Source: an uncultured Clostridia bacterium
GTDB lineage: Bacteria; Bacillota; Clostridia; Oscillospirales; Ruminococcaceae
Direction: 5' to 3'
Length of the DNA: 64,000 nucleotides
Assembly (NCBI GenBank): GCA_947625125.1
Contig: CANQNF010000005.1
Location: 1 to 64,000, forward strand
Positions within the stretch are counted from its first letter, which is position 1, and each line of letters opens with the position of its first letter. The notes under the pieces are model-generated. The model saw only the letters and a program-made list of their open reading frames with translations. It searched no databases and was not told where the DNA came from. Shown piece by piece: positions 1 to 64,000 of the stretch. Made by a program: the position numbers and the translations under genes.

Positions 1-351
1 TGGTGGAGGCGACGGGAATCGAACCCGTGTCCGAAAACCCATCAGAAAAACTTTCTCCGAGTGCAGCTTATCCATAAAATTCCCTCCTGCGCCCGTCGGT
101 AAGCAAACCGGCGCAGTCGGTAGCCCAAAATTCCTCGCTCAGCTCAGGGCAAAGCTAAACGATGTTCATCACTAACCGACGCCCAAGCCGGAGCCGTGAT
201 CCTCTCCGGGTGGACGAGCCGCTTAAGCAGCAGCTAATTCTAAACTATTGTTGTCGTTTAAAATTTAAGGTCGCGCCAATTTTAAGAGATTCGGCGCAGT
301 CTCTACTCGCTTATTTTTCCCCCGGATCCCCGTCGAAACCTTGACGCCCCC
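1..351 (-). ncRNA. ssrA: tmRNA (transfer-messenger RNA)
   Basis: Rescues stalled ribosomes together with SmpB by acting first as a tRNA and then as a short mRNA. On the minus strand the 3' end carries a T-arm (GGTTCGATTCC) and a terminal CCA exactly at base 1. The 5' end GGGGGCG (345-351) pairs with CGCCTCC near the 3' end to form the acceptor stem. An internal reading frame near 210-250 ends in Leu-Glu-Leu-Ala-Ala-Ala-stop, as expected for the degradation tag. The resume codon was not fixed with certainty. The length of about 350 nt is normal for Firmicutes. Confidence 0.95.
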
Positions 352-371
352 GTGAAAATCCATCCCGATAC

Positions 372-400
372 ATTATAACCGCTTTCTTTCAAAAAATCAA
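372..400 (-). promoter_or_regulatory. Promoter of tmRNA
   Basis: On the minus strand TTGATT (395-400) and TATAAT (372-377) are separated by 17 bp. The -10 lies about 20 bp upstream of the mature 5' end, which fits a short processed 5' leader. Confidence 0.7.
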
Positions 401-561
401 TACTCTGCTTTAAATCGTTAAATTTTTTTGATATTTGGCTGCGCAGCCCGTAAAACCGCGGCTTAAAATATGCGGGACTTGACTTTGGGCAAAGTTAAGA
501 ATTTATGGCTGAATCCGACTCACTCCACCGTTTAACAAGCTTAAAGACGAGCGTCTGTGTT

Positions 562-718
562 TTATTCATTCTTACCCACGAATCGGTATAATATTTCAAT
601 TTCTTGATTTCTGGTACCATCAGAACCTTTGACAGCTTCGTGTATAACTATCTTTTCAATCAGAGTATTAAGCATTAGAAGTCAGCTCCGTCAACTTAGA
701 ATAGACAAAAGCCATACC
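562..718 (-). pseudogene. Remnant of a large serine recombinase (C-terminal DUF4368-like part)
   Basis: Read on the minus strand, 562-675 encodes LNTLIEKIVIHEAV...QEIEILYRFVGKNE-stop, which matches the extreme C-terminus (DUF4368 region) of TndX-like serine recombinases. The preceding segment (about 677-718) encodes YSKLTELTSN in another frame. Joining the two needs a shift of 2 bp near 675, where TCTAATGCTT looks like a deleted form of TCTAATATGCTT. No recombinase N-terminus, catalytic domain or other element gene is present. It is therefore a decayed end of a departed mobile element. The family call comes from remembered motifs, not from a search. Confidence 0.6.
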
Positions 719-740
719 CGATTGCTCGGATATGGCTTTG
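707..740 (-). terminator. Rho-independent terminator after the AraC-type fragment
   Basis: AGCCATACCCGA and TCGGATATGGCT form a near-perfect 12-bp stem with a short loop. On the minus strand it is followed by TTTTG. It sits downstream of the 862-1440 gene. The stretch 741-861 holds nothing else I can recognise. Confidence 0.6.
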
Positions 741-861
741 TGTAAACTAATGAAATTAGTTTTGCACCCATGACGGCAGACCACCGCAATAAAATTTTTG
801 TTTCGCTGTTTTATGCGGGACTGCCCGAGCCGCCTGCTTTTTCTTACATAAGTTTATGTTT

Positions 862-1440
862 TTACAGCTTTTTTACCGGTCTGACATATTTCCGGAATCG
901 TTCGGGGCCGTGATAAAAATAGAACACTCTGCCGGGCGTTGTATCGAGGCAATAGCCGGACGCGGCATAATCGAAGCTTTTCATTGCGTCCTCGATTTTT
1001 TGCTCAACATTGCAATTCTGCGACTGATAGTCGAACGGGCCGTGTTCAAATACGATGTACTCTCCCTCCAGGACGTCCATAATCTGCATTTGCTTCGGAA
1101 TTTCGCCGCAGTAATCCGCCGGAAGCCGAACGCCGTAGCTTTCCGCAAGCGGAATTCCCCAACTGCAAATTCTGCCCGTGGGTTTGTTAATATACGCCAT
1201 TATCCGGCCGCTTCCGCCGTTGGCGTCTGTGCCGCTCATATCGTCAAGCTTTCCCTTGATACTGTCAAGCAGCCCGCAGATCGTCGCACAGTCCCGCCCC
1301 GGGATACGGCTCTGCTTTTCCCGGAAATCCCAGTAACCGTTGCTTTCGTAATTTCTGATGTGCAGATATTTGTGCGCGGGGATCGTTGCAAAATATACCT
1401 TTACATCACAGTAAAAGATTCGTCTTGATTTCGATTGCAA
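862..1440 (-). CDS. GyrI-like ligand-binding domain protein, AraC-family regulator fragment
   Basis: The 192-residue protein resembles the C-terminal effector-binding half (GyrI-like fold) of AraC-family regulators common in gut Firmicutes. Recognisable stretches include IPAHKYLHIRNY, GLLDSIKGKLD, CSWGIPLAESYGVRLP, EYIVFEHGPFDY and GYCLDTTPGRVFYFYHGPER. The helix-turn-helix half that normally precedes this domain is absent. It starts 36 bp after the hflX stop without a clear ribosome site. It is either a stand-alone small-molecule-binding protein or the stump of a truncated regulator. The effector cannot be read from the sequence. Confidence 0.6.
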   Translation of the reverse strand: MQSKSRRIFYCDVKVYFATIPAHKYLHIRNYESNGYWDFREKQSRIPGRDCATICGLLDSIKGKLDDMSGTDANGGSGRIMAYINKPTGRICSWGIPLAESYGVRLPADYCGEIPKQMQIMDVLEGEYIVFEHGPFDYQSQNCNVEQKIEDAMKSFDYAASGYCLDTTPGRVFYFYHGPERFRKYVRPVKKL

Positions 1441-1475
1441 AAAATCGCATTTATGCCATCCAAACCGCTTTTGGT

Positions 1476-2753
1476 TTACACAGCCGCAAAGGGTTCGGCG
1501 GATTTTATCAGCTTTATATCGACGAGCGCGTCTACGGCTATGCCGTCGGGGGTATATTCCTCGGAATATATTTTTCCGTCGGCGCGTATCCTTGCCAAAA
1601 GCCCCGCCTCGGAAAACGGCAGAAGAAGCTTCATTCTTCTTGCGGTCTCGGGGAGAGCCGCTTGCAGGGCCTCTAAAAGCCTGTCAAGTCCCCTGCCCTC
1701 CTTTGCGGATATCAAAACCGTTCCCTCGGGAAGCATCCTATCGCTCCAGCCGGAAATGTCCGACTTGTTTAAAACCGTCACGACGGGTATTCCGTCGCAG
1801 CCGAGCTCCGACAAAAGCTCCCTCGTGACCTTGGTCTGAAGCTCGATGTCCTCGCTCGAGCTGTCGCAGACGTGGAGTATCACGTCGGCGTTTGCGGCCT
1901 CCTCAAGGGTGGATTTGAACGCTTCGACAAGATTATGGGGAAGTCTGCTGATAAGACCGACGGTATCGGTCAGGAGCACGCTTCGGCCGTCGGGAAGAAT
2001 GATAGAGCGCGACGTCGTGTCAAGAGTGGCAAAGAGCTTGTTTTCACAGAGCACGCCCGCCTCGGTCAGAGCGTTCATCAGCGTGGACTTTCCGACGTTG
2101 GTGTAGCCGACGATGGCGGCGGTAAGAATACCGTCCTTTTTACGGCGTTTGCGCTGTATATCCCTGCGCGCTTCGATTTCCTTGAGTTCGCGCTCGAGAG
2201 TGCCGATTCGGGAACGGATATGCCGCCTGTCAAGCTCAAGCTTCGTCTCGCCCGGACCGCCTCTCATGCCGACGGCTCCGCCCGTTCTTGAAAGCTCCTT
2301 GCCCATTCCAGAAAGCCTCGGGAGAAGATATTTGTACTTCGCTATCTCGACCTGAAGCTTGCCCTCGCTCGAAACGGCTCTTTGGGCAAAAATGTCGAGT
2401 ATCAGCATGGTGCGGTCTATCGCTTCGATGTCCAGAACATCCTCGATATTTCTTATCTGTGCGGCGGTGAGTTCCATATCAAAGACTGCGGCGTCGGCGT
2501 TGAAGTCCTCGGCGAGCTGCTTCATCTCCTCAAGTCTTCCCGAGCCGAGAGCCGTCGCAGAGTCGGGCGCGTCGCGCCTTTGCACCACCTCGCAGACGGT
2601 CTCGCCGCCTGCTGTTCTTATGAGTTCTTTGAGCTCCGCAAGCGAGCGCTCAACGTCATATTCGCCGGTATCTACGGCGGCAATTATGACCTTTGGCAGC
2701 CTTTCGCTTTCGGAGCCCTTGATAAATACGTTCTCAAAATTATTTTCAGCCAT
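1476..2753 (-). CDS. hflX: GTPase HflX
   Basis: A ribosome-associated GTPase that binds the 50S subunit and splits or rescues stalled 70S ribosomes under stress. The 425 residues show the HflX N-terminal domain (about 1-190, with DSATALGSGRLEEM and a glycine-rich GGAVGMRGGPGETKLE linker) and then the G domain. G1 is GYTNVGKS, G3 is DTVG and G4 is NKSD. The length is typical. The start is set by AAGGAGG eight bases upstream of the ATG. A short leader with a tiny ORF and a hairpin precedes it. The AraC-type fragment follows closely. Confidence 0.93.
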   Translation of the reverse strand: MAENNFENVFIKGSESERLPKVIIAAVDTGEYDVERSLAELKELIRTAGGETVCEVVQRRDAPDSATALGSGRLEEMKQLAEDFNADAAVFDMELTAAQIRNIEDVLDIEAIDRTMLILDIFAQRAVSSEGKLQVEIAKYKYLLPRLSGMGKELSRTGGAVGMRGGPGETKLELDRRHIRSRIGTLERELKEIEARRDIQRKRRKKDGILTAAIVGYTNVGKSTLMNALTEAGVLCENKLFATLDTTSRSIILPDGRSVLLTDTVGLISRLPHNLVEAFKSTLEEAANADVILHVCDSSSEDIELQTKVTRELLSELGCDGIPVVTVLNKSDISGWSDRMLPEGTVLISAKEGRGLDRLLEALQAALPETARRMKLLLPFSEAGLLARIRADGKIYSEEYTPDGIAVDALVDIKLIKSAEPFAAV

Positions 2754-2791
2754 AAATAAGCCTCCTTTTCAGGTCTTTCCCGATCAAGGAT

Positions 2792-2827
2792 ACTTCTATG
2801 ACCGACGGGATCACAGGTCACAGAAGT
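2792..2827 (-). promoter_or_regulatory. Leader hairpin upstream of hflX
   Basis: On the minus strand ACTTCTGTGACC (2816-2827) pairs with GGTCATAGAAGT (2792-2803), 12 bp with one G-U pair around a 12-nt loop. The hairpin begins directly after the stop codon of a six-codon ORF and ends about 40 nt before the hflX start. There is no U-run, so it is not a simple terminator. The function is inferred from position only. Confidence 0.4.
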
Positions 2828-2845
2828 TCATCTGCGAATACGCAT
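2828..2845 (-). CDS. Candidate five-residue leader peptide upstream of hflX
   Basis: ATG-CGT-ATT-CGC-AGA-TGA encodes Met-Arg-Ile-Arg-Arg. An AAAAGGAG motif lies about 10 nt upstream of the ATG, so translation initiation is plausible. The stop codon touches the 12-bp hairpin. In other Firmicutes, antibiotic-resistance hflX homologues are controlled by ribosome stalling on a short leader ORF. Here that is only an analogy, and the ORF could be chance. I see no good promoter immediately upstream. Confidence 0.3.
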   Translation of the reverse strand: MRIRR

Positions 2846-2912
2846 TTCTATAATTCTCCTTTTCTGTAAATTTGGGTCAATATATGCGTACGGGTCTCCC
2901 CGGCGGTGACTT

Positions 2913-3878
2913 TTAAATAACTCCCTTTGTTTCCTCAATGCCGAGCATGAGGTTCATGTTCTGTATGACTGCGCCCGCGCCTCCCTTTCCGAGATTGTCA
3001 AAGCGTGCGGCGGCAAGGCATATGTCGTTGTCGCCGAACACAAAGATCTGTACCTTGTTGGAGCCCGCCATGCCCCCGGAATCCAAGAATCCTCCGAGGG
3101 AATCTATGGACGTGTCGAAGTCCTTAACCTCTATAAGCGGCTCTTTTTCATAGAATCTCGCCATGGTCTCCCAGATCTGGCGGGAGTGCAGCCTTTTTTG
3201 CAGCGATCTTAAATGCATGGGAACGGTCACGAGTATGCCGTTGGGATAGTCGTCGATTATCGGGTTTATGCTCGGTCGGTAAGACACACCGCAGGCGTGC
3301 ATGATCTCCTTTTGCTGCAAAATAGTCTGGTCGAGGGCGTACTGCCTCGCCGATGAATAGCTTCTCGGCCTGCCCGGGTCCTCGTACAGCGCTATCATGT
3401 TCGCCCCTCCCGAGGAGTAGCCGACTATGCTGTTAATATAAAGCGGAATATGGGGCGCCATTATCTTGCCCTTGATGAGCGGGTTTATTATCATCGCCGA
3501 ACCGACGGCTATGGGCGCCGGGAGAGCGGTCCTTTTTGATTCGGAGATCTTACGGCGCTGGTCTATGCCGGTCTTTTGGTCCCTGCCGAGCTCGGGGAAG
3601 CCGTATACCCATGCCGATGAAAGACGGAACGCGTTTGAGGTGTCTATCACTTTTACATCGGGGTTGGTTATAAGGGGAACAGTGTTGACGGCAGTCTCGG
3701 CGGACTGGCAGAGTATCACTATATCTGCGGAATTCAAAAGGGCGACCCGCTGTTCGTGGGCTACCTGTTTTGTATTTTCAAGCCAGATTATCTCCAAGTC
3801 GTCCCGCTTTGAGATCATCTGCTTAAGATTTAGGTTGATGGTACCGTAGTGGCCGTCAACGAGAACCTTTTTAATGTC
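2913..3878 (-). CDS. ArgC-like protein (type 2 N-acetyl-gamma-glutamyl-phosphate reductase family) lacking the catalytic Cys
   Basis: The protein matches type 2 ArgC along its whole length: N-terminal VLVDGHYGT, NSADIVILC, VKVIDTSNAFR, WVYGFPEL, VGYSSGG, VPMHL and a C-terminal FDNLGKGGAGAVIQNMNLMLG. ArgC normally reduces N-acetylglutamyl phosphate in arginine synthesis through a Cys in the motif NPGCYPTG. At that position this protein has LPAPIAVG, so the nucleophile is Pro. It may be inactive, moonlighting or a different reductase-like protein. No arginine genes lie nearby. I chose the ATG at 3876-3878 (MDIKKVLVDG). An upstream ATG at 3893 is also in frame. Confidence 0.8.
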   Translation of the reverse strand, partial: DIKKVLVDGHYGTINLNLKQMISKRDDLEIIWLENTKQVAHEQRVALLNSADIVILCQSAETAVNTVPLITNPDVKVIDTSNAFRLSSAWVYGFPELGRDQKTGIDQRRKISESKRTALPAPIAVGSAMIINPLIKGKIMAPHIPLYINSIVGYSSGGANMIALYEDPGRPRSYSSARQYALDQTILQQKEIMHACGVSYRPSINPIIDDYPNGILVTVPMHLRSLQKRLHSRQIWETMARFYEKEPLIEVKDFDTSIDSLGGFLDSGGMAGSNKVQIFVFGDNDICLAAARFDNLGKGGAGAVIQNMNLMLGIEETKGVI

Positions 3879-4159
3879 CATATAAACACACATCCGTTCG
3901 CGGGCACATATTCCCGCACATAAAGTTACATAATAATTGTCACATATTTTTTTACTTTTGTCAATACTTCAAATGTTAATATTGTATTAAGTTTTATCAT
4001 TTTTCGGCAAATTTGCTTTACTTTTCCGCTTTGATGCTGTAATATATAGTATATAAAATAAAAATTTTAAATTTTTTTTAAAAGAAGTGCAATATTTTGC
4101 CTCGGAAATTCGTATTACATATGAAACGAGTCTGAGGGCGGAAAGGAGTTCCGGAAGCT

Positions 4160-4654
4160 GTGCCATACGATATAAACGTCTACATATCCAAGGTTGTCGA
4201 GCGGTATTCCGATATGATCTACCGTACGGCATATCACGCGCTTTGCGACAAGCACTATGCCGAGGATATTACTCAGGAGGTATTTCTTAAGCTGATGCGG
4301 GCGCTCCCCGATTTTGAATCGGACGAGCACGAAAAAGCATGGCTTATAAGAGTTACGCTGAATATGTGCGCCACCTATAACAGAAAACAGTATTCTCATC
4401 CCGAGACCGATATAGATGAAGCGAGGGCCGGGTATGAGGAAAAATTTGAGGAGCATCCGGTTCTGTCGGCGGTGATGAGACTGCCCGAAAAATACCGAAC
4501 GGCGGTGTATCTCTACTACATAGAGGGCTACAGGATTGCCGAGATTTCTAAGATGACGGGTCAGAATCAGAACACGATAGGCTCGATTCTAAAGCGGGCA
4601 AGGGAACGCCTTAAAAATATTTTAAAGGAGGAGTTTGACTATGAAGAAAAATGA
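4160..4654 (+). CDS. RNA polymerase sigma factor, ECF/sigma-70 family
   Basis: A short two-domain sigma factor of 164 residues. Region 2 (about 8-70) contains YSDMIYRTAYHALCDKHYAEDITQEVFLKL, and region 4 (about 105-155) contains LPEKYRTAVYLYYIEGYRIAEISKMTG, an HTH for the -35 box. It starts at GTG (4160) preceded by AAAGGAG. The next gene overlaps its 3' end and encodes a membrane protein with a short cytoplasmic head. This is the usual arrangement for an ECF sigma with its own anti-sigma. The AT-rich 3894-4159 region presumably holds its promoter, but no clear box can be assigned. Confidence 0.9.
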   Translation: MPYDINVYISKVVERYSDMIYRTAYHALCDKHYAEDITQEVFLKLMRALPDFESDEHEKAWLIRVTLNMCATYNRKQYSHPETDIDEARAGYEEKFEEHPVLSAVMRLPEKYRTAVYLYYIEGYRIAEISKMTGQNQNTIGSILKRARERLKNILKEEFDYEEK

Positions 4655-6713
4655 ATATATCGAAGAAGTCGGCTCTCTCCGTCTTAGCGAGGAATTCAAG
4701 GAAGCTCTCAAGGCGAAAATGCTCGAAGAATATAATTCACGCGAGGAAAGCGAGCCGGAGATAACCGTGAGCGGGCCGGTGAGGTTTTCAAAGAAATATG
4801 CAAAATATGCGGCGGTCGCGGCTGCGTTTCTGGTAGTCGCGTCCACGGCCGGAATACTTGCCATAAAAAACATCCCGTCGAAATCCGACAACGCGACTGC
4901 CGAAGCAAGTCCGGAGACTGTGGAGGATGAGGTCGAGGTCGGCGATGCGCAAAGCAATCAGAACGCCGATCCCGCCGAGGCTCCCGCGTTATATATCGAC
5001 GGCGGGGCCAGGGACGACTTATCGGAGGAGACGTACGACGTCCCGGATGAAGATTTGCCGGATGAAGAAGCGGATATCGAGGTTCCCGAGTCGGATGACG
5101 CCGAGTACGACCCGCAGCCTGCGGACACAGTCCCGGCGACGAATTATGACCCGGAGGAAAATACTAAATATTCCAAAAACGCAAGCGAAAATTACGACGG
5201 CGACTATAACGGCGACGACTATATAAACACCGATACAGGAAGTCCCGACGGGCTTAGTCCTACCACCGTGGAGAGCGTTTTATATGCGTTCAGGAGCGCT
5301 GTGCCATATGAAAATAATACGCCGGAAAACGCTCCCGCGGCTCAGAATATAGACGAGACAGAGGCGCCGGCACCGGGGCCGGGGGCTTTGGCTGAGAAAG
5401 AGTCGCCCTCCGCACAAGGGAACACCGAAAACGAAGCCGCTCCGACGACGGGCACAGGCGAAAACGAGCTGCACCTGCCGTCGCAGGGCTCCGAAAGCTC
5501 CGGCATCGGGCCGACCGAATCGCCCGAGACTCCCGTGGAGGCTCCCGTGGAAGCTCCCGAGATAGCCGAGGATGAGGATGTGGAAGAGGTCGACAATGTG
5601 GAAGAGGTCGAAGAGGCGATAAATTTCGACGAGGAGGTAGAGTTTTTAGAGGAAGCGTCGGATGAGCCCGAGACGGAAGTGATGGCGGTGGAGCCTGCAA
5701 CGGAAAAGCCTGAGCCGTATGCCGACTACTACAGCTACAGGGATCTCTGCATAGGCGAAGGGTCCGAGATGGGGCTTATAAGATTTCGCATTGAAAAAGC
5801 ATATGATGCAAGCGAGCTTACGAGTGCGGCGTCCGGGATAATGATGGACCAAAGCAGCGAAACTCTTTATAAAATAAAGATAAGCTACGACTATCTTAAC
5901 TCGGAATCGGTAAGCGAGACAAGGCTTATGCTCGGCCTCGGGACGAACATGCGCGCCCTCGACGGCCAGCCGGTCTTAAGCGGCGAATATATCGCAAGAG
6001 TAACCGAAAACGGCGACGGAACTCTCACGGCGGACAACTGTCTTATCTATAAAATTTACAATGTCGGAGGGATAGACTTAGCATACCACGTCGTCTCGCC
6101 TCTTGGGAACAACATCGACCCCGGCGACACGAACATGGGTCTTGCACCCGAAGAATCAAGCGTTTATACAACCTCCTCGAATAATCCCGAAAAATATGCG
6201 CAGAAAGCCGCGGTGAACGAGCTGACGAGATACCTCAAGAGAAATCTTGCAAAAATCAACGTCAGGGCGATAGACCTCTCTCAGGGGCTCGACGCACCGA
6301 GGGAATCGGTCAGCGCTTCATATTCCGCGGGAAGTCTTAGGGCCGCAGTCGTCGGCTCGGAGATAACCTATCCCGACAGGGACGGCGGAGTCAAGGCGCT
6401 TTTGGAGGCGATGGGCGCAGAGATAGGCGAGAAAACGTGCAGCGTTATCACCAAAGACGGAAGCAAAGCCCACTTTAAGGACGGCGAGCTCACCGGCATC
6501 GATTCGGCATCTGGGGCGGCTCCTTTGGGGCTTAGCGTAAACGGGGTTTTCGTGGGTCTTGATAAAGAAGCGGCGCTTGAGCTGCTGAAAATTTCCGGGG
6601 TAAAGCTTGAGGACGACGCGGTCATCACTCTAAGGGCGGCCGAGGAAGACGGCGGCTGGACTGCGGAGATAAGCCTCTCGGGAGGGGTCGTCAGCAAAAT
6701 CAAGGTCAGATAA
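4641..6713 (+). CDS. Membrane-anchored anti-sigma-like protein with a long acidic outer region
   Basis: The ATG at 4641 follows AAAGGAGGAG and overlaps the sigma gene by 14 bp, so the two are translationally coupled. The 690 residues comprise a cytoplasmic head (1-50), one membrane segment (about 55-76, YAAVAAAFLVVASTAG), a very acidic Pro/Glu/Asp-rich low-complexity region (about 80-355) with repeats such as APVEAPVEAPE and VEEVDNVEEVEEA, and a folded C-terminal part (about 360-690) with no recognised domain. By position and topology it should hold the sigma factor at the membrane. The signal it senses is unknown. The long disordered stalk suggests the outer domain stands off in the cell wall. 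Confidence 0.7.
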   Translation: MKKNEYIEEVGSLRLSEEFKEALKAKMLEEYNSREESEPEITVSGPVRFSKKYAKYAAVAAAFLVVASTAGILAIKNIPSKSDNATAEASPETVEDEVEVGDAQSNQNADPAEAPALYIDGGARDDLSEETYDVPDEDLPDEEADIEVPESDDAEYDPQPADTVPATNYDPEENTKYSKNASENYDGDYNGDDYINTDTGSPDGLSPTTVESVLYAFRSAVPYENNTPENAPAAQNIDETEAPAPGPGALAEKESPSAQGNTENEAAPTTGTGENELHLPSQGSESSGIGPTESPETPVEAPVEAPEIAEDEDVEEVDNVEEVEEAINFDEEVEFLEEASDEPETEVMAVEPATEKPEPYADYYSYRDLCIGEGSEMGLIRFRIEKAYDASELTSAASGIMMDQSSETLYKIKISYDYLNSESVSETRLMLGLGTNMRALDGQPVLSGEYIARVTENGDGTLTADNCLIYKIYNVGGIDLAYHVVSPLGNNIDPGDTNMGLAPEESSVYTTSSNNPEKYAQKAAVNELTRYLKRNLAKINVRAIDLSQGLDAPRESVSASYSAGSLRAAVVGSEITYPDRDGGVKALLEAMGAEIGEKTCSVITKDGSKAHFKDGELTGIDSASGAAPLGLSVNGVFVGLDKEAALELLKISGVKLEDDAVITLRAAEEDGGWTAEISLSGGVVSKIKVR

Positions 6714-6748
6714 ATTCCGGCTTTCGGGGAGGAAAATGACATAAAAAT

Positions 6749-6788
6749 AAAGCATATCGGTCCGATAACGGGCTGATATGCTTTTTTA
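6749..6788 (+). terminator. Shared terminator between convergent genes
   Basis: AAGCATATCGGTCCG and CGGGCTGATATGCTT form a long stem around ATAA, followed by TTTTTT on the plus strand. The minus strand also has a T-rich tract, so it can end both the anti-sigma operon and the phosphatase gene. Confidence 0.85.
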
Positions 6789-6803
6789 GCATTTATTCGG
6801 CTT

Positions 6804-7532
6804 TCAGTGCCTCTCGTCCTCGTCTATAAAGCGTTCGCAGAATCTTGCGGCGAATGCGGGCTCCTCCCCTGCCGCATAGAGATGGGATATGTCCCCGAAG
6901 CTCTGGCACCTAAATATCGCTATCCCCTGCTCGCGCTCCTCGGTTATAAGGGTCGTCACCGACGTAGGAGCGGCGCAGAAATTCTGAGCCAGAATCACGG
7001 GAGAAATGCCGAGGATATGCCCTAAGATCTGACATTCTATGCCGAAATGACAGAAAAACACCACCGTGTCGCGGTTCGGGTCTATCGCCTCGTAATAGCG
7101 GCCGTTTCGCCTGTAGCCGTGCTTTTCCAAAAGCGCGTCGAGGCTGTCGGCGACGATTTTATAGAGTTCGGGGTAGTTTCCCTCGCGCATGAAATCAAGC
7201 TCCTTGAATTTCACGGGGTCGTACAGCTCGTCGACCTTGGTGTAAAAACTCGGCAGGAAATCCCAGCAGATCTCCGGCTCGTCCCGGCCGGGGACCTTGA
7301 CCTTGCAATAGTAAAATTCTCTCAGCCAGTCGCATATCTCGGCCTCTCTGCCCATCTTCTCAAGCGTAGCCTTTGCGGTGTCCTTGGCGCGGCCGAGGGG
7401 CGAGCAGTAAAACGCCTTTACGTCGAGCTTTGATATTCTTTCGGACAAAAGCTCGGCCTCGCGCCAGCCCTTTTCGGTCAGGCTGTCGATGGAATAGTCG
7501 GGGTCGCCGTGGCGGATGATGATGAGTCGCAT
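6804..7532 (-). CDS. Histidine phosphatase family protein
   Basis: A 242-residue member of the phosphoglycerate-mutase-like phosphatases. The phosphate-binding motif RHG lies at MRLIIIRHGDPDYS, and the second catalytic segment is VFFCHFGIECQILGH. The sequence begins at the ATG at 7532, which follows AAAGGAG. Longer in-frame reading to 7655 has no ribosome site and no family similarity. It lies 128 bp downstream of uvrA on the same strand. The substrate cannot be predicted. Confidence 0.85.
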   Translation of the reverse strand: MRLIIIRHGDPDYSIDSLTEKGWREAELLSERISKLDVKAFYCSPLGRAKDTAKATLEKMGREAEICDWLREFYYCKVKVPGRDEPEICWDFLPSFYTKVDELYDPVKFKELDFMREGNYPELYKIVADSLDALLEKHGYRRNGRYYEAIDPNRDTVVFFCHFGIECQILGHILGISPVILAQNFCAAPTSVTTLITEEREQGIAIFRCQSFGDISHLYAAGEEPAFAARFCERFIDEDERH

Positions 7533-7659
7533 AGATGAATTCTCCTTTATGTTTGGGATGGGACAGCAGGCGAGGAGGCGGAGCGAAAGGGGTGGGAGGG
7601 TGGGGCGCAGTCGATTTTTGGTCAGAAGCAGGCAGCGGAGCCTCCGAGCCTGCACGCAG

Positions 7660-10500
7660 TCACTTCTTTTTATATCCGTTCAGTGCGAATTTGAGGTATT
7701 GCCCGGTGAAAGACTTCTCGTTTTTCGAGACTTCCTCGGGCGTGCCGGTGGCGATTATCGTTCCCCCGCGGACTCCCCCCTCGGGCCCGAGGTCGATTAT
7801 ATAATCCGCACACTTTATCACATCAAGGTTATGCTCTATTACAAGAACAGTGTTGCCCGCGTCGGCGAGCTGCTGGAGCATATCTATAAGCTTTGAAACG
7901 TCGTCGGCGTGAAGTCCGGTGGTGGGTTCGTCAAGCACATATATCGTCCTGCCGGTGGCGCGCCTTGACAGCTCGGTCGCAAGCTTCACTCTCTGGGCTT
8001 CGCCGCCTGAAAGGGTCGTGGAGGGCTGTCCGAGTTTGATATACCCGAGGCCAACGTCACGCATCGTCTTTATTTTGCGGTATATTTTCGGCATGTTCTC
8101 AAAGAAAGCGCATGCTTCTTCGACGGTCATGTCAAGAACCTCGGCGATATTCTTACCCTTGTAGCGGACTTCAAGGGTTTCACGGTTGTATCTCTTTCCT
8201 TTGCAGACCTCGCAGGGAACATAAACGTCCGGCAGGAAGTGCATTTCGATTTTTAAAATGCCGTCGCCTGAGCATGCCTCGCACCGGCCGCCTCTTGTGT
8301 TGAACGAAAAGCGCCCGGCGGAATATCCCCTCATTTTCGACTCCTGGGTCATCGCAAAGAGGTTTCTTATGTCGTCGAAAACGCCGGTGTAGGTGGCGGG
8401 ATTCGACCTCGGAGTCCTGCCTATCGGCGACTGGTCGATATTTATTATCTTGTCGAGATTTTCAAGTCCCTCGATTTTTTTGAATTCGCCGGAGACGGTG
8501 TGGGCCCGGTTTAATTTGTTGGCAAGCTCTTTATAGATAATGTGATTAACTAATGAGGACTTGCCGGAACCCGAGACACCGGTCACGCAGGTAAATGTCC
8601 CAAGCGGAATGGAAACGTCGATATTTCTTAAATTATTCTCCTTGGCGCCGATGACTTTTAAGAATTTCCCGGTGCCCTTTCTTCTTTTTTCGGGGACGGG
8701 TATCGAGCGCTTGCCGCTGAGATACTGCCCGGTAATTGAATTTTCGCAGGCCATTATCTCCTCGGGGGTGCCTGCGCAGACTATCTCTCCGCCGTGGATA
8801 CCTGCGCCGGGTCCTACGTCAACGATATAGTCCGCAGAAAGCATTGTTTCTTCGTCATGCTCGACGACAATAAGCGTATTTCCGAGGTCTCTTAAGCGCT
8901 TCAAAGCGTCGATGAGCTTTGCGTTGTCGCGCTGATGAAGTCCTATAGACGGCTCGTCGAGGATGTATAAAACGCCCATCAGCATCGAGCCTATCTGCGT
9001 AGCTAACCTTATTCTCTGGCTCTCGCCGCCCGAAAGAGTCGAGGACGAGCGCGCAAGGGTCAGGTAGTCGAGCCCGACGTTTTTAAGAAAACTCAGGCGT
9101 GACTTTATCTCCTTTAAAATTTGCGCGCCGATAAGCTTTTCACGCTCGGAAAGCTCTAAGCCGTCGACGAATTCGAGGGCTTCGGCTATCGACATTTTCG
9201 TGAAATCGGCGATGTTCTTGCCGCCGACAGTGACTGCAAGGCTCTCTTTTTTGAGCCTGTCGCCGTGGCAGGTGCGGCACTTGACGTCGGACATGTATTC
9301 TTCGATTTTTGCCTTGGTCACGTCGCTGTCGGAGGATTTGTAGCGGCGCTCAAGGTTGTTGATGACCCCCTCGAACGGGGTTATCCAGTATCCCCCGCCC
9401 CACTCGTCGGGACGCTTGAATTTGAGCTTTCGGTCGCCCGTGCCGTAAAGAAAAATATCTATGGCGTCGCGGTCAAGGTCCTTTACGGGAGTGTCGAGGG
9501 AAATGCCGAATTCTTTTGAAATTGCCTCGTAATACATCATCGTCATCGAGCCCGGCTCGACCGTGTTCCAGCCGTCCGCCCTTATCGCGCCCTCGCGAAT
9601 GGTGAGGTCGTCGTTCGGAATGACAAGCCTCTCGTCGACTTTTCTGAATACTCCGAGGCCGGTGCAGTCGGGGCATGCCCCAAAAGGATTATTAAACGAA
9701 AACATTCTCGGCGCAAGCTCTTCGACCGAAACGCCGTGATCTGGGCAGGCGTAGTTCTGTGAGAATAAAAGCTCCTCGCCGTCTATGACGTCAACCCCGA
9801 CAAGCCCGCCCGAAAGCCCGGTCACGGTCTCGACGCTGTCCGAAAGGCGGGAGCGTATATCCGGCTTGATGACAAGGCGGTCGACGACTATCTCGATGTT
9901 GTGCTTCTGGTTTTTGTTCATCGTGATTTTTTCCGAAAGATCGTACGTTATGCCGTCGACGCGTACCCTTGCATAGCCCGATTTACGGGCGTTTTCAAGT
10001 TCTTTCTGGTACTCCCCTTTTCGGCCTCTTACGATGGGAGCCATTAGCTGTATCTTAGTGCCCTCGGGGAGCGCTAAGATCTGGTCGACTATCTGGTCGA
10101 CCGACTGGCGCTCTATGGGCCTGCCGCATATGGGACAGTGCGGAACGCCTATTCTTGCATATAAAAGTCTTAAATAGTCATAAATTTCGGTGACGGTGCC
10201 GACCGTTGAGCGCGGGTTGTTGGAGGTGGTTTTCTGGTCGATCGAGATGGCCGGGGAAAGGCCCTCTATAGAGTCTACGTCGGGCTTGTCCATCTGACCT
10301 AAAAACATTCTTGCATACGATGACAAACTCTCGATATAGCGGCGCTGGCCGTCGGCGAAGATGGTGTCGAACGCAAGGCTTGACTTTCCCGAGCCGGACA
10401 GCCCCGTAAAGACGATAAGCTTGTCTCGCGGGATGGTGAGGCTTATGTTCTTTAAATTGTGCTCTCTGGCGCCCTTTATGACAATTTCGTTTATCGGCAT
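7660..10500 (-). CDS. uvrA: Excinuclease ABC subunit A
   Basis: The damage-recognition ATPase of nucleotide excision repair, which loads UvrB at lesions. The 946 residues have two ABC modules with Walker [15 protein letters not shown] and [13 protein letters not shown] and signature motifs [12 protein letters not shown] and [12 protein letters not shown]. Zinc-binding pairs occur at [15 protein letters not shown] and [16 protein letters not shown]. The length is typical. It begins 12 bp after uvrB, so the two genes form one transcript governed by the uvrB promoter. Confidence 0.98.
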
Positions 10501-10512
10501 TTATATCACTCT

Positions 10513-12477
10513 CTACTTTCCGTTGATTTTGCGAATTTCGGCTATCTTGTCCCTGTAGTACGCAGCCTGCTCGAAGTTGAGCTGCTTGGCCGCCTCTTTC
10601 ATCAGCTTCGTGTACTTGTCTATCATGTCGAGACGTTCTCGCTTGGTATACTTCTTGAGCTCCTTGTTCGAGCTCTCCTTGGTGGTTATTTCGATGACGT
10701 CGCGGATTCCCTTGATGATGGTTTTCGGGGTGATTCCGTGGTCGACGTTGTAGCGGTTCTGGATATCCCGCCGCCGCTCGGTTTCGGTTATCGCTCTCTC
10801 CATAGAACCGGTCACGCTGTCGGCGTACATTATAACCTTGCCGCCGGCGTTTCGTGCCGCACGGCCGACCGTCTGAATGAGCGAGCTTTCAGAGCGCAAA
10901 AAGCCCTCTTTATCGGCGTCTAAGATGGCGACTAAGGAGACCTCCGGCAGGTCCAGACCCTCTCTTAAGAGGTTTATGCCGACCAAAACGTCAAACTCGC
11001 CGAGCCTTAAATCTCTTATTATTTCCATGCGCTCGATGGTGTCGATGGAGTGGTGCATGTAGCGGACCTTTATGCCTAAATTCTGGAAATAATGCGTCAG
11101 GTCCTCCGCCATTTTTACGGTCAGGGTCGTGACGAGGACCCTCTCGTTTTTCTCGGCGCGCTGGTTTATCTCCAAGACAAGGTCGTCTATCTGGCCCTGC
11201 GTGGGGCGGACCTCGATGAGCGGGTCCAAAAGCCCGGTGGGTCGGATTATCTGCTCGACTATCGCTTCGGAGTGCTCCTTTTCAAACGGTCCGGGGGTCG
11301 CCGAAACAAAGACCGCCTGGTTGACGTGGGAGTAAAATTCATCAAACGTCAGCGGACGGTTGTCAAGAGCGGACGGAAGCCGGAAGCCGTACTCGACAAG
11401 CGTTTCTTTTCTCGCACGGTCGCCGGCGAACATGCCTCTGACCTGGGGGAGCGCCACATGGGACTCGTCGACGATAAGAAGAAAATCTTTCGGGAAGAAG
11501 TCAAGGAGAGTGAACGGGACTGCGCCCGGCTCGCGCCTTGCCAAGACCCGGGAATAATTCTCTATGCCGGAACAGAAGCCGACCTCCTCGAGCATCTCCA
11601 TGTCGTATTTTACACGCTGTTCGATTCGCTGAGCCTCGATGAGCTTGTCCCGCGAACGGAAAAATTCGACCCTCTCCCGCATCTCGGCCTCGATGTCTTC
11701 GATTGCGGCATGGAGTTTGTCCTTGCCGGTGATGTAGTGCGAAGCCGGGAAGATGGGGACGTGTGCAAGGCTCGATATTACCTCACCGGTCACGACGTTT
11801 ATCTCGTTTATCCTGTCGACCTCGTCGCCGAAAAACTCGACGCGGATTGCGGTGTCGTTGGAGCCTGTGGGAAATATCTCGACGACGTCTCCCCTGACCC
11901 GAAAACGGTTTCTTTGGAAATCGACGTCGTTGCGCTCGTACTGTATGGCGACAAGCTCCCTGAGCAGGTCGTCGCGGGATTTGGTCATCCCCTGCCGAAT
12001 CGAAACTATCTGGTCCTTATATTCTTCGGGGTCTCCGAGGGAGTAGATGCAGCTTACCGAGGCCACGATTATCACGTCTCTGCGCTCGGAAAGGGCCGCC
12101 GTCGCGGAATGGCGAAGACGGTCTATTTCATCGTTTACATCGGAGTCTTTCTCGATATATACGTCGGTGGAGGGGATATACGCCTCCGGCTGGTAATAAT
12201 CATAATATGACACAAAAAATTCCACGGCGCTGTCGGGGAAAAACTCTCGGAATTCCGAGCATATCTGCGCCGCAAGAGTCTTGTTAGGCTCTAAAATAAG
12301 CGTGGGACGGTTGACCCCGGCTATGACGTTCGCGATGGTAAAAGTCTTGCCCGAGCCGGTGACTCCCATAAGAGTCTGAGCGCGCTTGCCCTCGTTTATG
12401 CCCTTGATGAGCGCCGCTATCGCCTCGGGCTGGTCGCCTGTCGGCTTGAACGGGCTCTTCACTTCAAAGCGGTCCAT
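10513..12477 (-). CDS. uvrB: Excinuclease ABC subunit B
   Basis: The helicase-like subunit that verifies DNA damage and recruits UvrC. The 654 residues show Walker [10 protein letters not shown], the beta-hairpin region [18 protein letters not shown] in [13 protein letters not shown], helicase motif VGRAARN and a C-terminal UVR motif ([20 protein letters not shown]) that binds UvrC. The start is preceded by GGGAGTG. A consensus promoter with an overlapping LexA-like palindrome lies just upstream, so the uvrBA operon is probably damage-inducible. Confidence 0.98.
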
Positions 12478-12494
12478 AAAGCACTCCCAAAAAG

Positions 12495-12536
12495 AAACAT
12501 TTGTTTTATTTTATCACACTGCCGCAAAAAAGTCAA
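12495..12536 (-). promoter_or_regulatory. uvrBA promoter with LexA-like box
   Basis: On the minus strand TTGACT (12531-12536) and TAAAAT (12508-12513) are 17 bp apart. Just downstream, AAACAAATGTTT (12495-12506) is a palindrome resembling the Bacillus-type LexA site GAACNNNNGTTC with the outer G/C replaced by A/T. Its position at the transcription start suits repression. It is a weak match to the consensus. Confidence 0.6.
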
Positions 12537-12543
12537 GACAAAC

Positions 12544-12567
12544 AGGGGCAAAAACCTGTTTGCCCCT
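12544..12567 (-). terminator. Terminator of the TSCPD gene
   Basis: AGGGGCAAA and TTTGCCCCT form a perfect 9-bp stem. On the minus strand it is followed by GTTTGTCTT, a poor but present T-tract. It lies between the TSCPD gene and the uvrB promoter. Confidence 0.55.
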
Positions 12568-12590
12568 ATTATGCGCTGAATTTTGTTTTG

Positions 12591-12833
12591 TCAGAGCGCC
12601 TGCTTGAGCGCCTGTGCGAGCTGGTCGGGGCAGGATGTGTCCTTCATGCCGCATTTGGTGTTCTCTAACTTTTCGATGACGTCCTCGACTTTCATGCCCT
12701 TGACGAGTTTGGATATGCCCTTGAGGTTGCCGTTGCAGCCGCCGATGAATTCGACGTTCTGAACTATTCCGTCCTCGACGGTGATGTTAATCTGGCGGGA
12801 GCATGTGCCCCGGGTCTGATACTGAATGTCCAT
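12591..12833 (-). CDS. TSCPD domain protein (TIGR03905 type)
   Basis: An 80-residue protein containing TRGTCSRQINITVEDG, EFIGGCNGNLKGISKLV and CGMKDTSCPDQLAQAL. The last contains the TSCPD motif also seen at the C-terminus of some ribonucleotide reductases, where the cysteines may bind metal. The function of the stand-alone family is not established. The start at 12833 is set by AAAAGGAGG upstream, and it has its own strong promoter. Confidence 0.85.
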   Translation of the reverse strand: MDIQYQTRGTCSRQINITVEDGIVQNVEFIGGCNGNLKGISKLVKGMKVEDVIEKLENTKCGMKDTSCPDQLAQALKQAL

Positions 12834-12866
12834 AGGGTGAGCCTCCTTTTTAGAATTCCTTGATAT

Positions 12867-12895
12867 ATTATAGTACGGGAAAAAAGGAAAGTCAA
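12867..12895 (-). promoter_or_regulatory. Promoter of the TSCPD gene
   Basis: Minus strand TTGACT (12890-12895), 17-bp spacer, TATAAT (12867-12872). Confidence 0.75.
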
Positions 12896-13010
12896 GAGGC
12901 GCCGGCAGAAAACAGAATAGAGAAATCTGATGTCGGAATTGCATGGAAATAAATGACGAAAAAAGATAACAATAATCTTGGACGATTCTTTAGCAGCCGC
13001 CGAAATCATA

Positions 13011-13039
13011 TTGACAAATAAAAAAAATAGTAGTATAAT
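13011..13039 (+). promoter_or_regulatory. Promoter of rnhA-iscS-iscU
   Basis: Perfect consensus: TTGACA (13011-13016), 17-bp spacer, TATAAT (13034-13039), ending about 25 bp before rnhA. Confidence 0.85.
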
Positions 13040-13063
13040 AGCGGTTAGCAATCGGCAACTATA

Positions 13064-13519
13064 ATGAACGGAAAAATTATGAAAAAGGTTTACATCTACA
13101 CTGACGGCGCCTGCTCGGGAAATCCCGGCGCAGGAGGCTGGGGAGCGATATTAAAATACGGTCCCGCCGAAAAGGAGCTCTCGGGGTATGAACCCGAAAC
13201 GACCAACAACCGCATGGAGCTCACCGCGGTCATATCCGCTTTATCGGCGCTTAAGGAGCCGTGCGAGGTGGAACTCACCACCGACTCTAAATACGTCTGC
13301 GACGGCATTGAAAAGGGCTGGGCACGCTCGTGGCGGGCTAAGGGCTGGAAAAAATCCGACGGAAAACCCGCCCTGAATCCCGACCTCTGGGAGAGGCTTC
13401 TTGAGCTTTTAGAGGTCCACCGCGTTAAATTCGTCTGGGTCAGGGGTCACGACGGACATCCCGAAAACGAACGCTGCGACAGGCTCGCCGTGGAAGAATA
13501 TACAAAGCATAAAAGCTGA
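13064..13519 (+). CDS. rnhA: Ribonuclease HI
   Basis: Degrades the RNA strand of RNA-DNA hybrids such as R-loops and primers. The about 150-residue protein has the family hallmarks [17 protein letters not shown] (first catalytic Asp), [10 protein letters not shown] (Glu), [12 protein letters not shown] (Asp) and [17 protein letters not shown] (His/Asp). Two in-frame starts are possible, 13064 ([10 protein letters not shown]) and 13079 (MKKVY). The second begins where homologues begin, but neither has a strong ribosome site. The gene is followed 65 bp later by the cysteine desulfurase. Confidence 0.95.
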
Positions 13520-13584
13520 CGAATAATTCCGGCAATCGAATGCAAAATGAAATTGCGCTATTTTAACCGAAAGGAAGTCATTCA

Positions 13585-14781
13585 ATGGATAAAAGGTTCG
13601 TTTACGCCGACAACTCGGCGACAACCAAGATCACCGCTCCCGTCCTTGAAGCGATGATGCCCTATCTGACGGACGGCTACGGCAACGCTTCGAGCATCTA
13701 TTCCATCGGCATGGACTCGGCGAGAGCTATCTTAAAGGCCCGCGAGACTGTGGCGAACGCTATCGGGGCAAAGACCAGCGAGATATATTTTACCTCCGGA
13801 GGCTCGGAGGCCGATAACTGGGCGATAAAGTGCGCGGCCGACGTTGCTGCGAAAAAAGGCAAAAAACACCTTATTACCACGGTTTTTGAGCATCACGCCG
13901 TCCTGCACACCTGCCAGTACCTTGAAAAGCACGGGTTTGACGTGACCTATATTCCCGTCGACGAGATGGGTCTTGTCCATCCCGAGGACGTCGAAAAGGC
14001 CATCCGCGACGACACGTTTTTGGTCTCGGTGATGTTTGCAAACAACGAAATAGGCACCATCCAGCCGATAGCCGAGATAGGAAAGATATGCCGAGAAAAA
14101 AAGGTATGGTTCCACACCGACGCAGTGCAGGCCGTGGGAAACGTCCCGATAAACGTCTCGGAAATGAATATTGACCTGCTCTCTCTTTCGGGGCATAAGA
14201 TACACGCTCCCAAGGGAATCGGCGCGCTTTACATGAGGACCGGTATCAACCTGCCGAATCTTATACACGGCGGCGCTCAGGAGAGAAACAAGCGCGCAGG
14301 CACCGAAAACGTCGCCTCGATAGTGGGGCTTGCAAAGGCAATTGAACTTGCTACTGCCGATATTCCGGCAAAACAGGCAAGGCTCTCCAAGATGAGGGAT
14401 AAAATAATAGCGGAGCTTTTGAAAATACCCGAATCAAGGCTCAACGGCGACCCGGTAAAGAGACTCGCAGGAAACGTGAACATCTCTTTCAGGGGCATAG
14501 AGGGCGAAAGCCTGCTGTTATCGCTTGACCTTGAGGGGATATGCGCTTCATCCGGCTCGGCATGCACCTCCGGTTCATTGGACCCGTCACATGTGCTTTT
14601 AGCGATAGGACTCCCCCACTCCACCGCTCACGGTTCTTTAAGAATATCCTTGGGCGACTTAAACACAGAAGAGGACGCCGATTATATCATTGAAAAAGTC
14701 CCGGCCATCGTCGGAAAGCTTCGGGCGATGAGTCCCCTATGGGAGAGAATATTAAGAGACGAAGATATCGACGCGGAATGA
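13585..14781 (+). CDS. iscS: Cysteine desulfurase, IscS/NifS type
   Basis: A PLP enzyme that takes sulfur from cysteine as a persulfide for Fe-S cluster assembly. The 398 residues show YADNSATTK at the N-terminus, [13 protein letters not shown], the PLP lysine in [12 protein letters not shown] and the persulfide Cys in [16 protein letters not shown]. It is preceded by AAAGGAAG. iscU follows by 28 bp, giving the minimal desulfurase-scaffold pair. No iscR, hscA, hscB or fdx is adjacent, as is usual in Firmicutes. Confidence 0.95.
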
Positions 14782-14809
14782 TTATAAATTTAAGAAAGGA
14801 AGTTTTAAG

Positions 14810-15238
14810 ATGATCTATTCTGAAAAGGTTATGGAGCACTTTGCCAACCCGAGAAATGTCGGCGAGATCGAGAATGCGGACGGCGTGGGCGAAGTAGGAA
14901 ACGCCAAGTGCGGCGATATAATGAAGATGTATCTTAAGATAGACGACGGCATTATCACCGACGTCAAGTTCAAGACTTTCGGCTGCGGAGCCGCCGTCGC
15001 GACTTCTTCGATGGCGACAGAGCTTATAAAGGGCAAGCCCATAGAGGACGCCCTTAAGCTGACGAACAAGGCCGTCGTCGAGGCTTTGGACGGCCTGCCG
15101 ACGGTAAAGCTTCACTGCTCGGTACTGGCGGAGCAGGCCATAAAAGCCGCGCTCGCCGACTACTATACCAGACAGGGAGTCGACCCCGAACCGTACGTCG
15201 GGAAGCTCTCGGACGAGGAGCCGTCCTGCGGGATATAA
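14810..15238 (+). CDS. iscU: Fe-S cluster scaffold protein, IscU/NifU N-terminal type
   Basis: The 142-residue scaffold on which Fe-S clusters are built before transfer. The three ligand cysteines are visible in NAKCGDIMKM (with the adjacent Asp), FGCGAAVATSS and KLHCSVLAEQA. It is the direct partner of the upstream cysteine desulfurase and has a good AAAGGAAG site. A short tail ending EPSCGI adds a fourth Cys beyond the normal end, which is common in clostridial members. Confidence 0.95.
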   Translation: MIYSEKVMEHFANPRNVGEIENADGVGEVGNAKCGDIMKMYLKIDDGIITDVKFKTFGCGAAVATSSMATELIKGKPIEDALKLTNKAVVEALDGLPTVKLHCSVLAEQAIKAALADYYTRQGVDPEPYVGKLSDEEPSCGI

Positions 15239-15262
15239 AAAACCGTTAATATGCATGAATTT

Positions 15263-15296
15263 ATGGGAGCGGAGATGTGCCGCTCTCATTTTTTTC
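15263..15296 (+). terminator. Terminator after iscU
   Basis: ATGGGAGCGG and CCGCTCTCAT form a stem followed by TTTTTTT. Confidence 0.85.
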
Positions 15297-15318
15297 ATTA
15301 AAATTTCATCCTCAGCGC

Positions 15319-15346
15319 TTGACATATCCGCTCAAAGTGATATAAT
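15319..15346 (+). promoter_or_regulatory. Promoter of the ATP synthase operon
   Basis: TTGACA (15319-15324), 16-bp spacer, TATAAT (15341-15346). With the preceding terminator it marks the start of the atp transcript. About 110 nt of leader then precede the likely TTG start of atpB. Confidence 0.8.
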
Positions 15347-15460
15347 GGTCTTTGTTCCACAAATGTGGCGATCTTAAACCTCAACCGGCATGACATACCG
15401 ACGGCGCAAGGACGTGCTTTCGGTGGGTCTGCCTTTTATGTTAAGACAGGCGGTGATATT

Positions 15461-16303
15461 TTGTCAAAAAAGCAAAGAAATGTAAGCCTTGCCGTTTTCG
15501 GCGTTCTGATAGTTCTGATACTTGTCGGGATAGTTCTCTGCCCCGGTCAGGAAAAAGAGCCTATCAAGACCGCCATGCGCGACGGGGTCCTGCATGAGAG
15601 CGTCAGGGTCAGCCTGTTCGGGCTGTCGGTGAACCCGGGTCTTATCTCGGCGTTCACGGTCACGGGGCTGATAACGGTCTTTGCAGCCGCGGTCAGGATA
15701 TTCGCAGTGCCGCGGTTCAAGGAAGTCCCCGGAAAATTCCAGCTCGCGCTTGAGACGGCGGTAAAGTATTTCTCGGGGCTTGCAAAGTCAAACAGCCCTC
15801 ACAGAAACGGCTTTTTGGGAGCATATGTGTTCACGGCGGGAGTTTACATAGCGGTGAGCACGGTGTTCGAGCTTCTGGGACTACAGGTCGTCGCGGAAAA
15901 CGGCGCCTCGGCAACGCTCCCGGCTCCCCTTGCGGATATAAACGGCGCTATCGCCATGGGATTTATGTCGTACGGGGTGATACTCGTGAGCGGGATAATC
16001 TACGGCAAAGCCCACGGCGCGATAAACGCCCTGAAAGATTTTTCGCTGCCGATTTCGATGAGCTTCAGGCTTTTCGGCGCGCTTCTTAGCGGAGCGCTTG
16101 TGACCGACCTTGTCTATCACTACCTGCCCCTGAGCTTCGTACTTCCGGCGGTCGTGGCGGTACTCTTTACGCTCCTGCACGCGATAATCCAGACCTACGT
16201 TCTTACAATGCTCGTTTCGGTATTCTACGGAGAGAGCACCGAACCCCATCGCAAAGAGAAAAAACCGAAAATAAAGAAAATAAAAAAATCTGAAAGGATC
16301 TGA
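15461..16303 (+). CDS. atpB: F-type ATP synthase subunit a
   Basis: The membrane stator subunit that carries the ion half-channels facing the c-ring. The conserved Arg is in SFRLFGALLSGALV, and the last helix reads AIIQTYVLTMLVSVFYGES. Five or so membrane helices are visible, and the C-terminal tail is Lys-rich. I chose TTG at 15461 because it follows AGGCGGTG. The frame stays open to 15365, but that start lies about 19 bp after the -10 without a ribosome site. ATG at 15438 is another possibility. The protein is rather divergent from the Bacillus form. Confidence 0.88.
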   Translation: MSKKQRNVSLAVFGVLIVLILVGIVLCPGQEKEPIKTAMRDGVLHESVRVSLFGLSVNPGLISAFTVTGLITVFAAAVRIFAVPRFKEVPGKFQLALETAVKYFSGLAKSNSPHRNGFLGAYVFTAGVYIAVSTVFELLGLQVVAENGASATLPAPLADINGAIAMGFMSYGVILVSGIIYGKAHGAINALKDFSLPISMSFRLFGALLSGALVTDLVYHYLPLSFVLPAVVAVLFTLLHAIIQTYVLTMLVSVFYGESTEPHRKEKKPKIKKIKKSERI

Positions 16304-16653
16304 TGTTTATGAAAATTATGAAATCTGTTATGGCGGCGGTCGTCGCAATTATTCTTATCTTCACGATGACTGCGGCCGTTTTTGCAGAGGCTGCGCAGCC
16401 CGCGGCTGACGGCGCTTCCGAAAACACCGTAAGAGACTACAAGGCTATAGCTGCCGCGGCCATTATCGGTCTTGCAGCGGCGGCAGGAGCAATAGCCATG
16501 GCGATGACGATAATGAAAACCATCGAGGGCATCGCACGCCAGCCCGAGGCAGCTTCAAACATCCGCTCGGCTATGATGCTCGGTCTTGTCTTTATCGAGA
16601 CCGCCATCATCTACGCCCTTATCGTTGCGATACTCGTCGTGTTCGTGCTTTAA
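16303..16653 (+). CDS. atpE: F-type ATP synthase subunit c with signal-peptide-like leader
   Basis: The rotor-ring proteolipid. The mature two-helix hairpin begins at about residue 45 and includes the polar loop EGIARQPEA and the ion-binding Glu in VFIETAIIYAL. Before it lies a hydrophobic leader (about 1-28, ending TAAVFA-EAA) that looks like a signal peptide, making the protein 116 residues instead of about 75-90. In helix 1 the usual GxGxGxG is AGAIAMA, an AxAxAxA pattern. The Glu-Thr...Tyr pattern of helix 2 resembles sodium-type c subunits, but the Gln of helix 1 needed for sodium is Met. Confidence 0.92.
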   Translation: MFMKIMKSVMAAVVAIILIFTMTAAVFAEAAQPAADGASENTVRDYKAIAAAAIIGLAAAAGAIAMAMTIMKTIEGIARQPEAASNIRSAMMLGLVFIETAIIYALIVAILVVFVL

Positions 16654-16671
16654 TAAAGGGGGCGCTCGTAA

Positions 16672-17157
16672 TTGCCGCTTAATATTGATTTTCAGCAGAT
16701 ACTTTTGCATATGCTGAATTTTGTGATACTCTTTGCGGTGCTCTATTTTCTGCTCTATAAGCCTGTGAAGAAATTTATGGACGACCGCGAAGCCGAGTAT
16801 AAAAAAGCCTCAGACGAGGCCGCAATGAAATTAAAAAAGGCCGAGGACGCCCTCGGCAGCCTTGATAACGAGCTTGCTGCCAAGGAAAAGGAAGCTGCCG
16901 AGAAGCGCTCGGCGATGCTGTCCGAGGCTCAGGACCAGTACAACAGGAAGATATCCGACGCCGAGAGAGCTGCCGCAAAAATTTTGGAGGACGCCGGCGT
17001 TCAGGCGGGGGCAATACGCAAAAAGGCGGTCGAACAGAGCGGAGAGGATATTTCTCAGCTCGTAATCGTCTCCGTTAAAAAAGCCGTTCTGAACAGCGAG
17101 GAGGCGTTCGACGCTTTCCTTGACGACGTTGAAAAGGACGCTGAAGATGAGTACTGA
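16672..17157 (+). CDS. atpF: F-type ATP synthase subunit b
   Basis: The peripheral-stalk subunit: one N-terminal membrane helix (about 8-30, ILLHMLNFVILFAVLYFLLY) and a long charged coiled coil to about residue 145. It starts at TTG (16672) after AAAGGGGGCG. The 161 residues are canonical in length with no fused delta domain. Its last 11 bases overlap the start of the alpha gene, so no separate delta gene fits between them. Confidence 0.93.
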   Translation: MPLNIDFQQILLHMLNFVILFAVLYFLLYKPVKKFMDDREAEYKKASDEAAMKLKKAEDALGSLDNELAAKEKEAAEKRSAMLSEAQDQYNRKISDAERAAAKILEDAGVQAGAIRKKAVEQSGEDISQLVIVSVKKAVLNSEEAFDAFLDDVEKDAEDEY

Positions 17158-18872
17158 AAAAATTCTCAGGGCAAAGATATTCTCCTCGGAAAAGCCTGCC
17201 GAGGAGCAGTTTTCAAGGTTTGAAAAATTTATTAAAAAGCACTACGGGGATTCCGCCGTGCTCGAATGGGTGTACGACGAAACGCTCGAGGACGGGTTTC
17301 GGCTCGAAGCGGGCGACGACGTCTATGACTGGAGCCGCGAGGGCAGGTTAAGACAGCTCAGCGAGGTGCTCTCGTCGGTGGACACCGAGGACTCCGAGAG
17401 AGTCATACCCATGCTCAAGGACGCGGTCGGAAAATGGACTCCTAAGGCTCTCCCCGAGGAGATAGGAACAGTCCTCACCGTCGGCGACGGGGTCGCAACC
17501 GTAAGAGGGCTTTCAAAGTGCGAATACGGCGAGATACTTCTTTTCAGCGGCGGCGTGAGAGGGATGGTGCAGTCTATACAGGAGGGAGTTATAGGCTGCA
17601 TGCTCTTTGACGACGACGGAGAGGTATCTTCCGGCAGCAAGGTCAGAAGAACGAAGATGTCGGCCGGGGTGCCTGTCGGCGAGGGATTTATCGGCAGAGT
17701 CACCGACGCGCTCGGCGTGCCGATAGACGGCAAGGGCGAAATAGAGCCCTCCGACCACCGTCCGATAGAAAGCCCAGCTCCCCCGATTGCCGCAAGACAG
17801 CCTGTCAACAAGCCCCTTAAGACCGGGCTTTTGGCGATAGACGCGATGTTTCCTATCGGCAGGGGCCAGAGAGAGCTTATCATCGGCGACCGCCAGACCG
17901 GAAAGACCGCCATCGCCGTGGACGCGATTTTGAATCAAAAAGGCGAGGACGTCATCTGCATATACGTCGCGATAGGCCAGAAAGCGAGCTCGGTAAGACG
18001 GCTCGTCAAGGTGCTTGAGGACGAGGGAGCGATGTCGTACACGACCGTTATACTTGCTTCGGCAAGCGATTCTGCGCCTATGCAGTATATCGCCCCATAC
18101 GTCGGCTGCACCATGGGCGAATATTTCATGAAACAGGGTAAAGACGTTTTGATTATCTACGACGACCTGTCAAAGCACGCCGTCGCCTACCGCTCATTAA
18201 GCCTTGTTCTGGGCCGCAGCCCCGGGCGCGAGGCATACCCGGGAGACGTTTTCTATCTTCATTCGAGACTTTTGGAGCGCTCGGCTCACCTGTCCGCCGA
18301 AAAGGGCGGAGGAAGCATGACGGCGCTTCCGGTGGTCGAAACGCTTGCGGGAAACGTCTCGGCATACATTCCGACTAACATAATCTCAATAACCGACGGC
18401 CAGATTTTTTTGGACACATCCCTGTTCCGCTCGGGACAAAGGCCTGCCGTCAACGTCGGACTTTCGGTCTCGAGAGTCGGCGGCGACGCGATGACCCCAT
18501 GTCTTAAATCAGCGGCGGGAAGCTTAAGGTTAGAGCTTGCGCAGTACCGAGAGATGAAAGTCTTTACGCAATTTTCCAACTACGTCGACGAGGAGATACA
18601 GAAAAATCTTCGGTTCGGCGAGGTGCTGATGAGCATATTAAAACAGGAGCAGTACCGGCCCTATGCCGAATGGGAGCAGGCCGTGATACTTACGGCGGCG
18701 ATTTCCCACTCTCTTGACAGCCTGCCTGAGGAGCATTTCGAGGAGACCCTGCGGGCGATGTGCCGGGGGTTTGAGATGTCCCGGCCGGACGTCATAGAAA
18801 GAATAAAGACCGGCGCCAAGATGTCCGACGAGGACAAAGAGGCAATTGAGGCATACGCAAAGGCGGGAGAAT

Positions 18873-18889
<17 letters not shown>
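17147..18889 (+). CDS. atpA: F-type ATP synthase subunit alpha with N-terminal delta-like domain
   Basis: The 580-residue protein is about 75 residues longer than normal alpha. Residues 105-580 are standard alpha: EIGTVLTVGDGVATVRGL, Walker A GDRQTGKT and the Arg-finger segment LSVSRVGGDA. Residues about 76-104 correspond to the alpha N-terminal helix. Residues about 1-75, ending EDGFRLEAGDDVYDWSREGR, resemble the C-terminal domain of subunit delta (compare the usual IGGFxxxxGDxxIDxSVRxxLxxL pattern), the part that binds subunit b. The start at 17147 overlaps atpF. No independent atpH occurs in the operon, so the fusion probably replaces delta. Confidence 0.92.
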
Positions 18890-21570
<2,681 letters not shown>

Positions 21571-21612
21571 AACCCTCCCGCCGGCGCAAACGCGCTTGCG
21601 GGGGGTTCTCTG
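21571..21612 (+). terminator. Terminator of the atp operon
   Basis: AACCCTCCCGC pairs with GCGGGGGGTT around a GC-rich loop, followed by a short T-rich stretch. Confidence 0.65.
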
Positions 21613-21625
21613 TTACTGCATCGTC

Positions 21626-21653
21626 TTGACTTTCCTCTTTCATTGAGTATAAT
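21626..21653 (+). promoter_or_regulatory. Promoter of the MATE gene
   Basis: TTGACT (21626-21631), 16-bp spacer, TATAAT (21648-21653), about 30 bp before the likely ATG. Confidence 0.7.
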
Positions 21654-21684
21654 TAAAATAAAATTCCGGAAAAAGAGTGGTCGA

Positions 21685-23054
21685 ATGGATAACACCGAGA
21701 AAATTCAGCTTTTTGAGCGCACGCCTATTCCCAAGGCGGTCATGACCCTGGCGATACCGACGATTTTAAGCTCGCTCGTCATGGTCCTTTACAACCTCGC
21801 CGACACCTACTTCGTCGCTCAGCTCAACGACTCCGTACAAAATTCCGCCGTGACCCTTGCGGCTCCGGTGCTTTTGGCGTTTAATGCAATTAACAATCTT
21901 TTCGGGGTCGGCGCTTCGAGCATGATGAGCCGTGCGCTCGGCAGAAAAGACTACGAGACCGTCTATCAGAGCTCGGCCCTCGGGTTCTACTGCGCGCTGT
22001 TTTCGGCAGCGGGTTTTCGGTTTTCTACACGGCTTTCCGCGTGCCGTTTTTGGGCATTTTAGGCGCTGACGCATTTACGTCGGCCGCAACGTCGGAATAT
22101 TTAAAATGGACGGTCACCTGCGGGGCCGTGCCCTCGATTTTAAACGTCGTCATGGCATATCTCGTAAGAAGCGAGGGGTCGTCCTTGCACGCGAGCATAG
22201 GCACGATGAGCGGCTGCATTATGAACATAATCCTCGACCCGATTTTTATTCTGCCTTGGGGCCTCGGCATGGGCGCCGCGGGCGCGGGTCTCGCGACTTT
22301 TATCTCGAACTGCTTGGCCTGCGGCTACTTCTTCGTCCTGCTTTTTATCAAACGCGGCCGGACGTACGTATGCATAAACCCCAAAAAGCTTAAATTCAAA
22401 AAGTCCATTATTTTGGGCATTTGCGCCGTCGGCATACCTGCCTCGATACAGAATCTTCTCAACGTCACCGGCATGACCGTTTTAAACAATTTTACCGCAG
22501 ACTTCGGCTCTGACGCCGTCGCGGCCATGGGAATATCCCAAAAGCTCAACATGATACCCGTTCAGATAGCGCTCGGTTTTTCTCAGGGCATCATGCCTCT
22601 TGTGGGCTATAATTACGCCTCCGGCGACGTCGGCAGGATGAAAAAAACGATACTCTTTGCGGGAAAAATAATCGCCGCGTTTATGGCTGCGGTCACGGTC
22701 GGCTATTACTTCGGTGCGGGCGCGCTATCCGGGCTGTTCATGGAGAACCCGACGGTCGTTGCGTACGGGACGAGATTTCTGCGAGGGCTGTGTCTTGCAA
22801 TGCCGTTTTTGTGCATGGATTTTTTGGGGGTCGGCGTTTTTCAGTCCTGCGGGCTCGGGAAAAACGCGCTGCTGTTTGCGATACTGCGAAAGATCGTTTT
22901 GGAGATCCCGGCGCTGTTTGTGCTGAATAAACTGTTCCCGCTTTACGGGCTTGCGTATGCGCAGTTTACTGCTGAAATAGTCCTTGCAGCTGCGGCGATA
23001 GCGGTCATGCACGGGATAATAAAAAATCTTGAAAGGGAAAAAGGGAGAGGATAA
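21685..23054 (+). pseudogene. MATE-family efflux transporter, frameshifted
   Basis: A multidrug and toxin extrusion type carrier of 12 membrane helices and about 455 residues. It is split by a 1-base frameshift near 22012-22018. The first part (from ATG 21685, MDNTEKIQLFERTPIPKAVM) reads in one frame to ...FSAAG, and the rest (SVFYTAFRVPFLGILGADAF...) continues in another frame. Adding one T to the TTTT run after GGG restores a full MATE protein. Recognisable parts are LADTYFVAQL, VGASSMMSRALGRKD, GFSQGIMPLVGYNYASG and GVGVFQSCGLG. It is either a real homopolymer mutation or a sequencing error. The rest is undegraded, so the lesion is recent or artefactual. Confidence 0.85.
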
Positions 23055-23093
23055 AAAAGAGGAGCGAAGATGGTGAAAAGTATAGACAAAAAG

Positions 23094-23121
23094 CAGACCG
23101 GAAAACCGGTCTGATTTTTTG
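23094..23121 (+). terminator. Bidirectional terminator
   Basis: CAGACCGG-AAAA-CCGGTCTG followed by ATTTTTTG on the plus strand. The minus strand also ends in T-rich sequence, so it serves both convergent genes. Confidence 0.8.
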
Positions 23122-23142
23122 TTTTATAAATAAATTTAAAAT

Positions 23143-23664
23143 TCACACTCCGTCCCCTGCTTTTTCTCGCTCCTCCCTCTGCTCGCGCCAGAGGTCTTTG
23201 GGGCCGAACGGGCATAGAAACCGGCCGCGGTCGTCGATGTAGGAGTACAGGTTCACCTCACTGCAATTGCTCCCGCCGAAGCCGTCCTCATCCTCAAAAT
23301 ATCTTCCGTCGGGCTGGAGGCACCACTCAAAGACCGCCCTGCCGTTAAAAAAGCCGCCGACGCTCGTCCGAAAAAGCGTTCTCTTCGCAAACGGGACCTC
23401 GGTCAGAAGCCCTCTCCACGGGCCCTCGACGACTCCCGGAAAATCGATAAAATACCCTTTTTCGTCGGTTATCGGCGCATGGATGCCAAGCTTCGGATTG
23501 TGAAGCGTCAGCGACGTCTCGGTATAGCCTCCGTAACCGTTATAGATATGGTCGTAGGTCAGCACGATACCGTCGCCGAGTTCTTCCCGGCCGCTTCCGT
23601 ATTCTGACAGCCCGTTTTCTTCGGCGGGCTTTTTTCCGAACAGTTTTTTTAACATTTCAAGCAT
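23143..23664 (-). CDS. Hypothetical cytoplasmic protein, 173 aa
   Basis: I do not recognise a family. The protein has a short basic N-terminus (MLEMLKKLFGKK), no signal peptide and no membrane segment. It is rich in aromatic residues and glycine (TYDHIYNGYGGYTETSLTL, GVVEGPWRGLL) and has a charged C-terminus. It lies 16 bp downstream of the lipoprotein gene on the same strand and probably shares its transcript. The usual ribosome site is weak (AGCGAGCGAGG upstream). Confidence 0.65.
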   Translation of the reverse strand: MLEMLKKLFGKKPAEENGLSEYGSGREELGDGIVLTYDHIYNGYGGYTETSLTLHNPKLGIHAPITDEKGYFIDFPGVVEGPWRGLLTEVPFAKRTLFRTSVGGFFNGRAVFEWCLQPDGRYFEDEDGFGGSNCSEVNLYSYIDDRGRFLCPFGPKDLWREQREEREKAGDGV

Positions 23665-23680
23665 GCCTCGCTCGCTCCTT

Positions 23681-24844
23681 TTACTTCACGAATTTTTCGG
23701 GATAGTCTGCTATATCCTCCAAAAACGCCGGTTTCATTATTCCCGGGCAGGCGTTTGCCGTAAATTCGTCCTCTCCTCGGCGCATGCTGCTGACGCTGTA
23801 ATCTGTCCTTAAGAATTCAAGTCCGCCGTCCGACGGTATGAGACTGAAATAATAATAATCTTCATTGCCGTAGAAGTCGCGCTTTGTCATGTTCAGGTTT
23901 ATAAGGCCGTTGCCCCTGTATAAAATGCCCGAAACAAAACAGCCGTTTTCTTCGGCAAGCTCCAAAAAATGCCCGGCGTTTTCATAACTTAAAAATTCTT
24001 CCTCGGTTATTTCTATGCCGCCGTATTCTCGGAATTCTTCGCCGTTCCAGTAGAGGTAATAGGTCTTCCATGTGTGGCCGCTGGTGGCGTGTTCGTCGGC
24101 AAAATAGCCCATGTCGTAGTCGCTTCCGTTGACGATGGTGAAGTCGTCGGAGAGCCCCACTCTCTCAAGGTCCTGGCCGCGCTGTGAGATGTCCTGTTCA
24201 TACCATTTTCCGTCTTTCACGCCGTAGACGTATGCGCTCTCCCCGGTGGTAAAGACGTGCCAGACCCGGTAAAACTTTCTATCTCCCATGTCAAAAACCG
24301 GGTACCGGTCGGGCGCCAAATAATATGTTTCATCGTTTATTTTCTCTGCGCCGTTTTCTGTCACAAAATATATGTCGCCAGCGGATTCATAGCCCGTAAA
24401 CCTGCCCAAAACGGCAAACGCCTCGTATTTTCCGTCGAGGTCGAAGTCGTCGGCGACAAAGTCGTAGAGCTTTTTTTCGGGGTCGGCGGCGTCCCTGAGC
24501 AGGATTTCGGCAAGCGGTCGGGCATTCTCGTCGATGTTATACATGTATACAAAGTCCTCGTCGTCGAGGTCGGACGGCTCGGAAAACGGGTACCCCGGGT
24601 CGGAGTATTCCTGCCCGGTCGACTCTTCGTCCGACGTCTCGGCCGGAGCGGCCGTGGTCAAAACAGTGGTCGAGGCAGATGTTGACGTAGATGTAGATGC
24701 AGACGTCGAGGTCAGGGTCTCGGCAGCAGTGGCCGGGGAGGTCTCAGAAGCGGTCGTTTCGGCCGGGGAGATCTCGCCGGGAGCCCTGGCCGCGCATCCC
24801 GAAAGCAAAAGACAAATTAAAAGGGTAAAAATTATGGGTCTCAT
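23681..24844 (-). CDS. Lipoprotein with a Thr/Ser-rich stalk, function unknown
   Basis: The N-terminus MRPIIFTLLICLLLSGC is a lipoprotein signal with lipobox LSGC. Residues about 20-75 are Thr/Ser/Ala-rich with alternating STS repeats, probably a stalk across the cell wall. The remainder (about 90-387) is a folded outer domain rich in acidic and aromatic residues, with phrases such as FVADDFDLDGKYEAFAVLGR that recall calcium-type or VCBS-like motifs in other lipoproteins. No enzymatic motif was identified. Confidence 0.75.
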   Translation of the reverse strand: MRPIIFTLLICLLLSGCAARAPGEISPAETTASETSPATAAETLTSTSASTSTSTSASTTVLTTAAPAETSDEESTGQEYSDPGYPFSEPSDLDDEDFVYMYNIDENARPLAEILLRDAADPEKKLYDFVADDFDLDGKYEAFAVLGRFTGYESAGDIYFVTENGAEKINDETYYLAPDRYPVFDMGDRKFYRVWHVFTTGESAYVYGVKDGKWYEQDISQRGQDLERVGLSDDFTIVNGSDYDMGYFADEHATSGHTWKTYYLYWNGEEFREYGGIEITEEEFLSYENAGHFLELAEENGCFVSGILYRGNGLINLNMTKRDFYGNEDYYYFSLIPSDGGLEFLRTDYSVSSMRRGEDEFTANACPGIMKPAFLEDIADYPEKFVK

Positions 24845-24895
24845 ATTATCACGCTCGTTTCGTGGGCGACGCGTCGCCGGTATGGGGGTATAGAA

Positions 24896-24999
24896 TTTGT
24901 GCTATAATTAGCCATCTTTTGCGGTTTCCGACGAAGCCGGGGAGCAAAAGGGCGACTTAAAATAATTTATAATAATCGCTTGCGATTATTATAGCACAT
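24896..24999 (+). repeat. Palindromic dispersed element, copy A
   Basis: About 100 bp bounded by TTGTGCTATAAT and its inverted end ATTATAGCACA. Inside are two hairpins: GCCATCTTTTGC/GCAAAAGGGC enclosing CCGACGAAGCCGGG, and AATAATCG-CTTG-CGATTATT. Related copies occur at 47.0 and 59.8 kb. It lies between the lipoprotein and the AI-2E transporter. The rest of 24845-25087 is AT-rich with no gene. Confidence 0.85.
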
Positions 25000-25087
25000 A
25001 TTTAGTCCAAAAAAAAGACCTTATTTTAAATTTGGGGAAATTTTTTTACCGCATGCCCTTAAACAGATAATTTTTTTCTCTCACCAC

Positions 25088-25116
25088 TGGACATTTCCGC
25101 CGTTTGGGTGTATAAT
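25088..25116 (+). promoter_or_regulatory. Promoter of the AI-2E transporter operon
   Basis: TGGACA (25088-25093), 17-bp spacer, TATAAT (25111-25116), 35 bp upstream of the ATG. Confidence 0.65.
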
Positions 25117-25150
25117 AAATATATCTGTTATCTTTAAAAGGAGATATGAT

Positions 25151-26401
25151 ATGAAGCTTTTGCCGAATAAAAAATACAACGTCATCCTAAAATACGTTGT
25201 AGTCGCGATAATAATAGCGCTGCTTTTGGTCCTCATGATGTTTCGGTGGGAGACGGTAAAGAGCGTTACTTCCTATATTCTGGAAATTTTCGAGCCGGTC
25301 ATCTGGGGAGCGGTCTGCGCGTTTATCATGAATCCGATAATGACCTCGACGGAAAAATTCCTGCAAAGATTTATCTTCCGCAAAAAGCCGAGGCCGAAGC
25401 TCTGCCGGGCGATAGGCGTAGTCGTGGCGACGCTTGTGTTCATCGCCGTCATCGCCATGATAATCCTCTCGGTAATCCCGGAAATAATCTCAGCGTTCCC
25501 GGGGATATACGAGGGCATAAGATACGAGCTGCTGCCGGGGATAGGAAGATGGGCGGACAAGGTCCTCGCCGACAATCCCTCGGTGCAGGAGATAGTCAAC
25601 GAACAGCTGTCAGACTTCGGGTCTACGCTGCAAAAGCTTCTTTCAAACGTCGTTCCGCAGCTGCAAAACTTCCTTACGAGCCTGTTCGATTTTGCAAATT
25701 CAGTCAAGAATTTCGTATTCGGAATAATTATCGCCATATACTTCTTATTGAGCAAAGAAAGTTTACAGGTACAGGCCAAGAAGCTTATCGTCGCAAACTT
25801 CAAGGAGGACACCTACAGAAATATTTTCAAGGTCACGTCAAACACCAACGACAAGCTTTTGAGCTTTATCTACGGTAAAGTCATAGACTCCGTAATAATC
25901 GGCATACTCTGCGGGATAGGGATGACGATTTTAAGGATGCCGTATGTGATGATAATATCTATAATTGTCGGCATCACGAATATCATCCCCATCTTCGGGC
26001 CGTTCATAGGCGCCGTACCGGGGACGGTGCTCGTTTTGATCGCCGAACCGAAAAAGGCGATATGGTTTATAGTGTTCATAATCGTTTTGCAGCAGCTTGA
26101 CGGAAACATCATAGGGCCGAAGATACTCGGGTCGAAGATAGGACTGTCGCCGTTTTGGATGCTGTTTTCAATTATCATATTCGGCTCGATGTTCGGCATA
26201 GTCGGAATGATAGTCGGGGTGCCGCTGTTCGCGGTGGCGTACGACCTCCTCACATCCTATGTCGACGCAAGACTCAAAGAAAAGAATATGCCGACGGACG
26301 ACGAATACTACAGCATGGACAGCACCAAGATAGGAAAGGTGCTCACCGAAACGGAGTCCGAGTCGCCGCCGATAGAACTGGAGGATAGTAAAAATGACTG
26401 A
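25151..26401 (+). CDS. AI-2E family (PerM-like) membrane transporter
   Basis: A 416-residue membrane protein with about eight hydrophobic segments. It matches the AI-2E exporter/PerM superfamily, with the conserved central region FVFGIIIAIYFLLSKE and the C-terminal block GITNIIPIFGPFIGAVPGTVL ... LDGNIIGPKILG. Members export autoinducer-2, sodium/proton or unknown substrates, so the substrate here is open. It starts at 25151 after AAAAGGAG. The C-terminal tail is hydrophilic and cytoplasmic. The hydrolase-like gene overlaps its stop by 8 bp, implying a coupled function. Confidence 0.88.
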   Translation: MKLLPNKKYNVILKYVVVAIIIALLLVLMMFRWETVKSVTSYILEIFEPVIWGAVCAFIMNPIMTSTEKFLQRFIFRKKPRPKLCRAIGVVVATLVFIAVIAMIILSVIPEIISAFPGIYEGIRYELLPGIGRWADKVLADNPSVQEIVNEQLSDFGSTLQKLLSNVVPQLQNFLTSLFDFANSVKNFVFGIIIAIYFLLSKESLQVQAKKLIVANFKEDTYRNIFKVTSNTNDKLLSFIYGKVIDSVIIGILCGIGMTILRMPYVMIISIIVGITNIIPIFGPFIGAVPGTVLVLIAEPKKAIWFIVFIIVLQQLDGNIIGPKILGSKIGLSPFWMLFSIIIFGSMFGIVGMIVGVPLFAVAYDLLTSYVDARLKEKNMPTDDEYYSMDSTKIGKVLTETESESPPIELEDSKND

Positions 26402-27515
26402 CAGCCTTATAAGAAAGATAGTTATAGCTCTTCTTACCGTCGTGATAGTCTTGGCGCTGTTCTCGGCGGGAGCTATGATTTACATTTTCCCGCAGCTTGA
26501 CGGGCTTTTCGCAAGACGGGATAAGCCGCAGTATTTCCTCGGGCTCGACTATGAGGAATACAGAATGACCTACCCGAGAGAGGAATTTACGCTTGAATCA
26601 TCAAAGAGCGAGATACAGTGCTACAGATACGGCGCGGGAAAGCCGGACGGGCTCGTTGTCATGGCCCCCGGCATAGGCCAGGGCGGAGATTCCATGATAC
26701 CCGAGATGATGAGATTCGTAAACGCCGGCTATCAGGTGGTGACGTTCGACCCGACCGGCGTGTGGGGTTCGGAGGGAGATTCTCAGATAGGTCTTACTCA
26801 GGAATATCTCGACCTCGACGCGGTGCTTGACTGGGTGGAATCGAGGGAGGAATTCGAGGATCTATCGGTTTATCTGTACGGATTTGCAAGCGGAGGATAT
26901 GCGGCCGCAGCAATGCTCGGGAGCGAGCACTACATAACAGCGGCAGTAGCCGTTTCGGCGTTTGACAATCCTACCGATATTATCGACGAATGGACACAGA
27001 CCTCGCTCGGGATTCTTGCCGGAAGAATGGCGAGGCCCTATATCACGCTCTATAATTTCTTTAAGTTCGGGACAAAGGGGAACATCTCGGCGACGGATTC
27101 CATAAATTCCTGCAACACTCCGATACTTATTTTCCACGGAAACGACGACGGCACCGTAAGCTACGGCTCGTCCTCCATCATCTCGCATCAGGGGGAGATA
27201 ACTAACCCGTTCGCGCAGTTCGTGACCTGCTCGGAGATGGGTCAGAACGACCACGGGACGGTGTTCCTATCAAGGGGTTCCGTCGAGCAGAGGATGAAGT
27301 GCCAGCAGGCCTTAAGAGAGCTTTCTTCTCAGTACGGCGGGGTCGTCCCGCAGGACGCCGAGAAAGAATTCTACGACGGGCTCGACTATGAGCGCCTAAA
27401 CAGGCTCGACGACACGTTCTTTGAGACCGTCATCAATTTCTTTGAAAACAATCAGCGCGAAGCCGACCTTATAAAACAGCTTCTCAAGGACTATGAGGCT
27501 TCGCAGGCCGAATAA
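26394..27515 (+). CDS. Membrane-anchored alpha/beta-hydrolase-like protein with altered nucleophile
   Basis: The 373 residues begin with a membrane anchor (about 7-35) followed by an extracellular alpha/beta hydrolase fold: VVMAPGIGQGG, FDPTGVWGSEGDS, the nucleophile elbow LYGFASGGYAA, ILIFHGNDDGTV (acid) and MGQNDHGTVF (His). In active family members the elbow is GxSxG. Here the central residue is Ala (G-F-A-S-G), so the normal nucleophile is missing. It could use the neighbouring Ser, or be a binding protein. It is translationally coupled to the AI-2E-type transporter. Confidence 0.8.
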   Translation: MTDSLIRKIVIALLTVVIVLALFSAGAMIYIFPQLDGLFARRDKPQYFLGLDYEEYRMTYPREEFTLESSKSEIQCYRYGAGKPDGLVVMAPGIGQGGDSMIPEMMRFVNAGYQVVTFDPTGVWGSEGDSQIGLTQEYLDLDAVLDWVESREEFEDLSVYLYGFASGGYAAAAMLGSEHYITAAVAVSAFDNPTDIIDEWTQTSLGILAGRMARPYITLYNFFKFGTKGNISATDSINSCNTPILIFHGNDDGTVSYGSSSIISHQGEITNPFAQFVTCSEMGQNDHGTVFLSRGSVEQRMKCQQALRELSSQYGGVVPQDAEKEFYDGLDYERLNRLDDTFFETVINFFENNQREADLIKQLLKDYEASQAE

Positions 27516-27554
27516 GGCGAAAGTCAAAAACGACAGTATAATGGGAGCATGACG

Positions 27555-28229
27555 ATGAAGAAAATTTTAAGATCATTGGCAGTCCTGCTGGCGGCGCTTA
27601 CGCTGGTGTTTTCGCTGGCCGGCTGCGGGAATGCGTATGAGTCGCCGTATGAGGACTACGAGTATGACGGCGGGCATGCCGAGACCGTGGGCACTGCGCC
27701 CAAAGCCCGGACGGAAGCCGTGACCGAACCGGAAGAAACGGCCGGATCGGAGACGGAGACGTCTTACGAAACAACTGCCGCCGAAAAAACGGAAGCCGAG
27801 ACCACCGCCCTGCCGGAGGCCGAACCGCAGGAAACAACTGCAAAAGAAAAATACGTTCCCGAGTACGGGGAGTATTATTATGACGTGGAAAACGTCGTCC
27901 TGTACCTTATAGAGTACGGGGAGCTGCCGCCCAACTACATCACAAAGGACGAGGCGAGAGACCTCGGCTGGGACGGGGGTTCCGTCGAGGATTACAAGGA
28001 CGGGGCCGCGATAGGCGGCGACCGCTTCGGAAATTATGAGGGACAGCTGCCCGAGAAAAAGGGCGTGAAATACACCGAATGCGATATCGACACCGACGGC
28101 TACTATTCGAGGGGTTCGCGCAGGCTGGTCTACTCAAACGACGGGCATTTTTACTACACGGGCGACCACTATGAGACCTTTAAAGAGGTCTTTGTGGATG
28201 AAAACAACAACGTTACGATAGAGGGTTAA
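27555..28229 (+). CDS. Barnase-family ribonuclease lipoprotein
   Basis: A guanyl-specific ribonuclease. The N-terminus is a lipoprotein signal (LVFSLAGC), residues about 20-95 are a Glu/Thr-rich stalk, and residues about 100-224 are a barnase domain. It keeps the three catalytic residues: Glu in YTECDI, Arg in SRRLVYSND and His in TGDHYETF. LPPNYITKDEARDLGW and IGGDRFGNYEGQLP are also diagnostic. The ATG at 27555 fits the GGGAG site better than the one at 27549. The barstar-like inhibitor gene follows 2 bp later. Surface anchoring, instead of release, is unusual for this family. Confidence 0.92.
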   Translation: MKKILRSLAVLLAALTLVFSLAGCGNAYESPYEDYEYDGGHAETVGTAPKARTEAVTEPEETAGSETETSYETTAAEKTEAETTALPEAEPQETTAKEKYVPEYGEYYYDVENVVLYLIEYGELPPNYITKDEARDLGWDGGSVEDYKDGAAIGGDRFGNYEGQLPEKKGVKYTECDIDTDGYYSRGSRRLVYSNDGHFYYTGDHYETFKEVFVDENNNVTIEG

Positions 28230-28231
28230 AT

Positions 28232-28480
28232 ATGGAAATTGTTCTTGACGCGCTAAAGCTTTTGAACCGCTCCGACGCGCACGATTATCTCAAGGAAGCG
28301 CTTAAGCTCCCGGAATATTACGGAAAAAATCTTGACGCGCTGCACGACTGCCTCACCGAAAAGCGTGGAAGCGTGACGTTTATCAACGCCGAATCGCTCA
28401 GGGAGAGCTATACCTATGGGGCGAGGGTGCTAAAGGTGTTTAACGATTCCGGGTGGGAGGTAAGGCTGAGGGAGGGGTGA
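28232..28480 (+). CDS. Barstar-family ribonuclease inhibitor
   Basis: An 82-residue cytoplasmic inhibitor. LKLPEYYGKNLDALHDCLTE is the barstar signature: the Tyr-Tyr-Gly-Lys-Asn-Leu-Asp-Ala-Leu segment inserts into the ribonuclease active site. It protects the cell from the ribonuclease encoded directly upstream before that protein is exported. The two are certainly co-transcribed. Confidence 0.93.
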   Translation: MEIVLDALKLLNRSDAHDYLKEALKLPEYYGKNLDALHDCLTEKRGSVTFINAESLRESYTYGARVLKVFNDSGWEVRLREG

Positions 28481-28522
28481 GCGGTTTTATTCTTACTAAG
28501 GTAGTTGGGAAAATATTCAGAG

Positions 28523-28563
28523 AAAAAGCATATCGCTCCTGACGGAGGGGATATGCTTTTATT
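28523..28563 (+). terminator. Terminator after barnase-barstar
   Basis: AAAAGCATATC...CTCC and GGAG...GATATGCTTTT form a long stem ending in a T-run. The rest of 28564-28657 has no gene. Confidence 0.8.
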
Positions 28564-28657
28564 GTTCTCAATTTTCAGAATGCCTCCTCCTTTACCATAT
28601 CCACCGCCCTTTAATATTAACTCTACTCCCCTCCCCCATCTTTTTCCTCTACCCCCC

Positions 28658-28686
28658 TTGCACTTTTATTCGCAATATGCTATAAT
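28658..28686 (+). promoter_or_regulatory. Promoter of the 28.7-kb hybrid kinase
   Basis: TTGCAC (28658-28663), 17-bp spacer, TATAAT (28681-28686). Confidence 0.75.
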
Positions 28687-28738
28687 ACCAATGGCTATTA
28701 AATTTTAACAATAATTATTAACTTTTCAAGGAGTCGAC

Positions 28739-31318
28739 ATGAAAAAACGTGCTTCCCGCGACAACAGAATAGTCGCGTCCGCTGTCCTTATTATAATTAT
28801 TGCGGCCCTGTTTATCTTTGCATATGTGAGCATAAGAGCGGTCACAAAGGAACGCTCTCTCGGCAGGATGGAGGAGGGCGTAAAGACCGTTATCGAAGAG
28901 GTCTCGAACAAATTCAAGCGGGACAGCGAGCTTCTTAACGCCACTGCTGCCGTAATTTCCACCGCCGACAATTTCGACGTCGAAGAGACAAGGCGTATCA
29001 TCGAGCGCGTGTCGCCGCTTATGGACACCATGAGAATAAGGGTACTCCTGCCGGATAACCAGATTATCACCGCCACCGGCGAGCTCTACGACCAGGGCGA
29101 GGACAGCGCCATCGATTTTGCCAAGGAGGCAGCCCTTGGGGAGCACGTCTCGAACCGTGAGATAAGCACAAGCGGCAAATACGTTCTCAGGCACTATGTT
29201 CCCATTGTTCAGGACGGCGAGACTGCGGCCCTTTTGTACGGTATAACCATGCTCGACGAGCTTCCCGGGCTTTTGAACATCGACAATATCTACAACGCAA
29301 GCGCTAAAATTTACATAGTCGACACCCACAACGGCGATTTTTTGGTCGACACATGGCACAATACGCTCGGCAATCTGTCAGAATACAACAGCTCGAATCC
29401 CGGCAGAAGAACAAAGGGCATGAAGAACTGGGACGAATATGCCGAGGATATATTAAAGCTCGGCACGGGATATGTCATATACAGAACGCCGGACACCTCG
29501 GGCTGGCAGTATATGTACTATGCTCCGTCGGGAATAAACGAATGGTCCATCATCGTCGACGTGCCCGAAAGCGAGGCGTTCGCAAGCGTCTTTGCCGTAA
29601 GAAATATTTCTTTGGTGATAGGAATTATCCTTATAATTGCAATTGTGATTTATTATGTTGTCATCAGCCGCGAGTCAAAGCGCCTGACCGAGGACGCCGT
29701 AGAGAGGGCGGTCTTAGAGGAAAAGCTCAAGAAAGCGGAGGCAGCCGAGCGCGCAAAAACCACGTTTTTGTCGAACATGTCCCACGATATAAGAACGCCT
29801 ATGAACGCTATCATAGGCTTCACGACCCTCGCCGAGGCCAACATCGACAACACCCCGAGGGTCCAGGAATATCTCACTAAAATTTTGTCGTCGTCAAACC
29901 ATCTTCTCTCGCTCATCAACGACGTTTTGGATATGTCCCGCATCGAGTCGGGAAAACTGAACATCGACGAAAAGCCATGCACTATATCCGAGATCTTTAA
30001 GGATATGCGCAATATAATCCAGACTCAGATGGCCTCGAAGCAGCTCAATTTCTTCATGGACACTCTCGACGTAGTCGACGAGAGCATCTACTGCGACAAG
30101 CTGCATATAAATCAGGTGCTTTTGAATCTTTTGTCAAACGCCATAAAATTCACTCCCGCCGGCGGCTCTGTCTCTTTGATGATAAAGCAGAAACCCGGCG
30201 CGCCCAAGGGCTACGGCTCCTATGAGATTCGGGTCAAGGACACCGGCATCGGCATGTCCCAGGAATTTGCCAAGCACATCTTCGAGCCGTTTGAGCGCGA
30301 GAGAACATCCACCGTTTCCGGCGTTCAGGGCACCGGCCTCGGCATGGCGATAACTAAAAACATCGTTGACACCATGGGCGGAACGATAGACCTTGTCACC
30401 GAAAAGGACAAGGGCACCGAATTCATAATCAACTTCCAGTTCAGGCTTCAGGACGTCTCCAAGAAGCCGGAGACCGTGATAAAAGAGCTCTCCGGGGTCA
30501 GGGGCCTCGTCGTCGACGACAGCTTCCAGACCTGCGACAGCGTGACGAAGATGTTGACCCAGATCGGCATGAGGGCCGAGTGGACCATGCACGGCAAAGA
30601 AGCAGTTTTAAGGGCAAAGCAGGCCGTCGAGATGGGCGACGAATACTATGCATATATAATCGACTGGTCGCTTCCCGACTTAAGCGGCCTCGAGGTCGTC
30701 CGCCAGATACGCGCCCTCGTCGGCGAGCACATCCCGATAGTGATCGTCACGGCATACGACTGGACCGCCTTTGAGGAGGAGGCGAGACAGGCCGGAGTCA
30801 CGGCGTTTGTCAACAAGCCGATATTCCTCTCCGACCTAAGAGAGACCCTTATAAGCGCCCTCGGAAAGACCGAGCTTCCGAACGCCGTCCGAAAAGAGGA
30901 CGACCCGATAGAAAAGCTCAGGGGCAAGAGGCTTCTTTTGGTGGAGGACAACGAGCTCAACCGTGAGATAGCTCAGGAACTCCTTATCGAAAGCGGCTTC
31001 GAGGTCGATACCGCACAGGACGGCTCCGTCGCGGTGGATATGATGAAAAATTCGGCTCCCGGGTATTATTCCCTTATACTCATGGACGTGCAGATGCCCA
31101 TAATGAACGGCTACGACGCGGCAAGGGCGATAAGGGCTCTTGACAACAAGGAGCTTGCGTCGGTGCCGATAATAGCGATGACGGCGAACGCCTTTGACGA
31201 GGACCGCAAAAACGCCCTCGACAGCGGAATGAACGACCACGTCGCAAAGCCCATCAACATAAACAAGCTTTTGCAGGTGCTTGTCGCCTACCTCGCTGAC
31301 GACGCCGAAAACGGATAA
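28739..31318 (+). CDS. Hybrid sensor histidine kinase with two receiver domains
   Basis: 859 residues. Membrane helices at about 15-35 and 287-307 flank an extracellular sensor of about 250 residues (probable Cache type, inferred from size and position). Then come HisKA with the phosphorylated His349 (NMSHDIRTPMNAI), a HATPase domain (DTGIGMSQEF, GTGLGMAI), a first receiver (VVDDS, acceptor Asp in IIDWSLPD) and a second receiver (VEDNELNRE, acceptor in LMDVQMPIMNGYDA, Lys in HVAKP). No HPt or output regulator is encoded next to it. It starts after AAGGAGTCGAC and stands alone. Confidence 0.92.
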   Translation: MKKRASRDNRIVASAVLIIIIAALFIFAYVSIRAVTKERSLGRMEEGVKTVIEEVSNKFKRDSELLNATAAVISTADNFDVEETRRIIERVSPLMDTMRIRVLLPDNQIITATGELYDQGEDSAIDFAKEAALGEHVSNREISTSGKYVLRHYVPIVQDGETAALLYGITMLDELPGLLNIDNIYNASAKIYIVDTHNGDFLVDTWHNTLGNLSEYNSSNPGRRTKGMKNWDEYAEDILKLGTGYVIYRTPDTSGWQYMYYAPSGINEWSIIVDVPESEAFASVFAVRNISLVIGIILIIAIVIYYVVISRESKRLTEDAVERAVLEEKLKKAEAAERAKTTFLSNMSHDIRTPMNAIIGFTTLAEANIDNTPRVQEYLTKILSSSNHLLSLINDVLDMSRIESGKLNIDEKPCTISEIFKDMRNIIQTQMASKQLNFFMDTLDVVDESIYCDKLHINQVLLNLLSNAIKFTPAGGSVSLMIKQKPGAPKGYGSYEIRVKDTGIGMSQEFAKHIFEPFERERTSTVSGVQGTGLGMAITKNIVDTMGGTIDLVTEKDKGTEFIINFQFRLQDVSKKPETVIKELSGVRGLVVDDSFQTCDSVTKMLTQIGMRAEWTMHGKEAVLRAKQAVEMGDEYYAYIIDWSLPDLSGLEVVRQIRALVGEHIPIVIVTAYDWTAFEEEARQAGVTAFVNKPIFLSDLRETLISALGKTELPNAVRKEDDPIEKLRGKRLLLVEDNELNREIAQELLIESGFEVDTAQDGSVAVDMMKNSAPGYYSLILMDVQMPIMNGYDAARAIRALDNKELASVPIIAMTANAFDEDRKNALDSGMNDHVAKPININKLLQVLVAYLADDAENG

Positions 31319-31328
31319 GGGCCTCACG

Positions 31329-31496
31329 ACCCGCGGCCGCGCCCGACCTCCTGCGGGGAGCCCCGACCCGGCCTGCGGCCGGGTCCGACGGCTTCGCCGT
31401 CGGGCTCGCATGCGCGAGCCGGGGCTCCGCCCCCGCCGCTTTCGGCAGCCCGCAAGCGCCCGCCATCCCGACCAGCCCCGTACGCGGCCCGCGGGT
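31329..31496. repeat. GC-rich three-arm cruciform element 1
   Basis: Outer stem ACCCGCGGCCGCG (31329-31341) with CGCGGCCCGCGGGT (31483-31496). Inner stem GGAGCCCCG (31357-31365) with CGGGGCTCC (31420-31428). Between the inner strands are three perfect hairpins at 31366-31384, 31385-31403 (CCGACGGC-TTC-GCCGTCGG) and 31404-31419. The base composition is far above its surroundings. It lies directly after the kinase stop. A second element with the same plan is at 34657-34795. No protein is supported here. Confidence 0.85.
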
Positions 31497-31590
31497 TTTG
31501 CCGTATTCATGCTGTTTTTCGAGCATTCAAATCTGTCGCGTAGGCGACTCCTTGAAATTCCGACATCTGATTTCTGACTTCTGATTTCTA

Positions 31591-31626
31591 AAAGAGCCCA
31601 CTCCTTGAAAAAGAGCGGGCCTTTCT
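31591..31626 (-). terminator. Terminator of the XRE regulator gene
   Basis: Minus strand GCCCGCTC pairs with GAGTGGGC, followed by TCTTTT. Confidence 0.7.
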
Positions 31627-32448
31627 TTATTCCCCGACCGATTTCCGAAACTCCTTGAGCGCATCGGGAGCATGATCCCCGACCCTCTCAAACATCTCCT
31701 CCGGCGGGTTCGTTATCTTCGACGCCTCGTAATCGATCTCCATGCTGTTAAAAATCGGCTTGGATTTCCCGCCCTCGGTATAATACCCGACGGTAAAGAG
31801 CCTCGTCCTGCCGTCTTTGACGTCGGCATACGGCAGTATCAGATACGGCCCCGTCCCAGACAGTCCCGCGCCCTCCTTGCAGATGCCCTGACCCCAACTC
31901 ATTAGCGCCTGATAGGCAAGCGACGGCGCTTTGGCAGGCCCGAAAACCGAATCGCATATCATCTCCGGGCTTGAAAGATACGCTCCACTGTCGCTGAGAA
32001 AAATGCCGCGGCTCGGGTCCCCGTCGATTATCACGGGCGGGGTGAACGTGAGGCTTATTTCGGGCAGGAAACTTTTTCGGAGTTCGCTCCCCAAAAACAC
32101 CGTCAAAACGACAGCCGTGACTGCTATAGCGAAAATCGCCAGGGCCTTTAAAGCAGTTTTTTTACGACCCGCTTCCGCAATTCCCACGGCTCCCGCTATA
32201 GCTTCGTCAGCGGCGGCGGCGCTTAAGCTGTCACCTGTGAGCCTTTCCGATTTCATCAGCTCGACAATGCTTAAATCAAGCGCCTCCGCAAGCGGTTCGA
32301 GGGAGCTTATATCGGGAAATCCCGAGGCAGTCTCCCACCGTGAAACGGCCTTGTTCGTCACGCCGATTTTCTTGGCAAGCTGCTCCTGTGTAAGCCCGAG
32401 GGCTTTTCTTTGTTCGGAGATAAATGCTCCGAATTTTTTTGCGTCCAT
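31627..32448 (-). CDS. XRE-family regulator with membrane segment and extracellular domain
   Basis: The 273 residues begin with a Cro/CI-type helix-turn-helix (about 5-60, ALGLTQEQLAKKIGVTNKAVSRWE), then a linker, one membrane helix (about 100-120, ALAIFAIAVTAVVLTVFLG) and an outer domain of about 150 residues with no known family. Such one-component membrane regulators link an outside signal directly to DNA binding. The start at 32448 follows GGAGGTG. An upstream in-frame reading to 32472 has no ribosome site. The target genes are not evident. Confidence 0.85.
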   Translation of the reverse strand: MDAKKFGAFISEQRKALGLTQEQLAKKIGVTNKAVSRWETASGFPDISSLEPLAEALDLSIVELMKSERLTGDSLSAAAADEAIAGAVGIAEAGRKKTALKALAIFAIAVTAVVLTVFLGSELRKSFLPEISLTFTPPVIIDGDPSRGIFLSDSGAYLSSPEMICDSVFGPAKAPSLAYQALMSWGQGICKEGAGLSGTGPYLILPYADVKDGRTRLFTVGYYTEGGKSKPIFNSMEIDYEASKITNPPEEMFERVGDHAPDALKEFRKSVGE

Positions 32449-32537
32449 ATTAAAAACACCTCCTGATCCCATGGTAGCCCCAAGCGTTCAAAAAGTCAAC
32501 CCATGATTTGAAGAACCGTCTCCACGCAGCATGGAAT

Positions 32538-32921
32538 TCACTCCGAAAGTCCGTTCTCAAGCCGGTTTATGCGCTCTATCGGGAAATTGTCTTCAATATC
32601 GATAATGTTAAACATACTCGGCTTAAGCTCGGAAAGCCCCGTTAAGGACATGAATTCCTCCACCGCCCTTGAGTCGATGTTTATGACGCCTCGTCCGGCC
32701 GGGTGGCGGTTCGACTCCGACTTTTTTATTCCGGATATCCAGTATTCCTCGCCGGTCTCAACATCATAAAAATTTGCGCCGTTACCCACGGATTTCCTGA
32801 AAGCTCGGCCGTTGAAATACACCGTCCTCATCGTCCTCGACGCTTTGACATACCCTATCCACGCCGGCCCGTCGTCGTTATAGCCCGTTTTCAGCTCGAT
32901 ATACATGATTTTTGAGATCAT
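32538..32921 (-). CDS. Hypothetical protein, 127 aa
   Basis: A conserved-looking small protein with no assigned function. It contains MYIELKTGYNDDGPAWIGYVKASRTMRTVYFNGRAF, YDVETGEEYWISGIKKSESNRH and GVINIDSRAVEEFMSLTG. I remember similar sequences in gut bacteria annotated as hypothetical, but cannot name a Pfam domain. It has no signal or membrane segment. The ATG at 32921 sits close behind AAAGGAGG. It follows the terminator of the isomerase gene. Confidence 0.7.
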   Translation of the reverse strand: MISKIMYIELKTGYNDDGPAWIGYVKASRTMRTVYFNGRAFRKSVGNGANFYDVETGEEYWISGIKKSESNRHPAGRGVINIDSRAVEEFMSLTGLSELKPSMFNIIDIEDNFPIERINRLENGLSE

Positions 32922-32952
32922 AAATCCTCCTTTCAAAGCGCCATTTTATGCT

Positions 32953-32985
32953 TTAAAAATCCCCGGCCTGTTTAAGACCGGGGAT
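32953..32985 (-). terminator. Terminator of the isomerase gene
   Basis: Minus strand ATCCCCGG pairs with CCGGGGAT, followed by TTTTTAAAG. Confidence 0.85.
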
Positions 32986-33005
32986 AGATCATGCTTGATT
33001 TTTTA

Positions 33006-34481
33006 TCAGGCAAACGGGTTCTCGCCCTTGTAGAGCACGCCGGCGGGCTGGTTGTAAGCAATATCCTTTACGCCGAGGTACTTAAAGACCTCGAACATCG
33101 CCTTGCCGCAGTGAGCGAACGCGACGGCGCCGTGGTGAGGATATCTCTTCTTGATGAGGACGTGGCGGTAGAATCTGCCCATCTCGGGGATGGCGAAGAT
33201 GCCGATGCCGCCGAACGAACGGGTCGGAACAGGAAGAACCTCGCCCTCGGCAATGTAGGAGCGAAGCTTGCCCTCGGAGTCGCATTGTAGCCTGTAGAAC
33301 GTGATCTCGGAGGCGGCGATATCGCCCTCAAGAGTACCTCTGGTGAAGTCGGGCTCGGAACCGGCAGGCTCAAGAAGTCTGTGCTGGATGAGCTGATACT
33401 TAACGGCACGGGTGTCGCACATCTTGCATTCGGGGGTGTTGCCGCAGTGGAAGCCCATGAACGTATCGGTGAGTTTGTAATCGAACTTGCCCTTGATATC
33501 CTCGTCGTAGATGTATCTCGGAACGGAGTTGTTGATATCAAGAAGAGTTACGGCGTCGCCGGTTACGCATGCTCCGATATATTCGGAGAGAGCGCCGTAG
33601 ATATCGACCTCGCAGGATACGGGAATTCCGCGGCTTGCAAGACGGGAGTTGACGTAGCAGGGCTCAAAGCCGAACTGCTCCGGGAACGCCGGCCAGCACT
33701 TGTCCGCAAAGGCGACATACTTTCTTGCGCCCTTGTGGGCCTCGGCCCAGTCAAGAAGAGTGAGCTCGAACTGAGCCATTCTCTCCAAAAGCTCGGGATA
33801 GTATCTTCCCTCGCCCATCTCCTTTGCCATATCCTCGCAGACCTCTTTTATCCTCGGGTCGCCGGCATGGGCTTTATAGGAGACGAGGAGATCGAGCTCC
33901 GAGTTTTCCTCGATCTCTACGCCAAGCTCGTAAAGGCCCTTGATGGGGGCGTTGCAGGCGAAGAAGTCCTGAGGACGGGGACCGAAAGTGATGATCTTAA
34001 GATTCTTGACGCCGATGACGGCTCTTGCGATAGGAACGAATTCCTTGATCATATCGGCGCATTCCTCGGCGGTGCCTACGGGATAATCGGGAATGTAGGC
34101 GTTGAGATGGCGCATGCCTAAGTTGTAGGAGCAGTTGAGCATACCGCAATATGCGTCGCCTCTGCCGTTGATCATATCGCCGTCGCCCTCAGCGGCAGCG
34201 ACGTACATGACAGGGCCGTCAAAATGCTTGCAGATAAGGGTCTCGGGGGTCTCGGGACCGAAGTTTCCGAGGAATACGACGAGGGCATTCACGCCGGCGC
34301 TTCTGACCTCTTCGACAGCCTTTAAGGCGTCCTTTTCGTTTTCAACGGTTATTTTGCAGTTGTAGATGCCGTCGCCGTATGCTTTGACGATTGCCTCACG
34401 GCGGGCAGTTGAGAGAGCTATCGGGAAACAGTCTCTCGAGACGGCAATAATGCCGAGCTTTACTTCAGGGATGTTTACCAT
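33006..34481 (-). CDS. L-fucose/L-arabinose isomerase family protein
   Basis: A 491-residue protein of the L-fucose/arabinose isomerase-like superfamily, which interconverts an aldose and a ketose using a divalent metal. Features include NALVVFLGNFGPETPE in the N-terminal domain, CWPAFPEQFGFEPCYVNSRLASRGIPVSCEVDIYG in the centre with probable metal-binding acids, FMGFHCGNTPECKM, and a C-terminal FAHCGKAMFEVFKYLG with a conserved His. The exact sugar cannot be assigned. It starts after GCGGAGG and has a strong promoter. No transporter or kinase gene is adjacent. Confidence 0.8.
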   Translation of the reverse strand: MVNIPEVKLGIIAVSRDCFPIALSTARREAIVKAYGDGIYNCKITVENEKDALKAVEEVRSAGVNALVVFLGNFGPETPETLICKHFDGPVMYVAAAEGDGDMINGRGDAYCGMLNCSYNLGMRHLNAYIPDYPVGTAEECADMIKEFVPIARAVIGVKNLKIITFGPRPQDFFACNAPIKGLYELGVEIEENSELDLLVSYKAHAGDPRIKEVCEDMAKEMGEGRYYPELLERMAQFELTLLDWAEAHKGARKYVAFADKCWPAFPEQFGFEPCYVNSRLASRGIPVSCEVDIYGALSEYIGACVTGDAVTLLDINNSVPRYIYDEDIKGKFDYKLTDTFMGFHCGNTPECKMCDTRAVKYQLIQHRLLEPAGSEPDFTRGTLEGDIAASEITFYRLQCDSEGKLRSYIAEGEVLPVPTRSFGGIGIFAIPEMGRFYRHVLIKKRYPHHGAVAFAHCGKAMFEVFKYLGVKDIAYNQPAGVLYKGENPFA

Positions 34482-34553
34482 GTTATGTACCTCCGCTTAT
34501 AGAAATTAGAGAATGGAAGATAGAGAAAAGTGCTCCAAGCTTCATTCCCTTAT

Positions 34554-34582
34554 ATTATACAATATTTATGACGGGATTTCAA
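34554..34582 (-). promoter_or_regulatory. Promoter of the isomerase gene
   Basis: Minus strand TTGAAA (34577-34582), 17-bp spacer, TATAAT (34554-34559). Confidence 0.75.
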
Positions 34583-34656
34583 TAGGTTTTGTTAATTTTT
34601 CAGTAAAAAATTTATTTTCATCAAAAATCGGACCAAGCCGTGCAAGCCCGCCGCCC

Positions 34657-34795
34657 GCATGCCTGCGCGCCCGCCCCTGCGAAGCCCCGCCCGCCTCCTT
34701 TAGGAGGCGGCCCCCGGGAGCTTACGCTCCCGGGGCGTCCCCTCACGCTTCGCGTGAGGGGACCGGGGCTTCGCGGGTCGGCTTCGCAGGCATGC
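34657..34795. repeat. GC-rich three-arm cruciform element 2
   Basis: Outer stem GCATGCCTGCG (34657-34667) with CGCAGGCATGC (34785-34795). Inner stem GCGAAGCCCCG (34679-34689) with CGGGGCTTCGC (34764-34774). Three perfect hairpins lie inside: 34691-34710 (CCGCCTCCTT/ AGGAGGCGG), 34712-34735 (CCCCGGGAG arms) and 34739-34761 (CCCCTCACGC arms). It shares the architecture of the element at 31.3 kb with almost wholly different arm sequences. Confidence 0.85.
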
Positions 34796-34872
34796 TAAAG
34801 TCACGTTATCGTTCCCGCCGGCATATTTTATCATATCCAAAGCTATATTATACCGTCTAAGAGGTGAGCATC

Positions 34873-35094
34873 TTGACATATACGCTGATTTCGGTTTCGT
34901 CGGTGACATACGCAATGAAATCAAAGACAGTCTTAAACAACCTCGGCCACTACTGCGAGATAGAGCGCCAGGAAAAAAACTCCCGCACGGGCTGCGGCTA
35001 CCTTATAAGAATAAAGGACGACCCGTCGGTGATAGTGCCTATCCTTGAGCGAAACGGGATAAGGGTCAGAGAAAGAAAGACCGTTGAGAGGTGA
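34873..35094 (+). CDS. DUF3343 (putative Se/S carrier-like) protein
   Basis: A protein of about 73 residues with the DUF3343 pattern: an initial beta strand, SSVTYAMKSKTVLNNLG, a central RTGCGYLIRI with the single conserved Cys, and IVPILERNGIRVRE. Family members are proposed sulfur or selenium carriers acting with cysteine desulfurases. Here the stop codon lies 5 bp before the start of such a desulfurase. I prefer TTG at 34873 after AGGTG. GTG at 34864 is an alternative. Confidence 0.8.
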   Translation: MTYTLISVSSVTYAMKSKTVLNNLGHYCEIERQEKNSRTGCGYLIRIKDDPSVIVPILERNGIRVRERKTVER

Positions 35095-35098
35095 GAAT

Positions 35099-36235
35099 AT
35101 GAAGCAGGTATATTTTGACAATGCAGCTACAACGTACCCGAAACCCCCGAGCGTTTCGGAGGCGGTGAAGTCGGCAGTCGTAAAATACGGCGGGAATCCG
35201 GGCAGGGGAGGCCACGCCTATTCGATGAACGCCGCCGAAATGGTCTATTCAGTCCGTGAAAAAGCTGCCGCATTTTTCGGCGCAGAGCCCGAGAACACGG
35301 CGTTTACCTTAAACTGCACCCACAGCCTCAACCTTGCTATAAAGGGCATAGTCCGTCCCGGCGAGAGAATGGTGATTTCGTCCATGGAGCATAACGCCGT
35401 GGCGCGTCCCTCCTATGCCCTGTCAAAGCAGGGCGTGAGGGTAGACGTCGCGAAAATCGGCCGCACCGACTCCGAGACCGTCTCGAATTTTAAGCAGCTC
35501 ATCGGCCCCGACGTGAGTCTTGTGGTCTGCACGGCCGCCTCAAACGTCACCGGCCGCCTGAACCCGATACGGGAGATCGCGGACATCTGCCGAAAAAGCG
35601 GGGTATGCTTTATCGTCGATGGCGCGCAGGCCTGCGGAGTCGTCCCGCTTAAGCTCTCTGACGGCATGAATTTTATCTGCACCGCCGGTCACAAGGGCCT
35701 CTACGGCCCCACCGGAACGGGGCTTTTGGTCTCGGACGGAAAATACTCCTTAAGGACTATTATCGAGGGCGGCACGGGCGCCACATCGGCAGAGCTTGAA
35801 CAGACGGGCTTCATGCCGGAAAGGCTTGAAAGCGGGACCTTAAACACCGTGGGCATAGCCGGCCTCGGAGCCGGAATAAGCTATGTAAATTCCGTCGGGA
35901 TGGATTATATAAAGTCCCATGAGAACGAACTGTCAGGCATGTTTCTTGACGGCATATCGGGCCTCCCCGATATAAAAATCTACCGAGACGGCGAAAAATT
36001 CGTCCCGACGGTAGCGTTCAATTTGGCAGGTATTCCGTCCGAAAGGCTTGCCGGAGCTTTGTCCGAGGGCGGATTTGCATTAAGGGGCGGGCTTCAGTGC
36101 GCATATCTTGCACATCGTTCCCTCGGAACTCTGCCGGACGGGGCGGTGAGATTCTCCCCGTCGGTGTTCAGTTCGGCAAAGGACGTCCTGCTCCTAATAA
36201 ATTATCTGAAAAAAATTTGCAAAACAGGGCTTTAG
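35099..36235 (+). CDS. Cysteine desulfurase family protein (class V aminotransferase)
   Basis: A PLP enzyme of 378 residues: VYFDNAATTYPKPPSV at the N-terminus, SMEHNAVARP, VDGAQACGV, the PLP lysine in CTAGHKGLYGPTG and the active-site Cys in LQCAYLAHRSLGTLP. It is distinct from the IscS copy at 13.6 kb. Coupling to DUF3343 suggests persulfide or selenide transfer to that small carrier, for example in selenium metabolism. No selD or other selenium genes lie in the window. The ATG at 35099 follows AGGTGAG. Confidence 0.9.
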   Translation: MKQVYFDNAATTYPKPPSVSEAVKSAVVKYGGNPGRGGHAYSMNAAEMVYSVREKAAAFFGAEPENTAFTLNCTHSLNLAIKGIVRPGERMVISSMEHNAVARPSYALSKQGVRVDVAKIGRTDSETVSNFKQLIGPDVSLVVCTAASNVTGRLNPIREIADICRKSGVCFIVDGAQACGVVPLKLSDGMNFICTAGHKGLYGPTGTGLLVSDGKYSLRTIIEGGTGATSAELEQTGFMPERLESGTLNTVGIAGLGAGISYVNSVGMDYIKSHENELSGMFLDGISGLPDIKIYRDGEKFVPTVAFNLAGIPSERLAGALSEGGFALRGGLQCAYLAHRSLGTLPDGAVRFSPSVFSSAKDVLLLINYLKKICKTGL

Positions 36236-36239
36236 CCTA

Positions 36240-36268
36240 TTGAAATTTTGCGCGGTTTCTGCTAAAAT
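36240..36268 (+). promoter_or_regulatory. Promoter of cdaA-cdaR
   Basis: TTGAAA (36240-36245), 17-bp spacer, TAAAAT (36263-36268). Confidence 0.65.
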
Positions 36269-36309
36269 AAAATAGATTAAAAGCAGATTCGGAAGGAGAG
36301 ATCGCGCAA

Positions 36310-37221
36310 GTGATGTATTTGGACAGAGCCCTTGAATATCTCGCAGATTTTTCGTCGAGAATTTTAAGCGTCGTCGCCACGATACAGATAACGGACATAA
36401 TCGACATGGCGCTGATGGCGTATATACTTTACAAAGGCATAAAGATAATACGCGAGACCAAGGCCCAGCAGCTTATCGTCGGCATAATCATCATGCTCGC
36501 GGTCTACGGCCTTTCGGTCGTTCTTAAACTCAAGGTCATGACTTATCTCTTCGGCAACTTCTTCCAGGTCGGCTTGATAGCGATAGTCGTCGTATTCCAG
36601 CCAGAGCTGAGGCGAGTGCTCGAAAGGGTCGGACGAACGAACGTCAAAACGGTATTCAACCCCGGCACCCGCGACGAGGACCTTACCCAGAAGTGGGAAA
36701 GAACTATAGAAGTCATCGGCGAAGCGGCTAAGCAGCTCTCCGACACGGCGACCGGCGCCCTTATCGTCATTGAACAGACAAACAAGCTCGGCGAGCAGGT
36801 CGAGACGGGAACGGTCCTCGACTGCATACCCTCGGTCGCGACTCTCGGCACCATCTTCTTCCCCAAGACCCCCCTGCACGACGGAGCCGTTATAATCCGC
36901 GACGCGATGATACACGCCGCCGGATGCTTCCTGCCGACCCCTCAGAAAGAGGATAGGATAAATAAACAGCTCGGCTCCCGCCACCGTGCCGCAATAGGCA
37001 TGAGCGAGACCTCCGACGCCATAATAATCGTCGTCTCGGAGGAGACGGGCACCATCTCGATAGCCGAGAACGGCGAACTAACGAGGGGCTATACCAAGGA
37101 AAGGCTTACAGATTATCTCAGACAGCGCATATTGCACGACGCCTCCCGCGAGGTAAACATCACGGGGATCCTGAAATACGGAAAGGAGCTCATAAATGGC
37201 AGGAAAAAGAGTGAAAAGTAA
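36310..37221 (+). CDS. cdaA: Diadenylate cyclase CdaA
   Basis: A membrane enzyme that makes cyclic di-AMP from two ATP, controlling potassium and osmotic balance. The 303 residues have three N-terminal membrane helices (about 25-100) and a DAC domain with the motifs LHDGAVII and GSRHRAAIG that bind ATP and metal. It is preceded by GGAAGGAG. Its last 26 bases overlap cdaR, the standard pairing. Confidence 0.96.
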   Translation: MMYLDRALEYLADFSSRILSVVATIQITDIIDMALMAYILYKGIKIIRETKAQQLIVGIIIMLAVYGLSVVLKLKVMTYLFGNFFQVGLIAIVVVFQPELRRVLERVGRTNVKTVFNPGTRDEDLTQKWERTIEVIGEAAKQLSDTATGALIVIEQTNKLGEQVETGTVLDCIPSVATLGTIFFPKTPLHDGAVIIRDAMIHAAGCFLPTPQKEDRINKQLGSRHRAAIGMSETSDAIIIVVSEETGTISIAENGELTRGYTKERLTDYLRQRILHDASREVNITGILKYGKELINGRKKSEK

Positions 37222-38518
37222 GCGCAGGGAAAATATCGTAATACTGATACTTTCCGTTATCATCGCGATGGTGTCCTGGCTTATACTTTCTATAACGGCG
37301 TTTTCGGACGTTTCGGTGACATTGAGAGACGTCCCGATAGATTTTTCCCTCGAGGGAACATACGCCGACCTATCCGGTCTTTCGGTCGTAGATAAGGACA
37401 TCGAGACCGTGAACGTTTCGTTTGTGGGTCAGCGCGACAGCGTAGGCAACTACACAAACGACGACATACGCGTGAGTTTGGATTTAAATAACGTGAGAAC
37501 ATCGGGTACCTACGACATCCCGATAGTGGTCACGAGCCGAAACGGCGATACTCTTGACAACATCGAGATAGCTCCGCAGAGGACCGTCCACATCGAGTTC
37601 GACAGATACGCCTCAAAGACGCTTTCGACCGAGTCGGGCACGCTTGTATTCGACATGGACAACGTCTCGGCAGCCTCCGGCTACGTCATCGACCCCGAGG
37701 AGATAACCATAGCTCCGGCCGAGGTGACAATATCCGGCCCGCAGGACTATATCGATCAGGTCACGTCCTGCAAGGTGGCCTTTGACGGAAGGCTCCGCCT
37801 TGACGAATCGGTGAACAATTCCACCGGCAAGGTCACTCTTTTAAGCGGCGAGGCGGTGTTTGAAAATCCCAAGGTAACTCTTGACAATGATTTATTTAAC
37901 GTCTACATCCCGGTCTACCGCACCAAGACCCTGCCCTTGTCAGTGACGGTACAGAGCTACAGCGACAAGGTCGACGCTTCGACGGTAAATTACACTCTTT
38001 CGGAGGACTCCATAACCGTCAGAAGCCAGAACGCCGACATCGACAAGATCTCCAACGTCAGCCTCGGAATAGTCGATATAAGAAACATCCGGCCGGGGTC
38101 TCTGTTCTTCGTCGGCATACCCCTGTCGAGCTACTATGAAAATATTTCGGGCATAGATTCTGTGCAGGTCATATTCGACCTCGAGGGCTATGCCACAAAG
38201 AACATCACCCTTAAAAACTCCCAGATACACGCGATAAACAGCTCAAGCGACTACGCCGTCACGATTCAGACCGACCGCCTTGTCGTAACGGTCGTAGGTC
38301 CGGAGGATGTTTTGGAGACCCTTGACGCGTCGAGCTTTGTCGCCGAAATAGATCTTATGGAGTATTCCATCTCCCCGGGACAGAGGTACTTCACGGCGAC
38401 GGTCTATTCGCCGGGTCATTCCGACGTCTGGGCATACGGCGGCTACCAGGTCTATGCTCAGGTCGATCCCGTCGAGCAGGTCGACGCTCTCGAAAATGCT
38501 GAGGGTGCCGAAGAATAA
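37196..38518 (+). CDS. cdaR: CdaA regulator CdaR (YbbR-domain protein)
   Basis: A membrane-anchored regulator of CdaA. The 440 residues have one N-terminal membrane helix (about 12-35) and an extracellular part of several YbbR domains (for example PQRTVHIEFDRYASKTL, AEVTISGPQDYIDQV, RLVVTVVGPEDVLETLDASSFVAEIDL). It is translationally coupled to cdaA. In most Firmicutes glmM follows. Here a terminator and an unrelated FAD enzyme follow. Confidence 0.93.
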   Translation: MAGKRVKSKRRENIVILILSVIIAMVSWLILSITAFSDVSVTLRDVPIDFSLEGTYADLSGLSVVDKDIETVNVSFVGQRDSVGNYTNDDIRVSLDLNNVRTSGTYDIPIVVTSRNGDTLDNIEIAPQRTVHIEFDRYASKTLSTESGTLVFDMDNVSAASGYVIDPEEITIAPAEVTISGPQDYIDQVTSCKVAFDGRLRLDESVNNSTGKVTLLSGEAVFENPKVTLDNDLFNVYIPVYRTKTLPLSVTVQSYSDKVDASTVNYTLSEDSITVRSQNADIDKISNVSLGIVDIRNIRPGSLFFVGIPLSSYYENISGIDSVQVIFDLEGYATKNITLKNSQIHAINSSSDYAVTIQTDRLVVTVVGPEDVLETLDASSFVAEIDLMEYSISPGQRYFTATVYSPGHSDVWAYGGYQVYAQVDPVEQVDALENAEGAEE

Positions 38519-38527
38519 CGACTTCAA

Positions 38528-38558
38528 TTCGGGCTCCCGACGGAGCCCGAAAATACTT
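38528..38558 (+). terminator. Terminator after cdaR
   Basis: TTCGGGCTCC and GGAGCCCGAA form a perfect 10-bp stem followed by AATACTTT. The tail is imperfect, so read-through into the next gene is possible. Confidence 0.65.
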
Positions 38559-38588
38559 TATGCCCGATTTTTCGGGAACGGAGGTAAA

Positions 38589-40169
38589 ATGTCTTTAATC
38601 GTATCGGGAATAAAATGCCCGCCCGGGACAGGTTCTGAGGAAACGATCGGCCATGCCCTAAAGCTTCTCGGGATTTCAAAAAGCAGGGTTTCAGACTGCG
38701 GGATATACAAGGTCTCGGTGGACGCAAGAAAGAGGGATGATATAAAGCTTGTCTGCTCGGTCATTTTAAGCCTCAAAAGCCCTGCCGAGGAGCAGAGGCT
38801 GTCCCACAGAAAGGACTGCCGAATATTTACCGAGACGGAGCCCGAGATAAAAATATCCCCCAAAAAAGCCGACGGCAGGACTGTGGTCACGGGCTTCGGA
38901 CCTGCGGGGATGTTTTGCGCGCTGCTTCTTGCCGAGAACGGGTACAGACCTATCGTCATCGAAAGAGGCGCCGACGTCGAGACGAGGACTGCGGCCGTCG
39001 GAAAATTCTGGAACGGCGGAGAGCTTGATGAAAATAGCAACGTTCAGTTCGGCGAGGGCGGAGCGGGCACGTTTTCGGACGGAAAGCTGACGACAAGAAT
39101 AGGCGACCCGCTTTGCAGATACGTCCTGAAACGGCTTCGGGAATTCGGCGCGCCCGATGAAATATTATATCTGTCAAAGCCACACATCGGCACCGACAGG
39201 CTTCGTGAAACAGTAAAAAATATCCGCGAAAGAATAATCTCTCTCGGCGGCGAGGTGAGATTTCTTTGCAGGCTCGACGGCCTGAAAATTTCCGGCGGCA
39301 GGGTCATAGGCGCAATTACCGACCGGGGTGAAATTCCCGCCGCTTCTTTGGTCTTAGCCATCGGACACTCTGCCCGAGATACGTTTAAGAAGCTTCTTGA
39401 GACCGGCGTAAGTATGGAGCCGAAGCCGTTTTCAATAGGCGCGCGAATAGAGCATACCCAGCTCGAAGTCGACTACAGTCTTTACGGCGGGGGTTCCGAG
39501 GAGATGAAACTGCCGAAAGGCGAATATCAGCTATCCCACAGACGACCCGACGGCAGGGCTGCATATACGTTTTGCATGTGCCCGGGCGGAGAGGTGGTAT
39601 GCGCGTCGAGCGAAGCGGGAGGAGTCGTCACCAACGGCATGAGCAGATACCTAAGAGACGGCCAAAACGCCAACGTCGCCGTCGCGGTATCTGTTTCAAA
39701 AGGGGATTTCCCGCCGGGAGTTTTGGGAGGAATGGAGCTGCAACGCCAAATAGAGCATAAGGCTTACGAAATGACCGGGTCATATCTTGCGCCCGCACAG
39801 ACGGTAGGCGCTTTCCTTGACGGAAAACCCGCTTTAAGGAGCGTTATCCCGAGCTATCTTCCGGGCGTTAAGGAATGTGATTTGAACGATCTGTTCCCCG
39901 GCTTTATCTCGGAGATGATGAAAGAGGGCTTAAGAAAATTTTCGCACGAGATGAAGTGTTTCGGCAATATGGGAGCGGTGCTGACGGCTCCCGAGACGAG
40001 AACTTCCTCGCCGGTCAGGATGATAAGAAACGCCGCCGGGCTTGCCGACGGCTTTGAGAATCTTTATCCCTGCGGCGAGGGCGCGGGCTATGCGGGCGGG
40101 ATAATGTCCGCCGCGGTCGACGGCCTGCGCACGGCCATGAGCATAATGTCCGAGTACGGCCCGGGGTAA
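38589..40169 (+). CDS. NAD(P)/FAD-dependent oxidoreductase (COG2509-like)
   Basis: A 526-residue flavoprotein of the uncharacterised FAD-dependent dehydrogenase group. An N-terminal region (about 1-95) precedes the FAD-binding motif VVTGFGPAGMFCALLLAENGYRPIVIERG. FSDGKLTTR, LAIGHSARDTF and a C-terminal YPCGEGAGYAGGIMSAAVDG with the second FAD segment are diagnostic. The substrate is unknown. The ATG at 38589 follows ACGGAGG. It sits where glmM is often found after cdaAR, so position gives no functional clue. Confidence 0.88.
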   Translation: MSLIVSGIKCPPGTGSEETIGHALKLLGISKSRVSDCGIYKVSVDARKRDDIKLVCSVILSLKSPAEEQRLSHRKDCRIFTETEPEIKISPKKADGRTVVTGFGPAGMFCALLLAENGYRPIVIERGADVETRTAAVGKFWNGGELDENSNVQFGEGGAGTFSDGKLTTRIGDPLCRYVLKRLREFGAPDEILYLSKPHIGTDRLRETVKNIRERIISLGGEVRFLCRLDGLKISGGRVIGAITDRGEIPAASLVLAIGHSARDTFKKLLETGVSMEPKPFSIGARIEHTQLEVDYSLYGGGSEEMKLPKGEYQLSHRRPDGRAAYTFCMCPGGEVVCASSEAGGVVTNGMSRYLRDGQNANVAVAVSVSKGDFPPGVLGGMELQRQIEHKAYEMTGSYLAPAQTVGAFLDGKPALRSVIPSYLPGVKECDLNDLFPGFISEMMKEGLRKFSHEMKCFGNMGAVLTAPETRTSSPVRMIRNAAGLADGFENLYPCGEGAGYAGGIMSAAVDGLRTAMSIMSEYGPG

Positions 40170-40419
40170 GTGGGGAGCGTTCCCACCCTAGCTCGCGCTG
40201 ACTTTTCCTTTGCTGCTCCTACCGAGGGGGGTATAAGGTATTCGCTTGGGTCGAATACATATGGTCCTGCACCATCGAATACCCCGCTTTAAATCGCTAA
40301 ACCGTCATATATCCTCCCCCCCTCTGCCCCATTTCCCCGACACTCCTGCCTCCGTCCTCCGGCTTCCGCCCTGCACTTTTTCTTTTGCTAAAAAATTATT
40401 ATAATTTGTGAAAAAGATA
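40170..40419. other. Intergenic region with a candidate branched hairpin
   Basis: No gene is supported. GGTATTCG and CGAATACC (about 40227-40284) can pair and enclose ATGGT-CCTGC-ACCAT as well as a second copy of CGAATAC. The rest is pyrimidine-rich (40310-40380). Function unknown. Confidence 0.35.
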
Positions 40420-40448
40420 TTGAAAATCTTATCAAATGATGTTATAAT
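40420..40448 (+). promoter_or_regulatory. Promoter of the GH130 gene
   Basis: TTGAAA (40420-40425), 17-bp spacer, TATAAT (40443-40448). Confidence 0.75.
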
Positions 40449-40494
40449 AGCGGTGAGCGAATTTTCGCAAATCACATATGAAAGGAAGCTTACT

Positions 40495-41517
40495 ATGTCA
40501 AAGGTAAAAATAATCAACGGCACTACCCTGCCGAATATTCCCTGGCAGGACCGCCCCGCCGGCCATAATCTCCCCGTATGGCGCTACACCGAAAACCCCA
40601 TCATCGACCGCAACCCGATCCCCGGCATTGCCAGGATCTTTAACTCCTCCGTCGTCCCCTACGGCGACGAATTTATCGGCGTTTTCAGAGCAGAGGCCAC
40701 CGACGGCGTTCCGTTTTTGTATTTAGGCCATTCCAAAGACGGCATCCACTGGGAATATGAGGACGGCGTCATCCCGATGGTGAACGAAAAGGGCGAGAAC
40801 GCCATCCCGTTCTATCAGTATGACCCGAGACTCATCAAAATCGAGGACGATTATTATATCGTCTGGTGTCAGGACGCCTACGGCGCCGCTCTCGGCATGG
40901 CAAAAACTCACGACTTCAAGCACTTCGAGCGCCTTGAGAACCCCTTTATCCCGTTCAACAGAAACGGCGTTCTGTTCCCGAGAAAAATAAACGGCATGTA
41001 TAAACTCCTGAGCCGTCCGTCCGACTCGGGCCACACTCCTTTCGGCGATATCTTCATCTCCGAGAGCCCCGATATGGTATACTGGGGCAAGCATCGCCAC
41101 GTCATGGGCCCGTCCGGCAACTGGTGGGAGGGCATGAAGATAGGCGGCGGCGCTAACCCGATAGAGACCTCCGAGGGCTGGCTGCTCATCTATCACGGCG
41201 TTTGCAACACCTGCAACGGCTACGTCTACACCATCGGCGGAGCTATCCTCGATATCGACGAACCGTCCAAGGTACTTTACCGCTCTAAGAGATACCTCCT
41301 GACCCCCGAACAGTGGTACGAGGAAAGAGGATTTGTTCCTAACGTAACATTCCCCTGCTCCACTCTTCAGGACGACGCCACCGGCAGGATAGCCCTTTAC
41401 TACGGCTGCGCGGACAGCTATGTCGGACTTGCCTTTACAACCGTCGACACGCTCGTCGACTACATAAAGGAAAACGACGGCGCAGGCTGGAACGACCACG
41501 ACCTCGGCAGAAGATAA
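40495..41517 (+). CDS. Glycoside hydrolase family 130 phosphorylase
   Basis: A 340-residue five-bladed beta-propeller enzyme. GH130 members phosphorolyse beta-mannosides, giving mannose 1-phosphate. Matching segments are RIFNSSVVPYGDEFIGVFRAE, YDPRLIKIEDDYYIVWCQD (general acid Asp region), HTPFGDIFISESPD, KIGGGANPIETSEGWLLIYHGV and a C-terminal YYGCADSYVGLAFT. Specificity (mannosyl-glucose, mannooligosaccharide or mannosyl-GlcNAc) cannot be fixed. The start is set by GAAAGGAAG. It probably acts in the cytoplasm, since there is no signal peptide. Confidence 0.9.
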   Translation: MSKVKIINGTTLPNIPWQDRPAGHNLPVWRYTENPIIDRNPIPGIARIFNSSVVPYGDEFIGVFRAEATDGVPFLYLGHSKDGIHWEYEDGVIPMVNEKGENAIPFYQYDPRLIKIEDDYYIVWCQDAYGAALGMAKTHDFKHFERLENPFIPFNRNGVLFPRKINGMYKLLSRPSDSGHTPFGDIFISESPDMVYWGKHRHVMGPSGNWWEGMKIGGGANPIETSEGWLLIYHGVCNTCNGYVYTIGGAILDIDEPSKVLYRSKRYLLTPEQWYEERGFVPNVTFPCSTLQDDATGRIALYYGCADSYVGLAFTTVDTLVDYIKENDGAGWNDHDLGRR

Positions 41518-41539
41518 TATCACAAAATATTAAAGATCA

Positions 41540-41575
41540 GCCGTCCGAGAACCTTTTAAATCCCGGGCGGCTCAA
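41540..41575 (+). terminator. Terminator after GH130
   Basis: GCCGTCCG pairs with CGGGCGGC across a 16-nt loop and is followed by TCAAAAATTT. The tail is weak, so part of the transcript may read into the DUF1836 gene. Confidence 0.5.
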
Positions 41576-41596
41576 AAATTTACTTGGAGAATCAAA

Positions 41597-42220
41597 ATGT
41601 ACGATAAGGAATTAGTCGCCCACAAACTCTTAAGATGGGAAAAGGCAGTCTCGGGATTCAAGCTCCCGAGCTGGGAGAATATCCCCGATATCGGGCTGTA
41701 TATGGATCAGGTCATTGTGCTTTTGTCGCAGTATCTCGGGCTCATCACCTCCGCAGGCGATAAAGAGGAGGGCGAGGACGAGCAGGCCGGCGAGGGAAAG
41801 CTCTTTTCAGCCTCGTCCATAAACAACTATGTGCGCCTAAAAATAATGCCCGCGCCGGTAAAGAAAAAATATTACCGCATCCATATCGCCTATCTTATCA
41901 TAATCCTGACCCTTAAGCAGGCCGTGTCCATAAACATCGTCAAGGAGATGCTCTCGAACGAACTTCCCGAGGAGGACGTGCAGGCGCTCTATTCCGACTA
42001 TATCATCAAGCACCACACCGCCACAATCCTGTTCACCAAGATAGTCAGGGAGTGCGCGACGGACGTTTTGGACCCCGAAAAGACCGGCGACAACCTTGTT
42101 TCAAGCTTCGTCATTCAGGAAGCGCTGATAGCGGGATTCTCAAGAGTCCTGACCGAAAAGCTGGTCGCCCTTAAGGGCCGCTCAAAAGACGAGGTCATCT
42201 CCGGCGAGATACCGAGGTAG
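41597..42220 (+). CDS. DUF1836 domain protein
   Basis: A 207-residue member of DUF1836 (YkrK-like), a Firmicutes family with a predicted MerR-like winged-helix head. FKLPSWENIPDIGLYMDQVIVLL and SINNYVRLKIMPAPVKKKYYRIHIAYLIIILTLKQA are typical. Residues about 55-70 are an acidic insert. It is probably a DNA-binding regulator with unknown targets. It is preceded by a modest TTGGAGA site. Confidence 0.85.
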   Translation: MYDKELVAHKLLRWEKAVSGFKLPSWENIPDIGLYMDQVIVLLSQYLGLITSAGDKEEGEDEQAGEGKLFSASSINNYVRLKIMPAPVKKKYYRIHIAYLIIILTLKQAVSINIVKEMLSNELPEEDVQALYSDYIIKHHTATILFTKIVRECATDVLDPEKTGDNLVSSFVIQEALIAGFSRVLTEKLVALKGRSKDEVISGEIPR

Positions 42221-42270
42221 GGTGGGAAAAACTCCGAGAAAATCGTTTATGCATACCCGCATAAAACATC

Positions 42271-42300
42271 AAAAGCAGACGAATACCGTCTGCTTTTTCA
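42271..42300 (+). terminator. Terminator after DUF1836
   Basis: AAAAGCAGACG-AATAC-CGTCTGCTTTT, a perfect stem with a T-run. It can also serve the convergent gene. Confidence 0.85.
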
Positions 42301-42338
42301 GTACATGGAATTAAATTTTTACGGCATTAAATCGAAAT

Positions 42339-42761
42339 CTATCCTGCGTAAATTTCTTCAAGCTCATTCAGATAGTCAAAGCACAGGCTTCCGTCGCACC
42401 GATAAAAGAACGGGTCGTCGCGAATGGTGTCCGGGCTGTTGATAATAAAGCTGTCAATCTCCTTTTCATTTTTGCCCATAAAGCGCATTCTGAAACCGTA
42501 TCCGCTGTAGCCCGCGGAGATATTATCCCGCTTCATCCTGACTTTCTGAATGCTTCCTATTATCTGCTTTATTTCGCCGACGTCCTCAATAATAAATTCT
42601 TTGCCGGTATTGCCGTCAAATACGGATATCGACGTTACTTCGGACGCGTCTAATCTGTTCAAAAACGTCTTCGGAATAAAATACCATACTGCAAAAATCA
42701 TCGCGGCAACAATTATAAACGCTGCAATCAATAACAATACCGTAGTCTTTCTTTTCGTCAT
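42339..42761 (-). CDS. Small membrane-anchored hypothetical protein, 140 aa
   Basis: No family is recognised. A basic start (MTKRKT) is followed by one membrane helix (about 8-30, VLLLIAAFIIVAAMIFAVWYF) and an outer domain of about 105 residues (TSISVFDGNTGKEFIIEDVGEIKQIIGSIQKV...). This layout resembles small extracytoplasmic lipoprotein-like proteins of Clostridia. The ATG at 42761 follows GGAGGGAAAAG. It lies downstream of ireB. Confidence 0.65.
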   Translation of the reverse strand: MTKRKTTVLLLIAAFIIVAAMIFAVWYFIPKTFLNRLDASEVTSISVFDGNTGKEFIIEDVGEIKQIIGSIQKVRMKRDNISAGYSGYGFRMRFMGKNEKEIDSFIINSPDTIRDDPFFYRCDGSLCFDYLNELEEIYAG

Positions 42762-42823
42762 ACGGCTTTTCCCTCCGTCCCGTACGCGTCTTTGCAAGCG
42801 CCTTTTCGGGCGGCTTACTTTTT

Positions 42824-43078
42824 TCAGTTCTTTGAGCCGAGGTAGGTTTTTACCATCTCCTGCAAAAGCTCGTCGCGGTCGATGTGCCTGATAAGGCTGC
42901 GGGCGTTGTTATATGTCGTGATGTAGGTCGGGTCCTCGGAGAGGATGTAGCCGACTATCTGGTTCACCGGGTTGTAGCCCTTTTCATAGAGCGCCTCGTA
43001 CACGGTGAGTAAAGTACTCTTTATCTCATCCCGCCTGTCGTCCTTTACGGAAAATGTCATTGTCTGGTCGTTTACCAT
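42824..43078 (-). CDS. ireB: IreB family regulatory phosphoprotein
   Basis: An 84-residue protein matching IreB/UPF0297: [59 protein letters not shown]. In Enterococcus it is a substrate of the IreK Ser/Thr kinase and affects cephalosporin resistance. The start at 43078 ([11 protein letters not shown], with the N-terminal Thr that is phosphorylated in that system) follows GGAGCG. The usual partners yqgF and DUF1292 are not adjacent here. Confidence 0.92.
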
Positions 43079-43138
43079 ACGTTCTGCGCTCCCTTCCATA
43101 GTCGTTTTTCGGTAATTCGCCCGATCGTCATGTGATAT

Positions 43139-43167
43139 ATTATATAACATTTTTTCCGAAATAACAA
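43139..43167 (-). promoter_or_regulatory. Promoter of ireB
   Basis: Minus strand TTGTTA (43162-43167), 17-bp spacer, TATAAT (43139-43144). Confidence 0.65.
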
Positions 43168-43230
43168 TACCCTTTGTATAAATTTGTGAGATATAGATAA
43201 ATTTAAACGTTTATATTTGGAGGTATGTAT

Positions 43231-43272
43231 AACAAATCCGGCAGCCAAGGGAGTCCCGAAGCCGCCGGACGT
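43231..43272 (-). terminator. Terminator of pheST
   Basis: Minus strand TCCGGCGGC pairs with GCTGCCGGA, with an inner GGGACTCCC, followed by TTTGTT. Confidence 0.65.
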
Positions 43273-43285
43273 TATCATATAAGAA

Positions 43286-45676
43286 TTATCTTACCTCTGC
43301 TCCTATTTCGGAAAGGGCCTTTCTTACCCTCTTCATAGCGGCGTCGGCCTGGTCGTCGGTGAGCGTGCCGTCGTGGGAACGCATGACTATTGAGAACGCG
43401 ACGGACTTTTTGTCGCCGGCGATCTGCTCGCCCTTGTAGACGTCGAACAGCTTTATCTTCTCCAGAACTCCTCCGACTGCCTTGGAAATCAGCTTTTCAA
43501 GGACTGCCACAGGCGTGTCGTCGTCGCAAATAAGGGACACGTCTCTTGTTGCGGCGGGGAATTTGGGCAGGGGCTTGTAGGTCTTTTCGGGGACGGATAT
43601 GCCGAGAATTTCGGAGGCGTTTATCTTTGCGCAGTAGGCTCTCACGCCTATGCCGTAATTTTCCGAAACGCTCGGGTGCATTTCGCCCAAAATCGCTATC
43701 GGCTTGCCGTCAAAGCTTGCAACGGCTACTCTTCCCGGGTGGAACATGGAGTATTCGTCAAAGCCGCAGCCCGCGCTCGCAGCCTCGTATTCTACGCCGT
43801 CAAGACCGACTGCACGGAATATCTGCTCGACTATGCCCTTAAGGGAGAAGAAGTCGCAGCCGCCTCCGTAGATGCCGATGGAGAGGCGCTGAGGTTCTTC
43901 GGGGAGCTTGCCCTCCTCGGTCGGGATATACTCGCTTCCGAGCTCGAACAGCGCCGCCTCGGCATTTCTGTAGTTGTAGTTTCTTGCCAAAACCTCGCAC
44001 ATCGACGGCAGGACCGTGGTGCGCATGACGGAGGTGTCCTCGCCCAAAGGATTTAAGATAGTAACGCTGTTTCTCAGCTTGGAATCGACGGGCAGGTTGA
44101 TTTTGTCATAGTATTTCGGGGAGATAAAGCTGAACGTCTCTATTTCATAAAGCCCCTGGGCAATGCATGCCGATTCGAGAGTTCTTGTAAGCTTCTGGGC
44201 AGGGGTGAGCCTTGCGTCGGCAACGCCCGTGAGATTGGCGCCGGGGATGTTGTTGTAGCCGTAGAACCTTGCGACCTCCTCGGCGACGTCCGCCTTGCTC
44301 TCGATGTCTACCCGATAATAGGGCACGGTTATCTCGCTGCCGTTGACCTCAAATCCTATCTTCTTGAGATACCCGGCCATCTGCTCGGCGGGAATGTCTA
44401 TTCCGAGGAAGCGGTTTATCCAGTCGGGGGTGAATTCGACGGTCTTGGGTGCGGGCGGGTTCGGGAAGCGGTCGATTTTGGTATTCAATACCTCGCCGCA
44501 TCCCAAAAGCTCGACAAGCTCAAACGCACGCATTATAGCGGGTTCGCAGAGATTCGGGTCAAGTCCCTTTTCAAATCTTGCAGAGCTGTCGGTGCGCATG
44601 CCGAGCTTCTTGGCGGTCCTTCTGACGGACGCGCCGTTAAATGAGGCAGACTCGAAGATAACGTCGACGGTGTCGTCCATGATCCCGGAATATTCGCCGC
44701 CCATGACGCCCGCGACTGCCACCGGCTTTTCGGTGTCGGCGATGACGAGCATTTCGGGGGAAAGCTCTCTTACGTTGCCGTCAAGGGTCGTGATGGTCTC
44801 GCCTGCTCTGGCGTTTCTGACATGTATCTCGTTTCCTTTAATGAATCTTGCGTCGAAAGCGTGCATCGGCTGGCCGTACTCCAACATGACGTAGTTTGTG
44901 ATGTCGACAAGGTTGTTTATCGGTCTCAGGCCCGAAGCGCGCAGCCTCTCCCTCAGCCATCTCGGAGACGGGCCTATCTTTACGTTTTTGACATATCCTC
45001 CGATGTAACGGCGGCAGAGGTCGGTGTTTTCAATGACGACGTTTATTTTTTCGGTGATGTCGCCGTCAACGCCCTTGTACTTCGGCTCGGGTTCCGCAAA
45101 ATCCATGCCGTAGGTCGCGGCGGCTTCTCTCGCAAGGCCGATGACCGAAAGACAGTCGGGACGGTTGGAGGTTATCTCAAACTCGACGGTCGTATCGTTG
45201 AGCCCGATGGCGGACCGTATGTCCTGACCTATCTCGCAGTCCTCCTGCATGATAAAAATGCCGTCCTCAATGGCGTATGGGAAGTCGTGGACCGTAAGGC
45301 CGAGTTCGCCCAAAGAGCAGAGCATGCCGTTTGATTCGACTCCTCTCAGCTTGCCCTTTTTGATGTGCTTGCCGCCGGGAAGATAAGAGTCGTCCAGGGC
45401 GACGGGCACGATGTCCCCGGCGTTTACGTTCGACGCGCCGGTGACGATTTGGATAGGCTCCCCTTTTCCGACGTCGACCTGACATACAACGAGGTGGTCG
45501 GAATTTTCATGCGGCACGACCGAGAGGATCTTACCGACGACGACGTTTTTTATCTCGTCGCCCTCGACGCCGTAACCCTCGACCTTAGAGCCGGTCATGG
45601 TCATATCGTAACAGAACTGCTTGGTCTCAAAGTCGCGGTCGACGTAGTCTCTGAGCCATTTCATAGATAAATCCAT
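43286..45676 (-). CDS. pheT: Phenylalanine-tRNA ligase beta subunit
   Basis: The 796-residue large subunit of the PheRS heterotetramer. It has an N-terminal tRNA-binding OB fold (VVGKILSVVPHENSDHLVVCQVDVG), the B3/B4 editing region, RPDCLSVIGLAREAA, HAFDARFI, an SVMRTTVLPSM-type segment and the C-terminal anticodon-binding domain (PKFPAATRDVSLICDDD). It follows pheS by 16 bp and is controlled by the T-box upstream of pheS. Confidence 0.97.
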   Translation of the reverse strand: MDLSMKWLRDYVDRDFETKQFCYDMTMTGSKVEGYGVEGDEIKNVVVGKILSVVPHENSDHLVVCQVDVGKGEPIQIVTGASNVNAGDIVPVALDDSYLPGGKHIKKGKLRGVESNGMLCSLGELGLTVHDFPYAIEDGIFIMQEDCEIGQDIRSAIGLNDTTVEFEITSNRPDCLSVIGLAREAAATYGMDFAEPEPKYKGVDGDITEKINVVIENTDLCRRYIGGYVKNVKIGPSPRWLRERLRASGLRPINNLVDITNYVMLEYGQPMHAFDARFIKGNEIHVRNARAGETITTLDGNVRELSPEMLVIADTEKPVAVAGVMGGEYSGIMDDTVDVIFESASFNGASVRRTAKKLGMRTDSSARFEKGLDPNLCEPAIMRAFELVELLGCGEVLNTKIDRFPNPPAPKTVEFTPDWINRFLGIDIPAEQMAGYLKKIGFEVNGSEITVPYYRVDIESKADVAEEVARFYGYNNIPGANLTGVADARLTPAQKLTRTLESACIAQGLYEIETFSFISPKYYDKINLPVDSKLRNSVTILNPLGEDTSVMRTTVLPSMCEVLARNYNYRNAEAALFELGSEYIPTEEGKLPEEPQRLSIGIYGGGCDFFSLKGIVEQIFRAVGLDGVEYEAASAGCGFDEYSMFHPGRVAVASFDGKPIAILGEMHPSVSENYGIGVRAYCAKINASEILGISVPEKTYKPLPKFPAATRDVSLICDDDTPVAVLEKLISKAVGGVLEKIKLFDVYKGEQIAGDKKSVAFSIVMRSHDGTLTDDQADAAMKRVRKALSEIGAEVR

Positions 45677-45692
45677 ACTTATTCCCCCTTAA

Positions 45693-46712
45693 TTAAAACT
45701 GGCCGAGGAACCTTAGATCGTTCTCGTAGAGAAGTCTGAGGTCGGTTATGCCGTATTTGCGCATTACAAGTCGCTCAAGACCCATGCCGAATGCAAATCC
45801 CGAATAGACCTCGGGGTCAATGCCGCAGTTTTTGAGCACCTTGGGATGGACCATGCCCGAGCCCCAAAGCTCAATATAGCCCTCGCCCTTGCACATAGAG
45901 CAGCCCTTGCCGCCGCAGTTGAAGCACTCCATGTCGACTTCGGCGGACGGCTCGGTGAACGGGAAGTGGTGTGGCCTTAAGCGTATCTTAAGATTCTCGC
46001 CGTAGAGCCTTTTTATGAACATTTCCGAGATGCCGACGAGATCTCCCATAGTGATACCCTTGTCAACGACAAGTCCCTCGATCTGGTGGAAAAGAGGGCT
46101 GTGGGTGGCGTCGACAGCGTCGGAGCGGTAGACGCGCCCGGGAGCGATTATGCGGATGGGCGGCTTTTTCTGCTCCATGACCCTAATCTGTACCGGGGAT
46201 GTCTGGGTTCTTAAGAGAACGTTGTCGGAGATGTAAAACGTGTCCTGAGTGTCGCGGGCGGGATGGTCGGGAGGCAGATTCAATGCCTCAAAATTATAAT
46301 AATCATACTCGACCTCGGGGCCGGAAGCCACGTCGAAGCCCATGCCGATAAAGATGTCCTCGATCTCGTGCATGACCGCGTCAAGGGGGTGAAGTCTGCC
46401 GAGCTCGCGGGATTTTCCGGGCAGGGTCACGTCGAGCTTTTCCTCCTTAAGCTTAAGCTCAAAAGCGGCCGCCTTTAACTCGTTCGCCTTTTTTTCGATG
46501 GCCTCCTCGATATCGGACCTGACCTTGTTGGCAATCTGACCGATGACGGGGCGCTCCTCCGCGGATAACGACGCCATGCCTTTCATGATGGCGGTGAGTT
46601 CGCCCTTTTTGCCGAGGAATTTTATCCTCAGAGCTTCGAGGTCCTTTGAATCCCTGATCGAATCAAGCTCGCTCTTGGCGCACTGCCCGATTCGCTCCAA
46701 TGCCTGTTTCAT
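45693..46712 (-). CDS. pheS: Phenylalanine-tRNA ligase alpha subunit
   Basis: The catalytic subunit of PheRS, 339 residues. An N-terminal coiled coil (1-85) binds tRNA, and class II motifs follow: [48 protein letters not shown] and the glycine-rich [18 protein letters not shown]. The start is preceded by AAGGATG. Its leader is a T-box riboswitch. Confidence 0.97.
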
Positions 46713-46784
46713 TTGCCTATCATCCTTTCAAATTTTTTCGGATATTCCTGCCGGGAAAAAGCGGAAGCAGGGGCGTTTGCCGCA

Positions 46785-47022
46785 AAAAAATGCCCCGATT
46801 AAAACGGGACACAACTCAGTCATGCTTATAAACCACCCATTTTAAAGGAGCAGACACTCCCCTGCAAGGATAACGGTCCGCGGCCGTCTTCGCCTACAGC
46901 ATAAGTTTCAGCGAAGCCGCTCGGGAGTGAACTTCGGCCGTTTTCGCCCGGGAACTCTCAGCAAACGTCCCCTCTCTTTAAGAGCTTATCGCGGCGTACT
47001 CTCTCCGTCACAGCGTTTTATT
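46785..47022 (-). promoter_or_regulatory. T-box leader of pheST (Phe specifier)
   Basis: A tRNA-sensing transcription attenuator. On the minus strand it starts with the stem I motif GACGGAGAGAGTA, then GCTGAGAG, and the specifier loop GAAGTTCACTC with codon TTC for Phe (46929-46931). The T-box bulge is GGGTGGT (about 46832-46838), whose TGGT can pair with ACCA of uncharged tRNA-Phe. The canonical ACCGCG after it is altered. The terminator is TGTCCCG/CGGGGCA plus a run of seven T (46784-46811). Uncharged tRNA should allow read-through into pheS. Confidence 0.88.
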
Positions 47023-47028
47023 TTGAGA

Positions 47029-47151
47029 TATTATAGCACAAAGCAAAGCTTTGTGCTATAATTAGCCATCTTTTGCGGTTCCCGGCGAAGCCGGGGAGCA
47101 AAAGGGCGACTTAAATAATTATAATAATCGTTTACGATTATTATAGCACAA
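47029..47151 (+). repeat. Palindromic dispersed element, copy B
   Basis: The core 47051-47151 matches copies A, C and D. The central hairpin is CCCGGCGAAGCCGGGG, a G-C variant of the CCGACGAAGTCGG form elsewhere. It is preceded by a 15-bp perfect inverted repeat, ATTATAGCACAAAGC/ GCTTTGTGCTATAAT (47030-47062), the junction sequence seen between tandem copies at 59.8 kb. Confidence 0.85.
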
Positions 47152-47209
47152 CGTTTGCGAAATGTCAAGGGGTTTCTTTGGCTGTTTCCTTTATTGGATA
47201 ACATAAGAA

Positions 47210-47307
47210 AATACGAGGGTCGGACCGAGTCAACGCCTTTAGGCGCAGCCAGTAGAACATGGCATTGCCCGTCCGAGAAACCCCCGACTCGCCGGGGGAC
47301 ATTTTTA
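47210..47307 (+). ncRNA. Candidate structured RNA with intrinsic terminator
   Basis: TCGGAC (47220-47225) pairs with GTCCGA (47271-47276) to close a junction holding two hairpins, CGCC-TTTA-GGCG (47234-47245) and GCCA-GTAGAACA-TGGC (47248-47263). It is followed by the terminator CCCCCG-ACTCGC-CGGGGG-ACATTTTT (47281-47306). CGAGTC at 47226-47231 is complementary to GACTCG inside the terminator, so an alternative pairing exists. I do not recognise a known riboswitch class. The promoter is uncertain. Confidence 0.5.
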
Positions 47308-47331
47308 TGCCAAAAAAATTTAATTTACCTA

Positions 47332-47360
47332 TTGACAAATTGAATACTTCGTGATATGAT
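47332..47360 (+). promoter_or_regulatory. Promoter of the PadR operon
   Basis: TTGACA (47332-47337), 17-bp spacer, TATGAT (47355-47360), 25 bp before the padR start. The adjoining ATGTATTACAC stretch may be an autoregulatory operator, but this is a guess. Confidence 0.75.
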
Positions 47361-47384
47361 GTATTACACGAGGGGAGGTATTGT

Positions 47385-47702
47385 ATGGATATTCAGTTGA
47401 AACGCGGGCTTTTGGACGTGTGCGTGCTGGCGGCGATAAAGGACAAGGACTCCTACGGATACCGGATAATAAAGGATATGAAGCCGTATTTAGAGCTGTC
47501 GGAGTCGACTTTATATACCATCTTAAAGCGCCTTGAGACGGCGGGAATGCTTACCGTTCACACCGCCGAGCACGACGGCCGACTCAGAAAATATTACCAT
47601 ATCACCGACTCGGGTCTGAGGCGCATCGAGGAATTCAAGGAGGATTGGAAAGAGATGCTTTCCATCTACCGATTTGTGGTTAAGGAGGATGAAAATGAAT
47701 AA
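47385..47702 (+). CDS. PadR-family transcriptional regulator
   Basis: A 105-residue winged-helix repressor: LKRGLLDVCVLAAIKDKDSYGYRIIKDM, LSESTLYTILKRLETAGMLTV (recognition helix) and KYYHITDSGLRRIEEFKEDW. It starts after GGGGAGG. It heads the operon with DUF1700 and DUF4097 proteins, a common Firmicutes set thought to respond to envelope stress or small molecules. Autoregulation is likely for this family. Confidence 0.92.
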   Translation: MDIQLKRGLLDVCVLAAIKDKDSYGYRIIKDMKPYLELSESTLYTILKRLETAGMLTVHTAEHDGRLRKYYHITDSGLRRIEEFKEDWKEMLSIYRFVVKEDENE

Positions 47703-48291
47703 ACAGGAATTTTTGGCAGAGCTTCGCAGAGGTCTGCAAGGCCTGCCGCAGGCAGACATCGAAGAACGCGTCAATTTTTACAGCGAGATGATAGACGACC
47801 GAATGGAGGACGGGCTTACGGAATCGGAGGCGGTCGCCGAGATAGGTTCGGTCGGCGAGGTCGTGTCGCAGATACTTTCGGACATCCCGCTCACACGGCT
47901 TGTAAAGGAAAAAATCAAGCCGAAGCGCCCGGTCAGCCCGTGGGCGGTAGTGCTTTTAATACTCGGATTTCCGCTGTGGCTGCCGCTTGTGATCGCTTTT
48001 TCGGCGATAATTTTATCAATCTACATAGTCGTCTGGTCGGTGATAATTTCTCTCTGGGCAATTGAGGTCACGGTCATGGCAGGGATTCTTTGGGGGATAT
48101 TCTGCGCGGTTTCATTCATATTGCAGGGAAACGCAATAGCCGGACTTATATCGTTTGCGGCGGGGCTGTGCTTTGCGGGACTCTCGATTTATTTGTTTTT
48201 CGGCTGCGCAGCTGTCTCCAAAGGAATACTATTCCTGACAAAAAAGGCCGCAGTGGGCGTTAAACATATGATAGTAGGAAAGGGGAACTGA
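47695..48291 (+). CDS. DUF1700 membrane protein
   Basis: The 198-residue protein has an N-terminal DUF1700/HAAS-like cytoplasmic head (MNKQEFLAELRRGLQGLPQADIEERVNFYSEMIDDRMEDGLTESEAVAEIG) and four membrane helices (about 85-185). ATG at 47695 follows AAGGAGG with a normal gap and overlaps the padR stop. These proteins accompany PadR regulators and may transmit their signal. Mechanism unknown. Confidence 0.88.
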   Translation: MNKQEFLAELRRGLQGLPQADIEERVNFYSEMIDDRMEDGLTESEAVAEIGSVGEVVSQILSDIPLTRLVKEKIKPKRPVSPWAVVLLILGFPLWLPLVIAFSAIILSIYIVVWSVIISLWAIEVTVMAGILWGIFCAVSFILQGNAIAGLISFAAGLCFAGLSIYLFFGCAAVSKGILFLTKKAAVGVKHMIVGKGN

Positions 48292-48293
48292 AA

Positions 48294-49352
48294 ATGAACA
48301 AAACAGTTAAAAATTGGCTTTTGGCCGCCACGGTAATGATAATAATTGGCATACTCATCATCGGCGGCATGCTTCTTTACACGTCGGCGATGGCTCTGAG
48401 CTTCTGGGATTACACGAAATTAGGGGTGAAATATTCCACGGAGGTCTATGGGGTCGCAGGAGATTTCAATAATATCTCAATAGATACGAATATTGCAGCG
48501 GTAGAACTTCGGCAGTCCGAGGACGGGAAATGCCGGGTCGAGTGCTATGAGGACGAAAAGGTCCGCCATATTATCGATGACCGTGACGACACGCTCACGA
48601 TAACCACCGAGGACGACCGAAAATGGTATGACTTTATCTATATTTCCCTGAGCAGCCCCAAGATCACGGTGTATCTGCCGAAAAACGAGTACAAAATCCT
48701 GGACATAATCACCAGCACCGGCGCGGTTTACATTCCGAAAAGCTTTACATTTGAGAGCATAACTATCGAAGGCGACACGGGCGCGGTGAACTGTTCTGCG
48801 AACGTCAAGGAAAGCGTAGATATCGAGCTTGACACCGGCGCGCTGACCATAAAAGACGTCTCCGCCGGGAGCATGAGGCTGAAAACCGACACCGGAAGTA
48901 TAAAGCTCGGCAGTGCCGACGTCGCCGGGAACATCGATGTAAAGGCGACTACCGGGTATATCAGCCTTGAGAATATCACCTGCAAAGATATGAAAGCCGA
49001 GGCCGACACCGGGCGCGTGGAGCTTGTGAACGTGACCTGCGCAGGTCTTCACAGCGAGACGGACACCGGGGACATCGCGCTCAAAAACGTCGTCGGCAGC
49101 GGAAAATTCGAGCTTATAAGCGACACCGGAGATATCTTCCTCGATGGCTGCGACGCGGCCGAGCTGTATATCGATACCGACACCGGAGACGTCACCGGCG
49201 AGCTTTTGACGGATAAGATTTTCTTCGCAGGTTCGGACACGGGGCATGTGAGCGTGCCGAAGTCCATGACCGGGGGAAGATGCGAGATAATAACCGACAC
49301 CGGCAGCGTCGACATGGGGGTGAGGGGGGTAGAAAGCCATAGGCTGTCATGA
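48294..49352 (+). CDS. DUF4097 beta-helix-type surface protein
   Basis: One N-terminal membrane helix (about 8-32) is followed by an outer domain (about 55-345) with regularly spaced TDTG/ xDTG motifs roughly every 19-20 residues (GDTGAVN, LDTGALT, KTDTGSIK, ADTGRVE, TDTGDIA, SDTGDIF, TDTGDVT, SDTGHVS, TDTGSVD). This is the repeat pattern of DUF4097 proteins, which probably form a beta-solenoid. It is the third gene of the padR operon. Ligand unknown. Confidence 0.88.
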   Translation: MNKTVKNWLLAATVMIIIGILIIGGMLLYTSAMALSFWDYTKLGVKYSTEVYGVAGDFNNISIDTNIAAVELRQSEDGKCRVECYEDEKVRHIIDDRDDTLTITTEDDRKWYDFIYISLSSPKITVYLPKNEYKILDIITSTGAVYIPKSFTFESITIEGDTGAVNCSANVKESVDIELDTGALTIKDVSAGSMRLKTDTGSIKLGSADVAGNIDVKATTGYISLENITCKDMKAEADTGRVELVNVTCAGLHSETDTGDIALKNVVGSGKFELISDTGDIFLDGCDAAELYIDTDTGDVTGELLTDKIFFAGSDTGHVSVPKSMTGGRCEIITDTGSVDMGVRGVESHRLS

Positions 49353-49425
49353 GACGGCATGGTTTTTATGCCGCTCCCCTGCCGATAAAGCCTTGCTAAA
49401 AAAGCGGCGTTTAATTTGAAGATGT

Positions 49426-49457
49426 AAAAAGCAGGCGTGAGAACGTCTGCTTTTTTA
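49426..49457 (+). terminator. Bidirectional terminator after the PadR operon
   Basis: AAAAAGCAGGCG-TGAGAA-CGTCTGCTTTTTT. The T-runs on both strands suit both converging transcripts. Confidence 0.85.
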
Positions 49458-49467
49458 TATCAAAATA

Positions 49468-51330
49468 TCAAAGTTTCATCTTTTCTCGGCGGCGGTACAT
49501 GTCGAGGTAGGCCATGCGCTTCCAGATGTTGATGCTTTCGCTGAGCTGCTCTCTGCGGCCGGGTTTTTGCAAAAGTCCCGCAACAAAGGGCGCGTACCTC
49601 GTGCCCGAGCCGTCCTCCAAAATCTTGCATGCCTGCTCAAATGATATTGCGGGACGGTAGCGGCTTGCGGTCTCGTTCACGGTCGAGGCCAATAGGTCTG
49701 CGACAGCGACAAGACAAACCATCGCCCGTTCGGAATTGTCAGCCGGGGTGAAATCCATGGGATAGCCGCCCTTACCGTCGAAGTTGAAGTGGTGGCCTCT
49801 GGCGGCGGCCGCAAGCCTTTTTGTCGACTCGTGCTTCTCAAGAAGCTCGGCCCCGCAGACCGTGTGCAGATTTATAAGCGCCTCTTCATCCTCAAAAATT
49901 CCTCGGCAGGCCGTTGCCTCCATGTTTACAAAATGAACGGTGCCGACGTCGTAGAACGTCCCCGCCTTTAAAATAAAGGAAGCTATGCCGTCCTTGCTCT
50001 TGACGACTTCTTCCGCAGTCGTCGTACCCTCGAGCCCTGTCAGCTTTTCGGGACAGTCCTCGACAGCCCATTTCGCAAGCTGCTCGGCAGTCCTGCCCGC
50101 TATCCACATCCTTAAATAGCTCGGCGGGTGCCTTGCCGCAAAGACGTTTAACAGCACGTCCGAGAACCTGATCCCGTCCGGGACTTCGATGTAGGAGTAT
50201 AAAAACTGCCTGGCAAAGAACATCGCCTTTTCATTGCTTGAATCGCTCGGCCCCGAGACCATCCAGTCAAAGAAGCCGTCGGCAAGGGTCTTGACGTTTC
50301 CGTAGTGCTTCTCGCGCTCGGCCTCGTCGGTTATATGCCCAAGATATGTCATATACAGCGCCGGCACGCTGAGATGGGTGAAAACGCCCGAGGCAGTCTC
50401 GTATTCGTCCTTGTACTGGGAAGCCATGCTGTAAAGATCTCCCAAAAAGTCCTCTATAGAAATCGCTCCGCAGTGGTATCTCGCCGCCAGATAGGCGTAC
50501 TGCCATCTCGGCTGGAGGGGCTTCCCCTTTTCGCGAGCCTCGCGCTGTTGGCGTTCCTCTATAAACAGAGCTGACTCGAGCACCTGCGCGAACACGTCCG
50601 GGCCGGCGTTTCCCGACCTTAAAAAGCTCATCAGCGTGGTGCGCTCCTGGTGGCTCTTATAAAGGAATACGTCCCAGGGCAGCGACGGGGTCTTTTCCCT
50701 GACGGATGGGTCGGAGAGGATGCCGATGGAGCGCTTTAAGACCTCAAGCTTTGCCCTCGCGGTCTTTTCGTCCGAGATGTTCGGGTAGCTCAGGGCGATA
50801 TTTCCCATGCTCCTGTGGATATATCCCCTCGTCTCGGGGTCGGTTATGTCGTCGTATTTCGTCTCGAAATAGGACGCGCTCTCGGAAAAGTAAAGCCTCA
50901 TTCTTGCCGTGTAAAGGCGGATGTTATTCGGGCTGAGCATCGTTTCAAGGTTGTGGAGCGCCATGCCGCAGAGATAAAGCTCTTTGATAAGCATGTCCCG
51001 AAGCTTTTTCTGTCTTGCATAGCTTAAAAGCGCAAGGTGGATGCGGTAATACAGCCCGACGTCGCTCTGCTCGGTCATGCTCATAAGATTTCCCGCGAAC
51101 TCCTCAAGCAGGTCGATGTCCTCGTCGGTGGCGGATAAAATATTGTCAAGAAGAGGAAACAGATTTCTCTTAAGCAGCGCGGTCCCCCGCTCTACGGCGA
51201 GCGCTGATTTTTTCGCACGGTCGTCGGCTTCCTCTATAAAAGTCATCGGGTCCTCGGGATATGCGGAGGGGTTTACGCTTTCGGACGCGCTCTTAAGGAG
51301 CCCGAGATATTCGGTCTGGTAGGCTAACAT
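49468..51330 (-). CDS. Degenerate HD-GYP-like signalling protein
   Basis: The 620 residues have a long mostly helical N-terminal region (1-400) without a recognised domain and a C-terminal HD-GYP-like domain (about 440-600). The family motif HDIGK appears as YDVGT (in KAGTFYDVGTVHFVNM), so the metal-binding His is lost. HHxxxxGxGYP appears as HHFNFDGKGGYP, retaining the GYP-like part. Cyclic di-GMP hydrolysis is therefore doubtful. It follows the 51.3-kb kinase gene by 11 bp and is probably its partner. Confidence 0.75.
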   Translation of the reverse strand: MLAYQTEYLGLLKSASESVNPSAYPEDPMTFIEEADDRAKKSALAVERGTALLKRNLFPLLDNILSATDEDIDLLEEFAGNLMSMTEQSDVGLYYRIHLALLSYARQKKLRDMLIKELYLCGMALHNLETMLSPNNIRLYTARMRLYFSESASYFETKYDDITDPETRGYIHRSMGNIALSYPNISDEKTARAKLEVLKRSIGILSDPSVREKTPSLPWDVFLYKSHQERTTLMSFLRSGNAGPDVFAQVLESALFIEERQQREAREKGKPLQPRWQYAYLAARYHCGAISIEDFLGDLYSMASQYKDEYETASGVFTHLSVPALYMTYLGHITDEAEREKHYGNVKTLADGFFDWMVSGPSDSSNEKAMFFARQFLYSYIEVPDGIRFSDVLLNVFAARHPPSYLRMWIAGRTAEQLAKWAVEDCPEKLTGLEGTTTAEEVVKSKDGIASFILKAGTFYDVGTVHFVNMEATACRGIFEDEEALINLHTVCGAELLEKHESTKRLAAAARGHHFNFDGKGGYPMDFTPADNSERAMVCLVAVADLLASTVNETASRYRPAISFEQACKILEDGSGTRYAPFVAGLLQKPGRREQLSESINIWKRMAYLDMYRRREKMKL

Positions 51331-51341
51331 TCCCGTCCTCC

Positions 51342-53261
51342 TTAATTCTCGTCGGGGCTCATGAATCGCTTCATTGCTCCCGAAAGGTCGGCAAGGCTCA
51401 CCGGCTTGGGAACGTGGGCGTTCATACCCGCCGCAAGACAGTTCTGGATATCCTCGACAAAGGCGTTGGCGCTCATCGCAACTATCGGCACCGTCATGGC
51501 GCCGTCAATGCCGCTGCTTCTTATCTGCCGCGTGGCCTCGTAGCCGTCCATCACCGGCATCTGGATGTCCATAAATATGAGATCGAAGTACCCCTCGGGC
51601 GAGGATGTGAATTTCTCGACCGCCTCTTTGCCGTTTTCGGCGCACTCTACCGTGACCTTGAGCATCTCAAGAAGCTCCGTTCCTATCTCGCGGTTGATGG
51701 CGTTGTCCTCGACAAGAAGTATTCTTCGGCCCGAGAAGCTGTCGACCATATCGTGCGAAGCCGAACCGGAAGAACGGCCCTCCTCGGTAAAGCTGCTCAA
51801 GACCTCGCCGAGACGGGATTTGAACACGGGCTTAGGCAGGAATGCCGATACTCCGAATTTTCTCATCTCGTCCCTCGACAGGGTCCATTCGTATGTTGAC
51901 ATTATTATTATCGGTATATCGTTTCCGAGCATCAGCCGAAGCTCGCGGCATATCTGAACGCCGTCGACGACGGGAAGTTTCCATGCCAAAAGGATCGCAA
52001 AATAGCTTTGTCCGTCAAGCTTTGCCTGTGCGGCAAGGTCCTTGACCTCGCTGCCGGTGGCGGCAACGTCGCATTCCATGCCGAATTCGTAAAGCTTATT
52101 CTTAATGCCGTCGGCGGAGCTTTTGTCTATATCGCAGACAAGGACCCTGCGGCCCTTGAGAGCCCTGTATTCCCGGCAGCCGTCCTTTTGCTGCTCAAGA
52201 GGCAGGCTGACCTTAAAGGTCGTGCCCTTGCCCTTTTCACTCTCGACGCTTATCTCGCCGTTCATCAGCTTGACAAGGTTGAGAGTTATCGCCATGCCGA
52301 GGCCGGTGCCCTCGATGTGATGGACGCTCTCGTCCCTCTCAAACGGCAGAAAGACCTTTTCAAGGAATTTTTTATCCATGCCTATGCCGGTGTCGGAGAC
52401 GGTGAAATCGTAGTAGCAGTAGCCGCGCTTGGAGTTCCCGACCTTGTCCGTCTCCCGGACAGACAGCGATATTTCGCCGTCCTCGGGGGTGAATTTTACT
52501 GCGTTTGAAAGTATATTTACAAGCACCTGCTGTATTCTTACCTGGTCGCCCTTGACCCGCTCATGCTTGACTCCCGAGAAGTCGAGGACTATCCTCTGGC
52601 GCTTGGCTTCGGCCTGGGGGCGGAAAACCGCCATGAGAGAATGTAAAAAGTCCGCCATAGTGAATACTTCGAGGTTCACGGTCATCTTGCCGCTCTCTAT
52701 CCTCGACATATCCAAAATATCGTTGATGATGGAGAGCAGGTGCCGGGAGGACAGGCCTATCTTTTCGAGGCAGTCCTTGACCCGGTCGGACTCATTAAGA
52801 TGGGCGTTTGCGATGGTGGTCATGCCGATGATGGCGTTTAAGGGCGTGCGGATATCGTGGGACATGTTCGAGAGGAAGTCGGTCTTTGCTCGGTTTGCGG
52901 CGTTGGCGGCGTCGAGGGCGCTTTGCAGAGCTGCCTTTGCGGAGTCGACGGTGAGCTGCCTTATGCGGTTTTCCTCGGTCAGGTCCTTTAAAACGGCCAA
53001 AATGCCGAAATCGAGCCAGCATATATCCGCCGAGACCTCGGCGCCTCGGAGTTTAAAGGTAATTTTTTCCTGAGATGAATCGACAGCGCTTCGCAAAGCC
53101 CCCAAAACGGTTTTTTCGTCGGGACCGATGAGATTTTTTGCGGCCGAGTTTTTATAGGCCGCTTTTTTGAGGGAGCCTCCGTCATTTTCAAGTATCACGA
53201 CGGGATAGGGCACGCCTCCGTAGTATTTTTCGTAAACCGCGAAACGCTCCATTTCCGGCAT
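51342..53261 (-). CDS. Cytoplasmic hybrid histidine kinase with two receivers
   Basis: A 639-residue kinase with no membrane segment. A PAS-like N-terminus (about 1-110, YPVVILENDGGSLKKAAYKN) is followed by HisKA (phospho-His at about 140 in NMSHDIRTPLNAI), HATPase (DTGIGMDKKF, GTGLGMAI), a first receiver whose acceptor position reads LLAWKLP instead of the usual Asp motif, and a second normal receiver (VEDNAINRE, FMDIQMPVMDGYEA). ATG at 53261 follows GGAGGAG. Reading to 53345 has no start signal. The first receiver is probably not phosphorylated. The HD-GYP-like gene follows. Confidence 0.9.
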   Translation of the reverse strand: MPEMERFAVYEKYYGGVPYPVVILENDGGSLKKAAYKNSAAKNLIGPDEKTVLGALRSAVDSSQEKITFKLRGAEVSADICWLDFGILAVLKDLTEENRIRQLTVDSAKAALQSALDAANAANRAKTDFLSNMSHDIRTPLNAIIGMTTIANAHLNESDRVKDCLEKIGLSSRHLLSIINDILDMSRIESGKMTVNLEVFTMADFLHSLMAVFRPQAEAKRQRIVLDFSGVKHERVKGDQVRIQQVLVNILSNAVKFTPEDGEISLSVRETDKVGNSKRGYCYYDFTVSDTGIGMDKKFLEKVFLPFERDESVHHIEGTGLGMAITLNLVKLMNGEISVESEKGKGTTFKVSLPLEQQKDGCREYRALKGRRVLVCDIDKSSADGIKNKLYEFGMECDVAATGSEVKDLAAQAKLDGQSYFAILLAWKLPVVDGVQICRELRLMLGNDIPIIIMSTYEWTLSRDEMRKFGVSAFLPKPVFKSRLGEVLSSFTEEGRSSGSASHDMVDSFSGRRILLVEDNAINREIGTELLEMLKVTVECAENGKEAVEKFTSSPEGYFDLIFMDIQMPVMDGYEATRQIRSSGIDGAMTVPIVAMSANAFVEDIQNCLAAGMNAHVPKPVSLADLSGAMKRFMSPDEN

Positions 53262-53393
53262 ATATGCTCCTCCAGTTTTGAATGTAAGACCGAATCTTTT
53301 ATACATATTTAATATTATAGCATGAGCGGCTGCCGCTGTCAACAAACATCGCGATTTTTTTAGGATATTTTGGGGAGAGGAAGAAATTACAGA

Positions 53394-53422
53394 TTGACTT
53401 TGCCGCGATAATATGGTAGAAT
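53394..53422 (+). promoter_or_regulatory. Promoter of the kinase-SBP operon
   Basis: TTGACT (53394-53399), 17-bp spacer, TAGAAT (53417-53422). Confidence 0.65.
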
Positions 53423-53468
53423 AATTTAGTATATGTTTTTAAACGCTTAATTCAGCGAGGTCATAAAT

Positions 53469-56381
53469 ATGGGGAAAAGAAAAAGAAGCATAGCCGGCGT
53501 TTTTACAGTCATTCTTGCCTGCGCGGTGATTATATCGGCGGGAATTATCGGCGCGGTATATTTCAGATATATATCTAAAAGCATCTACGAGGACAGCACC
53601 GTTCAGCTCGGCGAGGTCTACGGACAGGTCAACCGTGCGTTCGGGACGTTCGTGGAGAGAAACTGGGGTCTCCTTGAGTCCTGGAACGAATACTTCGAAA
53701 TCGCCAATAAAGAGAAGACCGAGAAATTTCTAAGCGACGAAAAGGCCTACTGGGGCTATTCGCAGTTTTATTTCATAAACGCGGGAACATGCCGCACCCT
53801 CGACGGGAGTGAATTCAGCTTCGATATAGCGTCCGACTGGTCGCTGGATAAGCCGGTGCTCTACGGCTTAAGCCTAAGCGACGGGACCGAGATGACCTGC
53901 TTTGCCTCCCCTGCCGGGCCGAGGGAATACGACGGATTTGAATATAACGCCATCGCCATAACCTACAGCAGCGACGATATGGCGAACTCATTGAACGTCG
54001 ACGCGTTCTCCGGCAAGGCGAAATGCTTCATTATAAGAAACGACGGCAGAGTCCTTCTTTCCACACAGTCGGGAGGAAGCGTATTCGGGAATTATCTTAC
54101 ATATCTTACGGCCGCTTCCGACCTTACCGAGGAGGAGACCGCCGCCATAAGGGCGGACTGGGAAAACGGCAGGAGCGGAGTTATGAGATGCCGGGTCGGA
54201 GACGAAAAAAGCTGCATACTCTATCAGCCGGTCGGGTACCAGGACTACCTGCTTTTGAGCGTGGTGCCGGAGAACGTGATGAGCGCGGGCTTTGTTTCGG
54301 TGCAGAAAACCACGACGAACGTGCTGATACTTATATTCGTCCTGATCAGCGCGACGGTCCTGGCGCTCACCGTCCTAAGATACCGCAAGCAGTCCAAAAA
54401 GACCCGCACGGAGCTCATGTACCGTGAGAGGATGTTCGACGTTTTATCTAACAGCGTTGACGATATTTTTATCATGCTCGACGCGGACAAATTCAGCGTG
54501 GAATATGTCAGTCCCAACATCAAGAGGCTTCTCGGCATCCCCGCAAGCGAAGCGAGAAAAAATATCAGGACTCTTGAGAAGTGCGCGGTCGACGGCGATA
54601 TAACCATACCGAGGGAGGAGCTTTTAAGCATACCCCTGAACGAAAACCGCTACTGGGAGCGCGAATACATGCACCAGTCCACCGGCGAGCGCAGATGGTA
54701 CCGCATGACCGTATATCACTTAAGTCTTCAGGGCACCGAAAAGTATATCAGCGTTATGTCCGACCGCACTCTTGAGCAGCAGATGAACCAAAAACTCACC
54801 GAAGCCCTCAACGCCGCAAGAAGCGCCAACGAGGCCAAGTCCAACTTCCTGTCCAACATGTCCCACGATATCCGCACGCCGATGAACGCCATCGTCGGGT
54901 TCTCGGTGCTCCTTGAAAAGGACGCCGACAAGCCCGAAAAGGTGAGGGAGTACACCAGAAAAATTTCCGCTTCGAGCCACCATCTCCTGAGCCTTATAAA
55001 CGACGTGCTCGATATGTCGAAAATCGAAAGCGGAAAGACCTCTTTAAGCGTGGACGTATTCAGCCTGCCGCAGGTGCTTGAGGAGCTCAAGATAATCATG
55101 AACCCGCAGGCAAAGGCAAAGTCTCAGGAATTCCGCACACTTGTTCAGGGCAATCCTCCCGAAAATCTTTTGGGAGACAGATTAAGGCTCAACCAGATAC
55201 TTCTCAATCTTTTGTCGAACGCCGTTAAATACACTCCCGAGGGCGGAAAGATAGACTTCACCGTCTCGGATATTTCGGACAACGGCGCGCAGTATGCCAA
55301 GTTAAGATTCACCGTCAAGGACAACGGCATAGGCATGAGCCCCGAATATTTAAAGACCATATTCCTGCCGTTCAGCCGAGAGATAAATTCCGTAACGAAT
55401 AAGGTCCAGGGCACCGGCCTCGGCATGGCGATAACCAAAAACCTCGTAGACCTTATGGGCGGCATTATAAACGTCGAGAGCGAGCCCGGCAAGGGAAGCG
55501 TCTTTACGGTGGAGCTTACGTTTGCGCGTGCCGAAAAGACCGAGGAGACCCACTGGGCGGACGGAAAGATAACGAAAATGCTCGTTGCGGACGATGAAGA
55601 GGATATATGCATAAGCGTCAAGGAGCTGATGGAGGAAGCCGGCGTAAAGGCGGATTACTCTACGGACGGCGAGACTGCGGTGAAGATGGCGGTGAGCGCG
55701 CACGACAAGGGCGAGGGGTACAGCGTTATCCTGCTCGACTGGAAAATGCCGGGCCTTAACGGCGTTGAGACTGCCAAGCAAATAAGGCAGAAAATAGGCG
55801 ACGATGTGCCGATACTCGTTCTGACGTCATACGATTGGAGCGATATTGAGGATGAGGCAAGAAGCGCCGGAATAAACGCGTTCATGCCCAAACCGTTCTT
55901 TACATCGACATTCTTCTCGACCCTGAAGCCGCTTTACGGAGAAAAACCCGAGGGCCCCGAAGATGAAAAGAGCGCCGACCCCGGGGTCATGAGCGGCTTA
56001 AGATTTCTTGTCGCGGAGGACAACGACCTCAATGCCGAGATACTGACAGAAATGCTTAAGCTCGAGGGGGCTGAGTGCGACCTTGCGGTAAACGGAAAAG
56101 AAGCGGTAAAGATGTTCACAAATTCCAAGCCCGGGTACTACGATATGATACTCATGGACGTGCAGATGCCGGTGATGAACGGCTACGAGGCCACCAAAGC
56201 GATAAGAGACAGCGGCCATCCCCTCGCGCTAAAGGTGCCGATAGCGGCGATGACGGCCAACACCTTTGCGGAGGACGTGCAAAACGCCCTCGAATCGGGC
56301 ATGGACGGCCACATTGCAAAGCCTATTGACATGAACGCCGTGAGAGAGACCGTGGCAAGACTCATAAATAAAAAACGATAA
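53469..56381 (+). CDS. Membrane hybrid histidine kinase with PAS and two receivers
   Basis: 970 residues. Membrane helices at about 10-32 and 277-297 flank an extracellular sensor of about 240 residues. A PAS domain (about 320-430, SVDDIFIMLDADKFSVEYVSPNIKRLLGI) precedes HisKA with His466 (NMSHDIRTPMNAIVGF), HATPase (DNGIGMSPEY, GTGLGMAI), a first receiver (VADDEEDI, acceptor in LLDWKMPGLNG) and a second (VAEDNDLNAE, LMDVQMPVMNGYEA). It is co-transcribed with a solute-binding lipoprotein 23 bp downstream and is divergent from another kinase. Confidence 0.92.
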   Translation: MGKRKRSIAGVFTVILACAVIISAGIIGAVYFRYISKSIYEDSTVQLGEVYGQVNRAFGTFVERNWGLLESWNEYFEIANKEKTEKFLSDEKAYWGYSQFYFINAGTCRTLDGSEFSFDIASDWSLDKPVLYGLSLSDGTEMTCFASPAGPREYDGFEYNAIAITYSSDDMANSLNVDAFSGKAKCFIIRNDGRVLLSTQSGGSVFGNYLTYLTAASDLTEEETAAIRADWENGRSGVMRCRVGDEKSCILYQPVGYQDYLLLSVVPENVMSAGFVSVQKTTTNVLILIFVLISATVLALTVLRYRKQSKKTRTELMYRERMFDVLSNSVDDIFIMLDADKFSVEYVSPNIKRLLGIPASEARKNIRTLEKCAVDGDITIPREELLSIPLNENRYWEREYMHQSTGERRWYRMTVYHLSLQGTEKYISVMSDRTLEQQMNQKLTEALNAARSANEAKSNFLSNMSHDIRTPMNAIVGFSVLLEKDADKPEKVREYTRKISASSHHLLSLINDVLDMSKIESGKTSLSVDVFSLPQVLEELKIIMNPQAKAKSQEFRTLVQGNPPENLLGDRLRLNQILLNLLSNAVKYTPEGGKIDFTVSDISDNGAQYAKLRFTVKDNGIGMSPEYLKTIFLPFSREINSVTNKVQGTGLGMAITKNLVDLMGGIINVESEPGKGSVFTVELTFARAEKTEETHWADGKITKMLVADDEEDICISVKELMEEAGVKADYSTDGETAVKMAVSAHDKGEGYSVILLDWKMPGLNGVETAKQIRQKIGDDVPILVLTSYDWSDIEDEARSAGINAFMPKPFFTSTFFSTLKPLYGEKPEGPEDEKSADPGVMSGLRFLVAEDNDLNAEILTEMLKLEGAECDLAVNGKEAVKMFTNSKPGYYDMILMDVQMPVMNGYEATKAIRDSGHPLALKVPIAAMTANTFAEDVQNALESGMDGHIAKPIDMNAVRETVARLINKKR

Positions 56382-56404
56382 AAATTCAAAGGAGAATTTC
56401 ATAT

Positions 56405-57670
56405 ATGACTGTAAAATTCAAGAGCATTTTCCTTGCGGCAATACTCCTGATAAGCGCGTTTGCGGCTGCAGCCTGTGCAAAAGGCGGAGAGACCCTGTCG
56501 ATAATGGGCAAAAAGAGCGATCTGGATAAGAGCTATATGCGCTCGATAATTGAGCAGTACGAATCCTCCAAAAACGTAAAGATAAAGGTGATAGCCGTCG
56601 AGGACAGCGAATTCGAGACCGAGGCCGCCAAAAGATATGAGGAGGGAAAGGATATCCCCGATATTTTGATGCATTTTCACAACTCCGACCTCGGGCGCTT
56701 CGACGTTGAAAAGGACTTTTACAGCTTAAACGGCGAGGCGTGGACGGATGAGCTGACGGACAGCGCGACGTCATACTGCACCGACGAAAACGGAAATCTT
56801 TTGGGACTTCCGTTCTGGGAGAGCTCTGTTTCGGGCTGCTACTACAATAAAACAATTCTCGACGGCTTGGGATTAAAGCCCGCCGCAAATCAGGCGGAAT
56901 TCGACGTTTTGTGCCAGGCGCTCAAAGACGTGGGCTGCACGCCGATATGCTGGCCGGGGGACAACTGCGCGTGGATGGTGCAGTTCGGGCTTGACCCGAT
57001 TTTTGCAGACCATCCGGAAAACCTTGAAAAAATAAATTCGGGAGAGGCTAGCTATTCCGACTTCCCCGAAATAAAAAATATGGTAGAATGGATAAAATCC
57101 GCCGCCGAAAAAGGTTGGTTCGGAGAGGATTACCTGAGCTGCGGCTGGGACGAGATAAGCGACGACATGGGCTCGGGAGACGCGGTCATGACCTTTATCT
57201 GGGACACATGGTTCTACACCGATTTTAAGCCGGGTCAGAAATACACGGTCGACGATTTTGCTCTCATGCCGGTATTTTTAAACACCGTGGACGGCGGAAC
57301 GTACGAGGGCGGGAACCTCAACATGATGATGGTCTCAAGGGACGGGAAAAATTTTGAGGGCGCGCTCGATTTTCTCTCATTCTGCGCCGACCCCGAAAAC
57401 TACAACGTCGCGTTCGACGGCATTTCGACGGTGAGCTGCTTTAAAAATCAGACGACGAACATCCAGTCAAAAATGGTGACGGAGGCCGCCGATTCGCTCG
57501 CCGAAAAGGAGAGGGTCTCCACCGCCGCGTCAAGGATCATCGGCTACAGCGGCGACGATATGGTAAGCGCGCTCGGGGAGATGTTTCGGGGAAAGACCGA
57601 CGTGGACGGGTGCGTAAGGATGATGGACGAAATGAGGGAAAAGGAGATAGCGGCGGGGTATGCGGAGTGA
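56405..57670 (+). CDS. Extracellular solute-binding lipoprotein, ABC type
   Basis: The 421 residues begin with a lipoprotein signal (FAAAACAKGGE, lipobox AAAC) and match family 1 sugar-binding proteins: DIPDILMHFHNSDLGRF, LGLPFWESSVSGCYYNKTIL, WPGDNCAWMVQFGL, GDAVMTFIWDTWFYTDFKPG and a C-terminal helix-rich lobe. No ABC permease or ATPase gene is adjacent. Linked to a membrane hybrid kinase, it more likely presents ligand to that sensor than feeds a transporter. The start follows AAAGGAG. Confidence 0.88.
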   Translation: MTVKFKSIFLAAILLISAFAAAACAKGGETLSIMGKKSDLDKSYMRSIIEQYESSKNVKIKVIAVEDSEFETEAAKRYEEGKDIPDILMHFHNSDLGRFDVEKDFYSLNGEAWTDELTDSATSYCTDENGNLLGLPFWESSVSGCYYNKTILDGLGLKPAANQAEFDVLCQALKDVGCTPICWPGDNCAWMVQFGLDPIFADHPENLEKINSGEASYSDFPEIKNMVEWIKSAAEKGWFGEDYLSCGWDEISDDMGSGDAVMTFIWDTWFYTDFKPGQKYTVDDFALMPVFLNTVDGGTYEGGNLNMMMVSRDGKNFEGALDFLSFCADPENYNVAFDGISTVSCFKNQTTNIQSKMVTEAADSLAEKERVSTAASRIIGYSGDDMVSALGEMFRGKTDVDGCVRMMDEMREKEIAAGYAE

Positions 57671-57707
57671 GCGCTGCCCGGGCTGTCCGGTAAAATTATA
57701 AATTAAA

Positions 57708-57748
57708 ATCCCCGCCCGGCGGCTGCCAAGCGGGGGTCTTTATTTTTT
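57708..57748 (+). terminator. Terminator after the SBP gene
   Basis: ATCCCCGC pairs with GCGGGGGT around a GC-rich loop, followed by CTTTATTTTTT. It overlaps the end of the convergent small gene. Confidence 0.8.
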
Positions 57749-57949
57749 CAGGAAGCATCTGCCGTTTTTAAAGTGGCAGCAGTATTCGCAGAGGGTCTGG
57801 GTTATGCGGTTGAACTGCTCGCATTTATGATATTCCGAGCCCTGGGACGGCCCGCCGCACTTCACGCAGCTCCAGTCTGCGCAGCTCTCAAACAACGGGT
57901 CGTATATCTCGCGGCCCTTTTCCGCGGTCTTCCGGCTGCTGTCCGGCAC
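57740..57949 (-). CDS. Small cysteine-rich protein, 69 aa
   Basis: The protein has eight Cys: CADWSCVKCGG, YHKC, LCEYCCHFKNGRC. They form two or more pairs suited to zinc or Fe-S binding. No named family is recognised. GTG at 57949 is preferred because AGGAGGG lies just upstream. An in-frame ATG at 57994 has no such site. It stands between the solute-binding gene and the beta-CASP gene. Confidence 0.6.
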   Translation of the reverse strand: MPDSSRKTAEKGREIYDPLFESCADWSCVKCGGPSQGSEYHKCEQFNRITQTLCEYCCHFKNGRCFLKK

Positions 57950-58085
57950 CTTTTCTCCCTCCTGTCCTGAAATATTCCGAGATAAGTATATCATAAAATT
58001 CCGTTTTATGCGGGTCGTCTGCGACGGTTTTATGCATTATGCGGCAGATGACCTGCCAAAAATTATCCTGAAATACTCGGGACGC

Positions 58086-59693
58086 TCAGTCTTTCCATTT
58101 ATTGTAGATCTCTCTGATTTGGGAAGTAAGCTTTGAATTATCTTTATTAGCGCGCCCGCGACGCTCCTTTGCAAGCCTTAAAAGCTTCTCGGCGGCCTCT
58201 ACAAGTTCGTCGTAGATTCTGTCGGCACGGGAGGAACTCTTATAAGCTTTCTCGCGGTTTATGGCTACTCCCTCGGCGTAGGCTGTCATCTTCCCTGCCG
58301 CCAAATCGTACTCTGTACCGCTGTAGGGGGCGTCGGCGCGGTAGCCCTTTTCTATAAGAAGCTTTTTGAAGTCTTCGCAGGATTCGTCGTCGCCGTGATT
58401 CACAAATACAAGCGAGGGCTTTTCATTGAATCCCCCGAGCCATTCAAGAAGCCCGTCTCGGTCGGCATGGCCGCTTGTGCCGTGAAGCGAGCATATCTCG
58501 GCGTTCACGGTTATCTCCTCGCCGAAAAGCGAGACGTTTTTCTCGCCGTTCAAAAGCCGTCTTCCGAGGGAGTCCTCCGCCTGATACCCGACAAAAAGAA
58601 TAGAGCTTTCCTTTCGCCAGAGGTTATGCTTTAAATGATGGCGAATTCTTCCCGCTTCGCACATCCCGCTCGCCGAGATTATTATTTTCGGCTCGGTATC
58701 GAAGTTTATCTGTTTGGATTCTTCCGAGGTCTGGGTGATGCGTATGCCGTCGAACCAAATCGGGTTTACGCCCTGTTTCACGAGGGCCGCGGTCTCGTCG
58801 TCGAAGCACACGGGATTGCACTGCATGAAAATAGAGGTCGCTTCGGCTGCAAGCGGGCTGTCGACATAGACGGGAAAACCGTCGTGGCCGGTTACCATGC
58901 CCTTTTGCTTTATCTCTCTTATCGCATAGAGCATTTCCTGAGTGCGACCAACTGCAAATGACGGGATCACGACGTTTCCGCCCCTGTCGAGGGTCTTTTG
59001 GATTATAGATGCAAGCTCCTCCTCGACATCTCCTCTGCTCTTTTCATGGAGCCGGTTGCCGTAGGTGGATTCGATGACGAGATAATCCGTCTCGGAAACG
59101 TTCTGAGGGTCGCGGATGATGCGCTGGTTTTTGTTTCCGACGTCGCCGCTGAAAACTATTTTTTTGGTGACATTTTTTTCGGTCAGCCACAGCTCGACGC
59201 ATGCCGAACCGAGAAGATGACCTATATCGGTAAATCTTAGTTCGATCCCCTCGGCAGGGCATATCCTTTTGCCGTAGCTGCACCTGTAAAACAGGGAAAG
59301 CGCGCCCAAAGCGTCGTTTATGCCGTACACCGGCTCGACCGGGTCAAGGCCGGCTCGCTGGGCCTTTCGTGAGCGCCATTTGGCCTCGGATTCCTGGATG
59401 TTTGCGGAGTCTCTGAGCATTATCTCGCATAGGTCGCAGGTCACGTCGGTCGCGTAAATTTTGCCCTCAAAGCCGTCCTTGTAGAGCTTCGGCAGCATAC
59501 CGGAGTGGTCGATATGGGCATGGGTCAGAAAGACCGCCTCTATTTTCGACGCCGGCACCGGCAGGGTTATGTTCTGAAAGACGTCGCGGCCCTGTTCCAT
59601 TCCGCAATCGACGAGGTAGTATTTGCCGCAGACCTCTAAAAGCGTGCAGCTACCGGTGACCTCGTGAGTCGCGCCAATAAACTGAATTTTCAT
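58086..59693 (-). CDS. MBL-fold beta-CASP hydrolase (RNA specificity domain)
   Basis: A 535-residue metallo-beta-lactamase/beta-CASP protein: FLTHAHIDHSGMLP (zinc ligands), SGDVGNKNQRI, IESTYGNRLHE, beta-CASP IPSFAVGRTQEMLY, SASGMCEAGRIRHHL and the C-terminal LHGTSGHADRDGLLEWL. These are RNA or phosphodiester nucleases of the CPSF-73/YshG type found in many bacteria. The RNA target is unknown. ATG at 59693 follows GGAGG with a long T-run between. Palindromic elements fill the region upstream. Confidence 0.92.
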   Translation of the reverse strand: MKIQFIGATHEVTGSCTLLEVCGKYYLVDCGMEQGRDVFQNITLPVPASKIEAVFLTHAHIDHSGMLPKLYKDGFEGKIYATDVTCDLCEIMLRDSANIQESEAKWRSRKAQRAGLDPVEPVYGINDALGALSLFYRCSYGKRICPAEGIELRFTDIGHLLGSACVELWLTEKNVTKKIVFSGDVGNKNQRIIRDPQNVSETDYLVIESTYGNRLHEKSRGDVEEELASIIQKTLDRGGNVVIPSFAVGRTQEMLYAIREIKQKGMVTGHDGFPVYVDSPLAAEATSIFMQCNPVCFDDETAALVKQGVNPIWFDGIRITQTSEESKQINFDTEPKIIISASGMCEAGRIRHHLKHNLWRKESSILFVGYQAEDSLGRRLLNGEKNVSLFGEEITVNAEICSLHGTSGHADRDGLLEWLGGFNEKPSLVFVNHGDDESCEDFKKLLIEKGYRADAPYSGTEYDLAAGKMTAYAEGVAINREKAYKSSSRADRIYDELVEAAEKLLRLAKERRGRANKDNSKLTSQIREIYNKWKD

Positions 59694-59719
59694 AAAAAAA
59701 CCTCCGACGTGGATGAAAA

Positions 59720-59975
59720 ATAATAATCGTTTGGGGATATTATAGCATAAATCCGCAGGATTTGTGCTATAATTAGCCATCTTTTGCGGTTCCCGACGAA
59801 GTCGGGGAGCAAAAGGGCGACTAAAATAAATTATAATAATCGCTTGCGATTATTATAGCATAAAGCGAAGCTTTGTGCTATAATCAGCCATCTTTTGCGG
59901 TTCCCGACGAAGTCGGGGAGCAAAAGGGCGACTTAAAATAATTTATAATAATCGTTTACGATTATTATAGCACAA
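59720..59975 (+). repeat. Tandem palindromic dispersed elements, copies C and D plus a remnant
   Basis: Copy C is 59762-59863 and copy D 59873-59975, nearly identical, with a truncated right end of a third at 59720-59752. Each has TTGTGCTATAAT at the left, GCCATCTTTTGC/GCAAAAGGGC enclosing CCCGACGAAGTCGGGG, then AATAATCG/CGATTATT and ATTATAGCAYAA at the right. Junctions form hairpins such as TAAAGCGAAGCTTTG. They lie between the beta-CASP gene and GH43. Confidence 0.9.
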
Positions 59976-60106
59976 AAAAAGACGTGGTGCAACATTTATC
60001 CGACAAAAAATAGTTTTACAGGCATGCCGTCTGTAAAACCCGGCAGGCCATCTCTTACAATTTCTAATGAATTTATTGCGCAATATTATTTTTTATCAAT
60101 TTTGCC

Positions 60107-60135
60107 TTGAATTTTTGGACGGAATGTAATATAAT
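60107..60135 (+). promoter_or_regulatory. Promoter of the GH43 gene
   Basis: TTGAAT (60107-60112), 17-bp spacer, TATAAT (60130-60135). Confidence 0.7.
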
Positions 60136-60177
60136 TATTCCATCATACGCTTCTTTTTAACGACCAAGGAGAGAGCA

Positions 60178-61761
60178 ATGAAATTTATTAAAAGGATAAC
60201 TGCAATGGCTTTGACTTTCACGGTTTTATCGGCGTCCGGCTGCGGAGCGGCGGAGAGCCCCATCAGCCTCGACAGCCTTTCCTCCGCAGACGCAGTGGAA
60301 TCTGCGGACCTCGGCTTCAGCGTGGGCGAAAATCTCACCAAGGCTTATAAGGGCATGGAGGAGAACAACCCCGTTTCCTCCGACGTATTCTTTGCCGACC
60401 CGACCTCCGTCGAATACGACGGCAGGCTCTATATCTACGGCACAAACGATTCCCAGGAATTTGACGCAAAAGGCGGATTCGGCTCAAACGGCTACGGCTC
60501 AATAGGCTCGCTCATATGCTACTCGACTGAGGATATGTCAAATTTCCGCTACGAGGGCAAGATAGAAGTGACAAAAATCGCGACCTGGGCGGGATGCTCC
60601 TGGGCTCCGTCGATAGTCTCGCGGGAGGAGTCCGACGGCAAGACCCACTTCTATCTCTATTTTGCGAATTCCGGCGCTAACGTCGGCGTTTTGACATCCA
60701 CATCCCCGACGGGCCCGTGGAAAGACCCGGTTGGCGGGCCGCTTGTCTATAATGACATGAAACAGCTTAAAGACGACCCGGTGTCGTGGTGCTTCGACCC
60801 CGGAGTCTGCATCGACGACAACGGCGTGGGCTGGATAGCCATAGGCGGCGGAGACCCTGCGCACTCCGACGAGACCGGCATGAGGACCGGCAACTGCCGC
60901 TTGGCAAAGCTCGGCAAGGACATGGTCTCCATCGACGGGGACTTCTGCAAGGTCCCGACGTATTTCCACTTTGAGGCGAACGAGCTCAACTATATCGGCG
61001 GGAAATATGTTCTGACATACTGCTCGAATTATGCCGACAGGAGCATGTTCCCGATAGAGCTCGGCAAAGAGCCGCAGACCTGCTCTATGTGCTACATGAC
61101 CTCCGACGACCCGCTTGACCCCGACAGCTGGAAGTGGGGCGGAGAATATCTCACGAACCCGAACCAGCACGGCTATCCGTTCTCTAACAACCACTCCCAC
61201 CTCCAGAAATTCGGCGACAAATATTATCTTTTGTATCAGAACGTCTCGCTGCTTGAGAATATGAACAAGCTTGCCTCGGCTGACGGCTTCCGTTCCATCG
61301 GCATAGATTATTGCGAGGTCGACGAGAAGAACGCCGTTATCTCGCCGTCCAAGATGAGCGACGAGGGCGTTGAGCAGATAAAGGACCTCGACCCGTTTGC
61401 TCTTCAGGAGGCCGAGACCGCGCATGTTGCGGCGGGCGTGACCTACTATTTCAATGAGGAAATCGGCTCGGTCATTCTTACCGGCATCGGCGACGGCGAC
61501 TGGCTCGGTCTCACAAATGCCGATTTTAAGGGCGGCGCGAACACTTTTGCGGCGAGAGTCCGCGGCAAGGGCATTATCGAGATAAGGCTCGACAGTCCCG
61601 ACGGAAAGCCTGTCGGAAACATCCAGTTCGACACCGGCGACGTGTTTGAGGTCGTCACCGGAAGTATCGGAAAGATCTCCGGCACGCACGATCTGTACCT
61701 TGTCTTCGGCGGCAATTTCGCGTTCGACAAGTGGCAGTTCGGCTACACGCAGGGGGAGTAA
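60178..61761 (+). CDS. Glycoside hydrolase family 43 lipoprotein with C-terminal CBM6-like domain
   Basis: A 527-residue surface enzyme. The lipobox is in LSASGC. A five-bladed GH43 propeller (about 55-400) has the catalytic base Asp in FFADPTSVEYDGRLYIYGTND, a pKa-modulating Asp in WCFDPGVCID and the acid Glu in FHFEANELNYIGGKYVLTY. Residues about 405-525 resemble a CBM6 carbohydrate-binding domain (LQEAETAHVAAG, VRGKGIIEIRLDSPDGKPVG). It probably cleaves arabinose- or xylose-containing polysaccharide. The exact specificity is not readable. The start follows AAGGAGAG. Confidence 0.9.
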   Translation: MKFIKRITAMALTFTVLSASGCGAAESPISLDSLSSADAVESADLGFSVGENLTKAYKGMEENNPVSSDVFFADPTSVEYDGRLYIYGTNDSQEFDAKGGFGSNGYGSIGSLICYSTEDMSNFRYEGKIEVTKIATWAGCSWAPSIVSREESDGKTHFYLYFANSGANVGVLTSTSPTGPWKDPVGGPLVYNDMKQLKDDPVSWCFDPGVCIDDNGVGWIAIGGGDPAHSDETGMRTGNCRLAKLGKDMVSIDGDFCKVPTYFHFEANELNYIGGKYVLTYCSNYADRSMFPIELGKEPQTCSMCYMTSDDPLDPDSWKWGGEYLTNPNQHGYPFSNNHSHLQKFGDKYYLLYQNVSLLENMNKLASADGFRSIGIDYCEVDEKNAVISPSKMSDEGVEQIKDLDPFALQEAETAHVAAGVTYYFNEEIGSVILTGIGDGDWLGLTNADFKGGANTFAARVRGKGIIEIRLDSPDGKPVGNIQFDTGDVFEVVTGSIGKISGTHDLYLVFGGNFAFDKWQFGYTQGE

Positions 61762-61783
61762 AAAGCCTGCAAATGCATATGAC

Positions 61784-61817
61784 AAAGCCGTCGGCTGTGA
61801 ACCGGCGGCTTTTTATA
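61784..61817 (+). terminator. Bidirectional terminator after GH43
   Basis: AAAGCCGTCGG-CTGTGAA-CCGGCGGCTTT followed by TTAT. The opposite strand also reads A/T-rich, ending the convergent DUF4015 gene. Confidence 0.8.
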
Positions 61818-61825
61818 TTATGTCA

Positions 61826-63043
61826 TCAGTACACCACTATAAGCTGCTCGTCGTAGCCGAGGGAGACGAGCTCGGGGATGAGGGCTTCGTCGGTCACGGC
61901 GGGGATTATGGTTTTGCCGCTGCCGGATAACTCGTCCGAAACGCTTCTCATCACGACCCTGAGCTTATCTTCTTCGCTCAGGCCCGAGTAGCTTATCTCG
62001 GTCTCGTCGGTCTTTACGACGCGAAGTCCGACCGCTGCCGAATCGTATTTTACATACACCGTGCCGGCTTTTAACCCGTCGGGGGCCTTTAGAACCTCGG
62101 CCCTGCCGGAGATGACGTCCTGTGCGTCGACCTCGACGGCATATGCTTTATCTGTCCCGAAAGCGCCCTGCATGGCGTTGGAGAAATCCTGTAAACCCTT
62201 ATAGCGGTCGGCGCTCTTGACCGATGAGCCGACGTAATTCAAATCCGAATTTCTGAACGGCGGGAATTCGAGCTCGCCCGAAATAATGCCCTCAAAACCG
62301 GCGTCGGAGATCTCCTTGACGATGGAGCATATATAATCCCTCGCGGGCTGTGAAAACGTCGACATCCATGGCTTTCCGCCCATGTTCATGGCGTTGTCGA
62401 GCCATGTGGACGTGGAATTTTCAAACAGGTAGCATATCGATTTATCCCAGCTGACTATGTGGTCGGTAAGGGCCGAGACCCTCGCGTACGGCACGAGCCC
62501 CGCTTCCGAGATTATATCCGCGCAGGCCTTTAAATCGGGTATGGCGCCCGCCGAAACGGCGTTTGCAGATACCGCAAGTTCGTTTGCCGTCTGGTATTTA
62601 ACAGACCCGCCGACTGCCAAAAGCTCCACCGAAACGCCGTAGTAGCCGTTGACCTTTGCATATTCGGCGCGGGAGCGTATGTACTCCTCATTCCCGGCTC
62701 CCGTCGGGATCGTCATCGTGAGTATTCTTTTGCCGGGTTCCGGCTCAGGCTCGGGAGGCTCGGTGACTTCCGGCTCGGTCTCCTCGGGAGCTTTGGTCAC
62801 CGCTTCGGTGACGACCGGCTCCTTTTCGGGGAGATTTTCTTCGGGCAGGACTTCCGTCTCATCCTTTTCGACCTGTCTGCCGCCTAAAAATTCGACTATG
62901 GGCTTGCCGACGCTGTATCCCAAAAAAGCGATAGCGCCCAAAAGCAGCACCACAAGTATCACGCTCATCACCGTCTTGGCGGGCGAACGCTTCCTCTTGA
63001 ACATCGGTTTTGATCTTTTCTGATAGAGCTTTCTTTTCTGCAA
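61826..63043 (-). CDS. DUF4015-like putative glycoside hydrolase, membrane anchored
   Basis: The 405 residues start with a basic tail and a membrane helix (about 23-45, AKTVMSVILVVLLLGAIAFLGYSVG), then a Pro/Glu-rich linker (about 60-110), then a TIM-barrel-like domain resembling DUF4015: YAKVNGYYGVSVELLAVGGSVKY, ADIISEAGLVPYARVSALTDH, WMSTFSQPARDYICSIVKEISDAGFEGIISGELEFPPF. Family enzymes act on surface polysaccharides, but the function is not established here. TTG at 63043 follows AAGGAAG. ATG at 63004 is an alternative. It lies downstream of rnfA. Confidence 0.7.
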   Translation of the reverse strand: MQKRKLYQKRSKPMFKRKRSPAKTVMSVILVVLLLGAIAFLGYSVGKPIVEFLGGRQVEKDETEVLPEENLPEKEPVVTEAVTKAPEETEPEVTEPPEPEPEPGKRILTMTIPTGAGNEEYIRSRAEYAKVNGYYGVSVELLAVGGSVKYQTANELAVSANAVSAGAIPDLKACADIISEAGLVPYARVSALTDHIVSWDKSICYLFENSTSTWLDNAMNMGGKPWMSTFSQPARDYICSIVKEISDAGFEGIISGELEFPPFRNSDLNYVGSSVKSADRYKGLQDFSNAMQGAFGTDKAYAVEVDAQDVISGRAEVLKAPDGLKAGTVYVKYDSAAVGLRVVKTDETEISYSGLSEEDKLRVVMRSVSDELSGSGKTIIPAVTDEALIPELVSLGYDEQLIVVY

Positions 63044-63056
63044 TCAAACCACTTCC

Positions 63057-63632
63057 TTAAATTCTCATTCCGTAAAGGACCATAGCTATAAAGCCTATAT
63101 AAAGTATCGAAGCCGGAAATCCCCGAAACGAAGCCGGGACGTCCTCGCTCGAAAGCTTTTTGTAATTTATTGCCAGAATATAGGTCGCCAGAATGAACCC
63201 GAGACCTATTTCGGCTGCGTACAGCACCCTCTCGCCAAGGGGGTCTCCCGAGATTCCGTTATTAAACAGACACCCCAAAACCGCACAGTTGAATGCCGAG
63301 AGATGGACGTATTTTTTCAGTCCTTTGAATTTTTTCTTCGCTAAGAACCATATGAACAAAAGCGTCAGAACATAGACCGCTCCGAGACAGACGACGTATA
63401 CGCTCGGCAGAAAAAGCCTCGCCGTTTCCGTCTTTAAAAGCCCCTCGGCAAAGTATGCCAAAACGCTTGAAAGGACCGAAAATTCAGTGATGAAAAATCC
63501 GAATGACAGTAAATGCTTAGGCTCCCTCGCGCACTCAATTAAAGTCGAAGTGCCGACGGCAGTCGTGAATATGCAGTTTTCGAGCGTGACTGCGGCGAGC
63601 GCCGCAAGCAGTATCTCAGTGAATGTCGACAT
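63057..63632 (-). CDS. rnfA: Rnf electron transport complex subunit A homologue
   Basis: A 191-residue protein with six membrane helices resembling RnfA/RsxA: LAALAAVTLENCIFTTAVGTSTLIEC with a conserved Cys for the membrane Fe-S centre, LSAFNCAVLGCLFNN with a second Cys, and LYIGFIAMVLYGM. Rnf couples ferredoxin oxidation to ion export and NAD reduction. Homology is clear but divergent, and rnfB does not follow as expected. It could be part of a Rnf-like complex. Confidence 0.8.
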   Translation of the reverse strand: MSTFTEILLAALAAVTLENCIFTTAVGTSTLIECAREPKHLLSFGFFITEFSVLSSVLAYFAEGLLKTETARLFLPSVYVVCLGAVYVLTLLFIWFLAKKKFKGLKKYVHLSAFNCAVLGCLFNNGISGDPLGERVLYAAEIGLGFILATYILAINYKKLSSEDVPASFRGFPASILYIGFIAMVLYGMRI

Positions 63633-63675
63633 ATCTTGACCTCTTTATTATACCTCCCCGGGCGCGCTGAAAAGC

Positions 63676-63999
63676 TCAGTTTTCGGCGGCTTCGGGATCT
63701 TTTTTATAGACGCCGTTCGCGATTTGCAATATCCATCTGAACAGCGCGCTCATCACGGCAAGGAGTATGAACCCGCCGTAAGTCGTCGCCAAAAGCGGCA
63801 GTGAAAACGGCAGGACCTTTGAGCCGAATATCTCGCCGGTGGTGAGAATGCCGCGGATGGATGAAAAAATTATCATCGCAAGATCGTAGCCTATGACGTA
63901 AAAGCCTGCGGTCCGAATGACATACGGCTTTGCGAGCCTGTAAAACTTGGTCTCGGAACGAAGCGTTATCAGCGAATTCGTTATAAGAAGCGGCGCGTA
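63676..63999 (-). CDS. rnfE: Rnf complex subunit E homologue, partial
   Basis: Open on the minus strand to the window edge. Visible residues are YAPLLITNSLITLRSE...FYVIGYDLAMIIFSSIRGILTTGEIFG...LLATTYGGFILLAVMSALFRWILQIANGVYKKD, consistent with the C-terminal part of RnfE. It has several membrane helices. The N-terminus lies beyond base 64000. It precedes rnfA by 43 bp, the usual E-A order. Confidence 0.7.
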   Translation of the reverse strand, partial: YAPLLITNSLITLRSETKFYRLAKPYVIRTAGFYVIGYDLAMIIFSSIRGILTTGEIFGSKVLPFSLPLLATTYGGFILLAVMSALFRWILQIANGVYKKDPEAAEN

Positions 64000-64000
64000 A

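What the first reader, a model, noticed from the sequence alone, without database searches (positions are those of the whole stretch)
17147..18889. ATP synthase alpha subunit fused to a delta-like stalk-binding domain, with no separate delta gene
The operon runs a, c, b, alpha, gamma, beta, epsilon with overlapping genes, leaving no room for atpH. Alpha is about 75 residues longer than usual, and its extra N-terminus (EDGFRLEAGDDVYDWSREGR region) matches the end of subunit delta, the part that grips subunit b. The delta N-terminal domain, which normally docks on the alpha N-termini, is gone because covalent fusion makes it unnecessary. F1 has three alpha subunits, so a complex would display three b-binding domains instead of one. 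That would allow one to three peripheral stalks, as in V/A-type enzymes. Stoichiometry is inference. The fusion and missing gene are visible.
Basis: partly seen in the sequence, partly recalled or inferred. Interest (0 to 1): 0.9.

Follow-up and report, generated by a model that had tools for sequence, protein, structure and literature searches.

The report
ATP synthase alpha carrying stalk-binding domain
One of the two ATP synthases of this bacterium has the part that grips the outer stalk built into a core subunit present in three copies, the layout that in a 2025 engineered enzyme gave up to three stalks instead of one and let it make ATP at a lower driving force.

Summary
The alpha subunit (17147-18889, 580 aa) begins with the C-terminal, b-binding domain of subunit delta (Pfam OSCP above cut-off; profile-profile 99.3%; predicted fold matches ATP synthase delta-type chains). 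The delta N-terminal domain was not found in the window and the operon has no atpH. But in some relatives the fusion is the only delta-like match, so it can apparently replace delta.

The kind is known: Ueno et al. 2025 (PMC12229609) built this protein in Bacillus PS3, obtained up to three stalks and H+/ATP 5.8, and named Acidaminococcus fermentans as a natural case. PDB 9jc1, that construct, is the best profile match and top fold row here. The window is a new member of a recently recognised kind.

Beyond the papers I could search: the fusion is widespread in the phylum, apparently with several origins, also occurs with a whole delta or two tandem delta domains, and in one clade has become a b-delta-alpha triple fusion that would anchor every alpha in the membrane, often as the only F-ATPase found. 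Stalk number in nature is untested.

The parts
15365..16303 (+). atpB, subunit a (GTG start as listed; a later start is possible)
   Evidence: PF00119 64.8 bits, cut-off 33.9; SMSFRLFG with the conserved Arg read in the translation (role recalled)
16303..16653 (+). atpE, subunit c, 116 aa with a hydrophobic, signal-peptide-like N-terminus (read by eye); ion-site motif M32 / IETAIIY
   Evidence: PF00137 44.3 bits, cut-off 24; motif table
16672..17157 (+). atpF, subunit b, 161 aa (TTG start); overlaps the start of the fused gene by 11 bases
   Evidence: PF00430 49.7 bits, cut-off 28; junctions
17147..18889 (+). fused atpH(C-terminal domain)-atpA, 580 aa
17153..17377 (+). delta C-terminal (b-binding) domain, residues 3-77 of the fused protein
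   Evidence: OSCP profile 99-172; hhalign 99.3%; fold match
17393..17443 (+). retained alpha N-terminal helix and following turn (residues 83-99), between the delta domain and the alpha barrel
   Evidence: helix 83-96 in the model, pLDDT about 69; P99 invariant in 64 sequences
17444..18886 (+). alpha core: barrel, nucleotide-binding and C-terminal domains
   Evidence: PF02874, PF00006, PF00306 all above cut-off
18873..19775 (+). atpG, subunit gamma (start inferred at ATG 18873, overlapping the alpha stop)
   Evidence: PF00231 252 bits; junctions
19772..21160 (+). atpD, subunit beta (start inferred at ATG 19772, overlapping the gamma stop)
   Evidence: TIGR01039 762.5 bits, cut-off 462.85
21157..21570 (+). 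atpC, subunit epsilon with both domains
   Evidence: PF02823 63.1 and PF00401 29.3 bits, both above cut-off

Best explanation
This is a natural delta-deltaN-alpha F-ATP synthase. Each of the three alpha subunits carries its own copy of the delta domain that grips subunit b, and the delta N-terminal domain, which in ordinary enzymes sits on the three-fold axis and limits F1 to one stalk, is lost. F1 therefore shows three equivalent b2 sites and most likely assembles with more than one peripheral stalk, each bringing an a subunit. That would raise ions per ATP and let the enzyme make ATP at a low ion-motive force, or pump more ions per ATP in a fermenter. It works beside a canonical, probably Na+-type, F-ATP synthase of the same genome; the window enzyme is probably H+-type. 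Shown here: the fusion, the missing domain, purifying selection on the delta domain in relatives, relatives where it is the only delta-like match. Inferred: the fusion on all three alphas, the number of stalks and a subunits, the ion ratio, the ion.
Against: I found no structure or stoichiometry of any natural case. The window organism keeps a canonical operon with a full delta, so this enzyme need not be its main one. b and a are single genes in the operon. In the engineered enzyme the share of three-stalk particles was extremely low in cryo-EM, which its authors put down to dissociation on the grid (PMC12229609). Full delta-alpha fusions that keep the N-terminal domain exist in relatives (14 of 160 operons); three such domains cannot all sit on the axis, so fusion alone does not imply many stalks. 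The window gene itself has an internal GTG with a fair duplex energy (-7.8), and internal starts at -5 are somewhat more common than in the control. The relatives with the short fusion as only F-ATPase all also have a V/A-type match (5 of 5 tested). With the window sequence alone, 9jc1 scores only E 1.4.
Confidence: 0.62

Rival explanations
1. Single-stalk enzyme: all three alphas carry the delta domain, but only one b2-a module fits or is available, and the other two domains stay idle or just cap F1. The fusion is a tolerated simplification.
For: Per PMC12229609 all F-type enzymes known before had one a subunit, and few three-stalk particles were seen even in the engineered enzyme. b and a are one gene each. 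Full delta-alpha fusions occur too.
Against: Repeated loss of just the N-terminal domain (10 losses on the tree), the domain said to limit the stalk number (PMC12229609); tandem delta domains in one relative and b fused to every alpha in one clade point towards more b sites being used, not fewer.
Confidence: 0.28
2. Mixed alpha pool: internal initiation or proteolysis makes plain alpha as well, so about one delta domain remains per F1.
For: In the window a GTG near the old alpha start has a duplex energy of -7.8; a weak excess of such starts in short fusions, 48% against 38% at -5.
Against: At -7 the excess is 18% against 16%; full fusions reach -5 in 2 of 14 and triple fusions in 6 of 16; 25 of 118 short fusions have no start codon there. 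Canonical alpha starts reach -5.5 in 12 of 12. Proteolysis was not tested.
Confidence: 0.07
3. Delta of the canonical operon works in trans on the window enzyme, or the two operons form hybrids.
For: Both operons lie in one genome.
Against: The window alpha has its own delta C-terminal domain, constrained in relatives, and relatives without any other delta match keep the same fusion.
Confidence: 0.03

Closest known systems
Engineered delta-deltaN-alpha Bacillus PS3 FoF1 (Ueno et al. 2025, PMC12229609; PDB 9jc1)
   Same: Same design: delta C-terminal domain, short linker, alpha; N-terminal delta domain removed; the 9jc1 chain is also 580 aa.
   Different: Engineered, and lacks the epsilon C-terminal domain; the window enzyme is natural and keeps it. 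Stalk number measured there, unknown here.
Natural delta-alpha fusion of Acidaminococcus fermentans and UniProt G4Q3K6, A0A1I2C5T3 (one passage of PMC12229609)
   Same: Fusion with the N-terminal delta domain missing, as the authors describe it.
   Different: Sequences not seen here, so relation to the window clade not tested; the window genome has a second, canonical operon.
Mycobacterial/Gordonia b-delta fusion (passages of PMC5709465; PDB 8g0c, 7jg5)
   Different: b fused to a whole delta, alpha separate (one copy per enzyme: recalled).
N-ATPase (alternate F1F0)
   Same: Also F-type without a separate delta gene (recalled, and gene order in passages of PMC5709465).
   Different: Gene order differs, and all seven alt_F1F0 models tested fall below their cut-offs.

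Membership tests
F-type ATP synthase | alpha, beta, gamma, epsilon, a, b, c in one operon | tested here: met
   All seven found by Pfam above cut-off
F-type ATP synthase | separate delta subunit with N- and C-terminal domains | tested here: not met
   In this operon only the C-terminal domain, fused to alpha. A full delta exists in the other operon
F-type ATP synthase | catalytic and ion-site residues present | tested here: met
   beta GGAGVGKT and GERSREG, alpha SVSRVGG, a SMSFRLFG, c IETAIIY read in the translations; roles recalled
delta-deltaN-alpha F-ATP synthase (PMC12229609) | delta C-terminal domain joined in frame to the alpha N-terminus | tested here: met
delta-deltaN-alpha F-ATP synthase (PMC12229609) | delta N-terminal domain absent | tested here: met
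   (window ORFs of 40 aa or more)
delta-deltaN-alpha F-ATP synthase (PMC12229609) | more than one peripheral stalk and a subunit | not testable with these tools
   needs the purified complex
delta-deltaN-alpha F-ATP synthase (PMC12229609) | raised H+/ATP ratio | not testable with these tools
   needs reconstitution
N-ATPase (alternate F1F0) | alt_F1F0 subunit models over their cut-offs | tested here: not met
   alpha 599.5 of 750.5, beta 576.6 of 752, gamma 70.9 of 282.35, epsilon 30.4 of 100.1, b 29.5 of 224.7, a 25.7 of 302.1, c 28.7 of 130.85 bits
V/A-type ATPase | V/A-type subunit models over their cut-offs | tested here: not met
   on alpha, TIGR01041 135.3 of 844.65 and PRK04192 85 of 470 bits; no PF01813 match in the genome at E 0.001

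The most novel reading that the evidence does not exclude
Nature has evolved multi-stalk F-ATP synthases repeatedly, and in one clade of the same order has locked the design in: the b-deltaC-alpha triple fusion (735-767 aa) ties every alpha to its own transmembrane helix, so the enzyme, if uncleaved, must have three membrane anchors and, with the separate short b, three peripheral stalks. In five of nine such genomes tested no other rotary ATPase was found. That would be an F-type enzyme with obligate near-three-fold stators and a much larger ion/ATP ratio.
Probability: 0.45. Interest if true: 0.95.

Novelty: new member of a known kind. Interest (0 to 1): 0.78.

Why it matters
One peripheral stalk and one a subunit per F-ATP synthase has been treated as a rule. 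A 2025 engineering paper broke it by design and suggested that nature may have done so too. This window and its relatives supply many natural candidates, including records titled as cultured isolates where the fusion is the only delta match above cut-off, plus relatives in which three b anchors per enzyme are written into the gene. [quoted passage not shown]

Tried and rejected
Delta match as chance or artefact: rejected (over cut-off in a 24,736-model library; same fusion in many genomes). Assembly or frameshift artefact: rejected for the window (stop-free, same join in two same-genus genomes, L034 and L035). One relative, G075 (L036, L094), has gamma and beta split into several frames and may be decaying or misassembled; not mended, left out of the tree. 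Filing by ORF length alone put 6 operons wrongly among the full fusions; the N-terminal-domain model moved five to short and one to tandem. The first internal-start scan was no fair control for canonical genes, because it skipped their first codon; redone, where 'start' means the best of the candidate starts near the expected place.

Sampling: the loci filed were mostly fetched because they match the fusion, so the numbers there (112 short, 20 full, 16 triple, 12 canonical before correction) are no prevalences; at least seven are one contig held twice (judged by equal contig length). The tree used 81 of 160 operons, picked by hand for spread and an intact beta; 13 of the 16 triple fusions are in it. 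Survey counts (69 of 394, 32 of 341, 22 of 398) were made by hand from listed rows. The list is cut off; G332, G840 and G811 were not counted, as the match or frame is partial. So they are lower bounds, and the draws overlap.

Not done: structure of the whole fused alpha, plain Foldseek search, any complex prediction. The signal-peptide-like start of c and the isolate status of named records (titles without 'MAG') are my reading, not tests. Literature searches cover open-licence PMC papers only; absence there is weak. PMC12229609: outline, passages, sections 10 and 13 read; PMC5709465 and PMC6131620: passages only.

Full report
What is there. The window holds a seven-gene F-ATP synthase operon, a-c-b-alpha-gamma-beta-epsilon, with overlapping genes (c and b lie 18 bases apart) and no atpH. 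The alpha gene (17147-18889) starts at an ATG with AAGGA upstream, inside the end of b, and runs 580 codons. Residues 3-75 match positions 99-172 of the 172-position OSCP/delta model at 30.3 bits (cut-off 22.3); the three alpha domains follow. A model of the delta N-terminal domain finds nothing among the window's ORFs of 40 aa or more; the C-terminal-domain model finds the fused ORF (52.7 bits) and, at E 2, one chance ORF.

The genome. It encodes a full enzyme of its own. Its c subunit has E32 and AETTGLY, the window's has M32 and IETAIIY; by the recalled Na+ signature the first is Na+-type and the second H+-type (inference). No V/A-type match (PF01813, E 0.001) was found in G000; RnfC is over its cut-off there and in 18 of the 21 genomes searched.

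Can the fusion replace delta? Of 26 genomes chosen because they matched, a short fusion is the only OSCP match in six (G183, G066, G159, G061, G084, G075), the last with broken gamma and beta; a full delta-alpha fusion is the only one in three (G019, G143, G135); nine with a short and four with a full fusion have a further delta match; four have a separate delta only. Eight of the nine sole-fusion genomes (all but G075) were searched for PF01813 and all eight have it, so there the fused enzyme is the only F-type, not the only rotary ATPase. Among nine named records, the fusion is the only match above cut-off in five: An867 and MH27-2 (titled as isolates) and the MAG records behind L132, L068 and L096. 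FE2018 and An181 (also titled as isolates) and the MAG records behind L087 and L124 have full deltas too. Completeness of these nine is not given.

Distribution. Counting by hand the listed rows where delta domain and alpha share one stop-free frame: 69 of 394 genomes drawn from the order, 32 of 341 from the class, 22 of 398 from the phylum (lower bounds, overlapping draws). Of 161 loci, 160 had an alpha (L107 did not). After testing for the N-terminal delta domain they fall into 117 short fusions like the window's, 14 full delta-alpha fusions, one tandem delta-delta-alpha, 16 triple fusions and 12 canonical operons; this is no unbiased sample.

Evolution. On a tree of alpha core plus beta from 81 hand-picked operons, the 13 triple fusions included form one clade (support 100), the window sits in a large clade of short fusions, and other short fusions lie elsewhere among full and canonical operons; branches with strong support force at least 7 changes for 'short'. 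If a lost N-terminal domain cannot return, it was lost 10 times, the triple clade being one. Holding the 43 short and tandem rows together is rejected (p-AU 2e-57). It is a quick tree with 21 of 78 inner branches open; the exact number is soft, the plural is not. Direction between full fusion and separate genes is open, as one stop codon separates them.

Constraint. dN/dS of the delta domain is 0.02-0.13 in seven of nine short-fusion pairs (window against L034 had saturated dS with dN 0.28; L085 against L095 no nonsynonymous change), 0.16 in the one full pair (its N-terminal domain 0.32) and 0.09 and 0.10 in two triple pairs, whose b part has 0.18 and 0.15. The alpha core is tighter in most pairs (0.03-0.14). 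P17, G50, F51, D61, W62, Q70 and P99 are invariant in 64 sequences.

All three alphas? If plain alpha were also made from an internal start, one delta domain per F1 could be kept. In 118 fused genes (117 short, one tandem) the old alpha-start region holds a start with duplex energy of -5 or better in 57 (48%) against 38% of 740 control windows, and -7 in 18% against 16%; 25 have no start codon there. Full fusions reach -5 in 2 of 14, triple fusions in 6 of 16. Candidate starts of the fused genes reach -5 in 107 of 109; canonical alpha starts reach -5.5 in 12 of 12. A weak excess at -5 remains, and the window itself has one GTG at -7.8, so single cases are not excluded.

Precedent. Ueno et al. 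2025 removed residues 2-104 of PS3 delta and fused the rest to alpha. By gel they found about twice the a and b of the wild type, up to three stalks by cryo-EM (three-stalk particles very few, put down to loss on the grid), and H+/ATP 5.8 against 3.0. They argue that the delta N-terminal domain on the symmetry axis is what limits the stalk number, and state that the Acidaminococcus fermentans operon and two UniProt entries show similar natural fusions (PMC12229609). The window is therefore a new member of that kind, and the best PDB match of its family profile is their construct (E 2.4e-8).

Beyond the precedent. Sixteen operons of the order carry a 735-767-aa open frame with an N-terminal hydrophobic segment (16 of 16 over 1.6 on the Kyte-Doolittle scale; 0 of 118 short or tandem and 0 of 14 full fusions), a b-like stretch (PF00430 28.5-37.9 bits in four tested, cut-off 28; profile-profile 97.3%), the delta C-terminal domain and alpha. 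A separate shorter b (138-152 aa) lies upstream; epsilon, found in 9 of 16, is 83-98 aa, too short for the C-terminal helices. In 13 of 16 genomes, nine of these 13 at least 90% complete, no other OSCP match above cut-off and no other gamma was found; those nine were searched for PF01813 and five lack it. Each alpha would then be tied to the membrane. I found no report of triple or tandem fusions, which search open-licence PMC papers only.

Mechanism and weight. Most likely each F1 offers three b2 sites and assembles with more than one b2-a module, which multiplies ions per ATP. The fusion and domain loss are shown; the stalk number is inferred from the engineered enzyme and from what relatives have done with the same domain. 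A single-stalk enzyme with two idle delta domains is the main rival and only biochemistry can decide.

Noticed in passing
L164-L179 (e.g. L167:7459-9684, L171:7721-9928): Triple fusion b-deltaC-alpha in 16 operons of the order, one clade on the tree (13 tested); sole OSCP match above cut-off and sole gamma in 13 of 16 genomes. Epsilon is short (83-98 aa) in the nine where it was found.
   Followed up: partly
L223 (G289:C17), alpha ORF 7041-9065: Alpha with two tandem delta C-terminal domains (residues 6-72 and 98-167), the only OSCP matches above cut-off in that genome: six b-binding domains per F1 if all are made.
   Followed up: partly
L046, L047, L049-L053, L199, L201, L204, L222, L224-L226: Alpha fused to a whole delta including the N-terminal domain, scattered on the tree; three such domains cannot all sit on the axis, so how these assemble is unclear.
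   Followed up: partly
L003:6340-13348 (G000:C17): Second, canonical F-ATP synthase operon of the same genome with a Na+-like c-ring motif, unlike the H+-like motif of the window operon.
   Followed up: partly
window 16303-16653: Subunit c has a hydrophobic, signal-peptide-like N-terminal extension of about 40 residues; c is longer than 100 aa in 97 of 114 short-fusion operons with a c found.
   Followed up: no
L182 and L168 (G554:C36 and C31): One genome carries both a short fusion operon and a triple fusion operon.
   Followed up: no
L036 / L094 (G075:C22): Operon with an intact fused alpha but gamma and beta split into several frames: decaying or misassembled.
   Followed up: no
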